Notes under the pieces: generated by a model | The model's database searches: none | Seen by the model: the letters and a program-made list of their open reading frames with translations, nothing else | Told to the model about the DNA's origin: nothing | Shown: positions 1-64,000 of the stretch, one piece after another | Layout: the number at the start of each line of letters is the position of its first letter | How positions within the stretch are numbered: position 1 is the first letter of the stretch | Assembly (NCBI GenBank): GCA_013214545.1 | Contig: JABSQB010000014.1 | Location: 1 to 64,000 of the forward strand | Origin: Henriciella sp. | Lineage (GTDB): Bacteria; Pseudomonadota; Alphaproteobacteria; Caulobacterales; Hyphomonadaceae | Direction of reading: 5' to 3' | DNA length: 64,000 bases | Translations under genes and position numbers: made by a program

Positions 1-566
<566 letters not shown>

Positions 567-679
567 ATCGAGTGCCCGTCGGCGCGCCGTACAACTTCCA
601 CGTGGGTCCAAACTTGGTCGCACAGATATATGTCACCGCCATTACACCCGGGCCTGTCGGGTCTGACAGGGCGGTAGTT

Positions 680-1597
680 CTAATCCAGCGCCCCGCAGCG
701 GCTTTCATACATCTCAATCGCCGCGGGCATCCATTGGCGGAAATTGTCGGCGCGGGTTTCAGAAGCCGGGTGCGTGCTCATCCATTCCGGGGGACGCTGG
801 CCGCCGCCAATCTGGCCCATGCGACGCCACAGTTCCGGCGCCTCGCGCGGGTCGTAGCAGGCGCGCACCAGAAGCTCGAGCCCGATCTTGTCGGCTTCCG
901 TCTCATGCTCGCGTGAGAAGGCCATCAGTCCGCCTTGCGCCGCCATGCCCATGGCCTGCTGGACCATCCGCGCCTGGCTCGGATCCATATCGCCAAGGCC
1001 GAGGCCGACCGCCATCGTGCCCATCTGGGCGAGGCGGGTATTGCTCATCCGCTTGGCCCCGTGATGGGCGAGGGCGTGGCCAATCTCGTGCCCCATGACG
1101 ACAGCCAGCTTGTCGACATCCTCAATATCCGCCAGCGTCACGCGCTGATCGTAATTGCCGGTAATGTCGAGAATGCCGGTATAGATCGCGACATAGCCGC
1201 CCGGCAGACAGAACGCATTTGGCTGCTCGGACTGGATCACGTTGAAGGTCCAGTCGAACTTGCGGGCCACCGGTTCAAACTCATAGCCCGCGGCGAGATA
1301 GTCTTCTTCCATCTCGATCGCGGCGAGGCGCAGGCGCTCGCCAATCTCGTTGACCGTATTATAGACCCGCCGGCTGCTTGCATCGCAGCTCGCCGCGCCG
1401 GAGCCGCAGATCACGTTCTGGCCTTCCTGGCGCAGCATCTGGACATAGGACTGAGCGCCAAGCTTGCTCGCCTGGTCGATCGAGATCGTGTTGAACTCGG
1501 ACTTGCCCGAATACGGGTTCACTTCCTGGTTCGACAGATAATACACCACCAGGCCGATAATGCCGAGAATGATGATGCCCATTCGTCCACCCGGCAT
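680..1597 (-). CDS. M48 family zinc metallopeptidase, membrane-anchored
   Basis: HExxH motif (VMGHEIGHALAHHGAKRMS), downstream EHETEADKIGLELL, N-terminal hydrophobic segment. Confidence 0.9.
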   Translation of the reverse strand: MPGGRMGIIILGIIGLVVYYLSNQEVNPYSGKSEFNTISIDQASKLGAQSYVQMLRQEGQNVICGSGAASCDASSRRVYNTVNEIGERLRLAAIEMEEDYLAAGYEFEPVARKFDWTFNVIQSEQPNAFCLPGGYVAIYTGILDITGNYDQRVTLADIEDVDKLAVVMGHEIGHALAHHGAKRMSNTRLAQMGTMAVGLGLGDMDPSQARMVQQAMGMAAQGGLMAFSREHETEADKIGLELLVRACYDPREAPELWRRMGQIGGGQRPPEWMSTHPASETRADNFRQWMPAAIEMYESRCGALD

Positions 1598-1696
1598 CCG
1601 CGCGTCCTCCGTCTCCCGTTAACCTTGCTTTACCCCACCGGCGCGGCGCAGGAAAGGCGTTGACCCCAGCTCGGTCGCCCGGCAACACTGCGGCCC

Positions 1697-2203
1697 ATGA
1701 GCGACACGCCTGCCCCTGCCGCCGAACCGCCCCGCAAGGCCATCCCGATCTGGGATGTGATCAGCGAGATGGCGCTCTATGCCTCGACCGCGCTGATCAT
1801 AACCGGCCTGATCCTGCCCTCGATCTGGAAGCCGAACAGTTTCGGCTTTGGCGGCCAGGAATATAATCTCTATGGCATCGTCCAGACCCTGTTCGAGGCG
1901 GGCCTGCCCTTTCTTGGCCTGGTGGTGATTTTCTTTTCCGGCATCTTCCCGCTGGCCAAGACGATCACGGCGGCGATCATTTTCCGCCAGGGCGCAGAGC
2001 CGAGCCCGAAGCTCGCCCAGCTGCTCAACCTGCTCGGCAAGTGGTCGATGCTGGACGTCTTCCTCGCCGCTTTGCTGATCGGGATCAGCCAGATCAGCAT
2101 CTATATCGGCTTTGAGACGCGGGCGGGCCTGTATTATTTCGCGCTCGGTGTGCTGATGAACAATGCTGCCACGATGCGCCTCACCTTTACCCGGTTCAAA
2201 TAA
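1697..2203 (+). CDS. PqiA-like (paraquat-inducible protein A family) small membrane protein
   Basis: 168 aa multi-TM protein with PqiA-like pattern (ALYASTALIITGLILPS..., LLNLLGKWSMLDVFLAALLIG). Confidence 0.75.
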   Translation: MSDTPAPAAEPPRKAIPIWDVISEMALYASTALIITGLILPSIWKPNSFGFGGQEYNLYGIVQTLFEAGLPFLGLVVIFFSGIFPLAKTITAAIIFRQGAEPSPKLAQLLNLLGKWSMLDVFLAALLIGISQISIYIGFETRAGLYYFALGVLMNNAATMRLTFTRFK

Positions 2204-2220
2204 TCCTTATCTGACCTGCC

Positions 2221-2910
2221 ATGACCGAACAGACCTCCCAGCCTCAGAGTACCCCCGAGCCCAAGCTCGACATCCGCATCATCCCCGTCACGCCGCTGCA
2301 GCAGAACACTTCGCTGATCTGGCACCGGGAGACTATGGAGGGCGTGTTCGTCGATCCCGGCGGCGAGACCGACCGGCTGATGGCCGCGGCTGGGCAGTTC
2401 GGCGTCAAGATCGTCGCGGTCTGGCTGACCCATGGCCATCTCGACCATGCCGGCGCCGCCACCGCGGTGTCAGAGCGCACGGGTTGTCCAATTATTGGCC
2501 CGCACAAGGACGACCAATGGCTGCTCGACGAGATTGAGGAACAGGGCGCGCGCTATGGCATTGTCTATGGCAAGAATGTCATCCCGACCCGCTATCTGAA
2601 GGAGGGCGACACGCTGACCCTTGGCGACCAGACGTTTGGCGTCACCCACTGCCCCGGCCACACGCCGGGCCATGTCGTGATCTATCACCAGGCCGGCCAG
2701 CTCGCCTTTGTCGGCGACGTGCTGTTCCGCGGCTCAATCGGCCGCACCGACTTCCCGAAAGGCAATCACCAGCAGCTGATTGACAGCATCGTCAACAATC
2801 TCTGGCCGCTCGGCGACGGGATGAGATTCGTGCCAGGGCACGGCCCGATGAGCACGTTCGGGCAGGAGCGGAAGGACAATCCGTTTGTTGCGGATGCTGT
2901 GTTGGGGTGA
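2221..2910 (+). CDS. MBL-fold metallo-hydrolase (glyoxalase II-like)
   Basis: LTHGHLDHAG, THCPGHTPGHVVIY, FVGDVLFRGSIGRTDFP and VPGHGPMSTFGQE metallo-beta-lactamase motifs. Confidence 0.9.
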   Translation: MTEQTSQPQSTPEPKLDIRIIPVTPLQQNTSLIWHRETMEGVFVDPGGETDRLMAAAGQFGVKIVAVWLTHGHLDHAGAATAVSERTGCPIIGPHKDDQWLLDEIEEQGARYGIVYGKNVIPTRYLKEGDTLTLGDQTFGVTHCPGHTPGHVVIYHQAGQLAFVGDVLFRGSIGRTDFPKGNHQQLIDSIVNNLWPLGDGMRFVPGHGPMSTFGQERKDNPFVADAVLG

Positions 2911-2925
2911 TAAGCATTCACCAGT

Positions 2926-4224
2926 ATGGTGAAAATAAAATACAAGAAACAACGAAAGAGCGACATAGATCTTATTGTTGAAACGGCAAAAAAACTTCGC
3001 ATCAGAAATGAAAATAATAGTATTTCCTTACGTGGAGCGGGTGCCGGAGACATTGATTTACTGCTTTACTCACGCCTAGATATCGACCCCGACGAGGAAG
3101 ATTACATACTTCGGAGCGTGTTGTTTTCTGCGGTTGCCAGCAACGAGCTTTCGGATGATTTTTCGGCTGAAGACTTATTGAACATCGTCAGGAAGAAGTA
3201 CTGGGAGAAAAAGACCGATAAATCAAATCGATACACGGTGCTCACCGGCATGTACTTGAAAGGTGAGCTTCCAATCTCTCGCCTTAAACTTCATGATTGT
3301 CTGATACAGCGATTAAAGCCGCTGAAATCTCGCACGCAGGCGAGAATGATTGATTCTCACAATGAGGCCGTGCGTACTATACATTTCCGCCACTTCCCTC
3401 GAATCGACGACGATTATTGCGTGACGGCTGGGTCGTCGGAAAAGCAACTATTCAAGATATTTGTTTCGGCAAAGAATGCCGAAATTGCTTACCGGCGTGC
3501 GCTTGGAGCGTTTGGTGAATTGCGCGGCTTGCTCAGCTATTTGATGAATCGCAACAAACATAGTCGGATGAGTACGGGGTCGTATCGACAATCGTTGAAC
3601 GACGTACGCCCCATCCAATTCTCGACCGTCCACCAAAAAAGCGGAGAGCTGGCAGAGCAAGGGCTATGGTATTACCCTGAATGGTCGAAGCCGGGCAACG
3701 TTCAAGATCTCGACAGCCGCCCAGTAGTGAAGAAAAACCTCGATCGTGGGATTTCTGTACTCAAGGGGTCAAATTTTCCATCTGCGCATGCCCGAAGAGC
3801 GCTTAGAATGTACTGCGATTCGACCGACAACCTCGATTTGCGTAAAGCATTTTTGGAACTTTGGACCACTTTGGAGTTCATCACGACGCTTGGTAAGCAG
3901 GTACCGCATGAGAAGGTGGTTAGACGTGCTAGTTCAATTTACAAAGACAAGGCACACGCCCTTCTTTATCTGAACCATTATAGAGATATCCGAAATGGCA
4001 TGGTTCACGGATACGCCGATTACGACGAGCGCTTCGCCGAGCGCGTTCTTTTTCAGTTGAATCGAGATGTTTGCGCATTTTTGGATTACTTCGTTTTTAA
4101 TCAAACGGGATCCTCAAGCGCCACGGAGTTCGAAGAGTTTTTTGATGCACCGTTTGACAATGAACTCATAAAAATGAGACTCCAAGTTTATGAGCGCGTC
4201 CTTCGGTTCAGACGTGACCCCTAA
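2926..4224 (+). CDS. HEPN-like (ApeA-type C-terminal domain) protein of unknown function, low GC
   Basis: 432 aa ORF; C-terminal RKAFLELWTTLEFITTLGKQ...LYLNHYRDIRNGMVHGYADYDE resembles a HEPN RxxxxH motif; much lower GC than flanking genes; starts 15 nt after the previous stop. Confidence 0.6.
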   Translation: MVKIKYKKQRKSDIDLIVETAKKLRIRNENNSISLRGAGAGDIDLLLYSRLDIDPDEEDYILRSVLFSAVASNELSDDFSAEDLLNIVRKKYWEKKTDKSNRYTVLTGMYLKGELPISRLKLHDCLIQRLKPLKSRTQARMIDSHNEAVRTIHFRHFPRIDDDYCVTAGSSEKQLFKIFVSAKNAEIAYRRALGAFGELRGLLSYLMNRNKHSRMSTGSYRQSLNDVRPIQFSTVHQKSGELAEQGLWYYPEWSKPGNVQDLDSRPVVKKNLDRGISVLKGSNFPSAHARRALRMYCDSTDNLDLRKAFLELWTTLEFITTLGKQVPHEKVVRRASSIYKDKAHALLYLNHYRDIRNGMVHGYADYDERFAERVLFQLNRDVCAFLDYFVFNQTGSSSATEFEEFFDAPFDNELIKMRLQVYERVLRFRRDP

Positions 4225-4429
4225 AGTTTACCTCGAGTTCGTAAATCCAGCACCTGTTCCCACGCTCAATCCCCCACCTTTTCCCGCCTCAATCCCCACC
4301 CTTCAAAACGCGCGTATACTCCTTCCCATCTCCTCCTGATGGAAGGCTTGTCCGGAACGGCTTGGCAGGGGAGGAGAGCGGTGGTCGCGTGGCTTGGCTT
4401 GGGGAGCTGTACCCCTTGCTCGGTAGCGC

Positions 4430-4470
4430 GCCTGGCCGGTGCTCATAAATCCTGGTCCCCACGGCCAGGC
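4430..4470. repeat. inverted repeat, 9-bp perfect arms GCCTGGCCG/CGGCCAGGC, 23-nt loop
   Basis: arms at 4430-4438 and 4462-4470. Confidence 0.7.
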
Positions 4471-4553
4471 TACGAAATTAGTAAGACAGAAGGCCCCCCA
4501 GGTGGTGCTTGATCCAGGTGATCAAGGCCTAACGCATGAAAAAGAGCCGCCGC

Positions 4554-4629
4554 AGGCGCGTCTGATCCAGGCGCTATACGCCGTCTCGAAAGAGCGGCAG
4601 TTCCCTTCGCGTTTGTCTCAGACGCGCCT
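4554..4629. repeat. inverted repeat, 12-bp perfect arms AGGCGCGTCTGA/TCAGACGCGCCT
   Basis: arms at 4554-4565 and 4618-4629. Confidence 0.75.
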
Positions 4630-4691
4630 AGCCTTTCTAAAGCCTCAGGGTTTCGGCCCGTGAGGGGTTTGGTGTTGCCTCCCCCTTTCAG

Positions 4692-4780
4692 CCTCATCCT
4701 GAGCTTGTCGAAGGACGAGGCGGGCTAGCCGCAACCGCCCAGAAGCCCGGCCCCCGTCCTTCGACAGGCTCAGGATGAGG
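4692..4780. repeat. REP-like long inverted repeat CCTCATCCTGAGCTTGTCGAAGGACG...CGTCCTTCGACAGGCTCAGGATGAGG
   Basis: 26-nt arms with one mismatch (4692-4717 and 4755-4780). Confidence 0.85.
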
Positions 4781-4823
4781 GCCTTGGGGCGGATTTGGTT
4801 CAGTATGAGGACTTTAGGACGGA
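4770..4823. repeat. imperfect tandem repeat, 30-nt period, two copies
   Basis: tcaggatgagggccttggggcgga (4770-4793) and tcagtatgaggactttaggacgga (4800-4823), 19/24 identical. Confidence 0.55.
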
Positions 4824-4837
4824 CTCACCAACCAACA

Positions 4838-4868
4838 GCAAAACGCCCCCGCATCTCTGCGAGGGCGC
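4838..4868 (-). terminator. Rho-independent terminator of the response regulator gene
   Basis: minus strand CGCCCTCGCA-gaga-TGCGGGGGCG followed by TTTT, just after the stop of the 4896..5330 gene. Confidence 0.75.
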
Positions 4869-4895
4869 TTTGAACGCTACAAACTCTACGAAACT

Positions 4896-5330
4896 TTAGG
4901 CGGCCGCAGCGACCCGGCTTTCGGCGCCTGGCATCTGGTCGAGCAGGAAATCGTGGAAGGTCTCGGCCCGCTGGATGAAGCGGTTAAAGGGCAGCTTGGC
5001 CTTGAAGATGGCCTGCGGGGCGACATTGGCGCCGCATTTCAGCGCTGTCTCAACGCATTGGTCACGCTCGGGCTGGGCCGAGCAGACGGCGATGCGGTGT
5101 TTGCCCATATTGGCGACGCGCGCGATGGTCATGTCGCCATCAAAGCTGTCGGGCAAGGTGAGGTCGAGGACAACCAGATCGAAGCGTTCCAGACGCAGGC
5201 GATTCTCCGCCTCCATCAGGGTCGTTGCCATTACCAGATCCACCGCAACGCGAGCCCGCGCCGCTTTGTCTGCCGCGACCAGTAAAAGGTCACGCACCGG
5301 TTCGTGATCTTCGACCCAAAGAACTTTCAT
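4896..5330 (-). CDS. single-domain response regulator (receiver domain)
   Basis: MKVLWVEDHEPVRDLLL...FDLVVLDLTLPDS receiver motifs, no output domain. Confidence 0.8.
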   Translation of the reverse strand: MKVLWVEDHEPVRDLLLVAADKAARARVAVDLVMATTLMEAENRLRLERFDLVVLDLTLPDSFDGDMTIARVANMGKHRIAVCSAQPERDQCVETALKCGANVAPQAIFKAKLPFNRFIQRAETFHDFLLDQMPGAESRVAAAA

Positions 5331-5554
5331 CTAACTACCCTATGTAAGACTCTACACTGTTTCCCCGGCGCTTCTCGCCTGCCCTCTTCTGAACACACTT
5401 TGCCACCGACGGATTACGGGATGGTAAAGCGAAAGTGACCAAAGTGTTGACAATGCTACAGATTCAGCCCCGCTGAGACCGGTCGTCGCCAACTTGGCAC
5501 GAACTGTGATAGAATCTTCACAATGGCCTCAGATGCCAATGGAGACAGGACTTT

Positions 5555-6454
5555 ATGAGCAGTAAAACGCTTCCAGCTGCCAGCACGCAGGCCGCCTTTT
5601 TGGCGGAACTGGAGACGAGTGACGATCATATTGTCGATCGACTGATAAAAGAAAGATGTCCGTCTTTTGTGGATCACTGGAGCTGGTCGGCGGTGCGGCC
5701 GATGCTCTATTCGGTGCTCGGCTATGACCGCGCCTGCCGGATGGCGGATTATTTGCAGACCCTGAATGGCGGTGACAGTTTCGATCACCTGACTCAGGAA
5801 CTCTCTGTCGACCTGACCCTCAACGCGATTGAGAAGATGCCGACCGAAGGCCGCCTGGTTGTCGCGGCCAATCATCCGACCGGGCTCGCCGACGGGGTTG
5901 CGGTCTGGGACGCTTTGCGACGCGTGCGGCGGGACATTGTGTTTTTTGCCAATGCCGATGCGCTGCGGGTCAATCCTGGCTTTTCTGATGTGCTGATCCC
6001 GGTCGAATGGGTGATGGACAAACGCTCTCCGGCCAAGACGCGCGAAACCCTGCGCCTCGCCAAGGAAGCCTTTGCCGAAGAAAAATGCGTGGTGATCTTT
6101 CCGTCTGGCAAACTCGCCAAGAAGATTGATGGCGTACTGACCGAACAGGACTGGATGCCGACTGTGGTCTCCCTGGCCCGCAAACATAAAGCCCCGATCC
6201 AGCCGCTGAACCTGCAGGCGACCAATTCCTGGCTGTATTATTTCTTTTCACAGATGAATGGCGAATTGCGCGACATCACACTGTTCCATGAGCTGCTGAA
6301 CAAGAAAGGCAGTCCGTTTGAAATGACTTTCGGACCGCTGATCGAACCCGAACGCCTGGAAGGCGATGCCACGGCGCGGACCCTGGCACTGCGCGAATAT
6401 GTGGCGACGCATCTCGCGGCCGGGCCGGATACGGAATTTGAAGCCGAAGCGTAA
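5555..6454 (+). CDS. PlsC-like 1-acyl-glycerol-3-phosphate acyltransferase family protein
   Basis: NHPTGLADGVAVWDAL (NHxxxxD-like) and CVVIFPSGKLAKK motifs. Confidence 0.75.
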   Translation: MSSKTLPAASTQAAFLAELETSDDHIVDRLIKERCPSFVDHWSWSAVRPMLYSVLGYDRACRMADYLQTLNGGDSFDHLTQELSVDLTLNAIEKMPTEGRLVVAANHPTGLADGVAVWDALRRVRRDIVFFANADALRVNPGFSDVLIPVEWVMDKRSPAKTRETLRLAKEAFAEEKCVVIFPSGKLAKKIDGVLTEQDWMPTVVSLARKHKAPIQPLNLQATNSWLYYFFSQMNGELRDITLFHELLNKKGSPFEMTFGPLIEPERLEGDATARTLALREYVATHLAAGPDTEFEAEA

Positions 6455-6478
6455 AGGGCTGCGACGACGCGCAGCCCT
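6455..6478. terminator. hairpin between convergent genes (possible terminator)
   Basis: AGGGCTGCG-acgacg-CGCAGCCCT, perfect 9-bp stem directly after the stop codon; no clear T-run. Confidence 0.5.
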
Positions 6479-6506
6479 CTATGGATGAAATTAAGCTCAG
6501 GCTGGC

Positions 6507-7910
6507 TCAAGCAGGTTCGGGCGTCTTGTCGTCGCCATACCATTCAATGTTGCGGGTCATGTACATGGTCAGCGCAATCGCCGCAAAACTCGCGAGCGCC
6601 CCGGCCAGCAGCGCATGGCTCTCGGCCCGCATCAGGACATAGATGAGGCCATAAATCCCGGCGAGAATGCCAAACGCCCGCAAGCCATATGTGCGCGACT
6701 TGAACACCGTTGTGGCATAAAGCGATGTCAGCCCCACCGTCATCGCCGCGGCAATCATGAAGGCGAGGTCAAACCCGATCCGCTCGGAAAAAGCCAGCAG
6801 CAACATATAGAAAATCGCCTGCGCCAGGCCGACCAGAATATACTGCGCCGGATGCGCCCGGACACGGCTGGTCACCTCGAACAGGAAATAGGCGAGGAAG
6901 ACAAAGCCAATAAACATGGCCGCATATTTCAACGCCCGCTCAACGGACTGATAAGGGCTTGCTTCCTTGATGAAGACCACGCCCATATCGCGGAAATTGT
7001 ATGCGGTGACGGCGCTGAGATCGAGATTCGGGCCTGCCCCCTCAATCCCGCGAGCGAGATAGGGCACGCGCCAGCTCGCCTCAAAACCCGCTTCGCTTTC
7101 GCCGACATTGTGCTCGCCTGGCAAGACACCGCCGGTAAAGCTCGGGCTTGGCCAGTTGGACACCATGGTCAAAGACGTGTCCTTTGCGAACGGACCGATC
7201 GACAGACGCTGCGCGCCACTCAGTTTCAGATTCACCGCCACCTGAACAGGGCGTTCGAGCGTGGCGAGGTTTTCAATCTGCCCTGCGGCCAGGGTCACGG
7301 CCGCATTTGGAACGATGGAATAGCCATCACCGGATCTAAAGCTCGAGGCTGGGCCCAAGGTGACGGGCCGTCCATCCACGGTGACATCAATCGCGTCCTT
7401 GATCCCGCGCGTGTCGCTGACACCGACATATAATCTCGCATCGCGCCAGACGGGTTCAGCCCCTTGCGGGATGGCTGCACGCAGAGCCGAAGGCGAGAAC
7501 TCGGCCTGCATTTCGATATCAGCGAGATAAACCGGCACAGTGTGAATGCCGCGCTGCTTCTCTTCCACCGCCACGCGGGACGAGGCGGTCCCGGTTTCGG
7601 CATAGGCGACCGCGATCCCATAAGCGAGCGTGTCCGGCTTTTTCGGATTAGGTGTAAAAGAGTAAGGCACGGTCAGCACCGGTCCGAGCACGTATTGCGG
7701 TCCGCCTGCGCTCTCGCTGACATCGCGCACCGCCTGATCAAACCCAGCGCTGCGTTCATAGACAATGCTATGCACCAGCAGCGCCGGAATGGTCATGATC
7801 AAAGCCAGTGCGCAAACGAGCAACAGCTTCAGGCCCGCCGATCTTTTGGGGAGGAAATCTGCGAAATTGGGCTGGCGTCCCGCAGATGGAAACGCGGTGT
7901 GTTCCGACAT
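6507..7910 (-). CDS. creD: cell envelope integrity protein CreD family
   Basis: 467 aa; N-term SAGLKLLLVCALALIMTIPALLVHSIVYERS, C-terminal multi-TM block VERALKYAAMFIGFVFLAYFLFEVTSRVRAHPAQYILVGLAQ. Confidence 0.88.
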   Translation of the reverse strand: MSEHTAFPSAGRQPNFADFLPKRSAGLKLLLVCALALIMTIPALLVHSIVYERSAGFDQAVRDVSESAGGPQYVLGPVLTVPYSFTPNPKKPDTLAYGIAVAYAETGTASSRVAVEEKQRGIHTVPVYLADIEMQAEFSPSALRAAIPQGAEPVWRDARLYVGVSDTRGIKDAIDVTVDGRPVTLGPASSFRSGDGYSIVPNAAVTLAAGQIENLATLERPVQVAVNLKLSGAQRLSIGPFAKDTSLTMVSNWPSPSFTGGVLPGEHNVGESEAGFEASWRVPYLARGIEGAGPNLDLSAVTAYNFRDMGVVFIKEASPYQSVERALKYAAMFIGFVFLAYFLFEVTSRVRAHPAQYILVGLAQAIFYMLLLAFSERIGFDLAFMIAAAMTVGLTSLYATTVFKSRTYGLRAFGILAGIYGLIYVLMRAESHALLAGALASFAAIALTMYMTRNIEWYGDDKTPEPA

Positions 7911-8028
7911 GGAAAGGCTCCATTGAAGACTTGAATTTATGGAGCCTGCTTGTGTCGGATACAGAAAAGGCGAGACCGCGGTCCCGCTTTGTTCAGATTA
8001 CGAAAAGTTTAAGGCCAGTTTCCGGCAC

Positions 8029-10782
<2,754 letters not shown>

Positions 10783-10945
10783 GGGAGGCGATACCACACT
10801 GTTTGAACGGATCCTGAAAACACAAAATTCTTTCCAGGATATGGACGCGTTCTTCAACACATCCTGAACAAGTCTCTCGACCAAGACTTCAAGCGGACTT
10901 AAGAACGCCGCATACGCGTGTCAATTAGGCGAATGCCGCAAAGGA

Positions 10946-11860
10946 ATGCCCGATATGCTTTTGAACTTTCGAACTCTGGCGTCTGGTATTGCTGGCGTCG
11001 CACTTCTGGCCGGACTTTCGGCTTGCGATTCAGAGCCCGCCGTCACCCCGGAGCGCGCCGCATATGAGGGCGTCACGGCTGCGGTCGTGAATGGCGAACC
11101 GATCTATTTCAGCGATGTCGAACTGGAGGCCGTGGCCCAGGGTCAGATCGAGCCCGGAACCGAGTTCACGACCACCCATCCTGAGTATCATCAAATTCTC
11201 GAACAATTGATCGATCAGCGCCTGCTAGCGCAGGAAGCGCTGGCCCGCGGCCTCGATCAGGATCCAGCGGCGCAGCGGCGGCTGGAATCCGGACGCGAAC
11301 GTCTGCTCGGCAATATCCTTGTCGAGAGCCTGGTTGCCAGCGAGGTCACCGAAGAAGCCATTGATTTGATGTATGAGGAGCAGGTCAAGCTGCAGCAGCT
11401 CGATGATGAGGTGCGCGTGCGCTTCATTCTGGTCGAGACTGCCGAAACCGCGGGTGCGATCCTGGAAGAACTCAATACGGGGCGGGATTTCGCGGAAGCC
11501 GCGCTTGAATACTCTCAAGACACCAATACCCGCCTCGATGGCGGTAATCTCGGCTGGATCAGCCCGAATGAACTCGACAGTCCCTTCCCCGCGATTGTCG
11601 GCGATACTGAGACGGGATCGATTTCCGGCGTCTTTGAGTCTGCACGGGGATGGAACATTCTGAAAGTCGATGAGCGCCGTACGAGGCCGCCCAAGACCAA
11701 AGCTGAGATGCGGCCGGAGATTATCACCTTCCTGACCTTCACACAGATCAGCGACATCCTGCGCGCCCTGCGCAACCAGGCCGATATCCAGCAGCCGGAC
11801 CCCAGCGACCTTGCCGCCGAAGCTGCGGACGAGCCGGACGCAGAAAGCAATCCTGAATGA
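10946..11860 (+). CDS. peptidylprolyl isomerase (parvulin/SurA-like), predicted lipoprotein
   Basis: lipobox-like LLAGLSACD; parvulin-type segment VRFILVETAETAGAILEELNTGRDFAEAALEYSQDTNTRLDGGNLGWI. Confidence 0.85.
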   Translation: MPDMLLNFRTLASGIAGVALLAGLSACDSEPAVTPERAAYEGVTAAVVNGEPIYFSDVELEAVAQGQIEPGTEFTTTHPEYHQILEQLIDQRLLAQEALARGLDQDPAAQRRLESGRERLLGNILVESLVASEVTEEAIDLMYEEQVKLQQLDDEVRVRFILVETAETAGAILEELNTGRDFAEAALEYSQDTNTRLDGGNLGWISPNELDSPFPAIVGDTETGSISGVFESARGWNILKVDERRTRPPKTKAEMRPEIITFLTFTQISDILRALRNQADIQQPDPSDLAAEAADEPDAESNPE

Positions 11861-13107
11861 ACCTCACGCCCTCTCCTTTTGCGCCTGACCAGTTCCCTGA
11901 TCTGCCGCAAGTCGGCGGCGTGCGCGCAGCGACTGGATCGCGCGGCTTCTATGCCGGCCGCGGTCTGAGCCGCGATGATGTCTTCCTGTTCGCATTTGAT
12001 CCAGGCACCAGTTGCGCCGGGGTGTTCACACGCTCGACAACTGCGTCAGCGGACGTGCGCTGGTGCCGCGACGCGCTCGAGAGCGGTCTTGGTCGCGCTT
12101 CTGCTCTGGTGGTGAATTCAGGCAACTCGAACGCCTTCACGGGCGCCAAAGGCGTGCTCAAGAATGATGCGACTCTGGCGGCGATGACCGACAGTCTGGC
12201 GTGTCAAAAAGATCAGTGTTTTCTCGGCGCGACCGGAGTGATCGGTGAGCCTCTGCCTGATCCAAACTATGTCGGCAGTATCGTTCCGACCCTGGTTGAG
12301 GCCCTTGCCGCACCCGATTGGGAGGCCTGCGCCAAGGCTTTCATGACCACGGACACATTCGCCAAGGGCGCTGGCTTCACCCGCACGATTGGCGATCAGG
12401 AGATTGCCTTTTCGGGGATTGCCAAAGGCTCCGGAATGATCGCGCCGAACATGGCGACCATGCTGGCTTATGTCTTCACCGATGCGGCGGTGGCGCCAGA
12501 TGTGCTCGACACGGCATTACGCGAGGCCTGTAATCAGAGCTTCAACGCAATCACCGTGGACAGTGATACGTCGACCTCCGACTCGCTGATGGTGTTCGCC
12601 ACTGGGGCGTCCGGACAGGACATGATCGCGAATACCGATGATCCACGATACGGCGCCTTTGTAGAGGCCTTGAACGAGATTTGCCTCGAGCTCGCCTTGC
12701 TGATCGTCAAGGATGGTGAGGGTGCGAGCAAGTTCATCACCATTCACGTTGATGGTGCGGTCTCCGACGCTTCGGCCCGGACAATAGCGACCGACATTGC
12801 CAACAGCCCTTTGGTCAAGACGGCGCTTGCGGCCAATGATGCCAATTGGGGCCGGGTGGTGATGGCGGTCGGCAAGTCTGGCGAGCCAATTGACCTGGAC
12901 GCGCTCGCCATCTGGTTCGGAACAGAACAGGTCGCGGAGGCTGGCGGCCGGGCTGAAAATTATAGCGAGGACCGGGCCAGCGCCGCTGTTGCTGAACCTG
13001 AGATCACCATTCGCGTGCAAGTCGGCGCGGGATCCGGGCGCTCCACGGTCTATACGTGCGACCTGACCCATGCCTATGTGGACATTAACGGAGCCTATCG
13101 GACGTGA
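11857..13107 (+). CDS. argJ: bifunctional glutamate N-acetyltransferase/amino-acid acetyltransferase ArgJ
   Basis: VVNSGNSNAFTG, IAKGSGMIAPNMATMLAYVFTDA autocleavage region, DANWGRVVMAVGKSG, C-term DINGAYRT. Confidence 0.95.
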   Translation: MNLTPSPFAPDQFPDLPQVGGVRAATGSRGFYAGRGLSRDDVFLFAFDPGTSCAGVFTRSTTASADVRWCRDALESGLGRASALVVNSGNSNAFTGAKGVLKNDATLAAMTDSLACQKDQCFLGATGVIGEPLPDPNYVGSIVPTLVEALAAPDWEACAKAFMTTDTFAKGAGFTRTIGDQEIAFSGIAKGSGMIAPNMATMLAYVFTDAAVAPDVLDTALREACNQSFNAITVDSDTSTSDSLMVFATGASGQDMIANTDDPRYGAFVEALNEICLELALLIVKDGEGASKFITIHVDGAVSDASARTIATDIANSPLVKTALAANDANWGRVVMAVGKSGEPIDLDALAIWFGTEQVAEAGGRAENYSEDRASAAVAEPEITIRVQVGAGSGRSTVYTCDLTHAYVDINGAYRT

Positions 13108-13508
13108 AGGTCGTTTATGTGGCTGCTGCTGCTTTGTTCAACGGCAAGGGCGAGGTTCTTCTGGCTCAAAGGCCGGAAGGAAAAGCGATGGCCGGGCTGT
13201 GGGAATTTCCTGGCGGGAAGATCGAAGCTGGCGAAACACCCGAGCAGGCTCTAACCCGCGAACTGGCTGAGGAATTGTCGATTACGGTTAGCGAAAGTGA
13301 CCTCACACCGATCACATTTGCCAGTCACACTTACGAGAAATTTCATCTTTTCATGCCACTATTTGGCATAGAAAAATGGGGGGGATCACCACTTCCGAAT
13401 GAAGGACAGAAGCTGGCTTGGGTCGAAGCGCACGACTTGCACACCTACCCGGCACCAGCAGCCGACATTCCCTTATTCGACGTTTTGGTGGCCAGAAATA
13501 AGAGTTGA
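13104..13508 (+). CDS. mutT: (deoxy)nucleoside triphosphate pyrophosphohydrolase MutT
   Basis: Nudix box GLWEFPGGKIEAGETPEQALTRELAEEL; ATGA overlap with argJ. Confidence 0.9.
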   Translation: MKVVYVAAAALFNGKGEVLLAQRPEGKAMAGLWEFPGGKIEAGETPEQALTRELAEELSITVSESDLTPITFASHTYEKFHLFMPLFGIEKWGGSPLPNEGQKLAWVEAHDLHTYPAPAADIPLFDVLVARNKS

Positions 13509-13702
13509 AAATGCACGTTGATCTGAAAGCCTTGAACAGACTGTTTCGCTGCCAATCCGGCGCGAATGCGGTTGAATACGGTTTGCTGATGGCCCTGATG
13601 GCCCTGGCTTTGATCGGCGCGCTGAACACCACAGGGTCTGGTACGCAGGACAAGTGGGACGGTGTATCCGATGATGTCGGCACCGCCATGAACGGCGCCT
13701 AA
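13505..13702 (+). CDS. Flp family type IVb pilin
   Basis: 65 aa: RLFRCQSGANAVEYGLLMALMALALIGALN, typical Flp processing region (G/A..EY) plus hydrophobic helix. Confidence 0.85.
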   Translation: MKMHVDLKALNRLFRCQSGANAVEYGLLMALMALALIGALNTTGSGTQDKWDGVSDDVGTAMNGA

Positions 13703-13768
13703 GCCAGGCCAGGTCCCGCGGCGTCGCGGCTTGACCAATCTCCAAATCCCGGCACGTTCGCGCTCTCA

Positions 13769-14950
13769 GTGGAGGGTGCCATGGCCGATATTCAGCCATT
13801 CAAGATCGACGTCCCGCAATCCAAACTGGAATGGATTCGCAAGCGGGTTTCCAAGTATAAATGGTTCCCTGCTCCAGAAGGTCTGCCAGATTGGCAACTC
13901 GGCATGTCGACGCCGGTATTGAAGGATATTCAGGACTATTGGCTGCAATCCTATGATTGGCGGGCGGAGGAAAAAAAGCTCAACCAGCACCCACATTTCG
14001 TTACCGAGATTGAAGGCCTGCCGATTCACTTTCTGCATGTGGTTGGTGAAGCCGGGGGCAAGCGCCCTTTGCTCCTGACCCATGGCTGGCCCGGATCGTT
14101 TTTCGAGTTTTACGACGCCATTGGCCCGCTCGCATTCCCGAGCCAGCATGGCGGCCGCGCAGAAGATGCCTTCGATCTGATCATTCCATCGCTGCCAGGT
14201 TATGGTTTTTCCGGCAAACCCGCCGCGCCGCTCGGACAGCGCGCCACTGCGCGGCTCTGGAAAACCCTGATGCGCGAGCAGCTGGGTTACGACACCTATC
14301 TCGCCCAAGGCGGCGACTGGGGCGGCATGGTTACCTCCTGGCTCGGCGTCGATCACGGCACCGTCGACGGCAAAGGCGGATGCAAGGCCATCCATCTCAA
14401 CATGATCGGACTGCGCCCGACGCCGGCCACTCCGCAAAGCGACGAGGAGATCACCTGGATCCAAGGCTCACAAGCCGCGATGCAGGCCGAGGGCAGCTAT
14501 TTCATGCAGCAGGCGACAAAGCCGCAAACCCTGGCCATGGCCTTGATGGACAGCCCAATGGGCACAACCGCCTGGATTTTGGAGAAGTTCAAAGCCTGGT
14601 CAGACCTGAAAGGCGGCGATTTGTTCGACATCTACACGCGCGACCAGTTGCTGACCAATCTGATGATCTATCTCACCAATGACGCCATCGCGACGTCGGT
14701 TTGGTACTATGCTGCGTTTTTTGGTGAAGGCGGAAATGCGCTGCCTGAGGGCGCGCGCTGTGAAACCCCGACCGGCTTTGCCAATTTCCCTGGCGAGCCG
14801 GTTTATTTCCCACCGCCTCGGTCCTGGTGCGAGCGCGCTTACAATATCACCTATTGGAGCGACCAGCCGCATGGCGGGCACTTCGCAGCGATGGAAGCGC
14901 CGGATCTGTTTGTTGAGGACGTTCGTGCCTGGGCACGGACCGTCGATTAA
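13769..14950 (+). CDS. epoxide hydrolase (EHN domain, alpha/beta hydrolase)
   Basis: N-terminal IQPFKIDVPQSKLEWIRKRV; LLLTHGWPGSFFEF; GGDWGGMVTSWLG; C-term PHGGHFAAMEAPDL. Confidence 0.9.
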   Translation: MEGAMADIQPFKIDVPQSKLEWIRKRVSKYKWFPAPEGLPDWQLGMSTPVLKDIQDYWLQSYDWRAEEKKLNQHPHFVTEIEGLPIHFLHVVGEAGGKRPLLLTHGWPGSFFEFYDAIGPLAFPSQHGGRAEDAFDLIIPSLPGYGFSGKPAAPLGQRATARLWKTLMREQLGYDTYLAQGGDWGGMVTSWLGVDHGTVDGKGGCKAIHLNMIGLRPTPATPQSDEEITWIQGSQAAMQAEGSYFMQQATKPQTLAMALMDSPMGTTAWILEKFKAWSDLKGGDLFDIYTRDQLLTNLMIYLTNDAIATSVWYYAAFFGEGGNALPEGARCETPTGFANFPGEPVYFPPPRSWCERAYNITYWSDQPHGGHFAAMEAPDLFVEDVRAWARTVD

Positions 14951-14956
14951 ATCAGC

Positions 14957-17110
14957 CTAATCCCGCCCGGGCCGGTACATCCGCGCCGCATTTGCCTCAA
15001 CATCCGCGCGCGACAGCAGGGCAGGACGCCATTGCTCTGCCGCAAAGAGCGGAGCCTGATCCGCATAGTGCGGTGAGCCTTCATCGAGCGTCGCCGCGCC
15101 GAACTGATGGATCACCTCGGCGGTCTGACCTCCTGCGGCATCCCATTCCACTAGGGCAATCCAGGTATCACCCGCGTTTGCGTGCAGCTTGCCATCTGGG
15201 CGGACCGCGGCTGGGTAGATCGCTCGCAGGATATCCGGGCCGCCGCTGATCGGGATGTTCACCTCGCCCCGGACCAGGCGGTTCACCTCGCCCCATTCCG
15301 GGTCGATCCGGCCATACACGTCCGTCAGAAGAATAACCGCCTCGCGGAACGCCTGCGGCGGCTCAGGACCAAAGTCGCCCGTAAATTGACCCGTGACGTG
15401 GCGCAGCACGGTCAGCGTGCCGAGCGCCGCGTGGCGGTTATCAATGTCGAGGCGATAATCCCAGGCCTGCAAATGCGCGAGCGCGTCGGCAAGCTCTGGC
15501 TCTGATGACCAGTCGTGGGCGAGGACCTTCTGAATGAAACGATCAGCCTCTGACCCTTCCGCATAAGCGGTATCGAACTTGATGGATAAAAGCCGCCCGC
15601 GGTCGATCGGCTGGGTGCCATCGGTCAGCTCCTGAATGCGCAGCGAGCGATTGGTCTCATTGGTCTGCAATCCCATCCAGGCTGGAAACTGTTCCGGCGT
15701 CAGATTGTCCGTACCATCTGTGGCGCGGAAGGGCGTGTTGTTCGCGTCAAAGATGAAGCCCGATTCCGGGTTCACCAGTTTTGGTCCATCGGCGTAGGGA
15801 ATATAGCCGTCCCAGATCAGATCAGAGCGATCGCCGGGAAGGTCGGCCTGCCAGTCCCAGCCGGGCAACCGCGCCGGATATTGGCCATTGTGAACAAGGG
15901 CGATGTTTCCGTCCTTATCGGCATAAATGTAGTTGATGCTGGGCAGTGCGTTCAGGCCCATTGCCGCGCTGAATTCGTCCCAATTCTCAGCCAGATTGAG
16001 CCGCACATATTGCTCCAACTGCCGTATCTCGCCCATGCCGGCATAACGCACCGCGTAGGTGCCGTGCGCGGCCTCGATCACCGGGCCATGTTCGGTGCGA
16101 TAGACCGGACGGCGAACTTTCAGCGCAAACGGTCCAAACAGCTTCACCCGAAGCAGCGCAGTTTCTTCTTCAAAGTCGCGCCAGGTGCCATCGAGCTGGT
16201 ATTGTTTGGCGTTGTCCGGATTGATGGTCAGCCGGTAGATATCGGTCAGATCCGGCTTCGAGACCGTATTGGCCCAGCCGAGATGACGGTTGAAGCCATG
16301 CAAAATGACTGGCGTGCCAGGGAACAGACCGCCCGTGATATCCAGCCCCTCTTCAGACACGATATGCGCCTCCCACCAGGCCACCGGCCCGGTCATCGGC
16401 TGGTGGGAATTGATCAGAAGCCGCGTGATTTCATCGCCGCTGCGCATCGGCTGGACCGCGAACGCATTGGACCCGCGTTCTGTGTTGAGGGTCGGATGCA
16501 GCAACCAGGCCCGCTCATTCGGATCCGCCGCAAGTGGTGCCTCGCGGGTTTCGGCGAACAATTCCTGCAGGGTTTCGTCGAAGCCGTAGAAGAAGGGTGT
16601 CTTGAGGATGAACCCCGCGATCACGTCCTGGCCAGTAAAGGGCGCAAGGCCGCTCCAGGTCTCATCCGGGTGCTCAGCGGCATATAGATTAAGCCCTGCG
16701 GCATAGGCTTCGGCAATCGCCTTCACATCGGCTGGCACATCGCTTTCATAGCGCCGATCCACCGTGCCCCAAACATCGAGCAGCGCCACGACATAATCGG
16801 TCGGCGCTGCGGCCGCCCCTTTATAGCGCGCCAGCACACCGCGGGTGGCAGCGACGACATCCTGGATGGTTTCATAATCATCTTCGGCGTGGGCATAGGC
16901 GACCCCGAACGCCGTATCTGCATTGGTTGCGCCATAGATGTGTGGCACGCCCCATGTGTCGCGGATGATCTCGGCGTCGTAATTCGCCGCGTCGGCAGAC
17001 AACTCAGCAGCGCTCGGATTCTTCGGCAGCGGATCCCAAGTGTAGATGCCGGCACCAATCACCAAAACGACCACCAGCGCTGACAGCCCGAGCACGATTT
17101 TCTTGATCAT
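14957..17110 (-). CDS. penicillin acylase family protein (Ntn hydrolase)
   Basis: DTWGVPHIYGATNADTAFGVAYAHAEDDY; RGSNAFAVQP catalytic Ser; HLGWANTVSKPDLTDIY. Confidence 0.92.
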   Translation of the reverse strand: MIKKIVLGLSALVVVLVIGAGIYTWDPLPKNPSAAELSADAANYDAEIIRDTWGVPHIYGATNADTAFGVAYAHAEDDYETIQDVVAATRGVLARYKGAAAAPTDYVVALLDVWGTVDRRYESDVPADVKAIAEAYAAGLNLYAAEHPDETWSGLAPFTGQDVIAGFILKTPFFYGFDETLQELFAETREAPLAADPNERAWLLHPTLNTERGSNAFAVQPMRSGDEITRLLINSHQPMTGPVAWWEAHIVSEEGLDITGGLFPGTPVILHGFNRHLGWANTVSKPDLTDIYRLTINPDNAKQYQLDGTWRDFEEETALLRVKLFGPFALKVRRPVYRTEHGPVIEAAHGTYAVRYAGMGEIRQLEQYVRLNLAENWDEFSAAMGLNALPSINYIYADKDGNIALVHNGQYPARLPGWDWQADLPGDRSDLIWDGYIPYADGPKLVNPESGFIFDANNTPFRATDGTDNLTPEQFPAWMGLQTNETNRSLRIQELTDGTQPIDRGRLLSIKFDTAYAEGSEADRFIQKVLAHDWSSEPELADALAHLQAWDYRLDIDNRHAALGTLTVLRHVTGQFTGDFGPEPPQAFREAVILLTDVYGRIDPEWGEVNRLVRGEVNIPISGGPDILRAIYPAAVRPDGKLHANAGDTWIALVEWDAAGGQTAEVIHQFGAATLDEGSPHYADQAPLFAAEQWRPALLSRADVEANAARMYRPGRD

Positions 17111-17224
17111 CAGTCCCGCTCCTGTTTCCTAACGTCATACTGGACGCGAAGCCGCAAAGCGCCAAGTCTTCACCACGCGAGAGGAGGCGCTGGACTTTGC
17201 AACGCGCTTAGCTAGGGTTTTGAC

Positions 17225-17983
17225 ATGGATGAAGCAGTCACACTGGCCAAGCACATAGACGCCGCCGACCGCGTCGTGGTGTTCACAGGCGCTGGCATTT
17301 CGACCGAGAGTGGCATTCCGGACTTCCGGTCACCGGGCGGGGTCTGGTCCAAAATGCAGCCAATTTACTTCCAGGATTTCGTCTCTGATCGAGAGGCGCG
17401 GCGAGAAAGCTGGCGGCGCGTGTTCAATCGCACCGAAGGCTGGACCGGTGCAGAGCCCAATATCGGTCATTTCGCCATCGCCAAATTGGTCGAGACCGGC
17501 AAGATCACCAGCGTCGTGACGCAGAATGTCGACAATCTCCACCAGAATTCAGGGGTGCCAGACGAGAAAGTCATCGAGGTCCACGGCAACGCGTCTTATG
17601 CGAAATGCCTGAATTGCGGCAAACGCCATGCTTACGAAACGCTGCGCCCCCGTTGGGAAGAAGATGAGGACCTGACCTGCGATTTCTGCGGCGGCCTCGT
17701 CAAATCGGGCACGATCTCATTCGGGCAGGCCATGCCTGAAGATAAAATGACGTTTGCCGAGAGCGAAGCCTTGTCCTGTGACCTGATGATCGCGCTGGGC
17801 TCGTCCCTCGTCGTTTATCCAGCCGCCAATATTCCGCTCATCGCCAAGCAGAACGGAGCGAAATACGTCATCGTCAATCGCGAAGAAACCGAGCATGATC
17901 TGTATGCCGACGCGGTCTTCAATACCGAGATCGGACCGCTGCTTCGCGAAACCCTCGCGCAGCTAGACCTGCCCCTCTCCTGA
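17225..17983 (+). CDS. SIR2 family NAD-dependent protein deacylase
   Basis: VVFTGAGISTESGIPDFRSPGGVW, TQNVDNLHQNSGV, CxxC pairs CLNCGKRH / CDFCGG. Confidence 0.95.
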   Translation: MDEAVTLAKHIDAADRVVVFTGAGISTESGIPDFRSPGGVWSKMQPIYFQDFVSDREARRESWRRVFNRTEGWTGAEPNIGHFAIAKLVETGKITSVVTQNVDNLHQNSGVPDEKVIEVHGNASYAKCLNCGKRHAYETLRPRWEEDEDLTCDFCGGLVKSGTISFGQAMPEDKMTFAESEALSCDLMIALGSSLVVYPAANIPLIAKQNGAKYVIVNREETEHDLYADAVFNTEIGPLLRETLAQLDLPLS

Positions 17984-17991
17984 GCAGGTGC

Positions 17992-18052
17992 ACAATTGGT
18001 TGAAGGCGCAACTTTTCGACGCCTCTGTTCTCGCCGTTCCACCAACAATTGT
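17992..18052. repeat. imperfect inverted repeat ACAATTGgTTG...CAACAATTGT enclosing an inner AGGCG...CGCCT stem
   Basis: complementary arms read directly; lies between sir2-like and panD. Confidence 0.5.
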
Positions 18053-18217
18053 ATCAGGTTCATGATCGCGCTGTCGGAGACCTTTCCATGCTCACGGATT
18101 TGTGCTTTGAGGACCGCCGTTGCACTGCACAATCTCCCTTTACCCGGGGGCAAGCAGTACCCATATACGCATAGCAGGCGGGGCCTGTTGTGTAATTTCC
18201 GATAGGGAGGGCGAGCT

Positions 18218-18583
18218 TTGCTGGTCAATATGTTGAAGGGAAAACTCCACGCTGCGACTGTAACCCAGTGCGACGTGTATTATGAGGGATCTGTCTCTAT
18301 CGATCAGGACCTGCTCGATGCCGCTGGCATTCTGCCGCACGAGCGCGTCGACATCTGGAACATCACCAATGGCGAACGCATCTCAACCTATGCGATTGAA
18401 GCGCCGCGCGGCTCTCGCACGATTGGTGTGAATGGCGGCGCCGCCCGTAAATTCGCCTTGGGCGACCGGGTTGTCATCGCAGCTTTCGTTCAGATGGAAG
18501 CCGAATTAGCGCGCCAACATAAGCCGCAAGTCGCCCTGATGGACGAGCAAAACAATATCAAAACGCCGAGCGCCGCTTATTAA
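18218..18583 (+). CDS. panD: aspartate 1-decarboxylase
   Basis: [34 protein letters not shown] (G-S processing site), [26 protein letters not shown]; start may be TTG 18218 or ATG 18230. Confidence 0.95.
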
Positions 18584-18642
18584 GAGTGCGGCCGGCTCAG
18601 CGCATTGGGCGTAGAGTTGTAAAGTAAGCGTAGACTGGGAAC

Positions 18643-18668
18643 AGCCCGCCTAATTGGCGGGCTTTCTC
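18643..18668 (+). terminator. Rho-independent-like terminator downstream of panD
   Basis: AGCCCGCC-taatt-GGCGGGCT followed by TTCTC; overlaps the 3' end of the convergent gene. Confidence 0.65.
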
Positions 18669-19489
18669 AATTCAAACGTCACATTCACCGTGATCGAGTA
18701 TCCGACCTCGCCGGAGGCAATCGGTGTGCTGCGATCCACGCTGCGCGCCTCAGCCATCATCGCCATAGGCTGCGGGCGCATGCCGCCGCTCTCCGAAATG
18801 GTGACGACGCGCGCAACTTCATAACCAGACGCCGCGGCATAGAGCTCAGCCCGGGCAATCGCTTCCTTCATGGCAAGGTCGCGCGCCGCATTCTTGGCCG
18901 CACGGTCATCCTCAAGCGCGAAATTGAGGCCGCTAAACGTGTTGCCGCCAGCAGACACCAGCGCGTCCATGGTTTCCCCAAGATTATCGAGATCGCGGAC
19001 TTTCACCGACAATTGGTTCGAGGCCTGATAGCCGGTCAGGCGCGGCTGGCCATTTTCGCGATTGGAATAGTCGTATTGCGGCTGCAGCGAGAAGTTCGAC
19101 GTCTGCATATCGCGGCGATCAATGTCAGCCGCCGCGAGCGCATCGAACACACCGTTCATCGCGGCAGAGTTCGCCGTCATTGCTTCCTGAGCAGTCTTGC
19201 CCTGGGTCTGAACCCCGGCATTCAGGAAGGCGATATCCGGCTCGCGATTGACGCTGCCAGAGGCAGAGATACTGAGCGTGGTTTCCGGCTGGATGGAGTT
19301 CGGGTGCGTGGTTTCAATCGGGTCCGCATTTGGCGTCACCGTGGGTTCCGGGGCCGAGGCAATGATCGTTTCGATTGGCTCAGGCGCCGCCTCGCCGCTT
19401 TCGCTGGTCCCGTTTCCGCAGGCGGCCAATGCCACCACAGCGATACCGGAAAACCCGGCCAAAAGGCTTTTCTTCAAATGGACTGTCAT
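18650..19489 (-). CDS. SIMPL domain (DUF541) protein, predicted lipoprotein
   Basis: MTVHLKKSLLAGFSGIAVVALAACGNG lipobox; LSISASGSVNREPDIAFLNAGVQTQGKTAQEAM; NQLSVKVRDLDNLGETMDALVSAGGN. Confidence 0.85.
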   Translation of the reverse strand: MTVHLKKSLLAGFSGIAVVALAACGNGTSESGEAAPEPIETIIASAPEPTVTPNADPIETTHPNSIQPETTLSISASGSVNREPDIAFLNAGVQTQGKTAQEAMTANSAAMNGVFDALAAADIDRRDMQTSNFSLQPQYDYSNRENGQPRLTGYQASNQLSVKVRDLDNLGETMDALVSAGGNTFSGLNFALEDDRAAKNAARDLAMKEAIARAELYAAASGYEVARVVTISESGGMRPQPMAMMAEARSVDRSTPIASGEVGYSITVNVTFELRKPAN

Positions 19490-19590
19490 GTGTCCCTCCA
19501 CGAGGCTCAAAAAACTTGCAGTCTCTATTGAATTGCGCCATTGCGGCGAGATCAAGTCTCGCGTCTTATACTGGCGTTCATCTTGAGCAA

Positions 19591-19667
19591 GGGCCTGTAG
19601 CTCAGTTGGTTAGAGCGGACCGCTCATAACGGTCTGGTCGGGGGTTCAAGTCCCTCCGGGCCCACCA
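19591..19667 (+). tRNA. tRNA with CAU anticodon, probably tRNA-Ile2 (or elongator tRNA-Met)
   Basis: 77-nt cloverleaf GGGCCTG-TA-GCTC..GAGC-G-GACCG CTCATAA CGGTC-TGGTC-GGGGG TTCAAGT CCCTC-CGGGCCC-ACCA; encoded CCA. Confidence 0.95.
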
Positions 19668-19677
19668 TTTTTCACTC

Positions 19678-20703
19678 TCACTCCACCCGCGCAAAGTGCT
19701 TGGACAGTTTCAGGCCCTGGCCCTGGTAATTGCTGGTTTTGCCGCCATAGAGCGCCTTGGGTTTGGACGCCATGGGCTCATAAATGAGCTTGGCCACCGG
19801 TTGGCCGTGTTCCAGCACGAAGGGGACATCGCGGGAGCGGACTTCCAGGACAGCCCGGCTGCCGCCTTCATTGGTGCCGAAGCCCGGATCGAAGAAGCCG
19901 GCATAGTGCGCGCGGAATTCGCCGAGCTCCGGCGCGATCGGGGCCATTTCAGCGGCTTTCCCGGCGGCGACTTTGACCGTCTCGCGGCTGGCCAGGATGT
20001 AGAATTCTTCCGGATCGAGGATCAGGCGGCCGCCGCGCGCATAAAGCGGTTCCCAGAACTCGTGCACATCATGCTGGCCGATGCCGCGCAGGTCGATCAG
20101 GCCGCCATGCCGCTTGGCGCGCCAGCCCACCGGCTGTCCGTCCGGCTTGTCGAGATCGATGGAAACGGTTTTTTCAGTCGCTTCCGTGCTCCGCCCGCGG
20201 CGCAGGCGCAGCTGGGCGAGCCGGTCACCCGGCCGAACCAGGATCGGGAACGTGCGCGGACTGATTTCAAGCCAGAGCGGCCCGGAATAGCCGGTCGGCA
20301 CATCATCAAACGCCTTGGAGCGATTGGTCACGACCCGGGTGAAGACGTCAATCCGCCCGGTCGAGCTTTTCGGATTGGCGCGACCGGAGATCCCAGCGGG
20401 CAGGCGCAGGCTCTCTTGTAAGGGTACGAGATAGACACAGCCCGTTTCCAGTACCGCGCCATCATCGGTCAGCGTAATCCGATGCAGCTCTGTCCCCGGA
20501 TCCGTCAGAACATCTGCGACTTTGCGCTTGTCGCCGGGCAGGAAGCTGGCGCGGATGCGGTGCGCCTCGAAGCCGAGCCGTAGGTCGAGGCTGGCCGGTT
20601 GAATCTGGTCACTATCCAGAGCGCTTTGCGACTTCACGGCGCCTGCTTCAAACAGCGCCGCCAGTTCGCGATCGGATAAAACCCCAATTTTTCCGTCAGC
20701 CAT
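19678..20703 (-). CDS. dcd: 2'-deoxycytidine 5'-triphosphate deaminase (long form)
   Basis: GVLSDRELAALFEAGAV...QPASLDLRLG, SGRANPKSSTGRIDVFTRVVTNRS, FDPGFG; duplicated dUTPase-like fold, 341 aa. Confidence 0.85.
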   Translation of the reverse strand: MADGKIGVLSDRELAALFEAGAVKSQSALDSDQIQPASLDLRLGFEAHRIRASFLPGDKRKVADVLTDPGTELHRITLTDDGAVLETGCVYLVPLQESLRLPAGISGRANPKSSTGRIDVFTRVVTNRSKAFDDVPTGYSGPLWLEISPRTFPILVRPGDRLAQLRLRRGRSTEATEKTVSIDLDKPDGQPVGWRAKRHGGLIDLRGIGQHDVHEFWEPLYARGGRLILDPEEFYILASRETVKVAAGKAAEMAPIAPELGEFRAHYAGFFDPGFGTNEGGSRAVLEVRSRDVPFVLEHGQPVAKLIYEPMASKPKALYGGKTSNYQGQGLKLSKHFARVE

Positions 20704-20765
20704 GCCTTGATCCCTTTACAGGCTAAGGCTTATGACGATGCGCCTCGAATGCAAAGGATTTCGCC

Positions 20766-21953
20766 ATGACAAAGCGCAGCGACAATTGGGCCCCAGCCAC
20801 CAAATTGGTGCGCGGTGGCACGATGCGCTCTCAGTTCGGGGAAACCTCAGAGGCCATGTTCCTCACCTCCGGCTTCGCCTATGACAGCGCCGAGCAGGCG
20901 GCCGCTCGGATGGCGGGCGACGAAGACGGCTTTGTCTATTCGCGTTATGGCAACCCGACCAATCAGATGCTGGCAGAGCGCCTGGCGCTGCTCGAAGGGG
21001 CTGAGACCTGCCGCGTCACAGCTTCCGGCATGGGCGCCATTTCCTCTGCCATGATCGCGCCGTGCAGCGCTGGCGACCGCGTCGTCGCGGCGAATGCGCT
21101 GTTCGGCTCTTGCCGGCATATCTGCTCGACCATCTTGCCGCGCTACGGGGTCGAGACCGAGTTTGTGAATGGCGCTGATCTTGAAGCCTGGAAGCGGGCA
21201 TTATCGAAACCAACCCGCCTGGTGCTGATCGAGAGCCCGTCAAACCCCTTGCTAGAAGCCGTTGATATTGCGGCTGTGGCAGAGCTTGCCCATGCGGCCG
21301 GGGCGCTGCTGGTAATTGATAATGTTTTCGCCTCGCCCATCCTGCAAAAGCCGCTCGAGCTTGGCGCCGATATTGTCGTCTATTCCGCCACCAAGCATAT
21401 GGACGGACAAGGCCGGGTGCTGCTCGGCGCTATTCTCGGTCAGAGCGAGTTTATTGAAGAGCATATCGACCCCTGGCTACGCCATACCGGTCCAGCCGCT
21501 TCGCCCTTCAATGCCTGGGTCGTGCTGAAAGGTCTAGAAACACTGGAGCTGCGGGTTGCGCAGGCGAGCGCCAATGCGGCCAAGATTGCCGATGCGATTG
21601 CTGACCACCCAAACATCCAGGCGGTGCGGTATCCCGGTCGCACGGATCATCCGAACTTTGCCATCCACCAGAAGCAGATGAGCTCCGGCGGAACCCTGGT
21701 CGCTTTCTCGATCAAAGGCGCGCGGGCCGAGGCATTCAAAATGCTGAATGCACTGGAGCTGGTCGATATTTCCAACAATCTCGGCGATACCAAGTCGCTG
21801 GCCTGTCACCCATGCTCAACCACGCACCGGGCGCTGACGGACGAAGAGCAGGCGGAAATGGGATTGGATGAAAGCTGGATCCGGCTGTCCGTCGGTCTCG
21901 AAAATGCCGGCGATGTCAGCCAGGATCTGATTCAGGCGCTTAATGCGCTTTGA
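20766..21953 (+). CDS. metZ: O-succinylhomoserine sulfhydrylase
   Basis: Cys/Met metabolism PLP family; VYSATKHMDGQGRVLLGAILG, HPCSTTHRALTDEEQ..MGLDESWIRLSVGLE. Confidence 0.9.
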   Translation: MTKRSDNWAPATKLVRGGTMRSQFGETSEAMFLTSGFAYDSAEQAAARMAGDEDGFVYSRYGNPTNQMLAERLALLEGAETCRVTASGMGAISSAMIAPCSAGDRVVAANALFGSCRHICSTILPRYGVETEFVNGADLEAWKRALSKPTRLVLIESPSNPLLEAVDIAAVAELAHAAGALLVIDNVFASPILQKPLELGADIVVYSATKHMDGQGRVLLGAILGQSEFIEEHIDPWLRHTGPAASPFNAWVVLKGLETLELRVAQASANAAKIADAIADHPNIQAVRYPGRTDHPNFAIHQKQMSSGGTLVAFSIKGARAEAFKMLNALELVDISNNLGDTKSLACHPCSTTHRALTDEEQAEMGLDESWIRLSVGLENAGDVSQDLIQALNAL

Positions 21954-22251
21954 AGGCTGGCGGCGGATCACACGACGCGCAGGTTTCGACGGCTGGGTTC
22001 TGATCCAGACGTGTCACACTGATATCCGCGCCGCAGACCACGCATGAGCCATAAGTGCCGTCGGCCAAGCGGTAGAGCGCTCGCTCAATTGAAGCGAGTG
22101 TCTCCGCGCCATTGCCCGCGCTATGAGTGTGCGGCATCGAGCACGTCAGGTTAGCCTCCGCAATGAGGTCGGTCTCTCCACGTTTTCTACGTGTGGATTT
22201 CCCCGCCACGACTGCCAAACCCTTCAAATCAGGATCTGTCGGCGTCTTCAT
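21940..22251 (-). CDS. DksA/TraR family zinc-finger protein
   Basis: IERALYRLADGTYGSCVVCGADISVTRLDQNPAVETCASC C4 zinc finger. Confidence 0.85.
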   Translation of the reverse strand: MKTPTDPDLKGLAVVAGKSTRRKRGETDLIAEANLTCSMPHTHSAGNGAETLASIERALYRLADGTYGSCVVCGADISVTRLDQNPAVETCASCDPPPAFKAH

Positions 22252-22352
22252 GAGAATATCCTGTGGACTCTTTAAGGGCTTGGCAAGCCTAGCAGGGCAA
22301 AAGAGTGGCTCTACATATCGATAATCGAAAGATTCAACGCGGAGTTGGGACC

Positions 22353-23333
22353 ATGGGACAAGAAATGCCCCTGGAAATGCCTTTGAAAATGACCGGGGTC
22401 AGCAAGTGGTTTGGAAATTTCCAGGCCGTTTGTGACCTGGATTTTGACGTCCCGAGGGGCTCAATTGTCGGATTTCTGGGGCCGAATGGAGCAGGTAAGT
22501 CAACCAGCCTGCGCATGGCGCTCGGCGTCTTGTCGCCAGACCGGGGCGAAGTCAGCCTGCTCGGCCAGCGTCCTAATCTGGAATCGCTGAAGCGCGTTGG
22601 CTTCCTGCCGGAAGAGCGTGGTCTTTATAAAAAGATGAGCGCGCGCCAGATCATCACCTATTTCGCGCGCCTGAAAGGCATGACCAGCCGCGACGCCAAG
22701 GCCCGGGCTGACGAATTGCTCGACATGATGGGGCTGGGCGAGTTTGCCCGTAGCCGCGTCACCAAATTATCCAAAGGCATGGCGCAGAAGGTCCAGATCC
22801 TGTCTGCCCTCGCCCACCGGCCGGAATTCCTGATCCTGGATGAGCCCTTCTCCGGGCTCGATCCGGTAAATCAACAGGCGCTGGAAGACCTCATCGTGGA
22901 GGAGCACAAGCGCGGCGCGACGATCATCTTCTCAACCCATGTGATGGAGCATGCCGAAAGGCTGTGCGAGAAAATCGTAATGATGGCGCGGGGCCGTAAA
23001 GTGTTTGAAGGCACGCTGGACGATGCGTTCACCGCCCTTGGCCGCGCAGTACACATTGGCGTCTCAGAAGGTTTCGATCTCGGCGCCGCGATCGCGCCCG
23101 CCGGGTTTGAATCAGTGCTCGACGGCGACCATTGGCGCATCAGCCTGAAACACGCCCAAAACTCGCAGGACGCGCTGCGCGCTGCAATTGATGCGGGGGC
23201 GCCGATTACCAGTTTCACACCAGAAGAGGCTCGTCTGCGTGATGTGTTCGTGTCGCTGGTCAGTGACGCTGAGGCTCAGGACCTGACCGACACACTGGCA
23301 GCCGACGCTGCCGAAGGGAGAGACGCAGCATGA
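22353..23333 (+). CDS. ABC transporter ATP-binding protein (NatA-like)
   Basis: Walker A GPNGAGKST, signature LSKGMAQKVQ, Walker B FLILDEPFSGLDP; C-terminal DUF4162-like extension. Confidence 0.93.
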   Translation: MGQEMPLEMPLKMTGVSKWFGNFQAVCDLDFDVPRGSIVGFLGPNGAGKSTSLRMALGVLSPDRGEVSLLGQRPNLESLKRVGFLPEERGLYKKMSARQIITYFARLKGMTSRDAKARADELLDMMGLGEFARSRVTKLSKGMAQKVQILSALAHRPEFLILDEPFSGLDPVNQQALEDLIVEEHKRGATIIFSTHVMEHAERLCEKIVMMARGRKVFEGTLDDAFTALGRAVHIGVSEGFDLGAAIAPAGFESVLDGDHWRISLKHAQNSQDALRAAIDAGAPITSFTPEEARLRDVFVSLVSDAEAQDLTDTLAADAAEGRDAA

Positions 23334-24787
23334 TCCGCTCCACCTATCTCGTCGCCCGCCGGGACTATCTTGGCTATGTCTCCGCCTGGGGCTTCTGGCT
23401 CGGCCTGCTGTTCACGCCGATCATTTTGGCAATATTCATTCTGGCGCCAACCTTTGCCCAGAATACTCAACCGACCCGCTATTACACGATCATCGAACAA
23501 GGCAGCACATTCACCGATGCGATGCGGGCCGAAATGGCGAATACGCAAGCGCGGATGGCGCGCGTGATCCTCGACCCGGTTGCTTTCTCCGAAGGCGAGG
23601 AAAGCGAGACGCTGATCGCATTTGACGCTGCTCTGGACGGAGGCGCGAGCGTCGCTGACGCGTTTGAGGCCGCGGGCGGCAACCCCGCGACCCTGCCGCG
23701 CGCGGATTTTGTCGAAGTGGAACCGCCCGTGCGCACTGGGGCAGAACTGGCGCCCTATCTGCTCGGCGAAACCCTGATAGAGACGGCAGACGGCCCGCAG
23801 CCTTTGTTTGCCGCCTTGCTGGTCAATGAAGACACGCAGGAAATCGAATACTGGTCGGAAAACCTGCAGGCCCGCGCCCTGATCACAGCGGCGCGCCAGG
23901 CCGAACAGGATCTACAACTCGACCGGGCGCTCGCGGCCGTGAATATCAGCCGCGATGTCCTGACCGAAGCGCGCGCAGCGCGGCGCGACGTGAAACAGCA
24001 ACGTGTGCGCACAGGCGAAGACGCCAATGAAGGGACAGAAGTCACGCAGGCGGACCAGGCGCCATTTGTCGTCTCCATCATGATGGCCTTCTCGCTCTGG
24101 TTCCTGATCTTCTCGGTCATCAATTACCTCCTGATGGGCACGATCGAGGAGCGCTCGAACAAGATTTTCGACAGCCTGCTGACCTCGGTGAAGCTGCCGC
24201 ATCTTTTGGCTGGAAAACTGATCGCGGTGCTGTTGCTGGCGCTGACCCTGATGGCATTCTGGGGCCTTGGCTCAACATTACTGACCTGGTTCATGCGCGA
24301 GAGTATTCCCGAAGATGTCGCAAGCTTCCTCGGAACAATGATCACCGCAGCGGCCAATCCGGCACTGTTCATTCCCGCCATTATCAGCTTCGTGCTCGGT
24401 TACCTGATGTACGGCTCAATGTTCCTGGCGCTCGGGTCGTTGTGTGACACGATTCAGGAAGCCCAGACGCTGATGACGCCGCTTTTTGTGACCTTGATGG
24501 CGCCGCTCGCCATGCTGGCCTTTGCGGTTGCAGACGCGGAGTCAGCGCTGATCGAGATCATGGCCTGGGTGCCGTTCTTTACGCCCTTCCTGCTGATCCT
24601 GCGCATGCCGACCGAGCCGCCGCTCTGGGAAGTTCTGGCGCAGCTCGGCATGATGGCGCTGACCACTTACATCATCCTGCAGCTCGCCACCCGCGTTTAT
24701 CGCGCTGGCGCCGTACATGGGGCCGGTGTCAATGAAGTCATGGCGTTCTTCGGCAAGCTCATCCCGGGCAAGAAATCAGCGGCCTAG
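23330..24787 (+). CDS. ABC transporter permease (NatB-like, ABC-2 type)
   Basis: long extracytoplasmic loop then IMMAFSLWFLIFSVINYLLMGTIEERSNKIFDSLLTSVKLPHLLAGKLI; ATGA overlap with ATPase gene. Confidence 0.9.
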   Translation: MIRSTYLVARRDYLGYVSAWGFWLGLLFTPIILAIFILAPTFAQNTQPTRYYTIIEQGSTFTDAMRAEMANTQARMARVILDPVAFSEGEESETLIAFDAALDGGASVADAFEAAGGNPATLPRADFVEVEPPVRTGAELAPYLLGETLIETADGPQPLFAALLVNEDTQEIEYWSENLQARALITAARQAEQDLQLDRALAAVNISRDVLTEARAARRDVKQQRVRTGEDANEGTEVTQADQAPFVVSIMMAFSLWFLIFSVINYLLMGTIEERSNKIFDSLLTSVKLPHLLAGKLIAVLLLALTLMAFWGLGSTLLTWFMRESIPEDVASFLGTMITAAANPALFIPAIISFVLGYLMYGSMFLALGSLCDTIQEAQTLMTPLFVTLMAPLAMLAFAVADAESALIEIMAWVPFFTPFLLILRMPTEPPLWEVLAQLGMMALTTYIILQLATRVYRAGAVHGAGVNEVMAFFGKLIPGKKSAA

Positions 24788-26067
24788 ACCGACTGTTCCT
24801 TGATGCCCTCAAACGAGTCGGCCTTGGCAAGGTCTGGGAACAGACGCGTCCACAGCAGCGCCACGGTGATCGCAACTGAGCCGCCAAGAATGACCGCCCC
24901 GACCGGACCGAGAAAGCGTGCCGCAACGCCGCTCTCAAACTCGCCAAGCTCGTTCGACGCTGAGATGAAAATGAAGGACACCGAGGTCACCCGGCCCTTC
25001 ATTTCGTCAGGCGTGGCAAGCTGGATCAGAGAAGCGCGGACATAGACCGAAATCTCGTCCGCGGCGCCAGTAATGATTAGGGCGATGATGGAGAGCCAGA
25101 ACACGGATGACAGGCCGAAGACCAGAGTCGCGACGCCATAAATGCCGACCGCCCAGAACATCCACGCTCCGACATGGCGGGCAAGCGGCCGCCGAGCCAG
25201 CAGAAACGCGACGGTCAGCGCGCCAATCGCGGGCGCTGCGGCGAGAAACCCAAGACCCGCCTCCCCGACATGCAAGATGTCTCGCGCAAACACCGGCAAG
25301 AGCGCGACAACGCCGCCAAAGAACACAACGAACAGATCAAGCGAGATCGCGCCGAGGACGATCTTGTTGCGGCCAATATAGCGAATGCCTTCGAACACCA
25401 TGTCGAGCCCGCGGGCATGATCCAGCTTTTCGTGGGGCGGCGTCTTCGCCGTCGCGATGGCAACAATGGCGAAAGCGATCAGCACAAAGGCGGCGCCATA
25501 AACCAGCGACAGGCCGCCAAGGGCCAGAAACAGTCCGCCCAAAGCCGGGCCGACTATCTTGGCCGTTTGAAATCCCAGTGAGTTGAATGCGATCGCGGTT
25601 GGCAGCTCGATGCGTGGGACAAGCTGCGGATAGAGCGCGTTCGCGGCCGCCGGGGTAAACGCGTTGACCAGGCCGAGCAGGACCGCGACGGAGAATATGA
25701 TCGGCAGCGCTTCCCGTGCAGGCAGGAAAATCGTGGCGAGGAGCGCCACAGTCCCAACCAGCCGCATTAAATTGCTGATGACCAGGATCATCTTGCGGTT
25801 CAGCCGGTCGGCCGCCTGCCCTCCAATAAGCGAGAAGAGCAAGACAGGGATAAATTGTGCAAGCCCAACCAGACCGATCATGAAGGCCGCTTGCGGAATT
25901 TCCAGGCCAAGCCCGCCTTCAGCAATCGGATCGCGCGCCAGTTCATAGACCTGCCAGCCAATCGCCACCGCCTCCATCTGGCGCGCAGCCGCGACGGAGA
26001 CCCGCATCAGCCAAAATTGCAAATAGGCTCGATGTCGGAAGATGGAGAGAGAGGGAGCGAGCGCCAT
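24784..26067 (-). CDS. MFS transporter
   Basis: ~12 hydrophobic segments; GGQAADRLNRKMILVISNLMRLVGT MFS motif A-like. Confidence 0.88.
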   Translation of the reverse strand: MALAPSLSIFRHRAYLQFWLMRVSVAAARQMEAVAIGWQVYELARDPIAEGGLGLEIPQAAFMIGLVGLAQFIPVLLFSLIGGQAADRLNRKMILVISNLMRLVGTVALLATIFLPAREALPIIFSVAVLLGLVNAFTPAAANALYPQLVPRIELPTAIAFNSLGFQTAKIVGPALGGLFLALGGLSLVYGAAFVLIAFAIVAIATAKTPPHEKLDHARGLDMVFEGIRYIGRNKIVLGAISLDLFVVFFGGVVALLPVFARDILHVGEAGLGFLAAAPAIGALTVAFLLARRPLARHVGAWMFWAVGIYGVATLVFGLSSVFWLSIIALIITGAADEISVYVRASLIQLATPDEMKGRVTSVSFIFISASNELGEFESGVAARFLGPVGAVILGGSVAITVALLWTRLFPDLAKADSFEGIKEQSV

Positions 26068-26161
26068 GCGAGCCTCGTAATGCTCTGCAGCGCCAACGCA
26101 ATCAGATTTTATGGCTCACGCGCGCGTCACTTCAAAAAGAAAAAGGGATCAAAAACAAAGA

Positions 26162-26191
26162 GGGGGTGCGGACCTTTCGGCTCGCACCCCC
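26162..26191 (-). terminator. strong Rho-independent terminator for a minus-strand transcript
   Basis: GGGGGTGCG...CGCACCCCC 9-bp stem; on the minus strand followed by TCTTTGTTTTTGATCCCTTTTTCTTTTT. Confidence 0.85.
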
Positions 26192-26212
26192 ATTTTGGCG
26201 TCATTTGTGTCG

Positions 26213-26383
26213 CTAGTGACAAGTTCCGCTAAGTCCCTGCCTTCGCGCCTCAATTGAGGCCTGAAACTTCCCGTTCTGCTCGCGCAGTTTTGTTAAGTCC
26301 CACCATCCAGATCCCCGTTGCCGGTGTTCTTTCTGGTCTACGTTGCGGCTCGTGCCCCGTTCGTAGATATGGCCCTGCTTCAC
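26213..26383 (-). CDS. possible small ORF, 56 aa (GTG start), uncharacterised
   Basis: minus-strand frame VKQGHIYERGTSRNVDQKEHRQRGSGWWDLTKLREQNGKFQASIEARRQGLSGTCH*; below the track's apparent length cutoff; coding status unproven. Confidence 0.25.
   Translation of the reverse strand: MKQGHIYERGTSRNVDQKEHRQRGSGWWDLTKLREQNGKFQASIEARRQGLSGTCH
26247..26260. repeat. 14-bp perfect palindrome GCCTCAATTGAGGC
   Basis: read directly. Confidence 0.7.
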
Positions 26384-26559
26384 CCCTCTAGATGGCGCTC
26401 CACAGACATCGCGTTGCCTTTCCCTTCATCTCCTCCGGTTTCCTTCACTACCCCCCATTTCTGAGGCTCACTCATGATCCGGCATCGTCCGGGCGCGACG
26501 TTCTTTCGGCGGCTCCTCCCGGTGGCTTCCCGATACTCGCTGCCGACGGATTTAGAAAA

Positions 26560-26672
26560 GACTCAGAACCAAAAAGAGTCGATAGGCCGGTGCCAAGATT
26601 CATCACGAATCAGGGTCGCTCTCCACAGAAAGCGCGATTCTGTGGACAAGTTGAGTCTTTCGTTCCGGATTC
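26560..26672. promoter_or_regulatory. cluster of seven GANTC (CcrM-type) methylation sites with a DnaA-box-like inverted repeat
   Basis: GANTC at 26560, 26576, 26597, 26607, 26636, 26653, 26668; TCCACAGAA-agcgcga-TTCTGTGGA at 26622-26646; TGTGGACAA (TTGTCCACA on minus) at 26641-26649. Confidence 0.6.
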
Positions 26673-26765
26673 GAACCAAACCTGTTCGCAAACAGTGTCT
26701 GACTTGCCGCCTCTTAACATGTCGAATTGGGCTGTCCAGCACTAATCTTCGCTGGAACGTATCGA

Positions 26766-27080
26766 TCAATCTTCGTCGATAAACTCGACTCCGACATCGG
26801 TTTTGGTGCGCCAGCGCATTTTACCGCGCCGCTTCACACCGTAGCGAGAGATATTCACCACCATGCCATCGAGCAGGCTGTCACCATTTTCGAAACGCAA
26901 TCGCGCGCCGTTTGAGGACAGATCAAGGGCAATTCCGCGTTTGAGGAAGCGACCACTGTTCGATTTTGCAACAACATCCGCATAGGTGTCATTGCGCTGA
27001 GCGGCCCGCCGCTCAACCATTTCTGGCTCTTCTTCAACCTCTATTTCAGGTTCTTTGGCCCGTTTGAACCAACCAAACAC
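26766..27080 (-). CDS. PilZ domain protein
   Basis: ERRAAQRNDTYADVVAKS (RxxxR), LDLSSNGARLRFENGDSLLDGMVVNISRYGVKRRGKMRW. Confidence 0.75.
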   Translation of the reverse strand: MFGWFKRAKEPEIEVEEEPEMVERRAAQRNDTYADVVAKSNSGRFLKRGIALDLSSNGARLRFENGDSLLDGMVVNISRYGVKRRGKMRWRTKTDVGVEFIDED

Positions 27081-27130
27081 GTGATTAACTCCTTACGCAG
27101 TGCGTAAAGAGTAGCAATCAGCGTGCCAGT

Positions 27131-27520
27131 TTAGGTTTTTGAAAGGTTAAGCGTATCCGGCTCGATCGTCCGATAGAAACAGCCTTTGCGCCCAGTATGG
27201 CAGGCGCCGCCGGTCTGGCGCACTTTCAAGAGCACCGCGTCCTGGTCGCAGTCAATCATCACCTCGACCACATCCTGCACGTGGCCGGAGGTTTCGCCCT
27301 TGATCCACAGCTTCTGGCGTGACCGGCTCCAATAAGTGCCGCGGCGCGTTTCGATCGTGGCGCGCAAGGCTGTCTCGTTCATCCAGGCAAGCATCAGGAC
27401 TTCGCCTGTCTCAACATCCTGCGCGACCGCAGCGATCAGGCCGTCGGCATTGAATTGCGGGCGCAACTGGTCCGTTTCATCCTGTTCGGACTTGTCGGCA
27501 AAGGGTGGCTCAAATGACAT
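27131..27520 (-). CDS. hisI: phosphoribosyl-AMP cyclohydrolase
   Basis: [70 protein letters not shown]. Confidence 0.96.
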
Positions 27521-28712
27521 TTTCAGCTCTCAATCGGTCGCGGTCGTCAGGGCTGTAACCCAAGACGTCAAGAATTGCATCAGTATCTTTTCCAAATTCC
27601 GGGCCAGCGCTGACCACGCCGCCGGGTGTATCGCTCAATTTCGGGAAAGCTGCGTGCATCGGAACATCGCTGCCAAGCAGTGGGGAGAAGACGCGGACGA
27701 TCGCCTCGCGCGCCTTGATATGGGCATCGACCAACATTTCCTTGGCGGTGTTGACCGGCCCACTCGGGATCGCATGCGCCTCGCACTGACGTAACACTTC
27801 CGCCATGGAGTGATTGCGCGTCCAAACTGAAATCAGCGCGTCCAGCTCGGCCTGGTTCTCACCCCGTGCATCATGGGTCGCGTAGCGCGGATCGTCGGCC
27901 CAGTCAGTGCCCATCATTTTGGCGAGTCGCGCAAAGAGCGTGTCCTGATTGGCCCCGATGATCACCATGCCATCGCTGCACGGATAAGCGCCTGAGGGCG
28001 CGATGCGGGGTAAGATTCCGCCGGAGCGCTCTCGCGTATGTCCGCCCAGCTCGAATTCGGGAATAAGGCTCTCCATAAACGCCATCACGCTTTCATAGAT
28101 GGCCGCGTCGACGACCTGTCCGCGTCCTGATTTTTCACGGTGATAGAGCGCCATCATCGTACCAAGCGCCGCGAACGTTCCGGTCAGGGTGTCGCCAAGG
28201 CTGACCCCGGCCCGCGCAGGTGGGCGATCCGGCTCGCCAATCAAATGACGCAGGCCGCCTTTGGCCTCACCGACGCTGGCATAACCTGGCTTGTGACTTT
28301 CTGGTCCGGTCTGGCCGTATCCAGACACGCGGGTAATCACCAGGCGCGGATTGATCGCCTGCAGCACATCTGGCCCAAGGCCCCACTTTTCGAGCGTGCC
28401 GGGGCGAAAATTCTCAATGATCACGTCCGCCGTGCTGGCCAGGCGTTTGAGGATTTCCTGCCCCTGCGCCAGCCGCAAATTAAGCGTCAGAGAGCGCTTA
28501 TTGCGGGCGATAATGGCCCAGAAAACGCTCGCATCATTAACCTTCACCGCGCCCCAATCTCTTGCGGGATCGGGCCGATCAGGCGCTTCGATCTTAATCA
28601 CTTCAGCGCCAAAATCGCCGAGCAGCTGGCCGCAAAACGGACCCGCAATCAGCTGACCCAGTTCGAGCACCCGAAGGCCGGAAAGCGGAGCTTGTACAAT
28701 CGGTTCTGTCAT
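27510..28712 (-). CDS. CaiB/BaiF family CoA-transferase
   Basis: [59 protein letters not shown]. Confidence 0.93.
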
Positions 28713-28732
28713 TCGCCTTCAATGCCCGCTAA

Positions 28733-29638
28733 ATGGGGGCCATGACAAGACGTATCGATATAGTGGAAGTGGGCCCGCGCGACGGGCTGCAGAATGACCC
28801 GAGCGATCTCAGCACGGAGCAGAAGCTTGAATTCATCGCGCGCCTGGAAGATTGCGGTGTTCGTCGGATGGAGTCCGGCTCTTTCGTCTCACCTAAAGCC
28901 GTGCCGAAAATGGCGGATAGCGGCGAAGTGTTTCGCGGCCTCAATCGCACTGGCAAGGTGCGCCACATCGCGCTCGCCTTGAACGAGAAAGGCATTCGCC
29001 GCGCGATTGATGCTGAGGCGGATGAAATCAACTTCGTGCTCGTCGCCGGTGAAGGCTTTGGCGAGCGCAATCAGCGCATGACGCCGCAGCAAAGCGCCGA
29101 CATGCTCGCCGCGTGCGCGCCCCTCGTCCATGAGGCGCAGATCCCGCTTTCCGCTACCGTGTCGGTCGCCTTTGGCGATCCGTATTCAGGTGAGGTTGAC
29201 CCAGGCGTGGTGGCCAATCTTGCCGCTCAGGCGCAGCGCGCTGGTGTGACAGAGGTTGGTCTTGGCGACACGATCGGTGTGGCGACGCCTTGGGATGTCC
29301 GCAACGTGATCGAGCGCGTTCGCATGGAAGCGCCCGACGTTTATCTGCGTCTGCACTTCCACGATACGCGCGGCGCTGGTCTCGCCAATGTCGCCGCCGC
29401 GGTTGAGGCTGGGATTGACGTAATCGATGCCAGCTGCGGCGGTATTGGCGGCTGTCCGTTCGCGCCCGCTGCGACCGGCAATGTTGCGACCGAAGATGTT
29501 GTCTACATGCTCGAACGCGCCGGATTTGAGACGGGGCTGGATCTCGGCAAACTGATCGAGACCGCCAAATGGCTGGAGAGCGCGCTTGGCCACGCGGTGA
29601 GCTCCAGCCTGAGCAAGGCGGGCGGGTTTCCGGGCTAA
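28733..29638 (+). CDS. hydroxymethylglutaryl-CoA lyase
   Basis: IVEVGPRDGLQNDPSDLSTEQKLEFI; LGDTIGVATPWDV; HFHDTRGAGLANV; DASCGGIGGCPFAPAATGNVATEDVVYML. Confidence 0.94.
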   Translation: MGAMTRRIDIVEVGPRDGLQNDPSDLSTEQKLEFIARLEDCGVRRMESGSFVSPKAVPKMADSGEVFRGLNRTGKVRHIALALNEKGIRRAIDAEADEINFVLVAGEGFGERNQRMTPQQSADMLAACAPLVHEAQIPLSATVSVAFGDPYSGEVDPGVVANLAAQAQRAGVTEVGLGDTIGVATPWDVRNVIERVRMEAPDVYLRLHFHDTRGAGLANVAAAVEAGIDVIDASCGGIGGCPFAPAATGNVATEDVVYMLERAGFETGLDLGKLIETAKWLESALGHAVSSSLSKAGGFPG

Positions 29639-30015
29639 GTCAAACGGTTGCTGACTTCGACCAGATTGCGGTCGGGATCATGAAAATAGACCGACAAGAT
29701 GGGCCCGGTGGCCCCGATGCGCTCTCCCGGGCCCGCGATCACTTCGATGTCGTGGGCTTCAAGATGGGCAGCGATCTCAGCGATGGGCGTATCGGTCAGC
29801 ACGCAGAAATTGCCGCTGCCCGGCACCGTGTTCCGGGCAATGTCAGGCGCTGTTTTTGCGTCCTGGATACTGATCTTGTGGGCACCGAAATGGAGCGACC
29901 ATTTTCCGGGTCGCTCCTCGCGACGGGTCATGCCCAGGACCGACTCATAGAATTCCAGTGTCCGATCGACATCTGCGACACAAAGAACAATATGATCGAA
30001 CCCGGACATGTTCAT
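29635..30015 (-). CDS. VOC family (glyoxalase-like) protein
   Basis: MSGFDHIVLCVADVDRTLEFYESVLGM; FHDPDRNLVEVSN. Confidence 0.9.
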   Translation of the reverse strand: MNMSGFDHIVLCVADVDRTLEFYESVLGMTRREERPGKWSLHFGAHKISIQDAKTAPDIARNTVPGSGNFCVLTDTPIAEIAAHLEAHDIEVIAGPGERIGATGPILSVYFHDPDRNLVEVSNRLT

Positions 30016-30032
30016 TCGTCGATTCCTGCGGC

Positions 30033-30485
30033 CTACGCCTCTTGTGCTTTGAACCGCGTCGCCAGTTCGACGATCACAACCGTGAGGCCGAAGCCGGCAA
30101 TGCCGACCGTCCACCAAACCATGGGGGCGAGCATTTCAAAGTGACCATCGGCGTCACTGATGCTGATGGCGACAAAAACGAGCATGCCAAACACCCAGCA
30201 GGCAAGATTGATCAGGAAGCCGAGCCGCAAGGCTGCGACACCTTTCTTGGCTTTGCGTTCTCTGTTTTCGGCGGCCTCGGTATCAGCATTGATGGTCAGC
30301 GCCGCCGCATCGACATTAAACGCTGCCGCCAGCGCCATGACAGAGTCGCGCGAGGCCGGATCGCCATTCTCGATCCGCTGCACAGTGCGCAGGCCGACAC
30401 CGGCGAGATCTGCCAGATGTTCCTGCGACCAGAGGCGCTCCTCGCGCCAGCGTTTGATCTTTTCAGCGTCAGGTCGAAATTGCAT
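30033..30485 (-). CDS. XRE-family HTH protein with C-terminal 2TM domain
   Basis: RLWSQEHLADLAGVGLRTVQRIENGDPASRDSVMALAAAFNVD HTH; two hydrophobic helices LGFLINLACWVFGMLVFVAI and WWTVGIAGFGLTVVIVEL. Confidence 0.8.
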   Translation of the reverse strand: MQFRPDAEKIKRWREERLWSQEHLADLAGVGLRTVQRIENGDPASRDSVMALAAAFNVDAAALTINADTEAAENRERKAKKGVAALRLGFLINLACWVFGMLVFVAISISDADGHFEMLAPMVWWTVGIAGFGLTVVIVELATRFKAQEA

Positions 30486-30679
30486 TTTGGGCTCCTGTTG
30501 AAATCAGTTTCGATACGCCCAGTTTGCGCCGAGACCGGCTCTGAATACCACGCCAGGGCTATGTCAGGAAGCCGCCAGCGACCCGCCAGCGACACGTCAG
30601 AGGCTGTAATCCGCGCGACGGCAGGGATTGCCTCAATCGCAATGAATGCCGATAGTTCAGGCATGCGGAGGACCTAGAA

Positions 30680-32293
30680 ATGTACAAAGTCGAGCTCACA
30701 GAGTCTTATTTTCCAGCGCAGGGCGGTGACGACCCCGCGCCAATGACGGTCGGTGACATGCTGCGCCAGTCAACGGCGCGCTCGCCCGACACGATGGCTC
30801 TGAAAGAGCTGACCTATGAAGGTGAGATCGCGCAAACCTGGACCTATGCCGAACTGCTCGCCGATGCGGAGCGCCTGGCAAAAGCGCTTGCAAGCCGTCA
30901 TGCGGAAGGGTCGCGGATTGCTGTCTATGCCAATAATGTCCCCGAATGGGTCTTGCTGGAACTTGCGTGCGGTCTGGCCGGGGTCATCCTGGTCACAGTC
31001 AATCCAGCATATCAGAAGCGCGAGCTCAAATTTGTGCTCGAACAATCGCGCTCGGAAGCGATTTATTATGTCGCCGATTTCCGCGGCAATCCGATGCAGG
31101 AAATTGCCGACTCAGTCTGCGATGAGATTCCGGCGATCAAGCACCGTATCCTGCTCAATGATCACGATGCCCTTTATGCCGGCGCAGACACCGGCGCCCT
31201 GCGCCATCCGAAACCGAGCGACGCGACGCAGATTCAATACACATCCGGCACCACTGGTTTCCCGAAAGGCGCGCTGCTGCATCATAATGGCCTTGTCCGA
31301 AATGGCATTGATGCAATGCAACGCGCTGGCGTGAAGCCTGGCGATTCTTTTGTGCACAATATGCCGCTCTTCCACACAACCGGTTGCGCTATCCTGGTCC
31401 TCGGCGGGCTCGGCACGGGGGGCACGATGCTGCTCGCGCCAATGTTCGACCCTGAAATGATCGTGCGCGTGATCGAGCGGGAGAAGACACGCTTCATTCT
31501 TGGCGTTCCAACCATGCTGGTCGCGCTGATCCATGAAGTGCGTCAAAGCGGCCGCGATGTCTCGTCAGTTGAGTGCATCATGTCCGGCGGCTCCATGGTC
31601 CCGCCGCAGCTGTGCCGCGACGCGCTCGAGACGCTCGGCGCGCCGATCCAGATCGTTTACGGACAGACAGAGACCTCACCCGTCCTAACGCAGGCCTGGC
31701 ACGCGGATACGGAAGAAGACCTGACCCAGACCATCGGCCAGCCGGTGGCCTACACCGAAATCTCCATTCGCGACCCGCAGTCCAATGCGGTGGTACCGGT
31801 CGGCGTACAGGGTGAAATCTGCGCCCGCGCCTATAGCGTCATGCTCGGTTATAATGACAATCCGGACGCCACTGCTGCGACGATCGACACGGACAACTGG
31901 CTCCACACAGGCGACCTCGGGACGATGGATTCTCGCGGCTACGTCAAGATTACCGGCCGCGTCAAAGAGATGATCATTCGCGGCGGCGAGAACCTGTTCC
32001 CGGCCGAGATCGAGAATGCCATGCTTGAGCACGATGCGATTGATGAAGTGGCGGTTGTGGGCGTGCCGGATGAGAAATGGGGCGAACAAGTCGCCTGCTT
32101 CATTCGCAGTGAATCAGACCATGCGTTCAGCCCGGCTGAATTGAAGACATTTGTGCGCGAGCGACTGTCACCGCAGAAAACGCCGGCCTATTGGATTCAA
32201 GTCAGCGAATGGCCGTTGACCGGCTCCGGCAAGATCCGCAAGTTCAAGCTGGCTGAGGAATTCGAAGCCGGACAGCACACGCCGATGGATTAG
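30680..32293 (+). CDS. AMP-binding acyl-CoA synthetase
   Basis: IQYTSGTTGFPKGALLHHNG, IVYGQTETSP, DNWLHTGDLGTMDSRGYVKITGRVKEMIIRGGENLFPAEIE, TGSGKIRKFKL. Confidence 0.93.
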   Translation: MYKVELTESYFPAQGGDDPAPMTVGDMLRQSTARSPDTMALKELTYEGEIAQTWTYAELLADAERLAKALASRHAEGSRIAVYANNVPEWVLLELACGLAGVILVTVNPAYQKRELKFVLEQSRSEAIYYVADFRGNPMQEIADSVCDEIPAIKHRILLNDHDALYAGADTGALRHPKPSDATQIQYTSGTTGFPKGALLHHNGLVRNGIDAMQRAGVKPGDSFVHNMPLFHTTGCAILVLGGLGTGGTMLLAPMFDPEMIVRVIEREKTRFILGVPTMLVALIHEVRQSGRDVSSVECIMSGGSMVPPQLCRDALETLGAPIQIVYGQTETSPVLTQAWHADTEEDLTQTIGQPVAYTEISIRDPQSNAVVPVGVQGEICARAYSVMLGYNDNPDATAATIDTDNWLHTGDLGTMDSRGYVKITGRVKEMIIRGGENLFPAEIENAMLEHDAIDEVAVVGVPDEKWGEQVACFIRSESDHAFSPAELKTFVRERLSPQKTPAYWIQVSEWPLTGSGKIRKFKLAEEFEAGQHTPMD

Positions 32294-33126
32294 GCCATCG
32301 GCGCATATTGCATCGTGATCTTCGTACACTCACGCCCGGCCTGACGCACGATGAGTGAGAAGCGCCGCGCGGCCTCGTCGAGCGCGACCAACTCAACCTC
32401 GAACGGTGAGCCGAGTTCGACATAGTGCATGAATTCCATTTCGCCGCTCTGATTGGTGAGCGGTTGGCCGAGGAGCAGGTCTCCGAACTGGCGCCCTACC
32501 TCGCCCATATGGGTCGAGTTCACATGATCTCCTGAGCCGCCAATGTAAGGGTGCGCCGGGCGGAGCCCGTTCGCCTTGGTGATCAGGCCCGACGTGGTGA
32601 CCGCGTCGCCGCGATTAAGCGGGGCAAGGAAGCTTTCCGCTTGTGTTGCGACGCCGACCGCTGCCTTGTCAGCATAATCAAAGGGCGGTGGTTCCGGTTT
32701 GACGATTTTCTCTTTCGCCTCTTCGCGCCAGCCTTCGAAGTTTCTGGTTCGGAAGGTGACGCCCTGGCCACTCATGCGCGCGACCTGGCGGTCATCCTGA
32801 TCAAAGAACTCCAGATGATACCTTACGCGATCATCTTTCGCTTCGGTCCAATAGGTGCCGCGCCTTGGCTGGCCAACACCGGGCGGTCCGCACACCCACT
32901 CAACTTGGGTCAATGCAGTCCAGACCTCTGGATCAAATGTGCCGAGAAACTCGCCCGAATCGATCGAGGCCCAGAAATTTATCGTTTGCACCAGGATCGG
33001 ATGAATTGGGCTCAGCGCCAGCCATGGCCACACCTTCTCGTCCTGAGAACACTCGAAGGACACAGTCCCGTCGTCTAAACGCCTGTGATTAAAGGTATAA
33101 AGATCAGCAAACGGGCGTGGCATCAC
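32290..33126 (-). CDS. hotdog-fold/acyl-CoA thioesterase- or dehydratase-like protein, function unknown
   Basis: 278 aa; NRGDAVTTSGLITKANGLRPAHPYIGGSGDHVNSTHMGEVGRQFGDLLLGQPLTNQSGEMEFMHYVELGSPFEVELVALDE; adjacent to acyl-CoA synthetase. Confidence 0.5.
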   Translation of the reverse strand: MMPRPFADLYTFNHRRLDDGTVSFECSQDEKVWPWLALSPIHPILVQTINFWASIDSGEFLGTFDPEVWTALTQVEWVCGPPGVGQPRRGTYWTEAKDDRVRYHLEFFDQDDRQVARMSGQGVTFRTRNFEGWREEAKEKIVKPEPPPFDYADKAAVGVATQAESFLAPLNRGDAVTTSGLITKANGLRPAHPYIGGSGDHVNSTHMGEVGRQFGDLLLGQPLTNQSGEMEFMHYVELGSPFEVELVALDEAARRFSLIVRQAGRECTKITMQYAPMA

Positions 33127-33182
33127 GGCAAAATCGCAGAAGTTTTGACGCCCCGCAATGGCGTATCGCGACGCTTGACGCA

Positions 33183-33203
33183 GCGACCGTGCGATTCGGT
33201 CGC
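33183..33203. promoter_or_regulatory. inverted repeat in the leader/promoter region of the atp operon
   Basis: GCGACCG-tgcgatt-CGGTCGC perfect 7-bp arms, close to a TTGACG. Confidence 0.4.
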
Positions 33204-33221
33204 AGCCTGGGCTGATCCGAC

Positions 33222-33908
33222 GTGTTGTCAGCCTGTAAACAAGGTGCTAGGTGCCCGCACAAGTTTCAGGACTTGGGTGCGCTCGCGCCCCCAATCCTAT
33301 TGGTTCAGACCCAGGGCATTTCCGCCCTACAGCTTACGGACGACGCCTTGGCCGCAGCATCTGCTACCACTGCCAGTGAAGCCGCCCGCCGCTATGCCGG
33401 TGCGCTGTTTGATCTTGCTAAAGACAAAGGGGAACTCGCGGAGATTGCGGGCGACCTGAAAACCATCGAAGCGCTCGCCGCCGACAGTGAAGACCTGACC
33501 CGTCTGCTCGAAAACCCAGCTTTCGCGCGCGAAGACAAGGTTAAGGCATTGGTCGCTGTGGCTGAGAAGGTCGGTCTGACCAAGACCGCCACCGGCTTCA
33601 TCGGCACCATGGCTCAAAATGGCCGCGCCGGTGACCTGATTGGCGCCGCCAAGCACTTTGATGAGCTTTATGCCAAAGAGCGCGGCGTGAAGCGTGCCAT
33701 CGCCCGCACCGCATCAGATATGAGCGCTGACCAGCGCGCCCGGCTTGAGCAAGTGCTCGCCAAGGCGGTCGGCGGCGACGTAGAACTCGAGACGGAGGTC
33801 GACCCGGCCCTCGTCGGCGGCATTCAGCTGCGCATTGGATCGACTCTGATCGATGCCAGCGTGTCTGCCAAACTTGATCGTATGAACACCGCCATGAAGG
33901 GAGCGTAA
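33222..33908 (+). CDS. atpH: F0F1 ATP synthase subunit delta (start uncertain)
   Basis: [29 protein letters not shown]...[24 protein letters not shown]; true start may lie near 33300-33350. Confidence 0.92.
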
Positions 33909-33915
33909 GACGCAT

Positions 33916-35451
33916 ATGTCTATCAGCGCAGCAGAAATCTCCGGCATTCTTAAGTCGCAGATCGAAAATTTTGGCGTCGAGGCGGAAGTCTCTGACGTTG
34001 GTCAGGTCCTCTCCGTTGGCGACGGTATTGCCCGCGTCTACGGCCTCGACAGTGTTCAGGCCGGTGAGATGGTCGAATTTGATGGCGGCATTAAAGGCAT
34101 GGCGCTGAACCTGGAAAGCGACAATGTTGGTGTCGTTATCTTCGGTGATGACCGCGGCATTAAAGAAGGCGACACAGTTAAGCGCCTCGACGAGATTGTG
34201 GCCGCCCCTGTTGGCAAGGGCCTGCTCGGACGCGTTGTTGACCCACTCGGCAACCCAATCGACGGCAAAGGCCCGATTGAAGACGTCGCCAGCCGGAACC
34301 GTGTGGACGTGAAAGCCCCAGGCATCATTCCTCGTAAGTCTGTGCACGAGCCGATGATGACCGGGATTAAGGCGATTGACGGGATGATCCCGGTTGGTCG
34401 GGGTCAGCGCGAGCTGGTGATTGGTGACCGTCAGACCGGTAAGACCGCTGTCTGTGTCGACACTATCCTGAACCAGAAAGAAACCAACGCCGCCGCCAAA
34501 GACGACAGCGAGAAGCTGTTCTGTATCTATGTTGCGGTTGGTCAGAAGCGTTCGACGGTTGCGCAAGTTGTGAAGACGCTCGAAGAGCGCGGCGCTCTCG
34601 ATTACACCGTAGTTGTTTCAGCCACCGCGTCTGAGCCTGCTCCGCTTCAGTACCTCGCGCCATTCACCGGTTGTACCATCGGTGAGTATTTCCGCGACAA
34701 TGGCATGCACGCCCTGATCATTTATGATGACCTGTCCAAGCAGGCTGTTGCTTATCGCCAGATGTCTCTGCTGCTGCGTCGTCCTCCAGGCCGCGAAGCC
34801 TATCCGGGTGACGTGTTCTACCTTCACTCCCGCCTGCTCGAGCGCGCGGCGAAGATGAATGAAGACAATGGCGCTGGCTCTCTGACCGCTCTGCCGATCA
34901 TTGAAACGCAAGCCAACGACGTGTCGGCCTATATTCCAACCAACGTGATTTCGATCACCGATGGCCAGATCTTCCTCGAAACCGACCTGTTCTATCAGGG
35001 CATCCGCCCTGCTGTGAACGTGGGTCTGTCTGTGTCGCGTGTGGGCTCTGCCGCCCAGACCAAAGCAATGAAGAAGGTTGCCGGTTCGATGAAAGGTGAG
35101 CTTGCTCAGTATCGTGAGATGGCTGCCTTTGCGAAGTTCGGCTCTGACCTCGATGCGGCAACGCAAAAGCTGCTCAATCGCGGCGCCCGCCTGACCGAGC
35201 TGCTCAAGCAGCCTCAGTACAGCCCGCTTCTGATGGAAGAGCAGGTCTGCGTGATCTATGCTGGTACTCGCGGTTATCTCGACGATGTTGAGACCAAGGA
35301 TGTCACCCGCTACGAAGCTGAGCTTCTGTCCTTCCTGCGGAACGACAAGAAAGACCTGCTCAAGCAGATCCGCGACGAGAAAGCCCTTTCTGACAGCGTC
35401 GAAGCTGGCATCAAAGAGGCGCTGGAAGCCTTCGGAAAGACCTTCGGGTAA
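33916..35451 (+). CDS. atpA: F0F1 ATP synthase subunit alpha
   Basis: [42 protein letters not shown]. Confidence 0.98.
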
Positions 35452-35483
35452 GTTGAACCTCACGACCAGGAGCCGCTGACCCG

Positions 35484-36365
35484 ATGTCTGGCCTCAAGGA
35501 ACTGAAAAACCGGATCGGAAGTGTGAAATCCACACAGAAGATCACCAAGGCGAAGCAGATGGTTGCTGCTGCGAAACTGCGCCGTGCGCAGGAAGCAGCA
35601 GAAGCCTCCAAGCCTTATGCGAGCCGTATGGCAAATGTCGTGGCCAACCTCACCGCTTCTATGGGTGACGGGTCAGGCGGCCCGAAACTGCTGGCTGGCT
35701 CTGGCGACGATAAAGTCCACCTGCTGGTCGTCATGACGGCAGAGCGCGGTCTGTGCGGCGGCTTCAACGCCAACACCGCTAAGGCAGCGCGTCTGAAGAT
35801 CGAAGAACTCAAAGCCGATGGCAAAGAGGTCAAGATCATCACCGTCGGCAAGAAGGGCCGCGAGGTTCTGAAAGCCAATTACGAAAATCTGTTCATTGAT
35901 CATGTCGATCTGGGCGACGCGAAGGACAAGTTCACGCCCTTCGCCATTGGCCTCGGCCAGGACCTGACCGCACGGTTCGAGAATGGTGAGTTCGACGTCG
36001 CGACGCTGATTTTCTCAGAGTTCAAAAACGTTCTGACCCAAAACCCGGTGGCCAAGCAGCTGATCCCGGCCGAAGCCCCTGACGATGCTGAAACCATCGA
36101 TCTGGGCGACGCGATCTATGCTTATGAGCCATCAGAACCGGAAATCCTCGAAGCCCTGCTGCCGCGCTATCTCAACACGCAGATCCTGTCTGCGATGCTG
36201 GAAAATGCCGCCGGTGAGCAAGCCGCTTCGATGACCGCGATGGACAACGCGACCCGCAATGCCGGCGAGCTTATCGACAGCCTGACCCTGCAATATAACC
36301 GCGCCCGTCAGGCCCAGATTACCAAGGAGCTGATCGAAATCATCTCCGGTGCGGAGGCGCTCTAG
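35484..36365 (+). CDS. atpG: F0F1 ATP synthase subunit gamma
   Basis: MSGLKELKNRIGSVKSTQKITKAKQMVAAAKLRRAQ; ERGLCGGFN; YNRARQAQITKELIEIISGAEAL. Confidence 0.98.
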   Translation: MSGLKELKNRIGSVKSTQKITKAKQMVAAAKLRRAQEAAEASKPYASRMANVVANLTASMGDGSGGPKLLAGSGDDKVHLLVVMTAERGLCGGFNANTAKAARLKIEELKADGKEVKIITVGKKGREVLKANYENLFIDHVDLGDAKDKFTPFAIGLGQDLTARFENGEFDVATLIFSEFKNVLTQNPVAKQLIPAEAPDDAETIDLGDAIYAYEPSEPEILEALLPRYLNTQILSAMLENAAGEQAASMTAMDNATRNAGELIDSLTLQYNRARQAQITKELIEIISGAEAL

Positions 36366-36423
36366 ATGACGCATTCAAATCCGCACACCCACGCCCGATT
36401 TAAAACTACAAACCCGCTCCTAA

Positions 36424-37860
<1,437 letters not shown>

Positions 37861-37873
37861 GCAATCTGAATTT

Positions 37874-37891
37874 GGCCCGCTTCGGCGGGCC
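37874..37891 (+). other. intercistronic hairpin between atpD and atpC
   Basis: GGCCCGC-TTCG-GCGGGCC perfect 7-bp stem with UUCG tetraloop. Confidence 0.75.
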
Positions 37892-37917
37892 GACCCCTTT
37901 CGAAGAAAGCGTGTCTC

Positions 37918-38325
37918 ATGGCTGACAAACTGCATTTCTCACTCGTTTCACCAGCGCGGGAACTGTTTTCCGGCGAAGTGGATCACGTCATTGCCCCTGG
38001 CTCTGACGGTGAGTTCGGCGTGCTGGTAAACCATGCACCTTTCATGACTACGCTGAAGAATGGCGTTGTCCGCGTTGAGGACAATGGCGAGACGACCATG
38101 CGCCTGTTCGTGCGCGGCGGTTTTGCTGACGTCACACCAGCTGGTCTCACCATTCTTGCCGAAGAAGCCGTCAATCTCGACAGCGTCTCGGTCGAGAGCG
38201 TTCAGAAAGAGTATGATGAAGCCCATCGCGCTCTGCTGGCGGAAGGCAAAGACGGCCCACACGTCCACGCGCTCGAAGAGCAGGTTGCCTACCTCGAAGA
38301 CCTGAAGGCCGCTCTGGTCAACTAA
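37918..38325 (+). CDS. atpC: F0F1 ATP synthase subunit epsilon
   Basis: KLHFSLVSPARELFSGEVDHVIAPGSDGEFGVLVNHAPFMTTLKNGVVRV. Confidence 0.97.
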   Translation: MADKLHFSLVSPARELFSGEVDHVIAPGSDGEFGVLVNHAPFMTTLKNGVVRVEDNGETTMRLFVRGGFADVTPAGLTILAEEAVNLDSVSVESVQKEYDEAHRALLAEGKDGPHVHALEEQVAYLEDLKAALVN

Positions 38326-38412
38326 GTCCGAGCGCGACTGTCACCGAAAATTAGCTAGACAGATTGAGCGCTCTCGAACACGCTTAGGTGCGACCCATTA
38401 AAGGGGAACACC

Positions 38413-39105
38413 ATGAACACCACGCTCGCCATACAAAGCGCACTCAAGGCACTGGGCTATGATCCGGGCCCGATTGATGGCGTCATGGGGCGCCTGACGC
38501 GCCTGGCCATCAACAAGTACCGATCTCAAATGGGTATGGATCCCGGTGCGATCGATGAAACACTGATCAATGCACTGATCCTGGAAGCGCCGCCGCCACC
38601 GCCACTCACCGATGCAGAATGGTACAAGCTCGCATGGCGCAAGCTCGGGCAGCATGAATCACTGAACAATTCCAGCTTGTGGCGGTTTCTGAAATTCGGC
38701 GGCAACAGTGTGGGCGATCCCGCCAAGATCCCTTGGTGCGGCGACTTCGTGGAATCCTGTCTGGCCGTCACCTTGCCGGAAGAGCCCCTCCCAGCGAACC
38801 CGTATCAGGCTCGCAGCTGGTCGACATTCGGCATCGATATCAAGGACCAGGGGCCGCGCCTCGGCGCCATCATGGTCTTCTATCGCGGCGATCCGGACGG
38901 CTGGCAGGGTCATGTCGGATTCTATAATGGCGAAAGCAAAAAGCATTACAGCATTCTGGGCGGCAATCAGAGCAACCGCGTTACGGTGGCCAATCTGAGC
39001 AAGAAGCGCCTGCTAGCCATTCGATGGCCGTCGACGTTCCATTTCGCTGGGCCCGCACCGCGCGAGCGCGTCAAATCCGGCGAAGTCTCAACCAATGAGG
39101 CTTGA
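38413..39105 (+). CDS. peptidoglycan-binding domain + TIGR02594-like (NlpC/P60/CHAP-type) protein
   Basis: N-term AIQSALKALGYDPGPIDGVMGRLTRLAINKYRSQMG; C-term IPWCGDFVESCLAV...GHVGFYNGESKKHYSILGGNQSNRV. Confidence 0.8.
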   Translation: MNTTLAIQSALKALGYDPGPIDGVMGRLTRLAINKYRSQMGMDPGAIDETLINALILEAPPPPPLTDAEWYKLAWRKLGQHESLNNSSLWRFLKFGGNSVGDPAKIPWCGDFVESCLAVTLPEEPLPANPYQARSWSTFGIDIKDQGPRLGAIMVFYRGDPDGWQGHVGFYNGESKKHYSILGGNQSNRVTVANLSKKRLLAIRWPSTFHFAGPAPRERVKSGEVSTNEA

Positions 39106-39110
39106 GCCGC

Positions 39111-39905
39111 TTACCCGAAAACAGCAATGGTCTGGCGTCCGACAAGGATCGGTTCGCCATCGCGATTCCATAGGCGCATGGACTGGCTGGAATAGCCGTC
39201 CTTGGCGAGCTGGGCGGTGTGCTGTGCAAAGTACCAGCCGGCTGCGTCCGTGGTGATGTCATCGGTCATGAACTCGGCCATCCAGGTCATGGAGCTGATC
39301 CGCGAGGGGACCGCCAGCATCGACATGGCGGCCGGAGGCGGGGCATCGCCAATCGCCAGCACAGCGGTGGCGTCCTGCGGCGTATCAGGATCAAGATGGC
39401 GCATCCACAAGCCAATCGACTTTTCCTCCGATCCGGAGATCGGACGCGCGCCATTCTCGATCAGCATATCGAAATTCTGCGTGAAGCCGGGGCGCGGACG
39501 ATCAGCATCGAAAAAGGACTCAATCTCTTCCGGCGATCGGGTATTCGGTTTTGGCATATCGTCAAAATGCAGCGAGCTTTCCCGGCGCGCCCCGAAGGCG
39601 AAGATAGATTGCGCCGTCACGCCGGATTCGGCGACCACATCGACGCTGACAAAGGCGGTGTTCTTACCCCGGCGCAGCAAAGTTGGCCTGATTTTGATAT
39701 CTCCGCCGACAGGGCCGACAAAGGCAACCTGAGCCGACCGAATGGGAATATCGTCCACCAGTTGCAGCGCGCCCTGCAGGGACAAGGCTGCCGTCAGGCC
39801 GCCATAGGTCGTGCGCCCTTGCATCCAGCTGTCAGGAATGTGGGCATCTGTGCTATGATCATCATTGGGCCGCAAGCTGGCGAGGAGCTCTGTATAAGTG
39901 GTCAT
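39111..39905 (-). CDS. acyl-CoA thioesterase family (hotdog) protein
   Basis: IPDSWMQGRTTYGGLTAALSLQGA; TWMAEFMTDDITTDAAGWYFAQHTAQLAKDGYSSQSMRLWNRDGEPILVGRQTIAVFG. Confidence 0.85.
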   Translation of the reverse strand: MTTYTELLASLRPNDDHSTDAHIPDSWMQGRTTYGGLTAALSLQGALQLVDDIPIRSAQVAFVGPVGGDIKIRPTLLRRGKNTAFVSVDVVAESGVTAQSIFAFGARRESSLHFDDMPKPNTRSPEEIESFFDADRPRPGFTQNFDMLIENGARPISGSEEKSIGLWMRHLDPDTPQDATAVLAIGDAPPPAAMSMLAVPSRISSMTWMAEFMTDDITTDAAGWYFAQHTAQLAKDGYSSQSMRLWNRDGEPILVGRQTIAVFG

Positions 39906-40041
39906 CTGGTGTGCCTCGAAGGGTCAATCTGCGCTTGAAATAGGCTGCCAGCACCTCTGAACCAAGGTCTCACGCCACGTCAGTGCATGCGCAAACGCCC
40001 CCGCCATACGGCAGGGGCGCTCAATCTGGTTCAAGCCTCGC

Positions 40042-40362
40042 TTAGTGCTGGCTTTCCGGCGTCGTGACGCGCAGACCGTCCAGCTCGTCGCTGACGCTGA
40101 TCTGGCAAGACAGGCGCGAGTTTTCCTGAACGTTTTCAGCAAAATCCAGCATGGACTGTTCCATGTCTTCTGGCTTGCCGACTTTTTCCATAAAGGCGTC
40201 GTCGACATAGACGTGGCAGGTGGCGCAGGCGCAGGCGCCGCCGCAGTCAGCATCAATCCCTGGGATTGAGTTCTTGATCGCTGTTTCCATCACGCTTTCG
40301 CCATTGGTGGCTTCAATCGCACGTTCTGTGCCCTCGTGATCGACATAGATAATTTTTGCCAT
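40042..40362 (-). CDS. [2Fe-2S] ferredoxin (adrenodoxin/putidaredoxin type)
   Basis: [14 protein letters not shown]...[20 protein letters not shown]. Confidence 0.93.
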
Positions 40363-40377
40363 AGGTCTGACGTCTCC

Positions 40378-41640
40378 TTATACGGCTGCAGCCGCGATCT
40401 CTTTCATGGATTGGGATGTATCGCTTAATGTTTCCGGCGCAAGACGCGCGCCTGTCATTATCAATTTCTTCGAAGCCAGGAATTCTGGCGGACTGTTAAT
40501 CGCGTCTACTGCGATGAGCTTGCCATTTTGCAAATAAAAGACCGCGAACTTGCGCGCTTCGATATCACCGCGCACGACGGTCTCGTCATAATCCTGGCTC
40601 AAGCCCGCAATCTGGAGCTTGAGGTCATACTGGTCCGACCAGAACCAGGGGCAGTCTTCGGGCGGGCGCGGTTTGCCCATGATCGCCGCCGCCGCGAGCT
40701 TGCCTTGCTCAATCGCATTATGGACGCTCTCAAGGCGGCCATTGCGGCCATAATGGACCAAAGGCCGGGCCGCGCAGTCACCAGCTGCAAACACCCGCGG
40801 ATCGTCTGTGCGCGCATCGCGGTCGGTAACAATGCCATTGGCGCAGGTAATCCCGGCCTCTTCTGCGAGTTCGACATTTGGCAGGATGCCAATCCCGACC
40901 AGAACCATGTCCGCCGCAAGCTCACTGCCATCAGCGAGCACAGCCGTCGTCACTTTGCCGTCGGCGCCACCCAGCGAAGCGAGCCGCGCGCCAGTGCGAA
41001 TGCTGGCCCCCTGACGAGTGTGTTCGGCTTCGAAGAACTCGCTCATGACCGGGCTGGTAACACGGGCCAGAACCCGCTCTTCCATTTCCAGGACGGTGAC
41101 TTCAAGACCCATCTGGCGGGCCACCGCGGCGGCTTCGAGGCCGATATAGCCAGCGCCGACAATCACCAGTTTCTGCCCCGCAATCATACGCGGGCGAATG
41201 CGCTCGACATCAGCGAGATCGCGCAAATCAAACACGCCATCCAGATCAGCGCCTTCAACCGGCAGGGCCCGCGGGCGCGAGCCTGTGGCGATGATCAGGG
41301 CATCATAGGAGACCGTACCGCCATGCTCGAGCTCAACCGTCTGGGCGCTGCGATCAATCTTGGTCGCGCGCACTGACAGGACGGTGTCGATGTTCTGGTC
41401 CTGGTACCAGGCTTCCGGTTTGAAATAGAGCCGCTCTTCGGCGAGCTCGCCTTTCATATACGCCTTGGACAGAGGGGGACGCTGATAGGGTAGCGCCGCT
41501 TCTTCACCGATCAAAGTGATATCACCTTCGAAGCCGAACAGGCGCAAGGACGCGCAGGCCTGCGCTGCCGCCTGACCGCCACCGATAATCACGATACTCT
41601 TAGAAGACGACAAATCCACGCCCGTCGAGCCTCCCTTCAA
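40378..41640 (-). CDS. FAD-dependent ferredoxin reductase
   Basis: IVIIGGGQAAAQACASLR, VIVGAGYIGLEAAAVARQMG, VFAAGDCAARP. Confidence 0.92.
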   Translation of the reverse strand: MKGGSTGVDLSSSKSIVIIGGGQAAAQACASLRLFGFEGDITLIGEEAALPYQRPPLSKAYMKGELAEERLYFKPEAWYQDQNIDTVLSVRATKIDRSAQTVELEHGGTVSYDALIIATGSRPRALPVEGADLDGVFDLRDLADVERIRPRMIAGQKLVIVGAGYIGLEAAAVARQMGLEVTVLEMEERVLARVTSPVMSEFFEAEHTRQGASIRTGARLASLGGADGKVTTAVLADGSELAADMVLVGIGILPNVELAEEAGITCANGIVTDRDARTDDPRVFAAGDCAARPLVHYGRNGRLESVHNAIEQGKLAAAAIMGKPRPPEDCPWFWSDQYDLKLQIAGLSQDYDETVVRGDIEARKFAVFYLQNGKLIAVDAINSPPEFLASKKLIMTGARLAPETLSDTSQSMKEIAAAAV

Positions 41641-41738
41641 CGTGTTTCATGACGCATGCGTCAACTTTTTGCAAGACGCGACGCTGCGTCATATTTCCCG
41701 TCCTTTTCGCGCTTTCCAGACTGTGCCACAAGCCCCTG

Positions 41739-42800
41739 ATGAACAAAGATTCCTCAGATCTGGTCATGAAAATGATTCATGCCCACAGCGATCAGCTTTC
41801 CAATGGCGATCCGATCAGTCCGCCGATCGTGACGACGGCCAAGTACAAGCTGTCTGGAACCCCGGACACGCCTTATACTTATGGCCGCGACATCAATCCC
41901 ACCGTTGAGGCGACCGAGGCCGCGATCAGCGCGCTGGAACAGGCTCCTGTCGTCGCCTTCCCGTCTGGCATGGCGGCGATCACAGCGGCGCTGATGGCAA
42001 CCGCGAAAGCGGGCGACCGCGTGCTGGTGCCGTCTGATGGATACTATGTCACGCGGGTGCTCCTCGAAGAGATCCTGAGCGGCCATGACATTGCCTTTGA
42101 CGCCGTACCCACTCGCGAGATCGCGACCACGGATCTCAGCCCCTATGCGATTGTCTGGCTGGAGACGCCGTCCAATCCAGGCCTCGACCTGTGTTCGATC
42201 CGCTCAATTGCAGAGACTGCGCATGAAAGCGGCGCTCTGGTCGTGGTCGACAATACCACGCTGACACCGCTGCTGCAGCGCCCGCTGGATCTTGGCGCGG
42301 ACATGGTCGTCAGCTCCGACACCAAAGCCATGGCCGGGCATTCCGACTGCCTCTACGGGCATGTCGCGACGCGCGATGAGGCGCTGTTTCAGAAAGTCTG
42401 GAAGTGGCGCAAAGTCTCCGGCACGATCCCGGATCCGTTTGCGTCTTTCCTGGTCCATCGCGGCCTGATGACCCTTGAGCTGCGGCTTCAGCGTATGTGC
42501 GAAACTGCCGCCATTCTGGCTGAGCGGCTGGATGGACAGACAGCGATCAAGACGCTGAAATATCCCGGCATCGGGTTCATCCTTGGCCTGTCGTTTGAGA
42601 GCGAAGCCATTGCCGAGCGGTTCATTGATGACTGCCCAGCCATCTTCGCCTCGACCAGTTTTGGCGGCATTCATACCAGCGCCGAACGCCGGGCCCGCTG
42701 GGGCGATCAAGTGGCGGATGGCTTTGTCCGCCTGTCCGTCGGTTGCGAGCCAACTGAGGCCCTGATCACGGCAATTGAGGCGACGCTTGCAACACTTTGA
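41739..42800 (+). CDS. PLP-dependent trans-sulfuration enzyme (cystathionine beta-lyase-like)
   Basis: TYGRDINPTVEATEAAISALE, VAFPSGMAAITAALMA, VVSSDTKAMAGHSDCLYG; start taken at MNKDSSDLV. Confidence 0.85.
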   Translation: MNKDSSDLVMKMIHAHSDQLSNGDPISPPIVTTAKYKLSGTPDTPYTYGRDINPTVEATEAAISALEQAPVVAFPSGMAAITAALMATAKAGDRVLVPSDGYYVTRVLLEEILSGHDIAFDAVPTREIATTDLSPYAIVWLETPSNPGLDLCSIRSIAETAHESGALVVVDNTTLTPLLQRPLDLGADMVVSSDTKAMAGHSDCLYGHVATRDEALFQKVWKWRKVSGTIPDPFASFLVHRGLMTLELRLQRMCETAAILAERLDGQTAIKTLKYPGIGFILGLSFESEAIAERFIDDCPAIFASTSFGGIHTSAERRARWGDQVADGFVRLSVGCEPTEALITAIEATLATL

Positions 42801-43233
42801 TCTGCCTTCTCTCGACGCAACGACCGCGCTTGCGAAGAAACTCGCACCTCTGCTCAAGGCGGGCGATGTGATCGCCCTGCATGGCGGTCTTGGCGTCGGC
42901 AAAACAACATTCTCGCGTGCCTTGATCACGGCGCTGATGGGCGCTGAGACCGAAGTGCCAAGCCCGACCTATACGCTGGTCCAGACCTATGACGGCCCGG
43001 CTTTCCCGATCTTCCACATGGATCTCTATCGGTTGGAACAGCCCGAAGACGTGTTCGAGCTTGGCTGGGACGAGACCCAGGATGGGCTCGCTCTCATCGA
43101 GTGGCCGGATCGCGCCGGCGCGCATTTGCCCGCCTGGCGGCTCGATCTGACGCTGGAAATCCTTGGGAATACGCGCAAAGCAACACTGGAACCGCGGGGC
43201 GAAGACTGGCAGACACGGTTGAATGAGCTCTGA
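42775..43233 (+). CDS. tsaE: tRNA threonylcarbamoyladenosine biosynthesis protein TsaE
   Basis: ALHGGLGVGKTTFSRALITALMG, SPTYTLVQTYDG, HMDLYRLEQPEDVFELGWDE. Confidence 0.92.
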   Translation: MRRRLQHFDLPSLDATTALAKKLAPLLKAGDVIALHGGLGVGKTTFSRALITALMGAETEVPSPTYTLVQTYDGPAFPIFHMDLYRLEQPEDVFELGWDETQDGLALIEWPDRAGAHLPAWRLDLTLEILGNTRKATLEPRGEDWQTRLNEL

Positions 43234-44311
43234 TCTCGACCGCACAGCGTTGATTGACCAATTTCTGGCAGATGCTGGCTGGGGTGACGCCGCTATTGGC
43301 TGGCTCGGTCAGGATGCCTCGACACGTCGCTATGCCCGCCTTGCCCGCGCTGGCGGTGAGACCGCGATCCTGATGGATGCGCCTCTGATCGAAGACGATC
43401 CGTGCACACCGGATATGACCGAAGCCGAGCGCCAGAAACTCGGCTGGAACGCGATGACCCGCCTCGCCTCAAGCCGGGTTGATGCGTTCGTTCTGATCGC
43501 CCAGCACTTGCGCGCGGCCGGTCTGCGCCCCCCTGAAATTCTGGCGCATGACAGCACGCACGGCTTTGCCCTGCTTGAGGACTTTGGCGACCAGCGCGAA
43601 TTTGCGCGCCTGATTGAAGGCGGGGCGGCCGAAGTGCCGCTTTATACGCAAGCCGCACGCGATCTCGCCAAACTGCATCGCCACCCAAAGCCGGACATAC
43701 TGGAACATCAAGGCGAGCGCTGGCCGATCCTGCCATTTGATGATGTGGCGCTGCGGGCCAATGCCGATCTTTATGCCGATTGGCTGCATCAATATGATGA
43801 CCGCGCGCGGATGACGGACGCAGATCGGGCGCGTTGGGAGGCCGCACGCGACGGTTTGATCGAACAGGCCATGGGCTTTGAACGCGAGTTCACACTACGC
43901 GACTATCACGCTGAAAATCTGCTCTGGTTGCCGGAAGACAGAATTGGTCTGCTCGATTTTCAGGACGCCGTGATTGGCTGGGACGCCTGGGATCTCGCCA
44001 TGCTGACCCAGGATTCAAGGCGCGAGGTCAGCGCCGCCGCCACGGAGGCGGTTTTGCGCACTTATCTTGAGGAAAGCGGCAAGGAAGAAAGCGCCTTGAT
44101 GAAGCGGCTGGCGGTCATTGGTACGCTTAACGCGCTTCGCATCGCGGGTGTCTTTGCGCGTCTGGTGAAACGTGACGGCAAACCGCGCTATAATGATTTT
44201 ATGCCGCGCCAACAGCTGATGCTTGCGCGCAATCTGAAACACCCGGCGGCGGCGGACATGCGCATTTTCATCGCCGACACCGCGCCGTTTATCCTGGAGG
44301 CAGAGACATGA
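43223..44311 (+). CDS. amgK: N-acetylmuramate/N-acetylglucosamine kinase AmgK-like phosphotransferase
   Basis: FTLRDYHAENLLWLPEDRIGLLDFQDAVIGWDAWDLAML; adjacent to murU. Confidence 0.88.
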   Translation: MSSDLDRTALIDQFLADAGWGDAAIGWLGQDASTRRYARLARAGGETAILMDAPLIEDDPCTPDMTEAERQKLGWNAMTRLASSRVDAFVLIAQHLRAAGLRPPEILAHDSTHGFALLEDFGDQREFARLIEGGAAEVPLYTQAARDLAKLHRHPKPDILEHQGERWPILPFDDVALRANADLYADWLHQYDDRARMTDADRARWEAARDGLIEQAMGFEREFTLRDYHAENLLWLPEDRIGLLDFQDAVIGWDAWDLAMLTQDSRREVSAAATEAVLRTYLEESGKEESALMKRLAVIGTLNALRIAGVFARLVKRDGKPRYNDFMPRQQLMLARNLKHPAAADMRIFIADTAPFILEAET

Positions 44312-45030
44312 TCGACATGCCGCACACCGCAATGGTCCTCGCCGCGGGTCTCGGCACGCGAATGCGACCTCTGACGGACGCCACGGCCAAACCTCTACTC
44401 GATGTAGCCGGGCGCAGCATGATTGACCGCCTGCTCGATAATCTCGTTGTTGCGGGTGTTGAGCGCGCCGTGGTCAATGTTCATTGGTGCGCCGACCTCG
44501 TCGAGGCCCATCTTCAGGACCGGCACGACATCCAGATCGTGATCTCTGACGAGCGCGAACAGGTGCTCGAAACGGGCGGCGGTCTAGCCAAGGCCCGCCC
44601 TTTACTAGGCGATGATCCGATTTTCGTCATCAATACGGATGCCTTTTGGGAACCCACTGGCCCTGGGCCACTAAAATCCTTGGCGCAGGGTTTTGATTTG
44701 GAACTTATGGATGAATTCCTTCTGCTTGCCGACATCAAACGATCCCTCGGCTTCCCAGGCGCCGGGGATTTCTTTCGCGGGGAAGACGGCGCGCTCACCC
44801 GACGCGGCGAAGCTGACTCCGCGCCCTGGGCCTATGCCGGGGTGCGGATCCTCAAGCCATCGCTCTATGACGATGAGCCCGCCGAGCCGTTTTCGGCCAA
44901 CCGCTTGTGGAATGATCTTCTTCCCAGAGGCCGCGTGCATGGCCTGCCGCTCGATCGGTTTTGGCTGCATGTCGGCGATCCGCAAGCGCTTAAGGACGCA
45001 GAATTCTGGCTGCGCTGCCACGGCGCATGA
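44308..45030 (+). CDS. murU: N-acetylmuramate alpha-1-phosphate uridylyltransferase-like nucleotidyltransferase
   Basis: AMVLAAGLGTRMRPLTDATAKPLLDVAGRSMIDRLLDNL; IFVINTDAFW; overlap with amgK. Confidence 0.9.
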   Translation: MIDMPHTAMVLAAGLGTRMRPLTDATAKPLLDVAGRSMIDRLLDNLVVAGVERAVVNVHWCADLVEAHLQDRHDIQIVISDEREQVLETGGGLAKARPLLGDDPIFVINTDAFWEPTGPGPLKSLAQGFDLELMDEFLLLADIKRSLGFPGAGDFFRGEDGALTRRGEADSAPWAYAGVRILKPSLYDDEPAEPFSANRLWNDLLPRGRVHGLPLDRFWLHVGDPQALKDAEFWLRCHGA

Positions 45031-48000
45031 GCGCTTTGTTTGGCTCCCCGAACAGCTCGGGCCACACCGGGGACCGCACTAACGTCTATACGATCCCGCC
45101 CGGGGCAAATTTTCTGGGCGAACTGGCCGCCAGACTCGCGGAAGAGACCGGCCTCAGAGATAATCCTGAAGCGCTCGCCGATGCGCTCATCTACGTCCCA
45201 AACCGGCGCTCAGAGCGCGCGCTCGCCTTCGCGCTGCATCAGGCCAGCGGCCGGCAAGCCAGCCTGTTGCCAGATATCAGGGCCCTCGGCGATCTGGAGA
45301 CCGATGATCCTCCACCGAGTGCCGAAACAGCACTTGCTGACCTGCCGCCCGTCATCGCCCCAGCCAAACGTATTGGCGCGCTGACGCGCCTGGTCATGGC
45401 CTATTTCGAATCGCAGGGGACAGGAATGCCAGCGACCTCGTGCCTCTCAGCGGCACGCGAACTCGCCAGACTGCTCGATCAGGCGGCGCTTTCGGGTGAC
45501 GTCGACTGGGCGCGGTTGAAAGAGATCAATCCGGGCGTACAACTGGCTGCGCATTGGGATCAATCGCTCGAATTCCTAAAGATCATTACCGACCAATGGC
45601 CGGCGCAATTGGAAGACGCAACCGCTATGGATCCTTATGCCCGGCGCTATGCTGCGGCTGAAGCCATGGTTCGGGAATGGCAGGCGCGGCCGCCGGAAAG
45701 CCCGGTCATTATTGCCGGTTCGACCGGTGCAACGCCCGCCAGCCGCCTGCTCATGCAAGCGGCCATGCAGCTGCCCAAGGGCCTGGTGGTTCTGCCAGGC
45801 CTGGATCGCGACCTCTCTCCGCAATCGCTGGAGCGGATCGACGCGTCTCCGTCGCACCCGCAATTCACACTGGCGCGCACCCTTCGCGAACTCGGCCTTG
45901 ATCCCACCGCTGCCCAGCCCTGGCCGGAGCAGCGCGCAGACCCTGCCGCAGAAGCCCGGCGCCGTCTGATCCACGAAGCGCTGGCTCCCGCGCCGAGCAC
46001 CGCTGACTGGACCGTCCGCCTGTCTGAGATGGCAGGCGATCGCAGTGTCGCAGCATTTGTCAGCGAAGCTCTGACCGGTCTCGTCACCATTGATGCCAAG
46101 GACGATACCGAAGAAGCCTTGCTCGCCGCGCTGATGCTGCGCGAGACCCTCGAACATGAGGGTCGCACCGCAGCGCTGGTCACGCCGGATGCAGGCCTCG
46201 CCCGGCATGTCAGCGCCATGCTCAAGCGCTGGGACATCGACGTGTCACCCTCCGCCGGCTGGCCGCTGCCCCAGACCGACGCTGGCAGCCTGGCTCTGCT
46301 GGTCGCTGACTGGCTACTCGACCCTGCCTGCCCGGTCGCGCTGATGGCAGTCCTCAATCATCCGTATTGCGGCATTGATGCCGACGCGGTGCTGACGCTC
46401 GACCGCACCAGCTTGCGCGGCCCGCGTCTGTGGCACTCCTGGCCCGATCTGGAGGCCCATGTCGACGCGCTCCGCCAAGCCGCCTCGGACCGCTCCAAAC
46501 GGCATGGTTTGAGTGGCGATGCAGTCGCTCTTCAGCAAGCGTCTGGAACCCTCTCAAGCATTGCGGAGTCGCTTCCCGTAGGCGATTTTTCGCCGCCCGA
46601 GAGCTGCCTCGGTGCGGACTGGTTGCAGCTGGTGAGCGAGACCGCGACTCGGCTTTCAAGCGAGCCACATCCCTGGTCTGGCGAGGATGGCGCCGCCCTG
46701 TCGCGCCTGATGCGCCACCTGTCCGACCTCAGCGAACCGCTTGGCCCGCAAGCCCCGCAGGTCTGGAATGAGCTGCTCAAATCCGAAGCGCTGACGCAGA
46801 GCGTTCACACCGCCAGCCCGCATCCCCGCCTCGCCATTTGGGGGCCGTTGGAAGCCCGCTTGCAAACGGCGGATCGCCTCATCCTCGCGGGCCTAAACGA
46901 AGGTATCTGGCCAGCTCAGCCCCCGGCCGAAGCCTTTCTGCCACGGGTGTTTCGCCGTGAGATCGGCCTCGCTGATCCTGACGAACGGATTGGCCTGGCA
47001 GCGCACGATTTTGCGCAACTCGCCGCGGCGCCGCATGTCACTTTACTGTCTAGCCAGCGGCGCGACGACAAGCCTGCCGTGACTTCGCGCTGGGTCTGGC
47101 GCCTGAAGACGCTGGCCCGCGGCGCCCTTGGTGACGCTGCTGATGCAGCGCTGTCGCCGCCGCTGGACGCGAACCCCGTCACCTGGCTCGAACAGCTGGA
47201 ACAGGCCCCTGAACTTGCCAACGGCTTCACCGCCGAGCCGCGCCCAGCCCCGCCGCGCGCAGCCCGCCCCAAAAAGCTGTCGGTCACCCGGATCGAACAG
47301 CTCGTCCGCGATCCCTATGCGATCTATTGCGAGTATGTCCTCGGCCTGCGCCGCCTCGACCCACTCAACCTGCCGCCTGATGTGCGCATTCGCGGCACCG
47401 CCATCCACAAGGCCCTGGAGGAGTTTGAGCAAGGCGATGTCAGCGAAGACACCGATGGCTTGCTGAGCCTGCTTGAACAAGCTCTGCGCAATGGAGGAGA
47501 GCCCGAAGCCGATATCATCGCGCTGCGCGAACGCCGCCGGGCGATCAGCGCCGAATATCTCGACTGGCGCGCGGAGCAACAGAGCCAGATCGAAGGCGAT
47601 CCCCTGACCGAAGAATATGGCGAGATCGCCCTCCAAATCGAAGGCGAACCGTTCACGCTTTCAGGCACCGCGGACCGAATTGAAAAACGGATCGGCGGGG
47701 TCGCTGCGATCCTCGATTTCAAATCGGGTCGCCCGCCCAGTGAGAAACAAGTACGCGCGGGGCTCAGCCCGCAAATGCCGCTGCAAGGGCTGATCGCGCG
47801 TGAAGGCGGCTATGAGAAGCTCGGCAAGGCAGAGGTGGAAGCACTGACTTATTTGCGGTTCGGAACCGCGTTCGATGTCCGCGAGATTGGCGAAGCAAAT
47901 GGCCGCGCCAAGATCGAAGCGGCCGCCATCTCGGACATCATCGCCGACGCAGAGGCGGGCCTGACGCGCCTCCTCACAGCCTTTGCGGACCCGAACCACC

Positions 48001-48101
48001 CTTATCTCAGCGCGCCGCGGCCGGAGCGGGTAAGCTATGAGAGCGACTATTCCCGCCTTGCCCGGCGCAAGGAATGGACGGGGCTGTCGACCTATGACTG
48101 A
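45027..48101 (+). CDS. addB: double-strand break repair protein AddB
   Basis: ALIYVPNRRSERALAFAL; LAGLNEGIWPAQ; C-terminal nuclease block TADRIEKRIGGVAAILDFKSGRPPSEKQVRAGLSPQMPLQGLIA; upstream of addA. Confidence 0.93.
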   Translation: MSALFGSPNSSGHTGDRTNVYTIPPGANFLGELAARLAEETGLRDNPEALADALIYVPNRRSERALAFALHQASGRQASLLPDIRALGDLETDDPPPSAETALADLPPVIAPAKRIGALTRLVMAYFESQGTGMPATSCLSAARELARLLDQAALSGDVDWARLKEINPGVQLAAHWDQSLEFLKIITDQWPAQLEDATAMDPYARRYAAAEAMVREWQARPPESPVIIAGSTGATPASRLLMQAAMQLPKGLVVLPGLDRDLSPQSLERIDASPSHPQFTLARTLRELGLDPTAAQPWPEQRADPAAEARRRLIHEALAPAPSTADWTVRLSEMAGDRSVAAFVSEALTGLVTIDAKDDTEEALLAALMLRETLEHEGRTAALVTPDAGLARHVSAMLKRWDIDVSPSAGWPLPQTDAGSLALLVADWLLDPACPVALMAVLNHPYCGIDADAVLTLDRTSLRGPRLWHSWPDLEAHVDALRQAASDRSKRHGLSGDAVALQQASGTLSSIAESLPVGDFSPPESCLGADWLQLVSETATRLSSEPHPWSGEDGAALSRLMRHLSDLSEPLGPQAPQVWNELLKSEALTQSVHTASPHPRLAIWGPLEARLQTADRLILAGLNEGIWPAQPPAEAFLPRVFRREIGLADPDERIGLAAHDFAQLAAAPHVTLLSSQRRDDKPAVTSRWVWRLKTLARGALGDAADAALSPPLDANPVTWLEQLEQAPELANGFTAEPRPAPPRAARPKKLSVTRIEQLVRDPYAIYCEYVLGLRRLDPLNLPPDVRIRGTAIHKALEEFEQGDVSEDTDGLLSLLEQALRNGGEPEADIIALRERRRAISAEYLDWRAEQQSQIEGDPLTEEYGEIALQIEGEPFTLSGTADRIEKRIGGVAAILDFKSGRPPSEKQVRAGLSPQMPLQGLIAREGGYEKLGKAEVEALTYLRFGTAFDVREIGEANGRAKIEAAAISDIIADAEAGLTRLLTAFADPNHPYLSAPRPERVSYESDYSRLARRKEWTGLSTYD

Positions 48102-51100
48102 GGTGGTTTTCTCTCCTGACAGCGCCGCGTTTGAGCAGGCCAAGCAGGCGCAGGCGAATGCCGCTCAGCCGGGCTTGTCAGCCTGGGTTGAAGCGAATGC
48201 CGGGTCAGGCAAAACCAAAGTCCTCATCGACCGCGTCGCACGGCTACTGCTACAGCGCCCCGATGGCCGCCCCGGCGCACCGCCGGATTCCATCCTCTGC
48301 ATCACCTACACCAAGGCCGCCGCGAACGAGATGCTATCCCGGCTGTTCTCTCGTCTCGGCGATTGGTCTGTGGCGGATGATGACGCCCTGCGTGACAAGT
48401 TGGCAGAGCTGGAGGGCCGGAGTGCGTCGAACTATTCGACGGAAGATCTGCGGCAAGCCAGAGCCCTATTCGCCCGCGCTCTGGAAACGCCAGGCGGGCT
48501 GCGAATTGAGACCATTCACGCCTTTTGCGCGCGGATCCTGCGCCGGTTTCCACTCGAAGCCGGCGTGTCGCCGGGCTTTCAGGAAATGGAGGATGATGAC
48601 GCCAATGCCCTCTGGCAGGCCGTCCTGTCAGCTCGCCTCGAAGCGGCAGCGGAATCCCATCCAGCGGAGATGAAAACCCTGGCCGAAGCTACCGGCGGTC
48701 TTGGCATTAACGCCGCTCTGGACGCCTTGAAGTTTAAGCGCCAGGAGATTCAGGCCTTCGCGCGGGCGATCGGTTCGGATGAAGATCTCGGTCCACACAT
48801 TCGCGCCGCAGCCGGCGCCGGAGATGCGGCACCGGGCGCGATTTTGCACGAGGCGATGGTCACCGAACTGCCCGAGTCGGAGCTGCGCGCAGCTCTTGAA
48901 GCGCTCAGCGCCATCGACAAACTCGGAGCCTCGGACCTGAAGCTGCGCGATGCTCTCAGCCTGCTTCTGGACACCAACGACGCCAGAGAGCGCTATGAGA
49001 TTTACATGCGGGCGCTGGCCGGTGCGAAAGGCGGTTTTCCGAGTGGCCGCAATCCTTTCACGGCAAAGGCCGGACCCCTGGTGGCGGACCTGTTCACGCG
49101 CAATCTCAAAAAGGGCGATCCCGAGGGCCGCGAAATCACCCGCCTGAAAGCCGTCCAGGCTGAGCTTACCGCCGCAGAAGCCGCAGAACGCACCATAGCC
49201 CTGATGCGCATCGGTCTGCCTATGGTCGAGGCTTATTCCGACCAGAAACGCCGGCGCGGCGCGCTTGATTTTGATGACTTGATTGAATGCACGCGCCGCC
49301 TTCTGACCCGCTCCAATGCCGCCGAATGGGTGCTCTACAAGCTGGATGGCGGTTTGACCCATCTGCTGCTGGACGAGGCGCAGGACACTAGCCCGCCACA
49401 ATGGGCGCTGATCAATGCCATTGTCACCGAGTTTCAAGCCGGACGCGGCCGCGGCGAGGAAGATGACCCGCGCACGCAGTTTGTCGTCGGGGATCCGAAA
49501 CAGTCCATCTACTCCTTCCAGGGCGCCGATCAACAGCAATTCCAGGCCGAGAAGCTGAACTTTATCAGCCGCGAAACTGTGCTGGCTGAGGCGGCAGACC
49601 GACCGGTCAATCAGCCTGAAATGGCGATGTCTTTCCGCTCCACGCCGCAAGTTCTGGGTTTCGTAGACGAGGTCCGCGCCCGGGTTCCGCTCTCCGATGC
49701 TGCGATAGATCCACTACCGCCCGTCGATGCCGACCTGAAGCCGCACACGGCGCGGCGCGCCAATCAGGACGGACGGGTTGAGCTTTGGCCGCTCGAAATG
49801 CCGACGGTCTCTGAATCCGACGACGATGCCTGGACAACGCCAACCGATCATGTCCCAGCGGATGCGCCGCGGCGGCGACTGGCGCGGCGTATCGCGGCGC
49901 AGGTCCGCCAGATGATCGATAGTGGTGAAAGCGTCTGGCAGGAGCAGCCAGATCGCAGCTGGGTGCGCAAAGCCATACGGCCTGAAGACATTCTGATCCT
50001 GGTGCGCAGTCGCAATGAGCTGTTCGACGCCTTGATCGAAAGCCTGAAACAGGAAGCCGTGCCGGTCGCCGGCGCAGACCGGCTGCGCCTCCTGGATAAT
50101 CTCGGCGTGCAGGATTGTCTGAACCTTATTCGCTTTGCTTTGCAGCCCGGGGACGACCTGACGCTGGCGGAGATCCTGCGCGGCCCGTTTTGCGATCTGG
50201 TCGATGATGATCGCCATCTCTTCACGCTGGCCCACGACCGCGGCAACCAATCCCTGTGGCAGCGACTGGCGAGCAGCGACGCATCAGACTTTCAGGCCGC
50301 CAAAGCGTTCTGTCGGCGTCTGATCGATAACCGGCATTTGCCAGCGTTTGAGTTTCTGACCCACGCGCTGACTGAACGCGACACGGACCGGGTGAGCGGG
50401 TGGGACAAGTTGATCCGACGCCTCGGCGAGCCGGTGCGTGATCCGGTTCACGCACTGCTCTCAGGTGCGCTCAGCCATGACATGACCGAAGCGAAAAGCC
50501 TGCAAGCCTATCTCTCAGAAACCGAAGGGCGCGACACGGTACTCAAGCGCGAACTCGGCGAACCGGACGGGGCGGTCCGCGTCATGACCGTGCACGGCGC
50601 GAAAGGCCTGCAAAGCCCGGTGGTGATCCTCCCAGACACAACCGGGGCCACCAAGCCCGTGTCTGATGCTTTATTCTTCACCGAAACCGGTGTGCCGCTG
50701 CACAGCCCATCATCGCGCCTCGACTGCCGTGCGACGGCTGAGCTGCGCGAAGCCACTAATCTCGCCGCCGAGAAAGAGTCTCGCCGCTTACTCTATGTCG
50801 CCCTGACGCGGGCCTCAGACCGATTGATTATTGCCGGCGCAGGACTTGGCTCAAGCAAGACAGGCTATGCCAAATCATCCTGGTTCCGCTGGTGCCTCAC
50901 CGCGATGCAAGCGCTGGTTGGGGGCGCCGATGAAGCGGTGGAATTGGAGGAGATGGTGGCTTATGGTAATGCCCCGATCCGCGTTGCGTCAGACAGTCCT
51001 TTGAACGCCCCAGCGCTTCATCCGCCCGACTGGTTGAAACGTCCAGCAGCGGCGCCCGCGCCCCCGGCCCGATTGGCGGCGCCCTCCCGCCTGACCGAGG

Positions 51101-51654
51101 ACCACGCTGCCGTGCGCGCGCCATTCGGTCCGGACCGCAGCGCCGCCTTGCGCCGCGGGCGGCTGATTCACGCGCTTTTACAGACCCTTCCTGAGTTACC
51201 GCACGGAGACTGGCGAGTCGCGGGTCGGAGGTTCCTGAGTCGCGATCCGGACGTGTCTGGTAGCGAGGCGGCGGAGATGCTGGACGTCACTCTGCGCACG
51301 CTGAACGATCCGGGTTTCGCTGACATCTTCGCGCCCGGCGGACGCAACGAAGCCGCAATTGTCGGCGCATTGCCAAGCGGTCAGATGGTCAATGGCCGGG
51401 TCGACCGACTGATCATCGACGACGACCAGGTGCTGATCATCGACTACAAGACCGATCGCCCAGCGCCTGTTCAGGCCGCAGATGTGGATCTTTCTTATCT
51501 CGTCCAGATGGCGGCCTACCGCGCGGTCTTGCAATCGCTGTACCCCGAACGCCCAGTGCGATGCGCCTTGCTGTACACAGACGGGCCGCACTTGATTGAA
51601 CTGGATGGCCAGGCGATGTCAGAATCACTAAACCGTGTTGAGAGCCGGGTTTGA
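48094..51654 (+). CDS. addA: double-strand break repair helicase AddA
   Basis: VEANAGSGKTKVLIDRVARLLL, LLLDEAQDTSPPQW, VGDPKQSIYSFQGAD, MTVHGAKGLQSPVVILPD, LLYVALTRASDRL, C-term VLIIDYKTDR. Confidence 0.95.
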   Translation: MTEVVFSPDSAAFEQAKQAQANAAQPGLSAWVEANAGSGKTKVLIDRVARLLLQRPDGRPGAPPDSILCITYTKAAANEMLSRLFSRLGDWSVADDDALRDKLAELEGRSASNYSTEDLRQARALFARALETPGGLRIETIHAFCARILRRFPLEAGVSPGFQEMEDDDANALWQAVLSARLEAAAESHPAEMKTLAEATGGLGINAALDALKFKRQEIQAFARAIGSDEDLGPHIRAAAGAGDAAPGAILHEAMVTELPESELRAALEALSAIDKLGASDLKLRDALSLLLDTNDARERYEIYMRALAGAKGGFPSGRNPFTAKAGPLVADLFTRNLKKGDPEGREITRLKAVQAELTAAEAAERTIALMRIGLPMVEAYSDQKRRRGALDFDDLIECTRRLLTRSNAAEWVLYKLDGGLTHLLLDEAQDTSPPQWALINAIVTEFQAGRGRGEEDDPRTQFVVGDPKQSIYSFQGADQQQFQAEKLNFISRETVLAEAADRPVNQPEMAMSFRSTPQVLGFVDEVRARVPLSDAAIDPLPPVDADLKPHTARRANQDGRVELWPLEMPTVSESDDDAWTTPTDHVPADAPRRRLARRIAAQVRQMIDSGESVWQEQPDRSWVRKAIRPEDILILVRSRNELFDALIESLKQEAVPVAGADRLRLLDNLGVQDCLNLIRFALQPGDDLTLAEILRGPFCDLVDDDRHLFTLAHDRGNQSLWQRLASSDASDFQAAKAFCRRLIDNRHLPAFEFLTHALTERDTDRVSGWDKLIRRLGEPVRDPVHALLSGALSHDMTEAKSLQAYLSETEGRDTVLKRELGEPDGAVRVMTVHGAKGLQSPVVILPDTTGATKPVSDALFFTETGVPLHSPSSRLDCRATAELREATNLAAEKESRRLLYVALTRASDRLIIAGAGLGSSKTGYAKSSWFRWCLTAMQALVGGADEAVELEEMVAYGNAPIRVASDSPLNAPALHPPDWLKRPAAAPAPPARLAAPSRLTEDHAAVRAPFGPDRSAALRRGRLIHALLQTLPELPHGDWRVAGRRFLSRDPDVSGSEAAEMLDVTLRTLNDPGFADIFAPGGRNEAAIVGALPSGQMVNGRVDRLIIDDDQVLIIDYKTDRPAPVQAADVDLSYLVQMAAYRAVLQSLYPERPVRCALLYTDGPHLIELDGQAMSESLNRVESRV

Positions 51655-51709
51655 CGGGGGCAAAGAGTCCCTATCTTATGCCGCGAACAGAATTTCAAAG
51701 GAGGTCAAA

Positions 51710-52027
51710 ATGGCCGCTGAGCACATTACCGACGATAATTTTGATGAATCCGTCGCCAGCGACAAGCCTGTCGTTGTCGACTTCTGGGCCGAATGGTGTG
51801 GCCCATGTAAAGCCATGGCGCCGCATCTGGATGCTGTCGCTGAAGAAATGAGCGGTGACATCAAGATCGCCAAGATCAATGTCGACGACAATCCAATGGC
51901 CGCCTCCAAGTATGGCATTCGCGGTCTGCCGACTCTGATGATCTTCCAGGACGGCAAGGTCACCGCAACGCATCCGGGGGCCATGTCGAAGCAAAAGATC
52001 ACCGAGTGGATCAAGGAAAACACCTAA
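51710..52027 (+). CDS. trxA: thioredoxin
   Basis: VVVDFWAEWCGPCKAMAPHLDAVAEEM; RGLPTLMIFQDGKV. Confidence 0.96.
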   Translation: MAAEHITDDNFDESVASDKPVVVDFWAEWCGPCKAMAPHLDAVAEEMSGDIKIAKINVDDNPMAASKYGIRGLPTLMIFQDGKVTATHPGAMSKQKITEWIKENT

Positions 52028-52055
52028 GGTCAGGTGATCCAATAAACTTTAAAAG

Positions 52056-52081
52056 CCTCGCCCGACGGCGGGGTTTTTTTT
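52056..52081 (+). terminator. Rho-independent terminator of the tsaE...trxA run
   Basis: CCTCGCC-cgac-GGCGGGG followed by T8. Confidence 0.88.
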
Positions 52082-52124
52082 GTGCGCGGAAATCTCTAGC
52101 CTGCGCTGAAACAGGAGCCCGCTC

Positions 52125-52910
52125 ATGATCCCTTATCAGCCCCTCGATCGATCCGTTGCCGGAAAAACCGTTTTCATCACCGGCGCCGCTAGCGGCATGG
52201 GGCGTGCGACTGCACATCTCTTTGCGCGCGAAGGCGCCAAAGTGATGGCAACAGACATGAATGAGGATGGCGTAAACACCGTCGTTGAGGAAATCCGTGA
52301 AGCCGGTTTTGACGACATCGCCGCCTTCACCCTGGACGTCGGCGATCACGATGCCATCAAGGCCGCCGTGGCGGCGACGGTTGAGCGGTTCGGCGCGCTT
52401 GATATTTTGATCAACAATGCCGGATTCGCCCGCCTCGCGCATCCGTCGGAAGATCAATATGAAGATATCTGGCATGACAGCGTGAATGTCATGCTGACGG
52501 CACAGCAGCGCCTGATCCGCGCTGCGCTTCCTTATCTAATGAAGACCGAAACCGGTGGCCGCATCGTCAATATCGCTTCGACCGAAGGCCTTGGCGCGAC
52601 GCCGGGCAATGGGCCTTATGTCGCCGCCAAGCACGGTGTGATCGGATTGACCCGCGCGATGGCAACAGATCTAGGGCGCGATGGGATTACCTGCAATTGT
52701 ATCTGCCCAGGGCCGATCTTGACAAATATCAATGCTGAAATCCCGGACGAACACAAAACCATCTTCGCCAAACGCCGCGTGCCGATCCGCCGCTATGGCA
52801 TTCCTGAAGAAGTGGCGAATGTTACGCTGTCTTGTTGCTTGCCAGCGGCTTCCTATCTGAATGGCGTCGCCATTCCTGTCGATGGAGGGCTGACCATCAA
52901 AAACGCTTAG
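52125..52910 (+). CDS. SDR family oxidoreductase
   Basis: VFITGAASGMGRATAHLF, ILINNAGFA, GNGPYVAAKHGVIGLTRAMA. Confidence 0.93.
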   Translation: MIPYQPLDRSVAGKTVFITGAASGMGRATAHLFAREGAKVMATDMNEDGVNTVVEEIREAGFDDIAAFTLDVGDHDAIKAAVAATVERFGALDILINNAGFARLAHPSEDQYEDIWHDSVNVMLTAQQRLIRAALPYLMKTETGGRIVNIASTEGLGATPGNGPYVAAKHGVIGLTRAMATDLGRDGITCNCICPGPILTNINAEIPDEHKTIFAKRRVPIRRYGIPEEVANVTLSCCLPAASYLNGVAIPVDGGLTIKNA

Positions 52911-52919
52911 GAGCAAGCT

Positions 52920-53321
52920 ATGGTACGCCGCGGGCTAATGCTGTTCACCGATATTGGAATGCTGCTCTATTGGGCGATTACCGCTGCCATGGCGGCGAAT
53001 TTGATAGGTGTCCCCGGCGAGTGGCTCTTTAAGGACTATCATGACCCTCGTGTGATGGCGTGGAACTGGTCCTTCTTCCCACTGGATATCCTGCTTTCCG
53101 TGACGGGCCTCATGGCCCTTCGGATGGAGGCGATAGGCCATGCCAACTGGCGCGTGATGGCATCGATTTCTTTGACGTTGACATTTTGTGCAGGGCTGAT
53201 GGCCATTGCCTATTGGCTAATCGTAAAGGATTTCGACCCGAGTTGGTGGATCCCGAATCTGTTCCTGATGATATGGCCCCTGCCGTTTCTTTACGCGCTT
53301 CTGCACCGCGACACTGTGTGA
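52920..53321 (+). CDS. small 4-TM protein, DUF5360 (YvaD)-like
   Basis: MLFTDIGMLLYWAITAAMAANLIGVPGEWLFKDYHDPRVMAWNWSFFPLDILLSVTGLMAL. Confidence 0.65.
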   Translation: MVRRGLMLFTDIGMLLYWAITAAMAANLIGVPGEWLFKDYHDPRVMAWNWSFFPLDILLSVTGLMALRMEAIGHANWRVMASISLTLTFCAGLMAIAYWLIVKDFDPSWWIPNLFLMIWPLPFLYALLHRDTV

Positions 53322-54572
53322 TCAGGTCGGTAGCTCTTTGTTTTTCTCCAACACTTCACCTGCCAGATAGAGCGAACCACAGATCAGGATCCTGTCCGGT
53401 TTGCGCGCTGCTGCGGCTTTCATGGCCACTTGGAGTGACGCATGTGCAGAGGTGTTCGGCAAATAGAGTTTTGCCGTTTCCGCCAACCGCACCGCATCCG
53501 CGCTTGCATGCCCCGGCGCATTCGGGATCGCATGCACCGCCTCGACCGCGCCTTTGAAAGGGTGAAAGAAGCCGCCATGGTCCTTGCTCGCCATCATCCC
53601 GACGACCATCACGGTCGAGCCACCCATTTCACGCAGCAGCTCTGCAATCGCGGTGGCTGCATGTGGATTGTGTCCGCCGTCGAGCCAGACGTCGGCGCCG
53701 CCGCTCAGCTGCGTCACGGGCCCGTCCGCCAGCTTTTGCATACGCGCCGGCCAGGTCGCGCTCTGAGCGCCTTGCCAGATCGCCGACTGACCGACCTTCG
53801 GCGTCTCCAGCGTGCGCATGGCGAGCCCAGCCAGCGCCGCATTGTAACGTTGATGCGTCCCTGGGAGCGCAACAGATTCCGGAACCTTCTCAATATCCTC
53901 GATCGATAGCGGCGTTAAAGGTGCATAGAGTTCAGCCGCTTTGGCCTTGATCACGTCACCGCACACGCGCGCCTGGATCGCAGACACGACCGGTCGGCCG
54001 GATTTGATAATCCCCGCCTTCTCGCCGGCAATCACAGCGAGGTCGGACCCGAGGAATTGTTTGTGGTCAAAATCCACCGGTGTGATCACGCTCAGCGCCG
54101 GGTGATCAAGCACATTGGTCGCATCGAAGCGACCGCCGAGGCCAACCTCGAGAATGAGCAGGTCCGCGGGGACTTCGCTAAACGCCAAAATCGCCGTTGC
54201 CGTCGTTGCTTCAAACCTAGTGATCGGGCGACCATCGAGCGCGGCATAGACTCGCTCGAGCCAACCGATCAGCGCGTCATCCTCAACCAGATTTCCAGCG
54301 AGCCGAATGCGCTCATTGAAACGGACTAGATGCGGAGACGTGTAAACATGGACTGAGAGATCCTCCGCCTCCGCCATGGCCCGCAAATAGGCGCAGGTCG
54401 ACCCTTTACCGTTGGTGCCGGCAACATGGATCGTCGGTGGTAACTTGTCCTGCGGGCGTCCGAGCGCCTCCAGCAAATCCTCTATCCGTCCAAGCGAAAG
54501 CTCGATCGTCTCGGGATAGAGACCTTCAAATTTTTTCAGAGCCGCTTCAACGGCGGCAGAGTCAGCGCTCAA
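53322..54572 (-). CDS. folC: bifunctional folylpolyglutamate synthase/dihydrofolate synthase
   Basis: IHVAGTNGKGSTCAYLRAM, YTSPHLVRFNERIRL, ILEVGLGGRFDATNV, DVWLDGGHNPHAA. Confidence 0.95.
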   Translation of the reverse strand: MSADSAAVEAALKKFEGLYPETIELSLGRIEDLLEALGRPQDKLPPTIHVAGTNGKGSTCAYLRAMAEAEDLSVHVYTSPHLVRFNERIRLAGNLVEDDALIGWLERVYAALDGRPITRFEATTATAILAFSEVPADLLILEVGLGGRFDATNVLDHPALSVITPVDFDHKQFLGSDLAVIAGEKAGIIKSGRPVVSAIQARVCGDVIKAKAAELYAPLTPLSIEDIEKVPESVALPGTHQRYNAALAGLAMRTLETPKVGQSAIWQGAQSATWPARMQKLADGPVTQLSGGADVWLDGGHNPHAATAIAELLREMGGSTVMVVGMMASKDHGGFFHPFKGAVEAVHAIPNAPGHASADAVRLAETAKLYLPNTSAHASLQVAMKAAAARKPDRILICGSLYLAGEVLEKNKELPT

Positions 54573-54590
54573 TCTATGCTCACTCGTTGC

Positions 54591-55577
54591 TTAGTCATTT
54601 CGGGCGCGGGGTGCCGGGGCATCCGCTGATGGGGCTTCAACGGGCAGAGTCGAGACGTCTTTCTCTGCCACTTTTCGCTTGGGCATCAAGTGGCCGAGCA
54701 AACGAGACAAGGTCGCTTTCAGCTCGCGCCGGTCGACTACGATATCAACGGCGCCTTTTTCCCGCAGGAATTCCGAACGCTGGAATCCTTCTGGCAGTTT
54801 CTCGCGAATGGTCTGCTCAATAACGCGCGGACCGGAAAAGGCAATCATTGCACCCGGCTCAGCCAGATGCACATCGCCGAGCATCGCATAAGACGCTGAA
54901 ACACCGCCTGAGGTCGGATCGCACAGCACCACAATATAAGGCAGTCCTGCTTCTTTCACTTCTTGAATCGCAAGCGTGGATCGCGGCATTTGCATTAGCG
55001 AAAGCGTGCCTTCCTGCATACGCGCGCCGCCAGAGGCCGTGCAGATAACGAACGCCGCTTTGCGCGCCACAGCCATTTGTGCCGCTGCGATAAAGGCTTC
55101 ACCAGCCGCCATTCCGAGCGAGCCGCCCATGAACGCAAAATCCTGAACCAACACAACCGTCGGCACGCCGTTCACCTTGCCAAAGGCCGCGGCCATGCAA
55201 TCGTCCTGCGCGATTGGGGAGACAGAACCGGAATCCGGAGCTTCTTCTTTGTCCCGCTTGGCAATCTTCGTTTTGGCGCCTTTGATCCGCGATGGATACG
55301 CCTTGTCGTCCTTAAACTTTAAAGGGTCGTTCGGCACGGGTGGCAAAGGGATCGGTTCCCAGCGCTCATGATCGAAAAACAGACGGAAGCGCCGACGCGG
55401 CGAAATCCGCAAATGCGCTCCGGCAGGGGTCACATACCAGCTTTCTTCCAGATCAGAGCGATAGACGAGCTCACCAGAAACAGGGCATTTCACCCAGAGA
55501 TTGTCCGGTGTGTCTTTCTTGTTCCCAGAAAGCAGGCCCTTCAGACCTGGTGTACGAAAATTAGTCAGCCAGTTCAT
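54591..55577 (-). CDS. accD: acetyl-CoA carboxylase carboxyltransferase subunit beta
   Basis: MNWLTNFRTPGLKGLLSG, LWVKCPVSGELVYRSDLEESW, GGARMQEGTLSLMQMPRST, SGGVSASYAMLGDVHLAEPGAMIAFSGPRVIEQT. Confidence 0.95.
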   Translation of the reverse strand: MNWLTNFRTPGLKGLLSGNKKDTPDNLWVKCPVSGELVYRSDLEESWYVTPAGAHLRISPRRRFRLFFDHERWEPIPLPPVPNDPLKFKDDKAYPSRIKGAKTKIAKRDKEEAPDSGSVSPIAQDDCMAAAFGKVNGVPTVVLVQDFAFMGGSLGMAAGEAFIAAAQMAVARKAAFVICTASGGARMQEGTLSLMQMPRSTLAIQEVKEAGLPYIVVLCDPTSGGVSASYAMLGDVHLAEPGAMIAFSGPRVIEQTIREKLPEGFQRSEFLREKGAVDIVVDRRELKATLSRLLGHLMPKRKVAEKDVSTLPVEAPSADAPAPRARND

Positions 55578-55623
55578 CGTGTTACGATCCCTCTGTCCGA
55601 TCTCCAAAGTCCGAACCCGGACT

Positions 55624-56454
55624 TTATTTGGCTGGCACTCCACCCGTCAGCGCCGTACTTAACTCATGGGCCAACTGACCCATCCTCTCTGCTGCAACTT
55701 GTGGCGTTTTGGCCACACTTGCAAGCCTTGCTTGTTCCACAAAAGCAGAACCAACGACAACCCCGTCAGCGATTTTCGCCATCGCAGCTGCCTGATCCCC
55801 CGTTTTTATTCCGAATCCGACACAAACGGGCAGGCCAGACACGCGCTGCGCCATTTCTACGCCTTCGCGAATTTCTTCCGGATCTGCCGATCCTGCGCCT
55901 GTCACGCCCGCTACAGCGACATAATAAAGGAAGCCGCTCGCGCCTTCGGCAACTTTGGCCATGCGGGCTTCATTTGTGGTCGGAGTTGCCAGCCGAATGA
56001 CCGACAGCTCATGCTTGGCATAAGCATCGCGGATCGGTTGGTCCTCTTCCGGCGGCAAATCGACCAAGATCGTGCCATCAATTCCAGCTTCAGCTGCGGC
56101 GGCTGCGAAGGCTTCATAGCCCATCGTGTGAATAGGATTGGCATAGCCCATCAACACCAGCGGAGTTTCCTGATCATCTTCGCGAAAGCGCTTAGCCAAT
56201 GCCAAAACATCGCCGAGCGTCGTTTCATTGGCGAGCGCCCGTAGCGCCGCTTTCTGAATTGCCGGACCATCGGCCATTGGATCAGTGAACGGAGCGCCTA
56301 GCTCAATCGCGTCAGCGCCATTGTCGCGCAGGGCGCACATTGCCTGATAGGACGATTCTAGGTCCGGATCGCCAGCCATCATATAGGCCACGAGCGCCGC
56401 GCGGCCTTCGCCTTTAACCTTGGCGAAACGCAGTTCTATTCGGGAAGTGGGCAT
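55624..56454 (-). CDS. trpA: tryptophan synthase subunit alpha
   Basis: ELGAPFTDPMADGPAIQKAALRAL; GTILVDLPPEEDQPI; VGFGIKTGDQAAAM. Confidence 0.96.
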   Translation of the reverse strand: MPTSRIELRFAKVKGEGRAALVAYMMAGDPDLESSYQAMCALRDNGADAIELGAPFTDPMADGPAIQKAALRALANETTLGDVLALAKRFREDDQETPLVLMGYANPIHTMGYEAFAAAAAEAGIDGTILVDLPPEEDQPIRDAYAKHELSVIRLATPTTNEARMAKVAEGASGFLYYVAVAGVTGAGSADPEEIREGVEMAQRVSGLPVCVGFGIKTGDQAAAMAKIADGVVVGSAFVEQARLASVAKTPQVAAERMGQLAHELSTALTGGVPAK

Positions 56455-56778
56455 TTAGTCAGTATCCGTATTGTCTTCGACCCAAGTCTGATAAGCGGTG
56501 TTTACCTGCGTGCACCCAAGCGCCACAATTGCTGGGACATCATAAGGGTGATGCTGTTTCACAATTGCTTCGATTTTGGCGAAGTTTTCTGCCGGGGCCT
56601 TTAACCAAAGAATGAATTCGAAGGCCTGTTCCACCACGCCTTTCCAGCGATAGGTCGAGGCCATTGGTCCTTCAATATTCGCGCACGCTGCAGCGCGCGT
56701 TTCGACGGCTTCGTCGGCAATCGCGCGGGCCACGCGTTGACGCGGGCAGGTCACTCGGATCAGCTGGAGCTCTGTCAT
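56455..56778 (-). CDS. cutA: divalent-cation tolerance protein CutA
   Basis: AAACANIEGPMASTYRWKGVVEQAFEFILWLKAPAENFAKIEAIVKQHHPYDVPAIVAL. Confidence 0.92.
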   Translation of the reverse strand: MTELQLIRVTCPRQRVARAIADEAVETRAAACANIEGPMASTYRWKGVVEQAFEFILWLKAPAENFAKIEAIVKQHHPYDVPAIVALGCTQVNTAYQTWVEDNTDTD

Positions 56779-56961
56779 GCGATTTCATCCCTTGCAGAGC
56801 CGCCACATCCGCTGTCTGAGCGCCAGTGTCAACCGTTCAGGCGAGCAAGATGTCGGCGGCATTTGGATAAGAATTAACCAACCCTTAAGCCGCTTAATCG
56901 AAGAGCTGGTACAAGAAGATAGCTCTCATGGCGATGGGGCTTCTGCGAGCGGGACGAGACA

Positions 56962-58356
56962 TTGGCTCAAATCAGCAGCGTTTCTGACGTCGACATCTCT
57001 CGATATGATGTGCTGATCGTTGGCAGCGGACCGGCTGGATGCAGCCTCGCTGATCGGCTTAGCGCCAAGGATGTTGCTTGCCTGATCATCGAAACTGGTC
57101 GCGACGGCTATAATCAGGACATCCAGACGGCCTATACCGCTATGGATACGCGCGGTCACTTTGGCAATCAGCACTGGGCTCAGCACTGGATCCGCGCCTT
57201 TGGCGGCACCTCCATGGTCTGGGGCGGCTGGTGTGCGCCGCTGGATGAACAGGATTTCGACGCCTGGCCGATCTCGCTATCTGACCTTCGGCCCTATTAC
57301 GATACGGCCGCCGACCTGCTCAAACTTGATCGGGTCATCAATTCCTATGAAGCGGACTATCTGCCGGGTTTCAAATTTAAACCGTTTCGCACTGTGATCG
57401 GCGCCATGCGGTTTGGAGAGGAATACCAGTCCTTTCTGACCGACGCCGGACGCGTGGACGTTCTGCTCGGCACTACAGTTTCAGGTTTGCATCCAAATGT
57501 GGCAAGAAGCAGCGTTTCTGCCGTCACTTTGCATCAACCAGATGGCACAGAACGACGCCTAACACTGGCTGAGCATCAACGTTTGGTGCTCGCTGCGGGC
57601 GGCATGGGAAATGCGCAACTGATGCTCAACCCGCCTCCAAGCAGCGATACCGGTGTTGGCAATGAGACCGACCAGGTCGGCCGGTATCTGATGGAGCACC
57701 CGCACTATATCCAGACCGCCGCCTTGGTCGGACGGCGACGCCTTGCACCGCCTGCGCCGCCGAGCAATTTCGGTGAGTTTGTTCCAAACATTCTCGCCGA
57801 CCGAACCACCTATACGAAAACCGGAAAACTGTCCGTCGCGATGGAATTGGTAGAGCGGGAAATGAATCGAGTAGACCGGGTCGAACGATTTTTGAGCGAT
57901 AAGTATCAAGGTGACTTCGTTGCCTATAATATCAATGTTCGCAGCGAGATGCGGGCGAGCCCGGACAATCGCGTCACCCTTGCGCCAAGCCGAGATCCAT
58001 CTGGGCTGCCGCTTCTGAAGACGATGTGCATGGCCGGCAGCGACACTGTGCGTCCGATCTTTGACGTCCTCGAGGAGCTTGGCAAAACCGTGCTCAGCCG
58101 CGACATAGGCCGTGTCTTTATTCACAATGATACCCTCGTCAGCAATCCGAGCGGCGGTGGCCACACGATGGGCACGACGGCGATGGGCAGCGACCCACGG
58201 GTCAGCGTGGTTGACGCCAATTGCAAGGTCCACCGCTATTCCAATCTCTATGTCGCTGGTAGCTCGGTCTTCACCTCTGGCGGGTCGGCCAATCCGACGC
58301 TGACCATTATCGCGCTGGCCGCCCGCCTGGCCGACCATTTGACAGGTGCCGCATGA
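56962..58356 (+). CDS. GMC family FAD-dependent oxidoreductase (TTG start)
   Basis: VLIVGSGPAGCSLADRLSAKDVACLIIETG; AFGGTSMVWGGWCAPLDEQDF; C-term GGGHTMGTTAMGSDPRVSVVDANCKVHRYSNLYVAGSSVFTSGGSANPTLTIIALAARLADHL. Confidence 0.9.
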   Translation: MAQISSVSDVDISRYDVLIVGSGPAGCSLADRLSAKDVACLIIETGRDGYNQDIQTAYTAMDTRGHFGNQHWAQHWIRAFGGTSMVWGGWCAPLDEQDFDAWPISLSDLRPYYDTAADLLKLDRVINSYEADYLPGFKFKPFRTVIGAMRFGEEYQSFLTDAGRVDVLLGTTVSGLHPNVARSSVSAVTLHQPDGTERRLTLAEHQRLVLAAGGMGNAQLMLNPPPSSDTGVGNETDQVGRYLMEHPHYIQTAALVGRRRLAPPAPPSNFGEFVPNILADRTTYTKTGKLSVAMELVEREMNRVDRVERFLSDKYQGDFVAYNINVRSEMRASPDNRVTLAPSRDPSGLPLLKTMCMAGSDTVRPIFDVLEELGKTVLSRDIGRVFIHNDTLVSNPSGGGHTMGTTAMGSDPRVSVVDANCKVHRYSNLYVAGSSVFTSGGSANPTLTIIALAARLADHLTGAA

Positions 58357-58814
58357 GTATGACGAGACGCGAAGGACTGTTGGCGATCGTCGGTGTCGTC
58401 GCCGGCGGAATCGTCGCCAATGCCTCAAATTTTGCCGTCAACACATTTGGCCGCAGCGCGGGCGGTCCACCGCCCGTCGCCAATTTTGAGCCTGCTGGCC
58501 TCGGTATGGGCTGGGTCTTGTCTGAAGCGGACATGGCCGAACTTGGAGGATTAGAAGCCCAAGCGATTGATGAAACGCGCTTCGAGGTCACGGAACGGAT
58601 GGACTATATCGGAGGTGATTTCACCGCCTTCCGCGCCATGAGCAGCGGCGACTGCGCGGCGGCTTGCGACAGCGATCCGGCCTGCACCCGGTTCACCTAC
58701 GCGACAACCAAGCATGACACCGTCGCCAAGCGCAAAATGTGTTGGCTGAAAAATGATGAGATCGAAGCCAGCCGCGCAAATTCCGGCGCCTACATTTCAG
58801 GGCAAAAGCGGTAG
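58353..58814 (+). CDS. PAN/Apple-domain protein with Tat-like N-terminus
   Basis: N-term MTRREGLLAIVGVVAGGIVANA; C-terminal Cys pattern SGDCAAACDSDPACTRFTYA...KMCWLKNDEIEASRANSGAYISG; ATGA overlap with GMC gene. Confidence 0.75.
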   Translation: MSMTRREGLLAIVGVVAGGIVANASNFAVNTFGRSAGGPPPVANFEPAGLGMGWVLSEADMAELGGLEAQAIDETRFEVTERMDYIGGDFTAFRAMSSGDCAAACDSDPACTRFTYATTKHDTVAKRKMCWLKNDEIEASRANSGAYISGQKR

Positions 58815-58829
58815 CCGAAACCGGCTACC

Positions 58830-60041
58830 CTACATCTCCACCCCGAGCGCCTCAGCGACCGAGAACACATCCTTATCGCCGCGCCCGCACATATTCAGGA
58901 TCAGCAACCCATCCTTGCCGAGCTTGTCAGAAACCTCGCCAACGCGGGCAAGCGCATGGCTCGGCTCAAGCGCCGGGATGATGCCTTCAAGGCGCGTGCA
59001 CAGCTGGAACGCATCCAAAGCTTCCTGATCAGTACAGGTGAGATATTCAGCCCGGCCCGTGTCCCGCAAGAAGCTGTGCTCTGGGCCAATACCCGGATAA
59101 TCAAGCCCCGCCGAAATGGAGTGCGCATCAATGATCTGACCATCATCGGTCTGCAGCAAATAGGTCTTGTTGCCGTGCAGAATACCCGGAGCGCCGCCAT
59201 TCAGCGCCGCCGCATGTTGTCCAGTCTCTATGCCGTGGCCAGAGGCCTCGACCCCGATCAGGCGAACATTTTCGTCTTCAATGAACGGATGGAATAGACC
59301 GATCGCGTTGGAACCGCCGCCAATGCAGGCCATGACCGCATCGGGCAGACGCCCTTCGCGCTCCAGAATCTGAGCCCGTGCTTCCTTACCTATGACACTT
59401 TGGAAGTCGCGGACGAGTTCCGGATAAGGGTGCGGACCGGCGGCTGTGCCGATGCAATAGAACGTGTCATGTACATTGGTCACCCAGTCGCGCAGGGCCT
59501 CGTTCATCGCATCTTTCAGTGTTCCAGTTCCAGACGAGACCGGGACAATCTCTGCGCCGAGCAGTTTCATGCGGAACACGTTGGGCTTCTGTCGCTCAAC
59601 ATCCGTCTCGCCCATGAAGACGACACACTTTAACCCGAACCGCGCACAGACAGTCGCTGTCGCAACCCCGTGCTGACCCGCGCCCGTTTCAGCAATGATC
59701 CGGGATTTGCCCATCCGCATGGCGAGCAGGACCTGACCCAGGCAATTATTGATCTTGTGCGCGCCGGTATGATTTAGCTCATCGCGCTTTAAGTAAATCT
59801 TGGCGCCGCCGAAATGCTCCGTCAGGCGTTCAGCAAAATAAAGCGGGCTCGGGCGACCGACATAATGCTTCCAGAGATCGTCCATCTGCGCCGCAAAGGC
59901 CGGATCTTCTTTGGCAGCGCGGTATTCTTTCTCCAGATCCAGGATCAACGGCATCAGAGTTTCGGCGACGTAGCGTCCGCCAAACTCACCAAACCGACCA
60001 TTCTCATCAGGCCATTGGTCCCAGGTATTTCGCAAGTCCAT
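58830..60041 (-). CDS. trpB: tryptophan synthase subunit beta
   Basis: [56 protein letters not shown]. Confidence 0.97.
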
Positions 60042-60052
60042 AGTCGTGCTTT

Positions 60053-60712
60053 CTAGGCAGATTTTGCGGCGTCGATGAACGCCCGGATCAAGTCCTCGTC
60101 CTTTAGACCCGGGGCGCGCTCGACACCAGAGGAAACATCCACAGCTGTCGCACCTGTCGCAGCTATTGCATCTTCGACCGTTTCAGGGGTTAGCCCCCCT
60201 GCCAGGATCCAGGGCACGCCAGGCTCGAAATTCTCGAGTAGTGACCAATCCCATGGCTCGCCATTGCCGCCCGGGCGGTCAGCGTCTTCAGGCGGTTTGG
60301 CATCGATCAGCAAGCGGTCCACGCGCCATTGATCCAAAGCTTCGAGATCATTTTCATTCGAGACACCGACCGCGCGCCACAGCTCGCAAATGCCGCTGCA
60401 ATCGCGCCACCAGCGCAAGACCTGATCCGGGTCTTCCTTGCCGTGCAGCTGGATGGCGTCGGGCTCCACCTCGTGCAGAACATCGTCGAACAGATCCTCA
60501 TCCGGATCGACCAGCAGGATCACGGAGAGCAGGCCCAGATCCTGAGCAAACTCAGAGAGCGAGATCACTTCGTCCAACGCCTCTTCGCCTTCGCCGAGAA
60601 GGTTTCGCGGGCTTTTCGGAAACAAGACAAAGCCAACCCAATCCGCGCCAGCTTCCGCCGCTGCCCGAATGTGAGCCGTATCTTTCAATCCGCAGATCTT
60701 TACCTGAGCCAT
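60053..60712 (-). CDS. trpF: phosphoribosylanthranilate isomerase
   Basis: [68 protein letters not shown]. Confidence 0.95.
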
Positions 60713-60751
60713 GGCGGTCAGGTGCGACGGACCCATGCTTAAGTCAAGCGG

Positions 60752-63700
60752 CTATTGGCCCGCACCCAGACCCAAATCCCTGGCGATGTTCTTGATCGTG
60801 TTCTGGTCGAATTTCGCGCGCAGTTTGATGTAGGGACCTTCCTGCTTGTACTTGGCCGCTTCAAAATCATCATCATCGAAGCCTGACGCGTTCCAACCAA
60901 CACTGATCCAGACATTCTTTTCCGGGCTGAATCCGACGCTCGGACCATAAGACCAGGCTTCAGTTTGGCTCGCCTCGCCAGAGGTCCATGTGGCCTGGAA
61001 GCCGAGGTCGAATTTCTTGGTGATGTCATGGCGCACTTCACCGCCAATCAGGTGGGTGAATCCGCTCGCCCGCGCGCCATTGAATTCAGTCTCGACATGT
61101 TTGACGCCATGATAGACCGACAATTGCGTCCGCTTTGTCACCATCGCATTGAGGGCAAGATTGTTGACCAGTTTCGAGCGATCCTGAATGCCATCTTCCC
61201 GGCGATGACCATAATCGAAGCGGTTGAGTACAACCACGCCTTCCCCGCGCGGACGCCAGGCTGCGCCAACGCGAATATCCGTCTGCTTACGATTGGCCTG
61301 ATCCTCGAGCGATTCTTTTTGCTGCCGGGCTGCGACGGAGAAAGACAAGGTCTTTGTGATTTCACGGGCGCCGCCGAGCACTGCGACCAAACGCTTCCCA
61401 GACGTGCTGTCGCGCGTTTCAACCCGGCCCGAGACGGCCATACCGTCAACCTGGTAGCCAGCGCCGAAATAGGCCGAAGTGTATTGCTCGGACTGTGTGA
61501 GCGGGCTGCGCACGCCGTCTTCGAGCGGCCCGAAGACCGCGTCGGGCGCAACATCCAACGGCGCGTCGCCGCCATCAACATTCGCGCGCCGCGCCAGGCC
61601 GCCGCTGAGCGTCCAGGCATCATTGACCTGCCAGACCTGATCCACGCCGACGGTCGCACCGATGCGCCGGCCGCTATCCTGTGTCAGCATATCGGCGCCA
61701 GCGCGAATCTGCGTACCGCCGCGCGGTTCCCATGTGACTCCAGCAATTGTATTCTGACCCGAGGCGTTATCGCCATTGGTGATCTCGTGACGGATATTCA
61801 AACTGGCAGTTTTGCCAAGTGTCTTATCAAGACCCAGCACTGTACGTCCGGGGAAGAGGGTGGCTTCATCATTGGCGCCAACTTGATTCAAAGGTTCCTC
61901 CCAGACGGCGCTGACGGTCAGACCCTGATCCAGGAAGGTCTTGCGAAGGCCGGCGAGCAACAAGACAGAGCGACGGGCGTCATCCTCGCTATCATAGTCT
62001 TCTGCCACTGCGCGCAGACCGACGCTGGCGCCAAAGGTCTGACTGTCCTGGATCAACAGGGCATCGGCGACAGTGCGTTCGGCCCGCTGGCTGAGATTGG
62101 TTTCGCGATAGGCCTGGGCCTCGATGCGGCGGACGGACCGATCATTGCTGCCGGCGATTTCATGAACACCAATCTCGGCGCTGATCTGAGCACCAACACG
62201 GCGTAGGGCCGATGTGTTTGACGCCTGCTGGCCGAGCCCGAAGCCTTCGCTTTCCTGCCGGTAATACCCGGTCAGACTGAGTTTTTCCGTGCGTCTGGTG
62301 GCTTCCAGAAGCACAGCGTCCCCTGCTTGATCACCGGTTTCGGTATTGGCTTCTGACGTCGCAATCTCGGCGCGCACTTCCGTGCTCTCATCCAGATTCA
62401 CGGTGAGATCAGCAGCAGCCAGGCGTGATCCGTCAAAGCCTTCTGAAGCTCCATCCTCTTCATGGACTAAGGTAATACCAGCTTGAAGCTTGCCATCTGA
62501 CGTCCGCGCGGCGGCGCGCAGGCCCGCGGTGATCCCGCGCTCACCAGTGTCGGACGTTTCATAATCGACGATGATCACATTCGGGTTGAGCGCAGCATCT
62601 GTTGCGGGCACAGGCTGACGGAAGAAGATCTCGCCGGTCACGTAATCAATGTCATAGTCGACATACCGATTGAACCGGCGCACCGTCAGCACCTCATCCG
62701 CACGGAAGCGGTCTCTCGTTTCCACCGAAATCACTTCTGAAGACCGCACCAGCGGCGCAGAGCGGAGCAGGAATGGGCCAGACGTGCCATCGGCCGCCAG
62801 CTCGTCTTTGACAAAGGTTTGATTGGTTTCGGAAGCGAACGCGGTCACGCTAACCGTCTCGCTTTCGTAATCAGCTTTCAGCCCGGATAAGCGCCGGGCA
62901 TAGCGGCCAAGGTCGGTCTCCGTGAAACCGGTCTCATAGTCTCCAAACAGCGCCTGGAAAGTGTTCTTCTCGAGTTTGACATAGACCGGATAGCGGCTCT
63001 CGGCATTATTGTGCTGCCAGGTCCGGTCGCCGTACAATGTGTAATAGGCATTGGGGTCGATCTCATCGAATATCTCGCCATCCGCATCGCCGCGACGCTT
63101 CGCCGTGTCGACAGCCACGGTCAGCAGCCAATCACCTTTGACGACGCCTTTGGCAAAAAAGGCGAGGCGGCCATCCGCCGTCTTGCGGTTGATATCCAGA
63201 TCGCCTGCTTCTTCGAAACGTGTCGACGCCCCTTCAAGCTCGGCGACGCCAACGACAATCCAGTCACGTTTCTCAGACGTCAGCCAGATATCGATCTCTT
63301 CCAGCGTTCCGTCGGCCAGTTTCACCTCCAGGCGCACGCGGCCTGATTCCAGGGTTGGCTCTAGTTCGACCCGCGCGATGCCATCCGCGCCGACCCGAAT
63401 GCCGGAAACGGCCGAGAACCCGGCATCAACGGGCGCCTCAAACTCTTCTTCGGCTTCCTGAGCCAGGCGGTAGGGCGCTGCAACGCTGATCTCTACAATC
63501 CGGCCTTCATGGACCGGGTGCCCCGCGCCATCTTCCAGGCGTACAGCAATGACTGGCTTGGTGCGGCCGTCTGCGACAGCGACTGACTGATCATCGACAA
63601 GACGGGCCCGATCGACCTCGTCCACAAACCAGACTGAGCGTGTCAGGGTTTGTACCGGCGCGCCATTATCGTCGAAGATGGTGGCAACAAACCGGTTTTC

Positions 63701-64000
63701 GCCGCGCTGAATGTCGACGCCAGACCAGCGTGAGATCGCAACATCGCGCATCACCGACAAGTCTCGACCAGAGAAATTCAAGCCGGACACGGCTTGACCA
63801 TTAAGAGTCAGCGAGATCTTTTGCTTTGGTCCATGAACGATACCCAGGCTTGCCGATCGACCTTGCGGGCTTTGGCCAGTGCCTGGATACGCCCATCTGG
63901 CATCTGCGGAACTCTGTGCATCGAGCCAGGCCTGGTCGAATAGGTCCTCGCCGCGATCGGTACGCGCCGTTGCCTCGTCTGTCTCCACCAATGCATCAGT
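60752..64000 (-). CDS. very large Ig-like/outer-membrane beta-barrel-like surface protein, N-terminus beyond right edge
   Basis: >1079 aa; Ig-like segments (LNGQAVSGLNFSGRDLS, VRLEDGAGHPVHEGRIVEISVA), internal LYGDRTWQHNN...RFNRYVDYDIDYVTGEIFFRQPVP, alternating amphipathic strands through the C-terminal half. Confidence 0.65.
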   Translation of the reverse strand, partial: TDALVETDEATARTDRGEDLFDQAWLDAQSSADARWAYPGTGQSPQGRSASLGIVHGPKQKISLTLNGQAVSGLNFSGRDLSVMRDVAISRWSGVDIQRGENRFVATIFDDNGAPVQTLTRSVWFVDEVDRARLVDDQSVAVADGRTKPVIAVRLEDGAGHPVHEGRIVEISVAAPYRLAQEAEEEFEAPVDAGFSAVSGIRVGADGIARVELEPTLESGRVRLEVKLADGTLEEIDIWLTSEKRDWIVVGVAELEGASTRFEEAGDLDINRKTADGRLAFFAKGVVKGDWLLTVAVDTAKRRGDADGEIFDEIDPNAYYTLYGDRTWQHNNAESRYPVYVKLEKNTFQALFGDYETGFTETDLGRYARRLSGLKADYESETVSVTAFASETNQTFVKDELAADGTSGPFLLRSAPLVRSSEVISVETRDRFRADEVLTVRRFNRYVDYDIDYVTGEIFFRQPVPATDAALNPNVIIVDYETSDTGERGITAGLRAAARTSDGKLQAGITLVHEEDGASEGFDGSRLAAADLTVNLDESTEVRAEIATSEANTETGDQAGDAVLLEATRRTEKLSLTGYYRQESEGFGLGQQASNTSALRRVGAQISAEIGVHEIAGSNDRSVRRIEAQAYRETNLSQRAERTVADALLIQDSQTFGASVGLRAVAEDYDSEDDARRSVLLLAGLRKTFLDQGLTVSAVWEEPLNQVGANDEATLFPGRTVLGLDKTLGKTASLNIRHEITNGDNASGQNTIAGVTWEPRGGTQIRAGADMLTQDSGRRIGATVGVDQVWQVNDAWTLSGGLARRANVDGGDAPLDVAPDAVFGPLEDGVRSPLTQSEQYTSAYFGAGYQVDGMAVSGRVETRDSTSGKRLVAVLGGAREITKTLSFSVAARQQKESLEDQANRKQTDIRVGAAWRPRGEGVVVLNRFDYGHRREDGIQDRSKLVNNLALNAMVTKRTQLSVYHGVKHVETEFNGARASGFTHLIGGEVRHDITKKFDLGFQATWTSGEASQTEAWSYGPSVGFSPEKNVWISVGWNASGFDDDDFEAAKYKQEGPYIKLRAKFDQNTIKNIARDLGLGAGQ

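Follow-up and report, generated by a model that had tools for sequence, protein, structure and literature searches.

A dense GANTC cluster adjoins the predicted gene of a structured RNA of the Hyphomonadaceae and is a candidate cell-cycle-controlled promoter region

In Caulobacter, a GANTC site between the -10 and -35 elements marks promoters that fire together in mid-cycle (PMC4287350). The podJ P2 promoter carries such a site at -24, and podJ P2 as well as mipZ P2 have the DnaA motifs CTCCACA, ATCCACA or GTCCACA at -52 to -83 (PMC4287350). Among bacterial non-coding RNAs, the Caulobacter CcnA RNA has a length of 182 nt, lies inside the origin and is under the control of CtrA (PMC8959179), and OLE, GOLLD and ROOL are large structured orphan RNAs (PMC12286853). 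Here, we describe a locus in a stretch of 64,000 nucleotides from Henriciella sp. (GCA_013214545.1, contig JABSQB010000014.1, positions 1 to 64,000; the window) which resembles both groups. As in podJ P2 and ctrA P1, where the site is found at -24 to -29, a GANTC lies near the promoter core, and as in podJ P2 and mipZ P2, NTCCACA DnaA motifs lie 50-85 bp upstream (PMC4287350). Unlike the Caulobacter promoters, the window promoter would drive a non-coding RNA and holds up to seven or eight GANTC sites; furthermore, its two DnaA-like boxes are arranged as a rigid palindrome and its invariant GANTC is located further up, at a -35-like position. The promoter is a further case of a known type, and the RNA is an unlisted family. 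On balance, we favour the reading that the locus is a replication-timed promoter controlled by CcrM, probably with GcrA, and by DnaA, from which a trans-acting structured non-coding RNA would be made.

Seven GANTC sites start within 113 bp, at 26560, 26576, 26597, 26607, 26636, 26653 and 26668, exactly where the original prediction had placed them. The cluster sits in a gap of about 700 bp between a PilZ-domain gene (26766-27080, minus strand) and an MFS transporter gene (24784-26067, minus strand). In the entire window, 115 GANTC are present, as compared to about 320 in dinucleotide shuffles and 234 predicted from the base composition. This corresponds to a depletion of about two- to threefold, which is general in CcrM-bearing Alphaproteobacteria (PMC3973325). 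At the window's own density, 0.2 sites are expected per 109 start positions, and the scan-corrected Poisson probability of seven GANTC in 113 bp is about 8e-6, rising to about 5e-4 under base composition alone. Because the window is depleted in GANTC, the cluster is rarer than the originally estimated expectation of 0.4 sites implies. Part of the inverted GANTC pairing that had been pointed out is trivial: each GANTC is a palindrome, and two such sites pair whenever their middle bases are complementary. For a genome-wide ranking, as had been proposed, the 3.57-Mb assembly was searched for three GANTC with each gap up to 30 bp. This pattern occurs 56 times, five overlapping occurrences representing the locus at 26560-26672, and none of the other places among the 50 listed of the 56 has a chain as long as its seven sites. 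The next dense intergenic place is the origin region between hemE and the PF03618 gene, with five sites in 40 bp. Elsewhere in the window, positions 3001-4000 have a G+C content of 0.476 against about 0.59 around them and may represent an acquired segment.

The GANTC cluster is no isolated element, since it adjoins an unannotated RNA gene that the original prediction had not seen. This predicted non-coding RNA gene of about 400 nt extends over 26150-26545 on the minus strand, as judged from conservation and from two covariance models, R1 and R2; its start was placed from the -10-like element and its end from the terminator. Across close relatives, the stretch of about 400 bp together with the GANTC cluster retains 78-93% identity, and the suggested comparison with sister species hence found the cluster conserved. 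In an RNAalifold alignment of nine relatives, compensatory changes are already visible. Model R1, the core of which spans 26260-26433 (minus strand) and includes a 3' hairpin (GGGACUUAACAAAACUG...CAGAACGGGAAGUUUC), has homologs in four genera. Model R2 was built from 25 sequences and describes a family-wide structured domain at 26337-26502 (minus strand). It finds 52 loci, one per genome, with E-values down to 1e-36, all of them in Hyphomonadaceae, and gave no credible match in the sampled rest of the order and class. The domain is composed of helix P1 (26494-26501/26406-26413), an internal hairpin (26462-26466/26453-26457), a hairpin with a CUAG loop (P3, 26394-26396/26384-26386) and a conserved CGGGG-ACGA-CCG hairpin (26363-26366/26338-26341), all on the minus strand. 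In this domain 93.3% of the cells are paired and both sides have changed in 28 of 36 pairs; none of 500 shuffles reaches this covariation, and slid controls are nowhere near it. At its 3' end, the predicted gene has an intrinsic-terminator-like GC-rich hairpin (inverted repeat I1, 26156-26197, minus strand) followed by the T-rich tail TCTTTGTTTTTG, and, within the window's clade, the homologs with enough sequence to cover this place have a comparable hairpin there. On this comparative evidence, we consider it nearly certain that the RNA gene and its predicted fold are real.

A scan of the RNA against Rfam 15 gave no match even at an E-value of 10, and the covariance models of OLE, ROOL and GOLLD did not match at gathering score. 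Neither did those of 6S RNA, tmRNA and RNase P RNA, and the genome carries its 6S-like, tmRNA and RNase P RNAs in other locations; no tRNA is present at the locus. A coding gene on either strand was ruled out because of single-nucleotide indels and in-frame stop codons among close relatives, and the base pairs are compensatory; in addition, the RNA stretch has no minus-strand frame of at least 80 aa. With CcnA the RNA would share, as proposed here, a wiring to replication and cell-cycle regulators, but it is longer, is encoded outside the origin and lacks a full CtrA site, and its covariance model gave no credible match outside the Hyphomonadaceae. Weak model matches beyond the family (L072 and L073, among other pattern matches) fall into coding DNA or fit a single hairpin and were regarded as chance, and a phage origin was dropped as a degenerate core pattern was unmatched in viral contigs.

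The carriers of the RNA are marine bacteria of one family and belong to four genera; they include Henriciella species such as H. pelagia, Hyphomonas johnsonii and other Hyphomonadaceae. Its apparent length is about 300 nt in genus g18 and about 400 nt in the window, and it is longer in Hyphomonas and in relatives of H. pelagia. The longer RNAs have a 3' motif before the terminator, which in Hyphomonas takes the form GAGTGCTAGCACA...CTCGGTAGTCCGATTCG. In about half of the sampled Henriciella genomes (G002, G004, G005, G006, G008, G009, G011, G013, G016, G017, G020 and G022) no R2 match was obtained although relatives have the RNA; it would either have been lost in a patchy manner or have diverged too far for the model. 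The loop of P3 varies by clade and is nearly always self-complementary (CUAG, AGCU, UCCGGA, UUCGAA, CUCGAG, GGCC). This hints at a loop-loop self-association of the RNA, as in other large bacterial RNAs; the loops are no more than suggestive in this respect, because G312 is an exception to the rule and relatedness lowers the effective number of cases. Like OLE, GOLLD and ROOL (PMC12286853), the window RNA is a large structured orphan RNA, and several of its loop sequences are self-complementary, a hint at possible self-association; it differs from them in matching none of their Rfam models and in being chromosomal and confined to one family. It would be a further step to postulate a new class, unique to Hyphomonadaceae, of large self-associating RNAs with a DnaA and CcrM promoter tied to fork passage. 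We consider this rather doubtful; if true, the RNA would be a replication-timed RNA machine or regulator.

The neighbourhood of the RNA gene differs between genomes, with rnpB downstream in some Hyphomonas, tRNA-Tyr/Gly genes upstream in some Henriciella and pilZ in the window, and the RNA locus is therefore an independent unit. This bears on the idea of a cis-acting, riboswitch-like leader of the downstream MFS transporter gene (24784-26067), which lies on the same strand about 90 bp after the terminator. Since the RNA has a terminator of its own, and the downstream gene differs between relatives, is often convergent and is rnpB in Hyphomonas, we attach almost no weight to this explanation. 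The variable neighbourhoods also speak to a DnaA-titration or replication-control locus of the datA/DARS type with the RNA as a bystander. The DnaA-like boxes and the GANTC array do resemble the hemE-side origin; however, there are only two boxes, and the element stays at a fixed distance from the RNA next to rnpB, tRNA-Tyr/Gly or pilZ alike, so that we regard such a function as very improbable.

The probable chromosome origin itself was located in the gap between hemE and the PF03618 gene (RP001) at G000:C73:31900-33900 (L147), 787-1112, these two genes being the flanks of the Caulobacter origin. The flanks are found there and not at 26560-26672. The locus is hence not the origin, and two of the roles originally predicted for the cluster, a replication-control site and a chromosome-positioning locus, find no support. 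Besides the five GANTC in 40 bp, the origin gap contains a CACAG-N13-CTGTG palindrome as well as boxes of the sequences CTATCCACA and TCATCCACA. It shares with the RNA promoter a GANTC array and TCCACA boxes, but is located at a different place and has no visible sequence homology to it. As the palindrome, present in the genome's own origin, is not found in the origins of most relatives, its occurrence at both places is not strong evidence. In five genomes the RNA gene lies 93-390 kb from the origin, a distance that is biased by draft contigs and carries no weight here.

Of the functions originally proposed, a GcrA/CcrM-controlled promoter fits best, given the RNA gene downstream, a fixed GANTC, and the presence of gcrA and a ccrM-type gene. 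The second GANTC site of the cluster, the invariant one, is part of the motif TCGACTC (26576-26582, minus strand), which occupies a -35-like position. TCGACTC is present in 50 of the 52 homologous loci, where 78-95 bp separate it from the first conserved helix of the RNA, and the core GANTC thus keeps a near-constant distance from the RNA. With the transcription start placed by prediction, this agrees with CcrM/GcrA-controlled promoters, in which a GANTC shared across species lies no more than about 50 bp upstream of the start, between or near the -35 and -10 elements. In the window, a putative -10-like element, TAAATC, lies within TCTAAATC at 26549-26554 (minus strand), the Caulobacter -10 being GCTANAWC. 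In Henriciella, about 22 bp separate TCGACTC from TAAATC, which is a non-standard spacing. In Hyphomonas the core promoter reads TCGACTC-N12-GTGAGATC, which fits the Caulobacter housekeeping consensus TTGACGS-N10-14-GCTANAWC. Conservation of TCGACTC could simply reflect a -35 function, the whole region being a strong, mainly constitutive stable-RNA promoter, with the palindrome as an ordinary activator site, methylation irrelevant and the extra GANTC incidental. In line with this, the GANTC excess beyond the core site is small outside the window's clade. Against it stand seven sites within a GANTC-poor window, three sites that retain GANTC despite a change of the middle base, and the three to five GANTC kept at shifted positions in more distant Henriciella and in genus g17. 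We consider a mainly constitutive promoter unlikely.

The individual sites were compared in eight close relatives of the window locus. Site 1 (26560-26564), flanked by the invariant site 2 and the -10-like element, is present in 6/8 relatives, site 3 (26597-26601) in 8/8 and site 4 (26607-26611) in 7/8, the latter two with A or T as the middle base. Site 5 (GATTC, 26636-26640), which lies within the palindrome described below, is found in 7/8 with three different middle bases, site 6 (GAGTC, 26653-26657) in 3/8 only and site 7 (GATTC, 26668-26672) in 8/8. The changing middle base at 26597, 26607 and 26636 fits selection on GANTC itself. This evidence is moderate, because the plain column test is not significant by itself (18/28 fixed GA/TC columns conserved versus 43/78 neighbouring columns in close relatives). 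In the 200 bp upstream of the RNA, the 52 loci together contain 149 GANTC as compared to 57.8 ± 7.1 after shuffling, and the flanks of the same loci contain 0.30 per 200 bp. In the window's clade there are 58 upstream GANTC in 11 loci (17.3 expected), and outside of it 91 in 41 loci versus 40 expected, about 40 of the 91 being the core site. GANTC beyond the core site are for the most part characteristic of the window's clade. The homolog G285 has no GANTC at its promoter, and many Hyphomonas promoters of the RNA (L137, L042-L051) have two sites that abut each other at a distance of five bases (GGGACTCGACTC).

Site 7 forms the centre of a 23-bp imperfect palindrome, TTTCGTTCCGGATTCGAACCAAA (26658-26680), which is near-identical in 8/8 close relatives with variable flanks. 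This element could be the operator of another regulator, and since LexA motifs can also overlap GANTC (PMC7987155), the sites might be by-products of the operators of LexA or of a factor binding at 26658-26680. However, no LexA-type GTTC-N7-GTTC and no full CtrA site (TTAA-N7-TTAA) is present in 26501-26780, and the GANTC sites have no common flanks; the by-product explanation is distinctly unlikely. The 23-bp palindrome also resembles a tRNA T-arm (GGTTCGAATCC), with no tRNA at this place.

Between the GANTC sites, at 26622-26646, lies a second palindrome, TCCACAG-N11-CTGTGGA. Its distal arm is the DnaA-box-like TTGTCCACA (26641-26649, minus strand) and its second arm CTCTCCACA (26619-26627, plus strand), as part of inverted repeat I4 (26622-26630/26638-26646). 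A CACAG-N11-13-CTGTG-type palindrome is present upstream of TCGACTC in 44 of the 52 loci. The half-sites GTCCACA and CTCCACA match listed Caulobacter DnaA promoter motifs, and NTCCACA motifs stand upstream at promoter-like spacing, as in DnaA-regulated promoters; from this motif resemblance, DnaA is predicted to bind to the paired TCCACA boxes. The distance between the centres of the palindrome and of TCGACTC clusters at 34, 45 or 54.6 bp in 45 measurable loci, including G007, which has TGGACTC in place of TCGACTC. Three classes about one helical turn apart, as for activators that have to face the polymerase, are no more than suggestive, because three classes are few.

In the favoured reading of a replication-timed promoter, the GANTC cluster would be the regulatory region of a minus-strand promoter for the Hyphomonadaceae-specific RNA of about 400 nt. 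The housekeeping polymerase, together with GcrA at CcrM-methylated GANTC, would read this promoter, with help from DnaA bound some 65-85 bp before the start, at the pair of TCCACA boxes. Once the replication fork has passed, the GANTC array would be hemimethylated; transcription would depend on its methylation state and on the activity of DnaA, so that the RNA would be made in an S-phase window. In the window's clade, the additional GANTC would make this response sharper or longer. The RNA would act in trans and not as the leader of a neighbouring gene. With strong covariation support, an unlisted structured RNA family is gained, the hosts of which are budding bacteria with a poorly known cell cycle. 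The 52 genomes are natural replicates for testing how a single promoter may combine methylation with the replication initiator. Should the RNA prove to be timed by the cell cycle, it would join a very small number of bacterial non-coding RNAs that seem to be connected to both DnaA and CcrM.

The window's genome encodes both candidate regulators of the methylation branch, gcrA (PF07750, G000:C62) and a CcrM-type methyltransferase with a RAMA domain (373 aa, G000:C50). The extended GcrA motif is YGAKTCK, which the Brevundimonas data do not demand (PMC7987155); at the core site, TGAGTCG of Hyphomonas matches it, whereas AGAGTCG of the window does not. A second, partial gcrA-like match at G000:C85:14738-14926 is broken by a stop codon and is probably a remnant, and the relative G017 has two GcrA matches above the cut-off. 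The gcrA gene of genus g17 is itself a neighbour of the RNA gene, at a distance of about 1.7 kb (L138, G200:C52).
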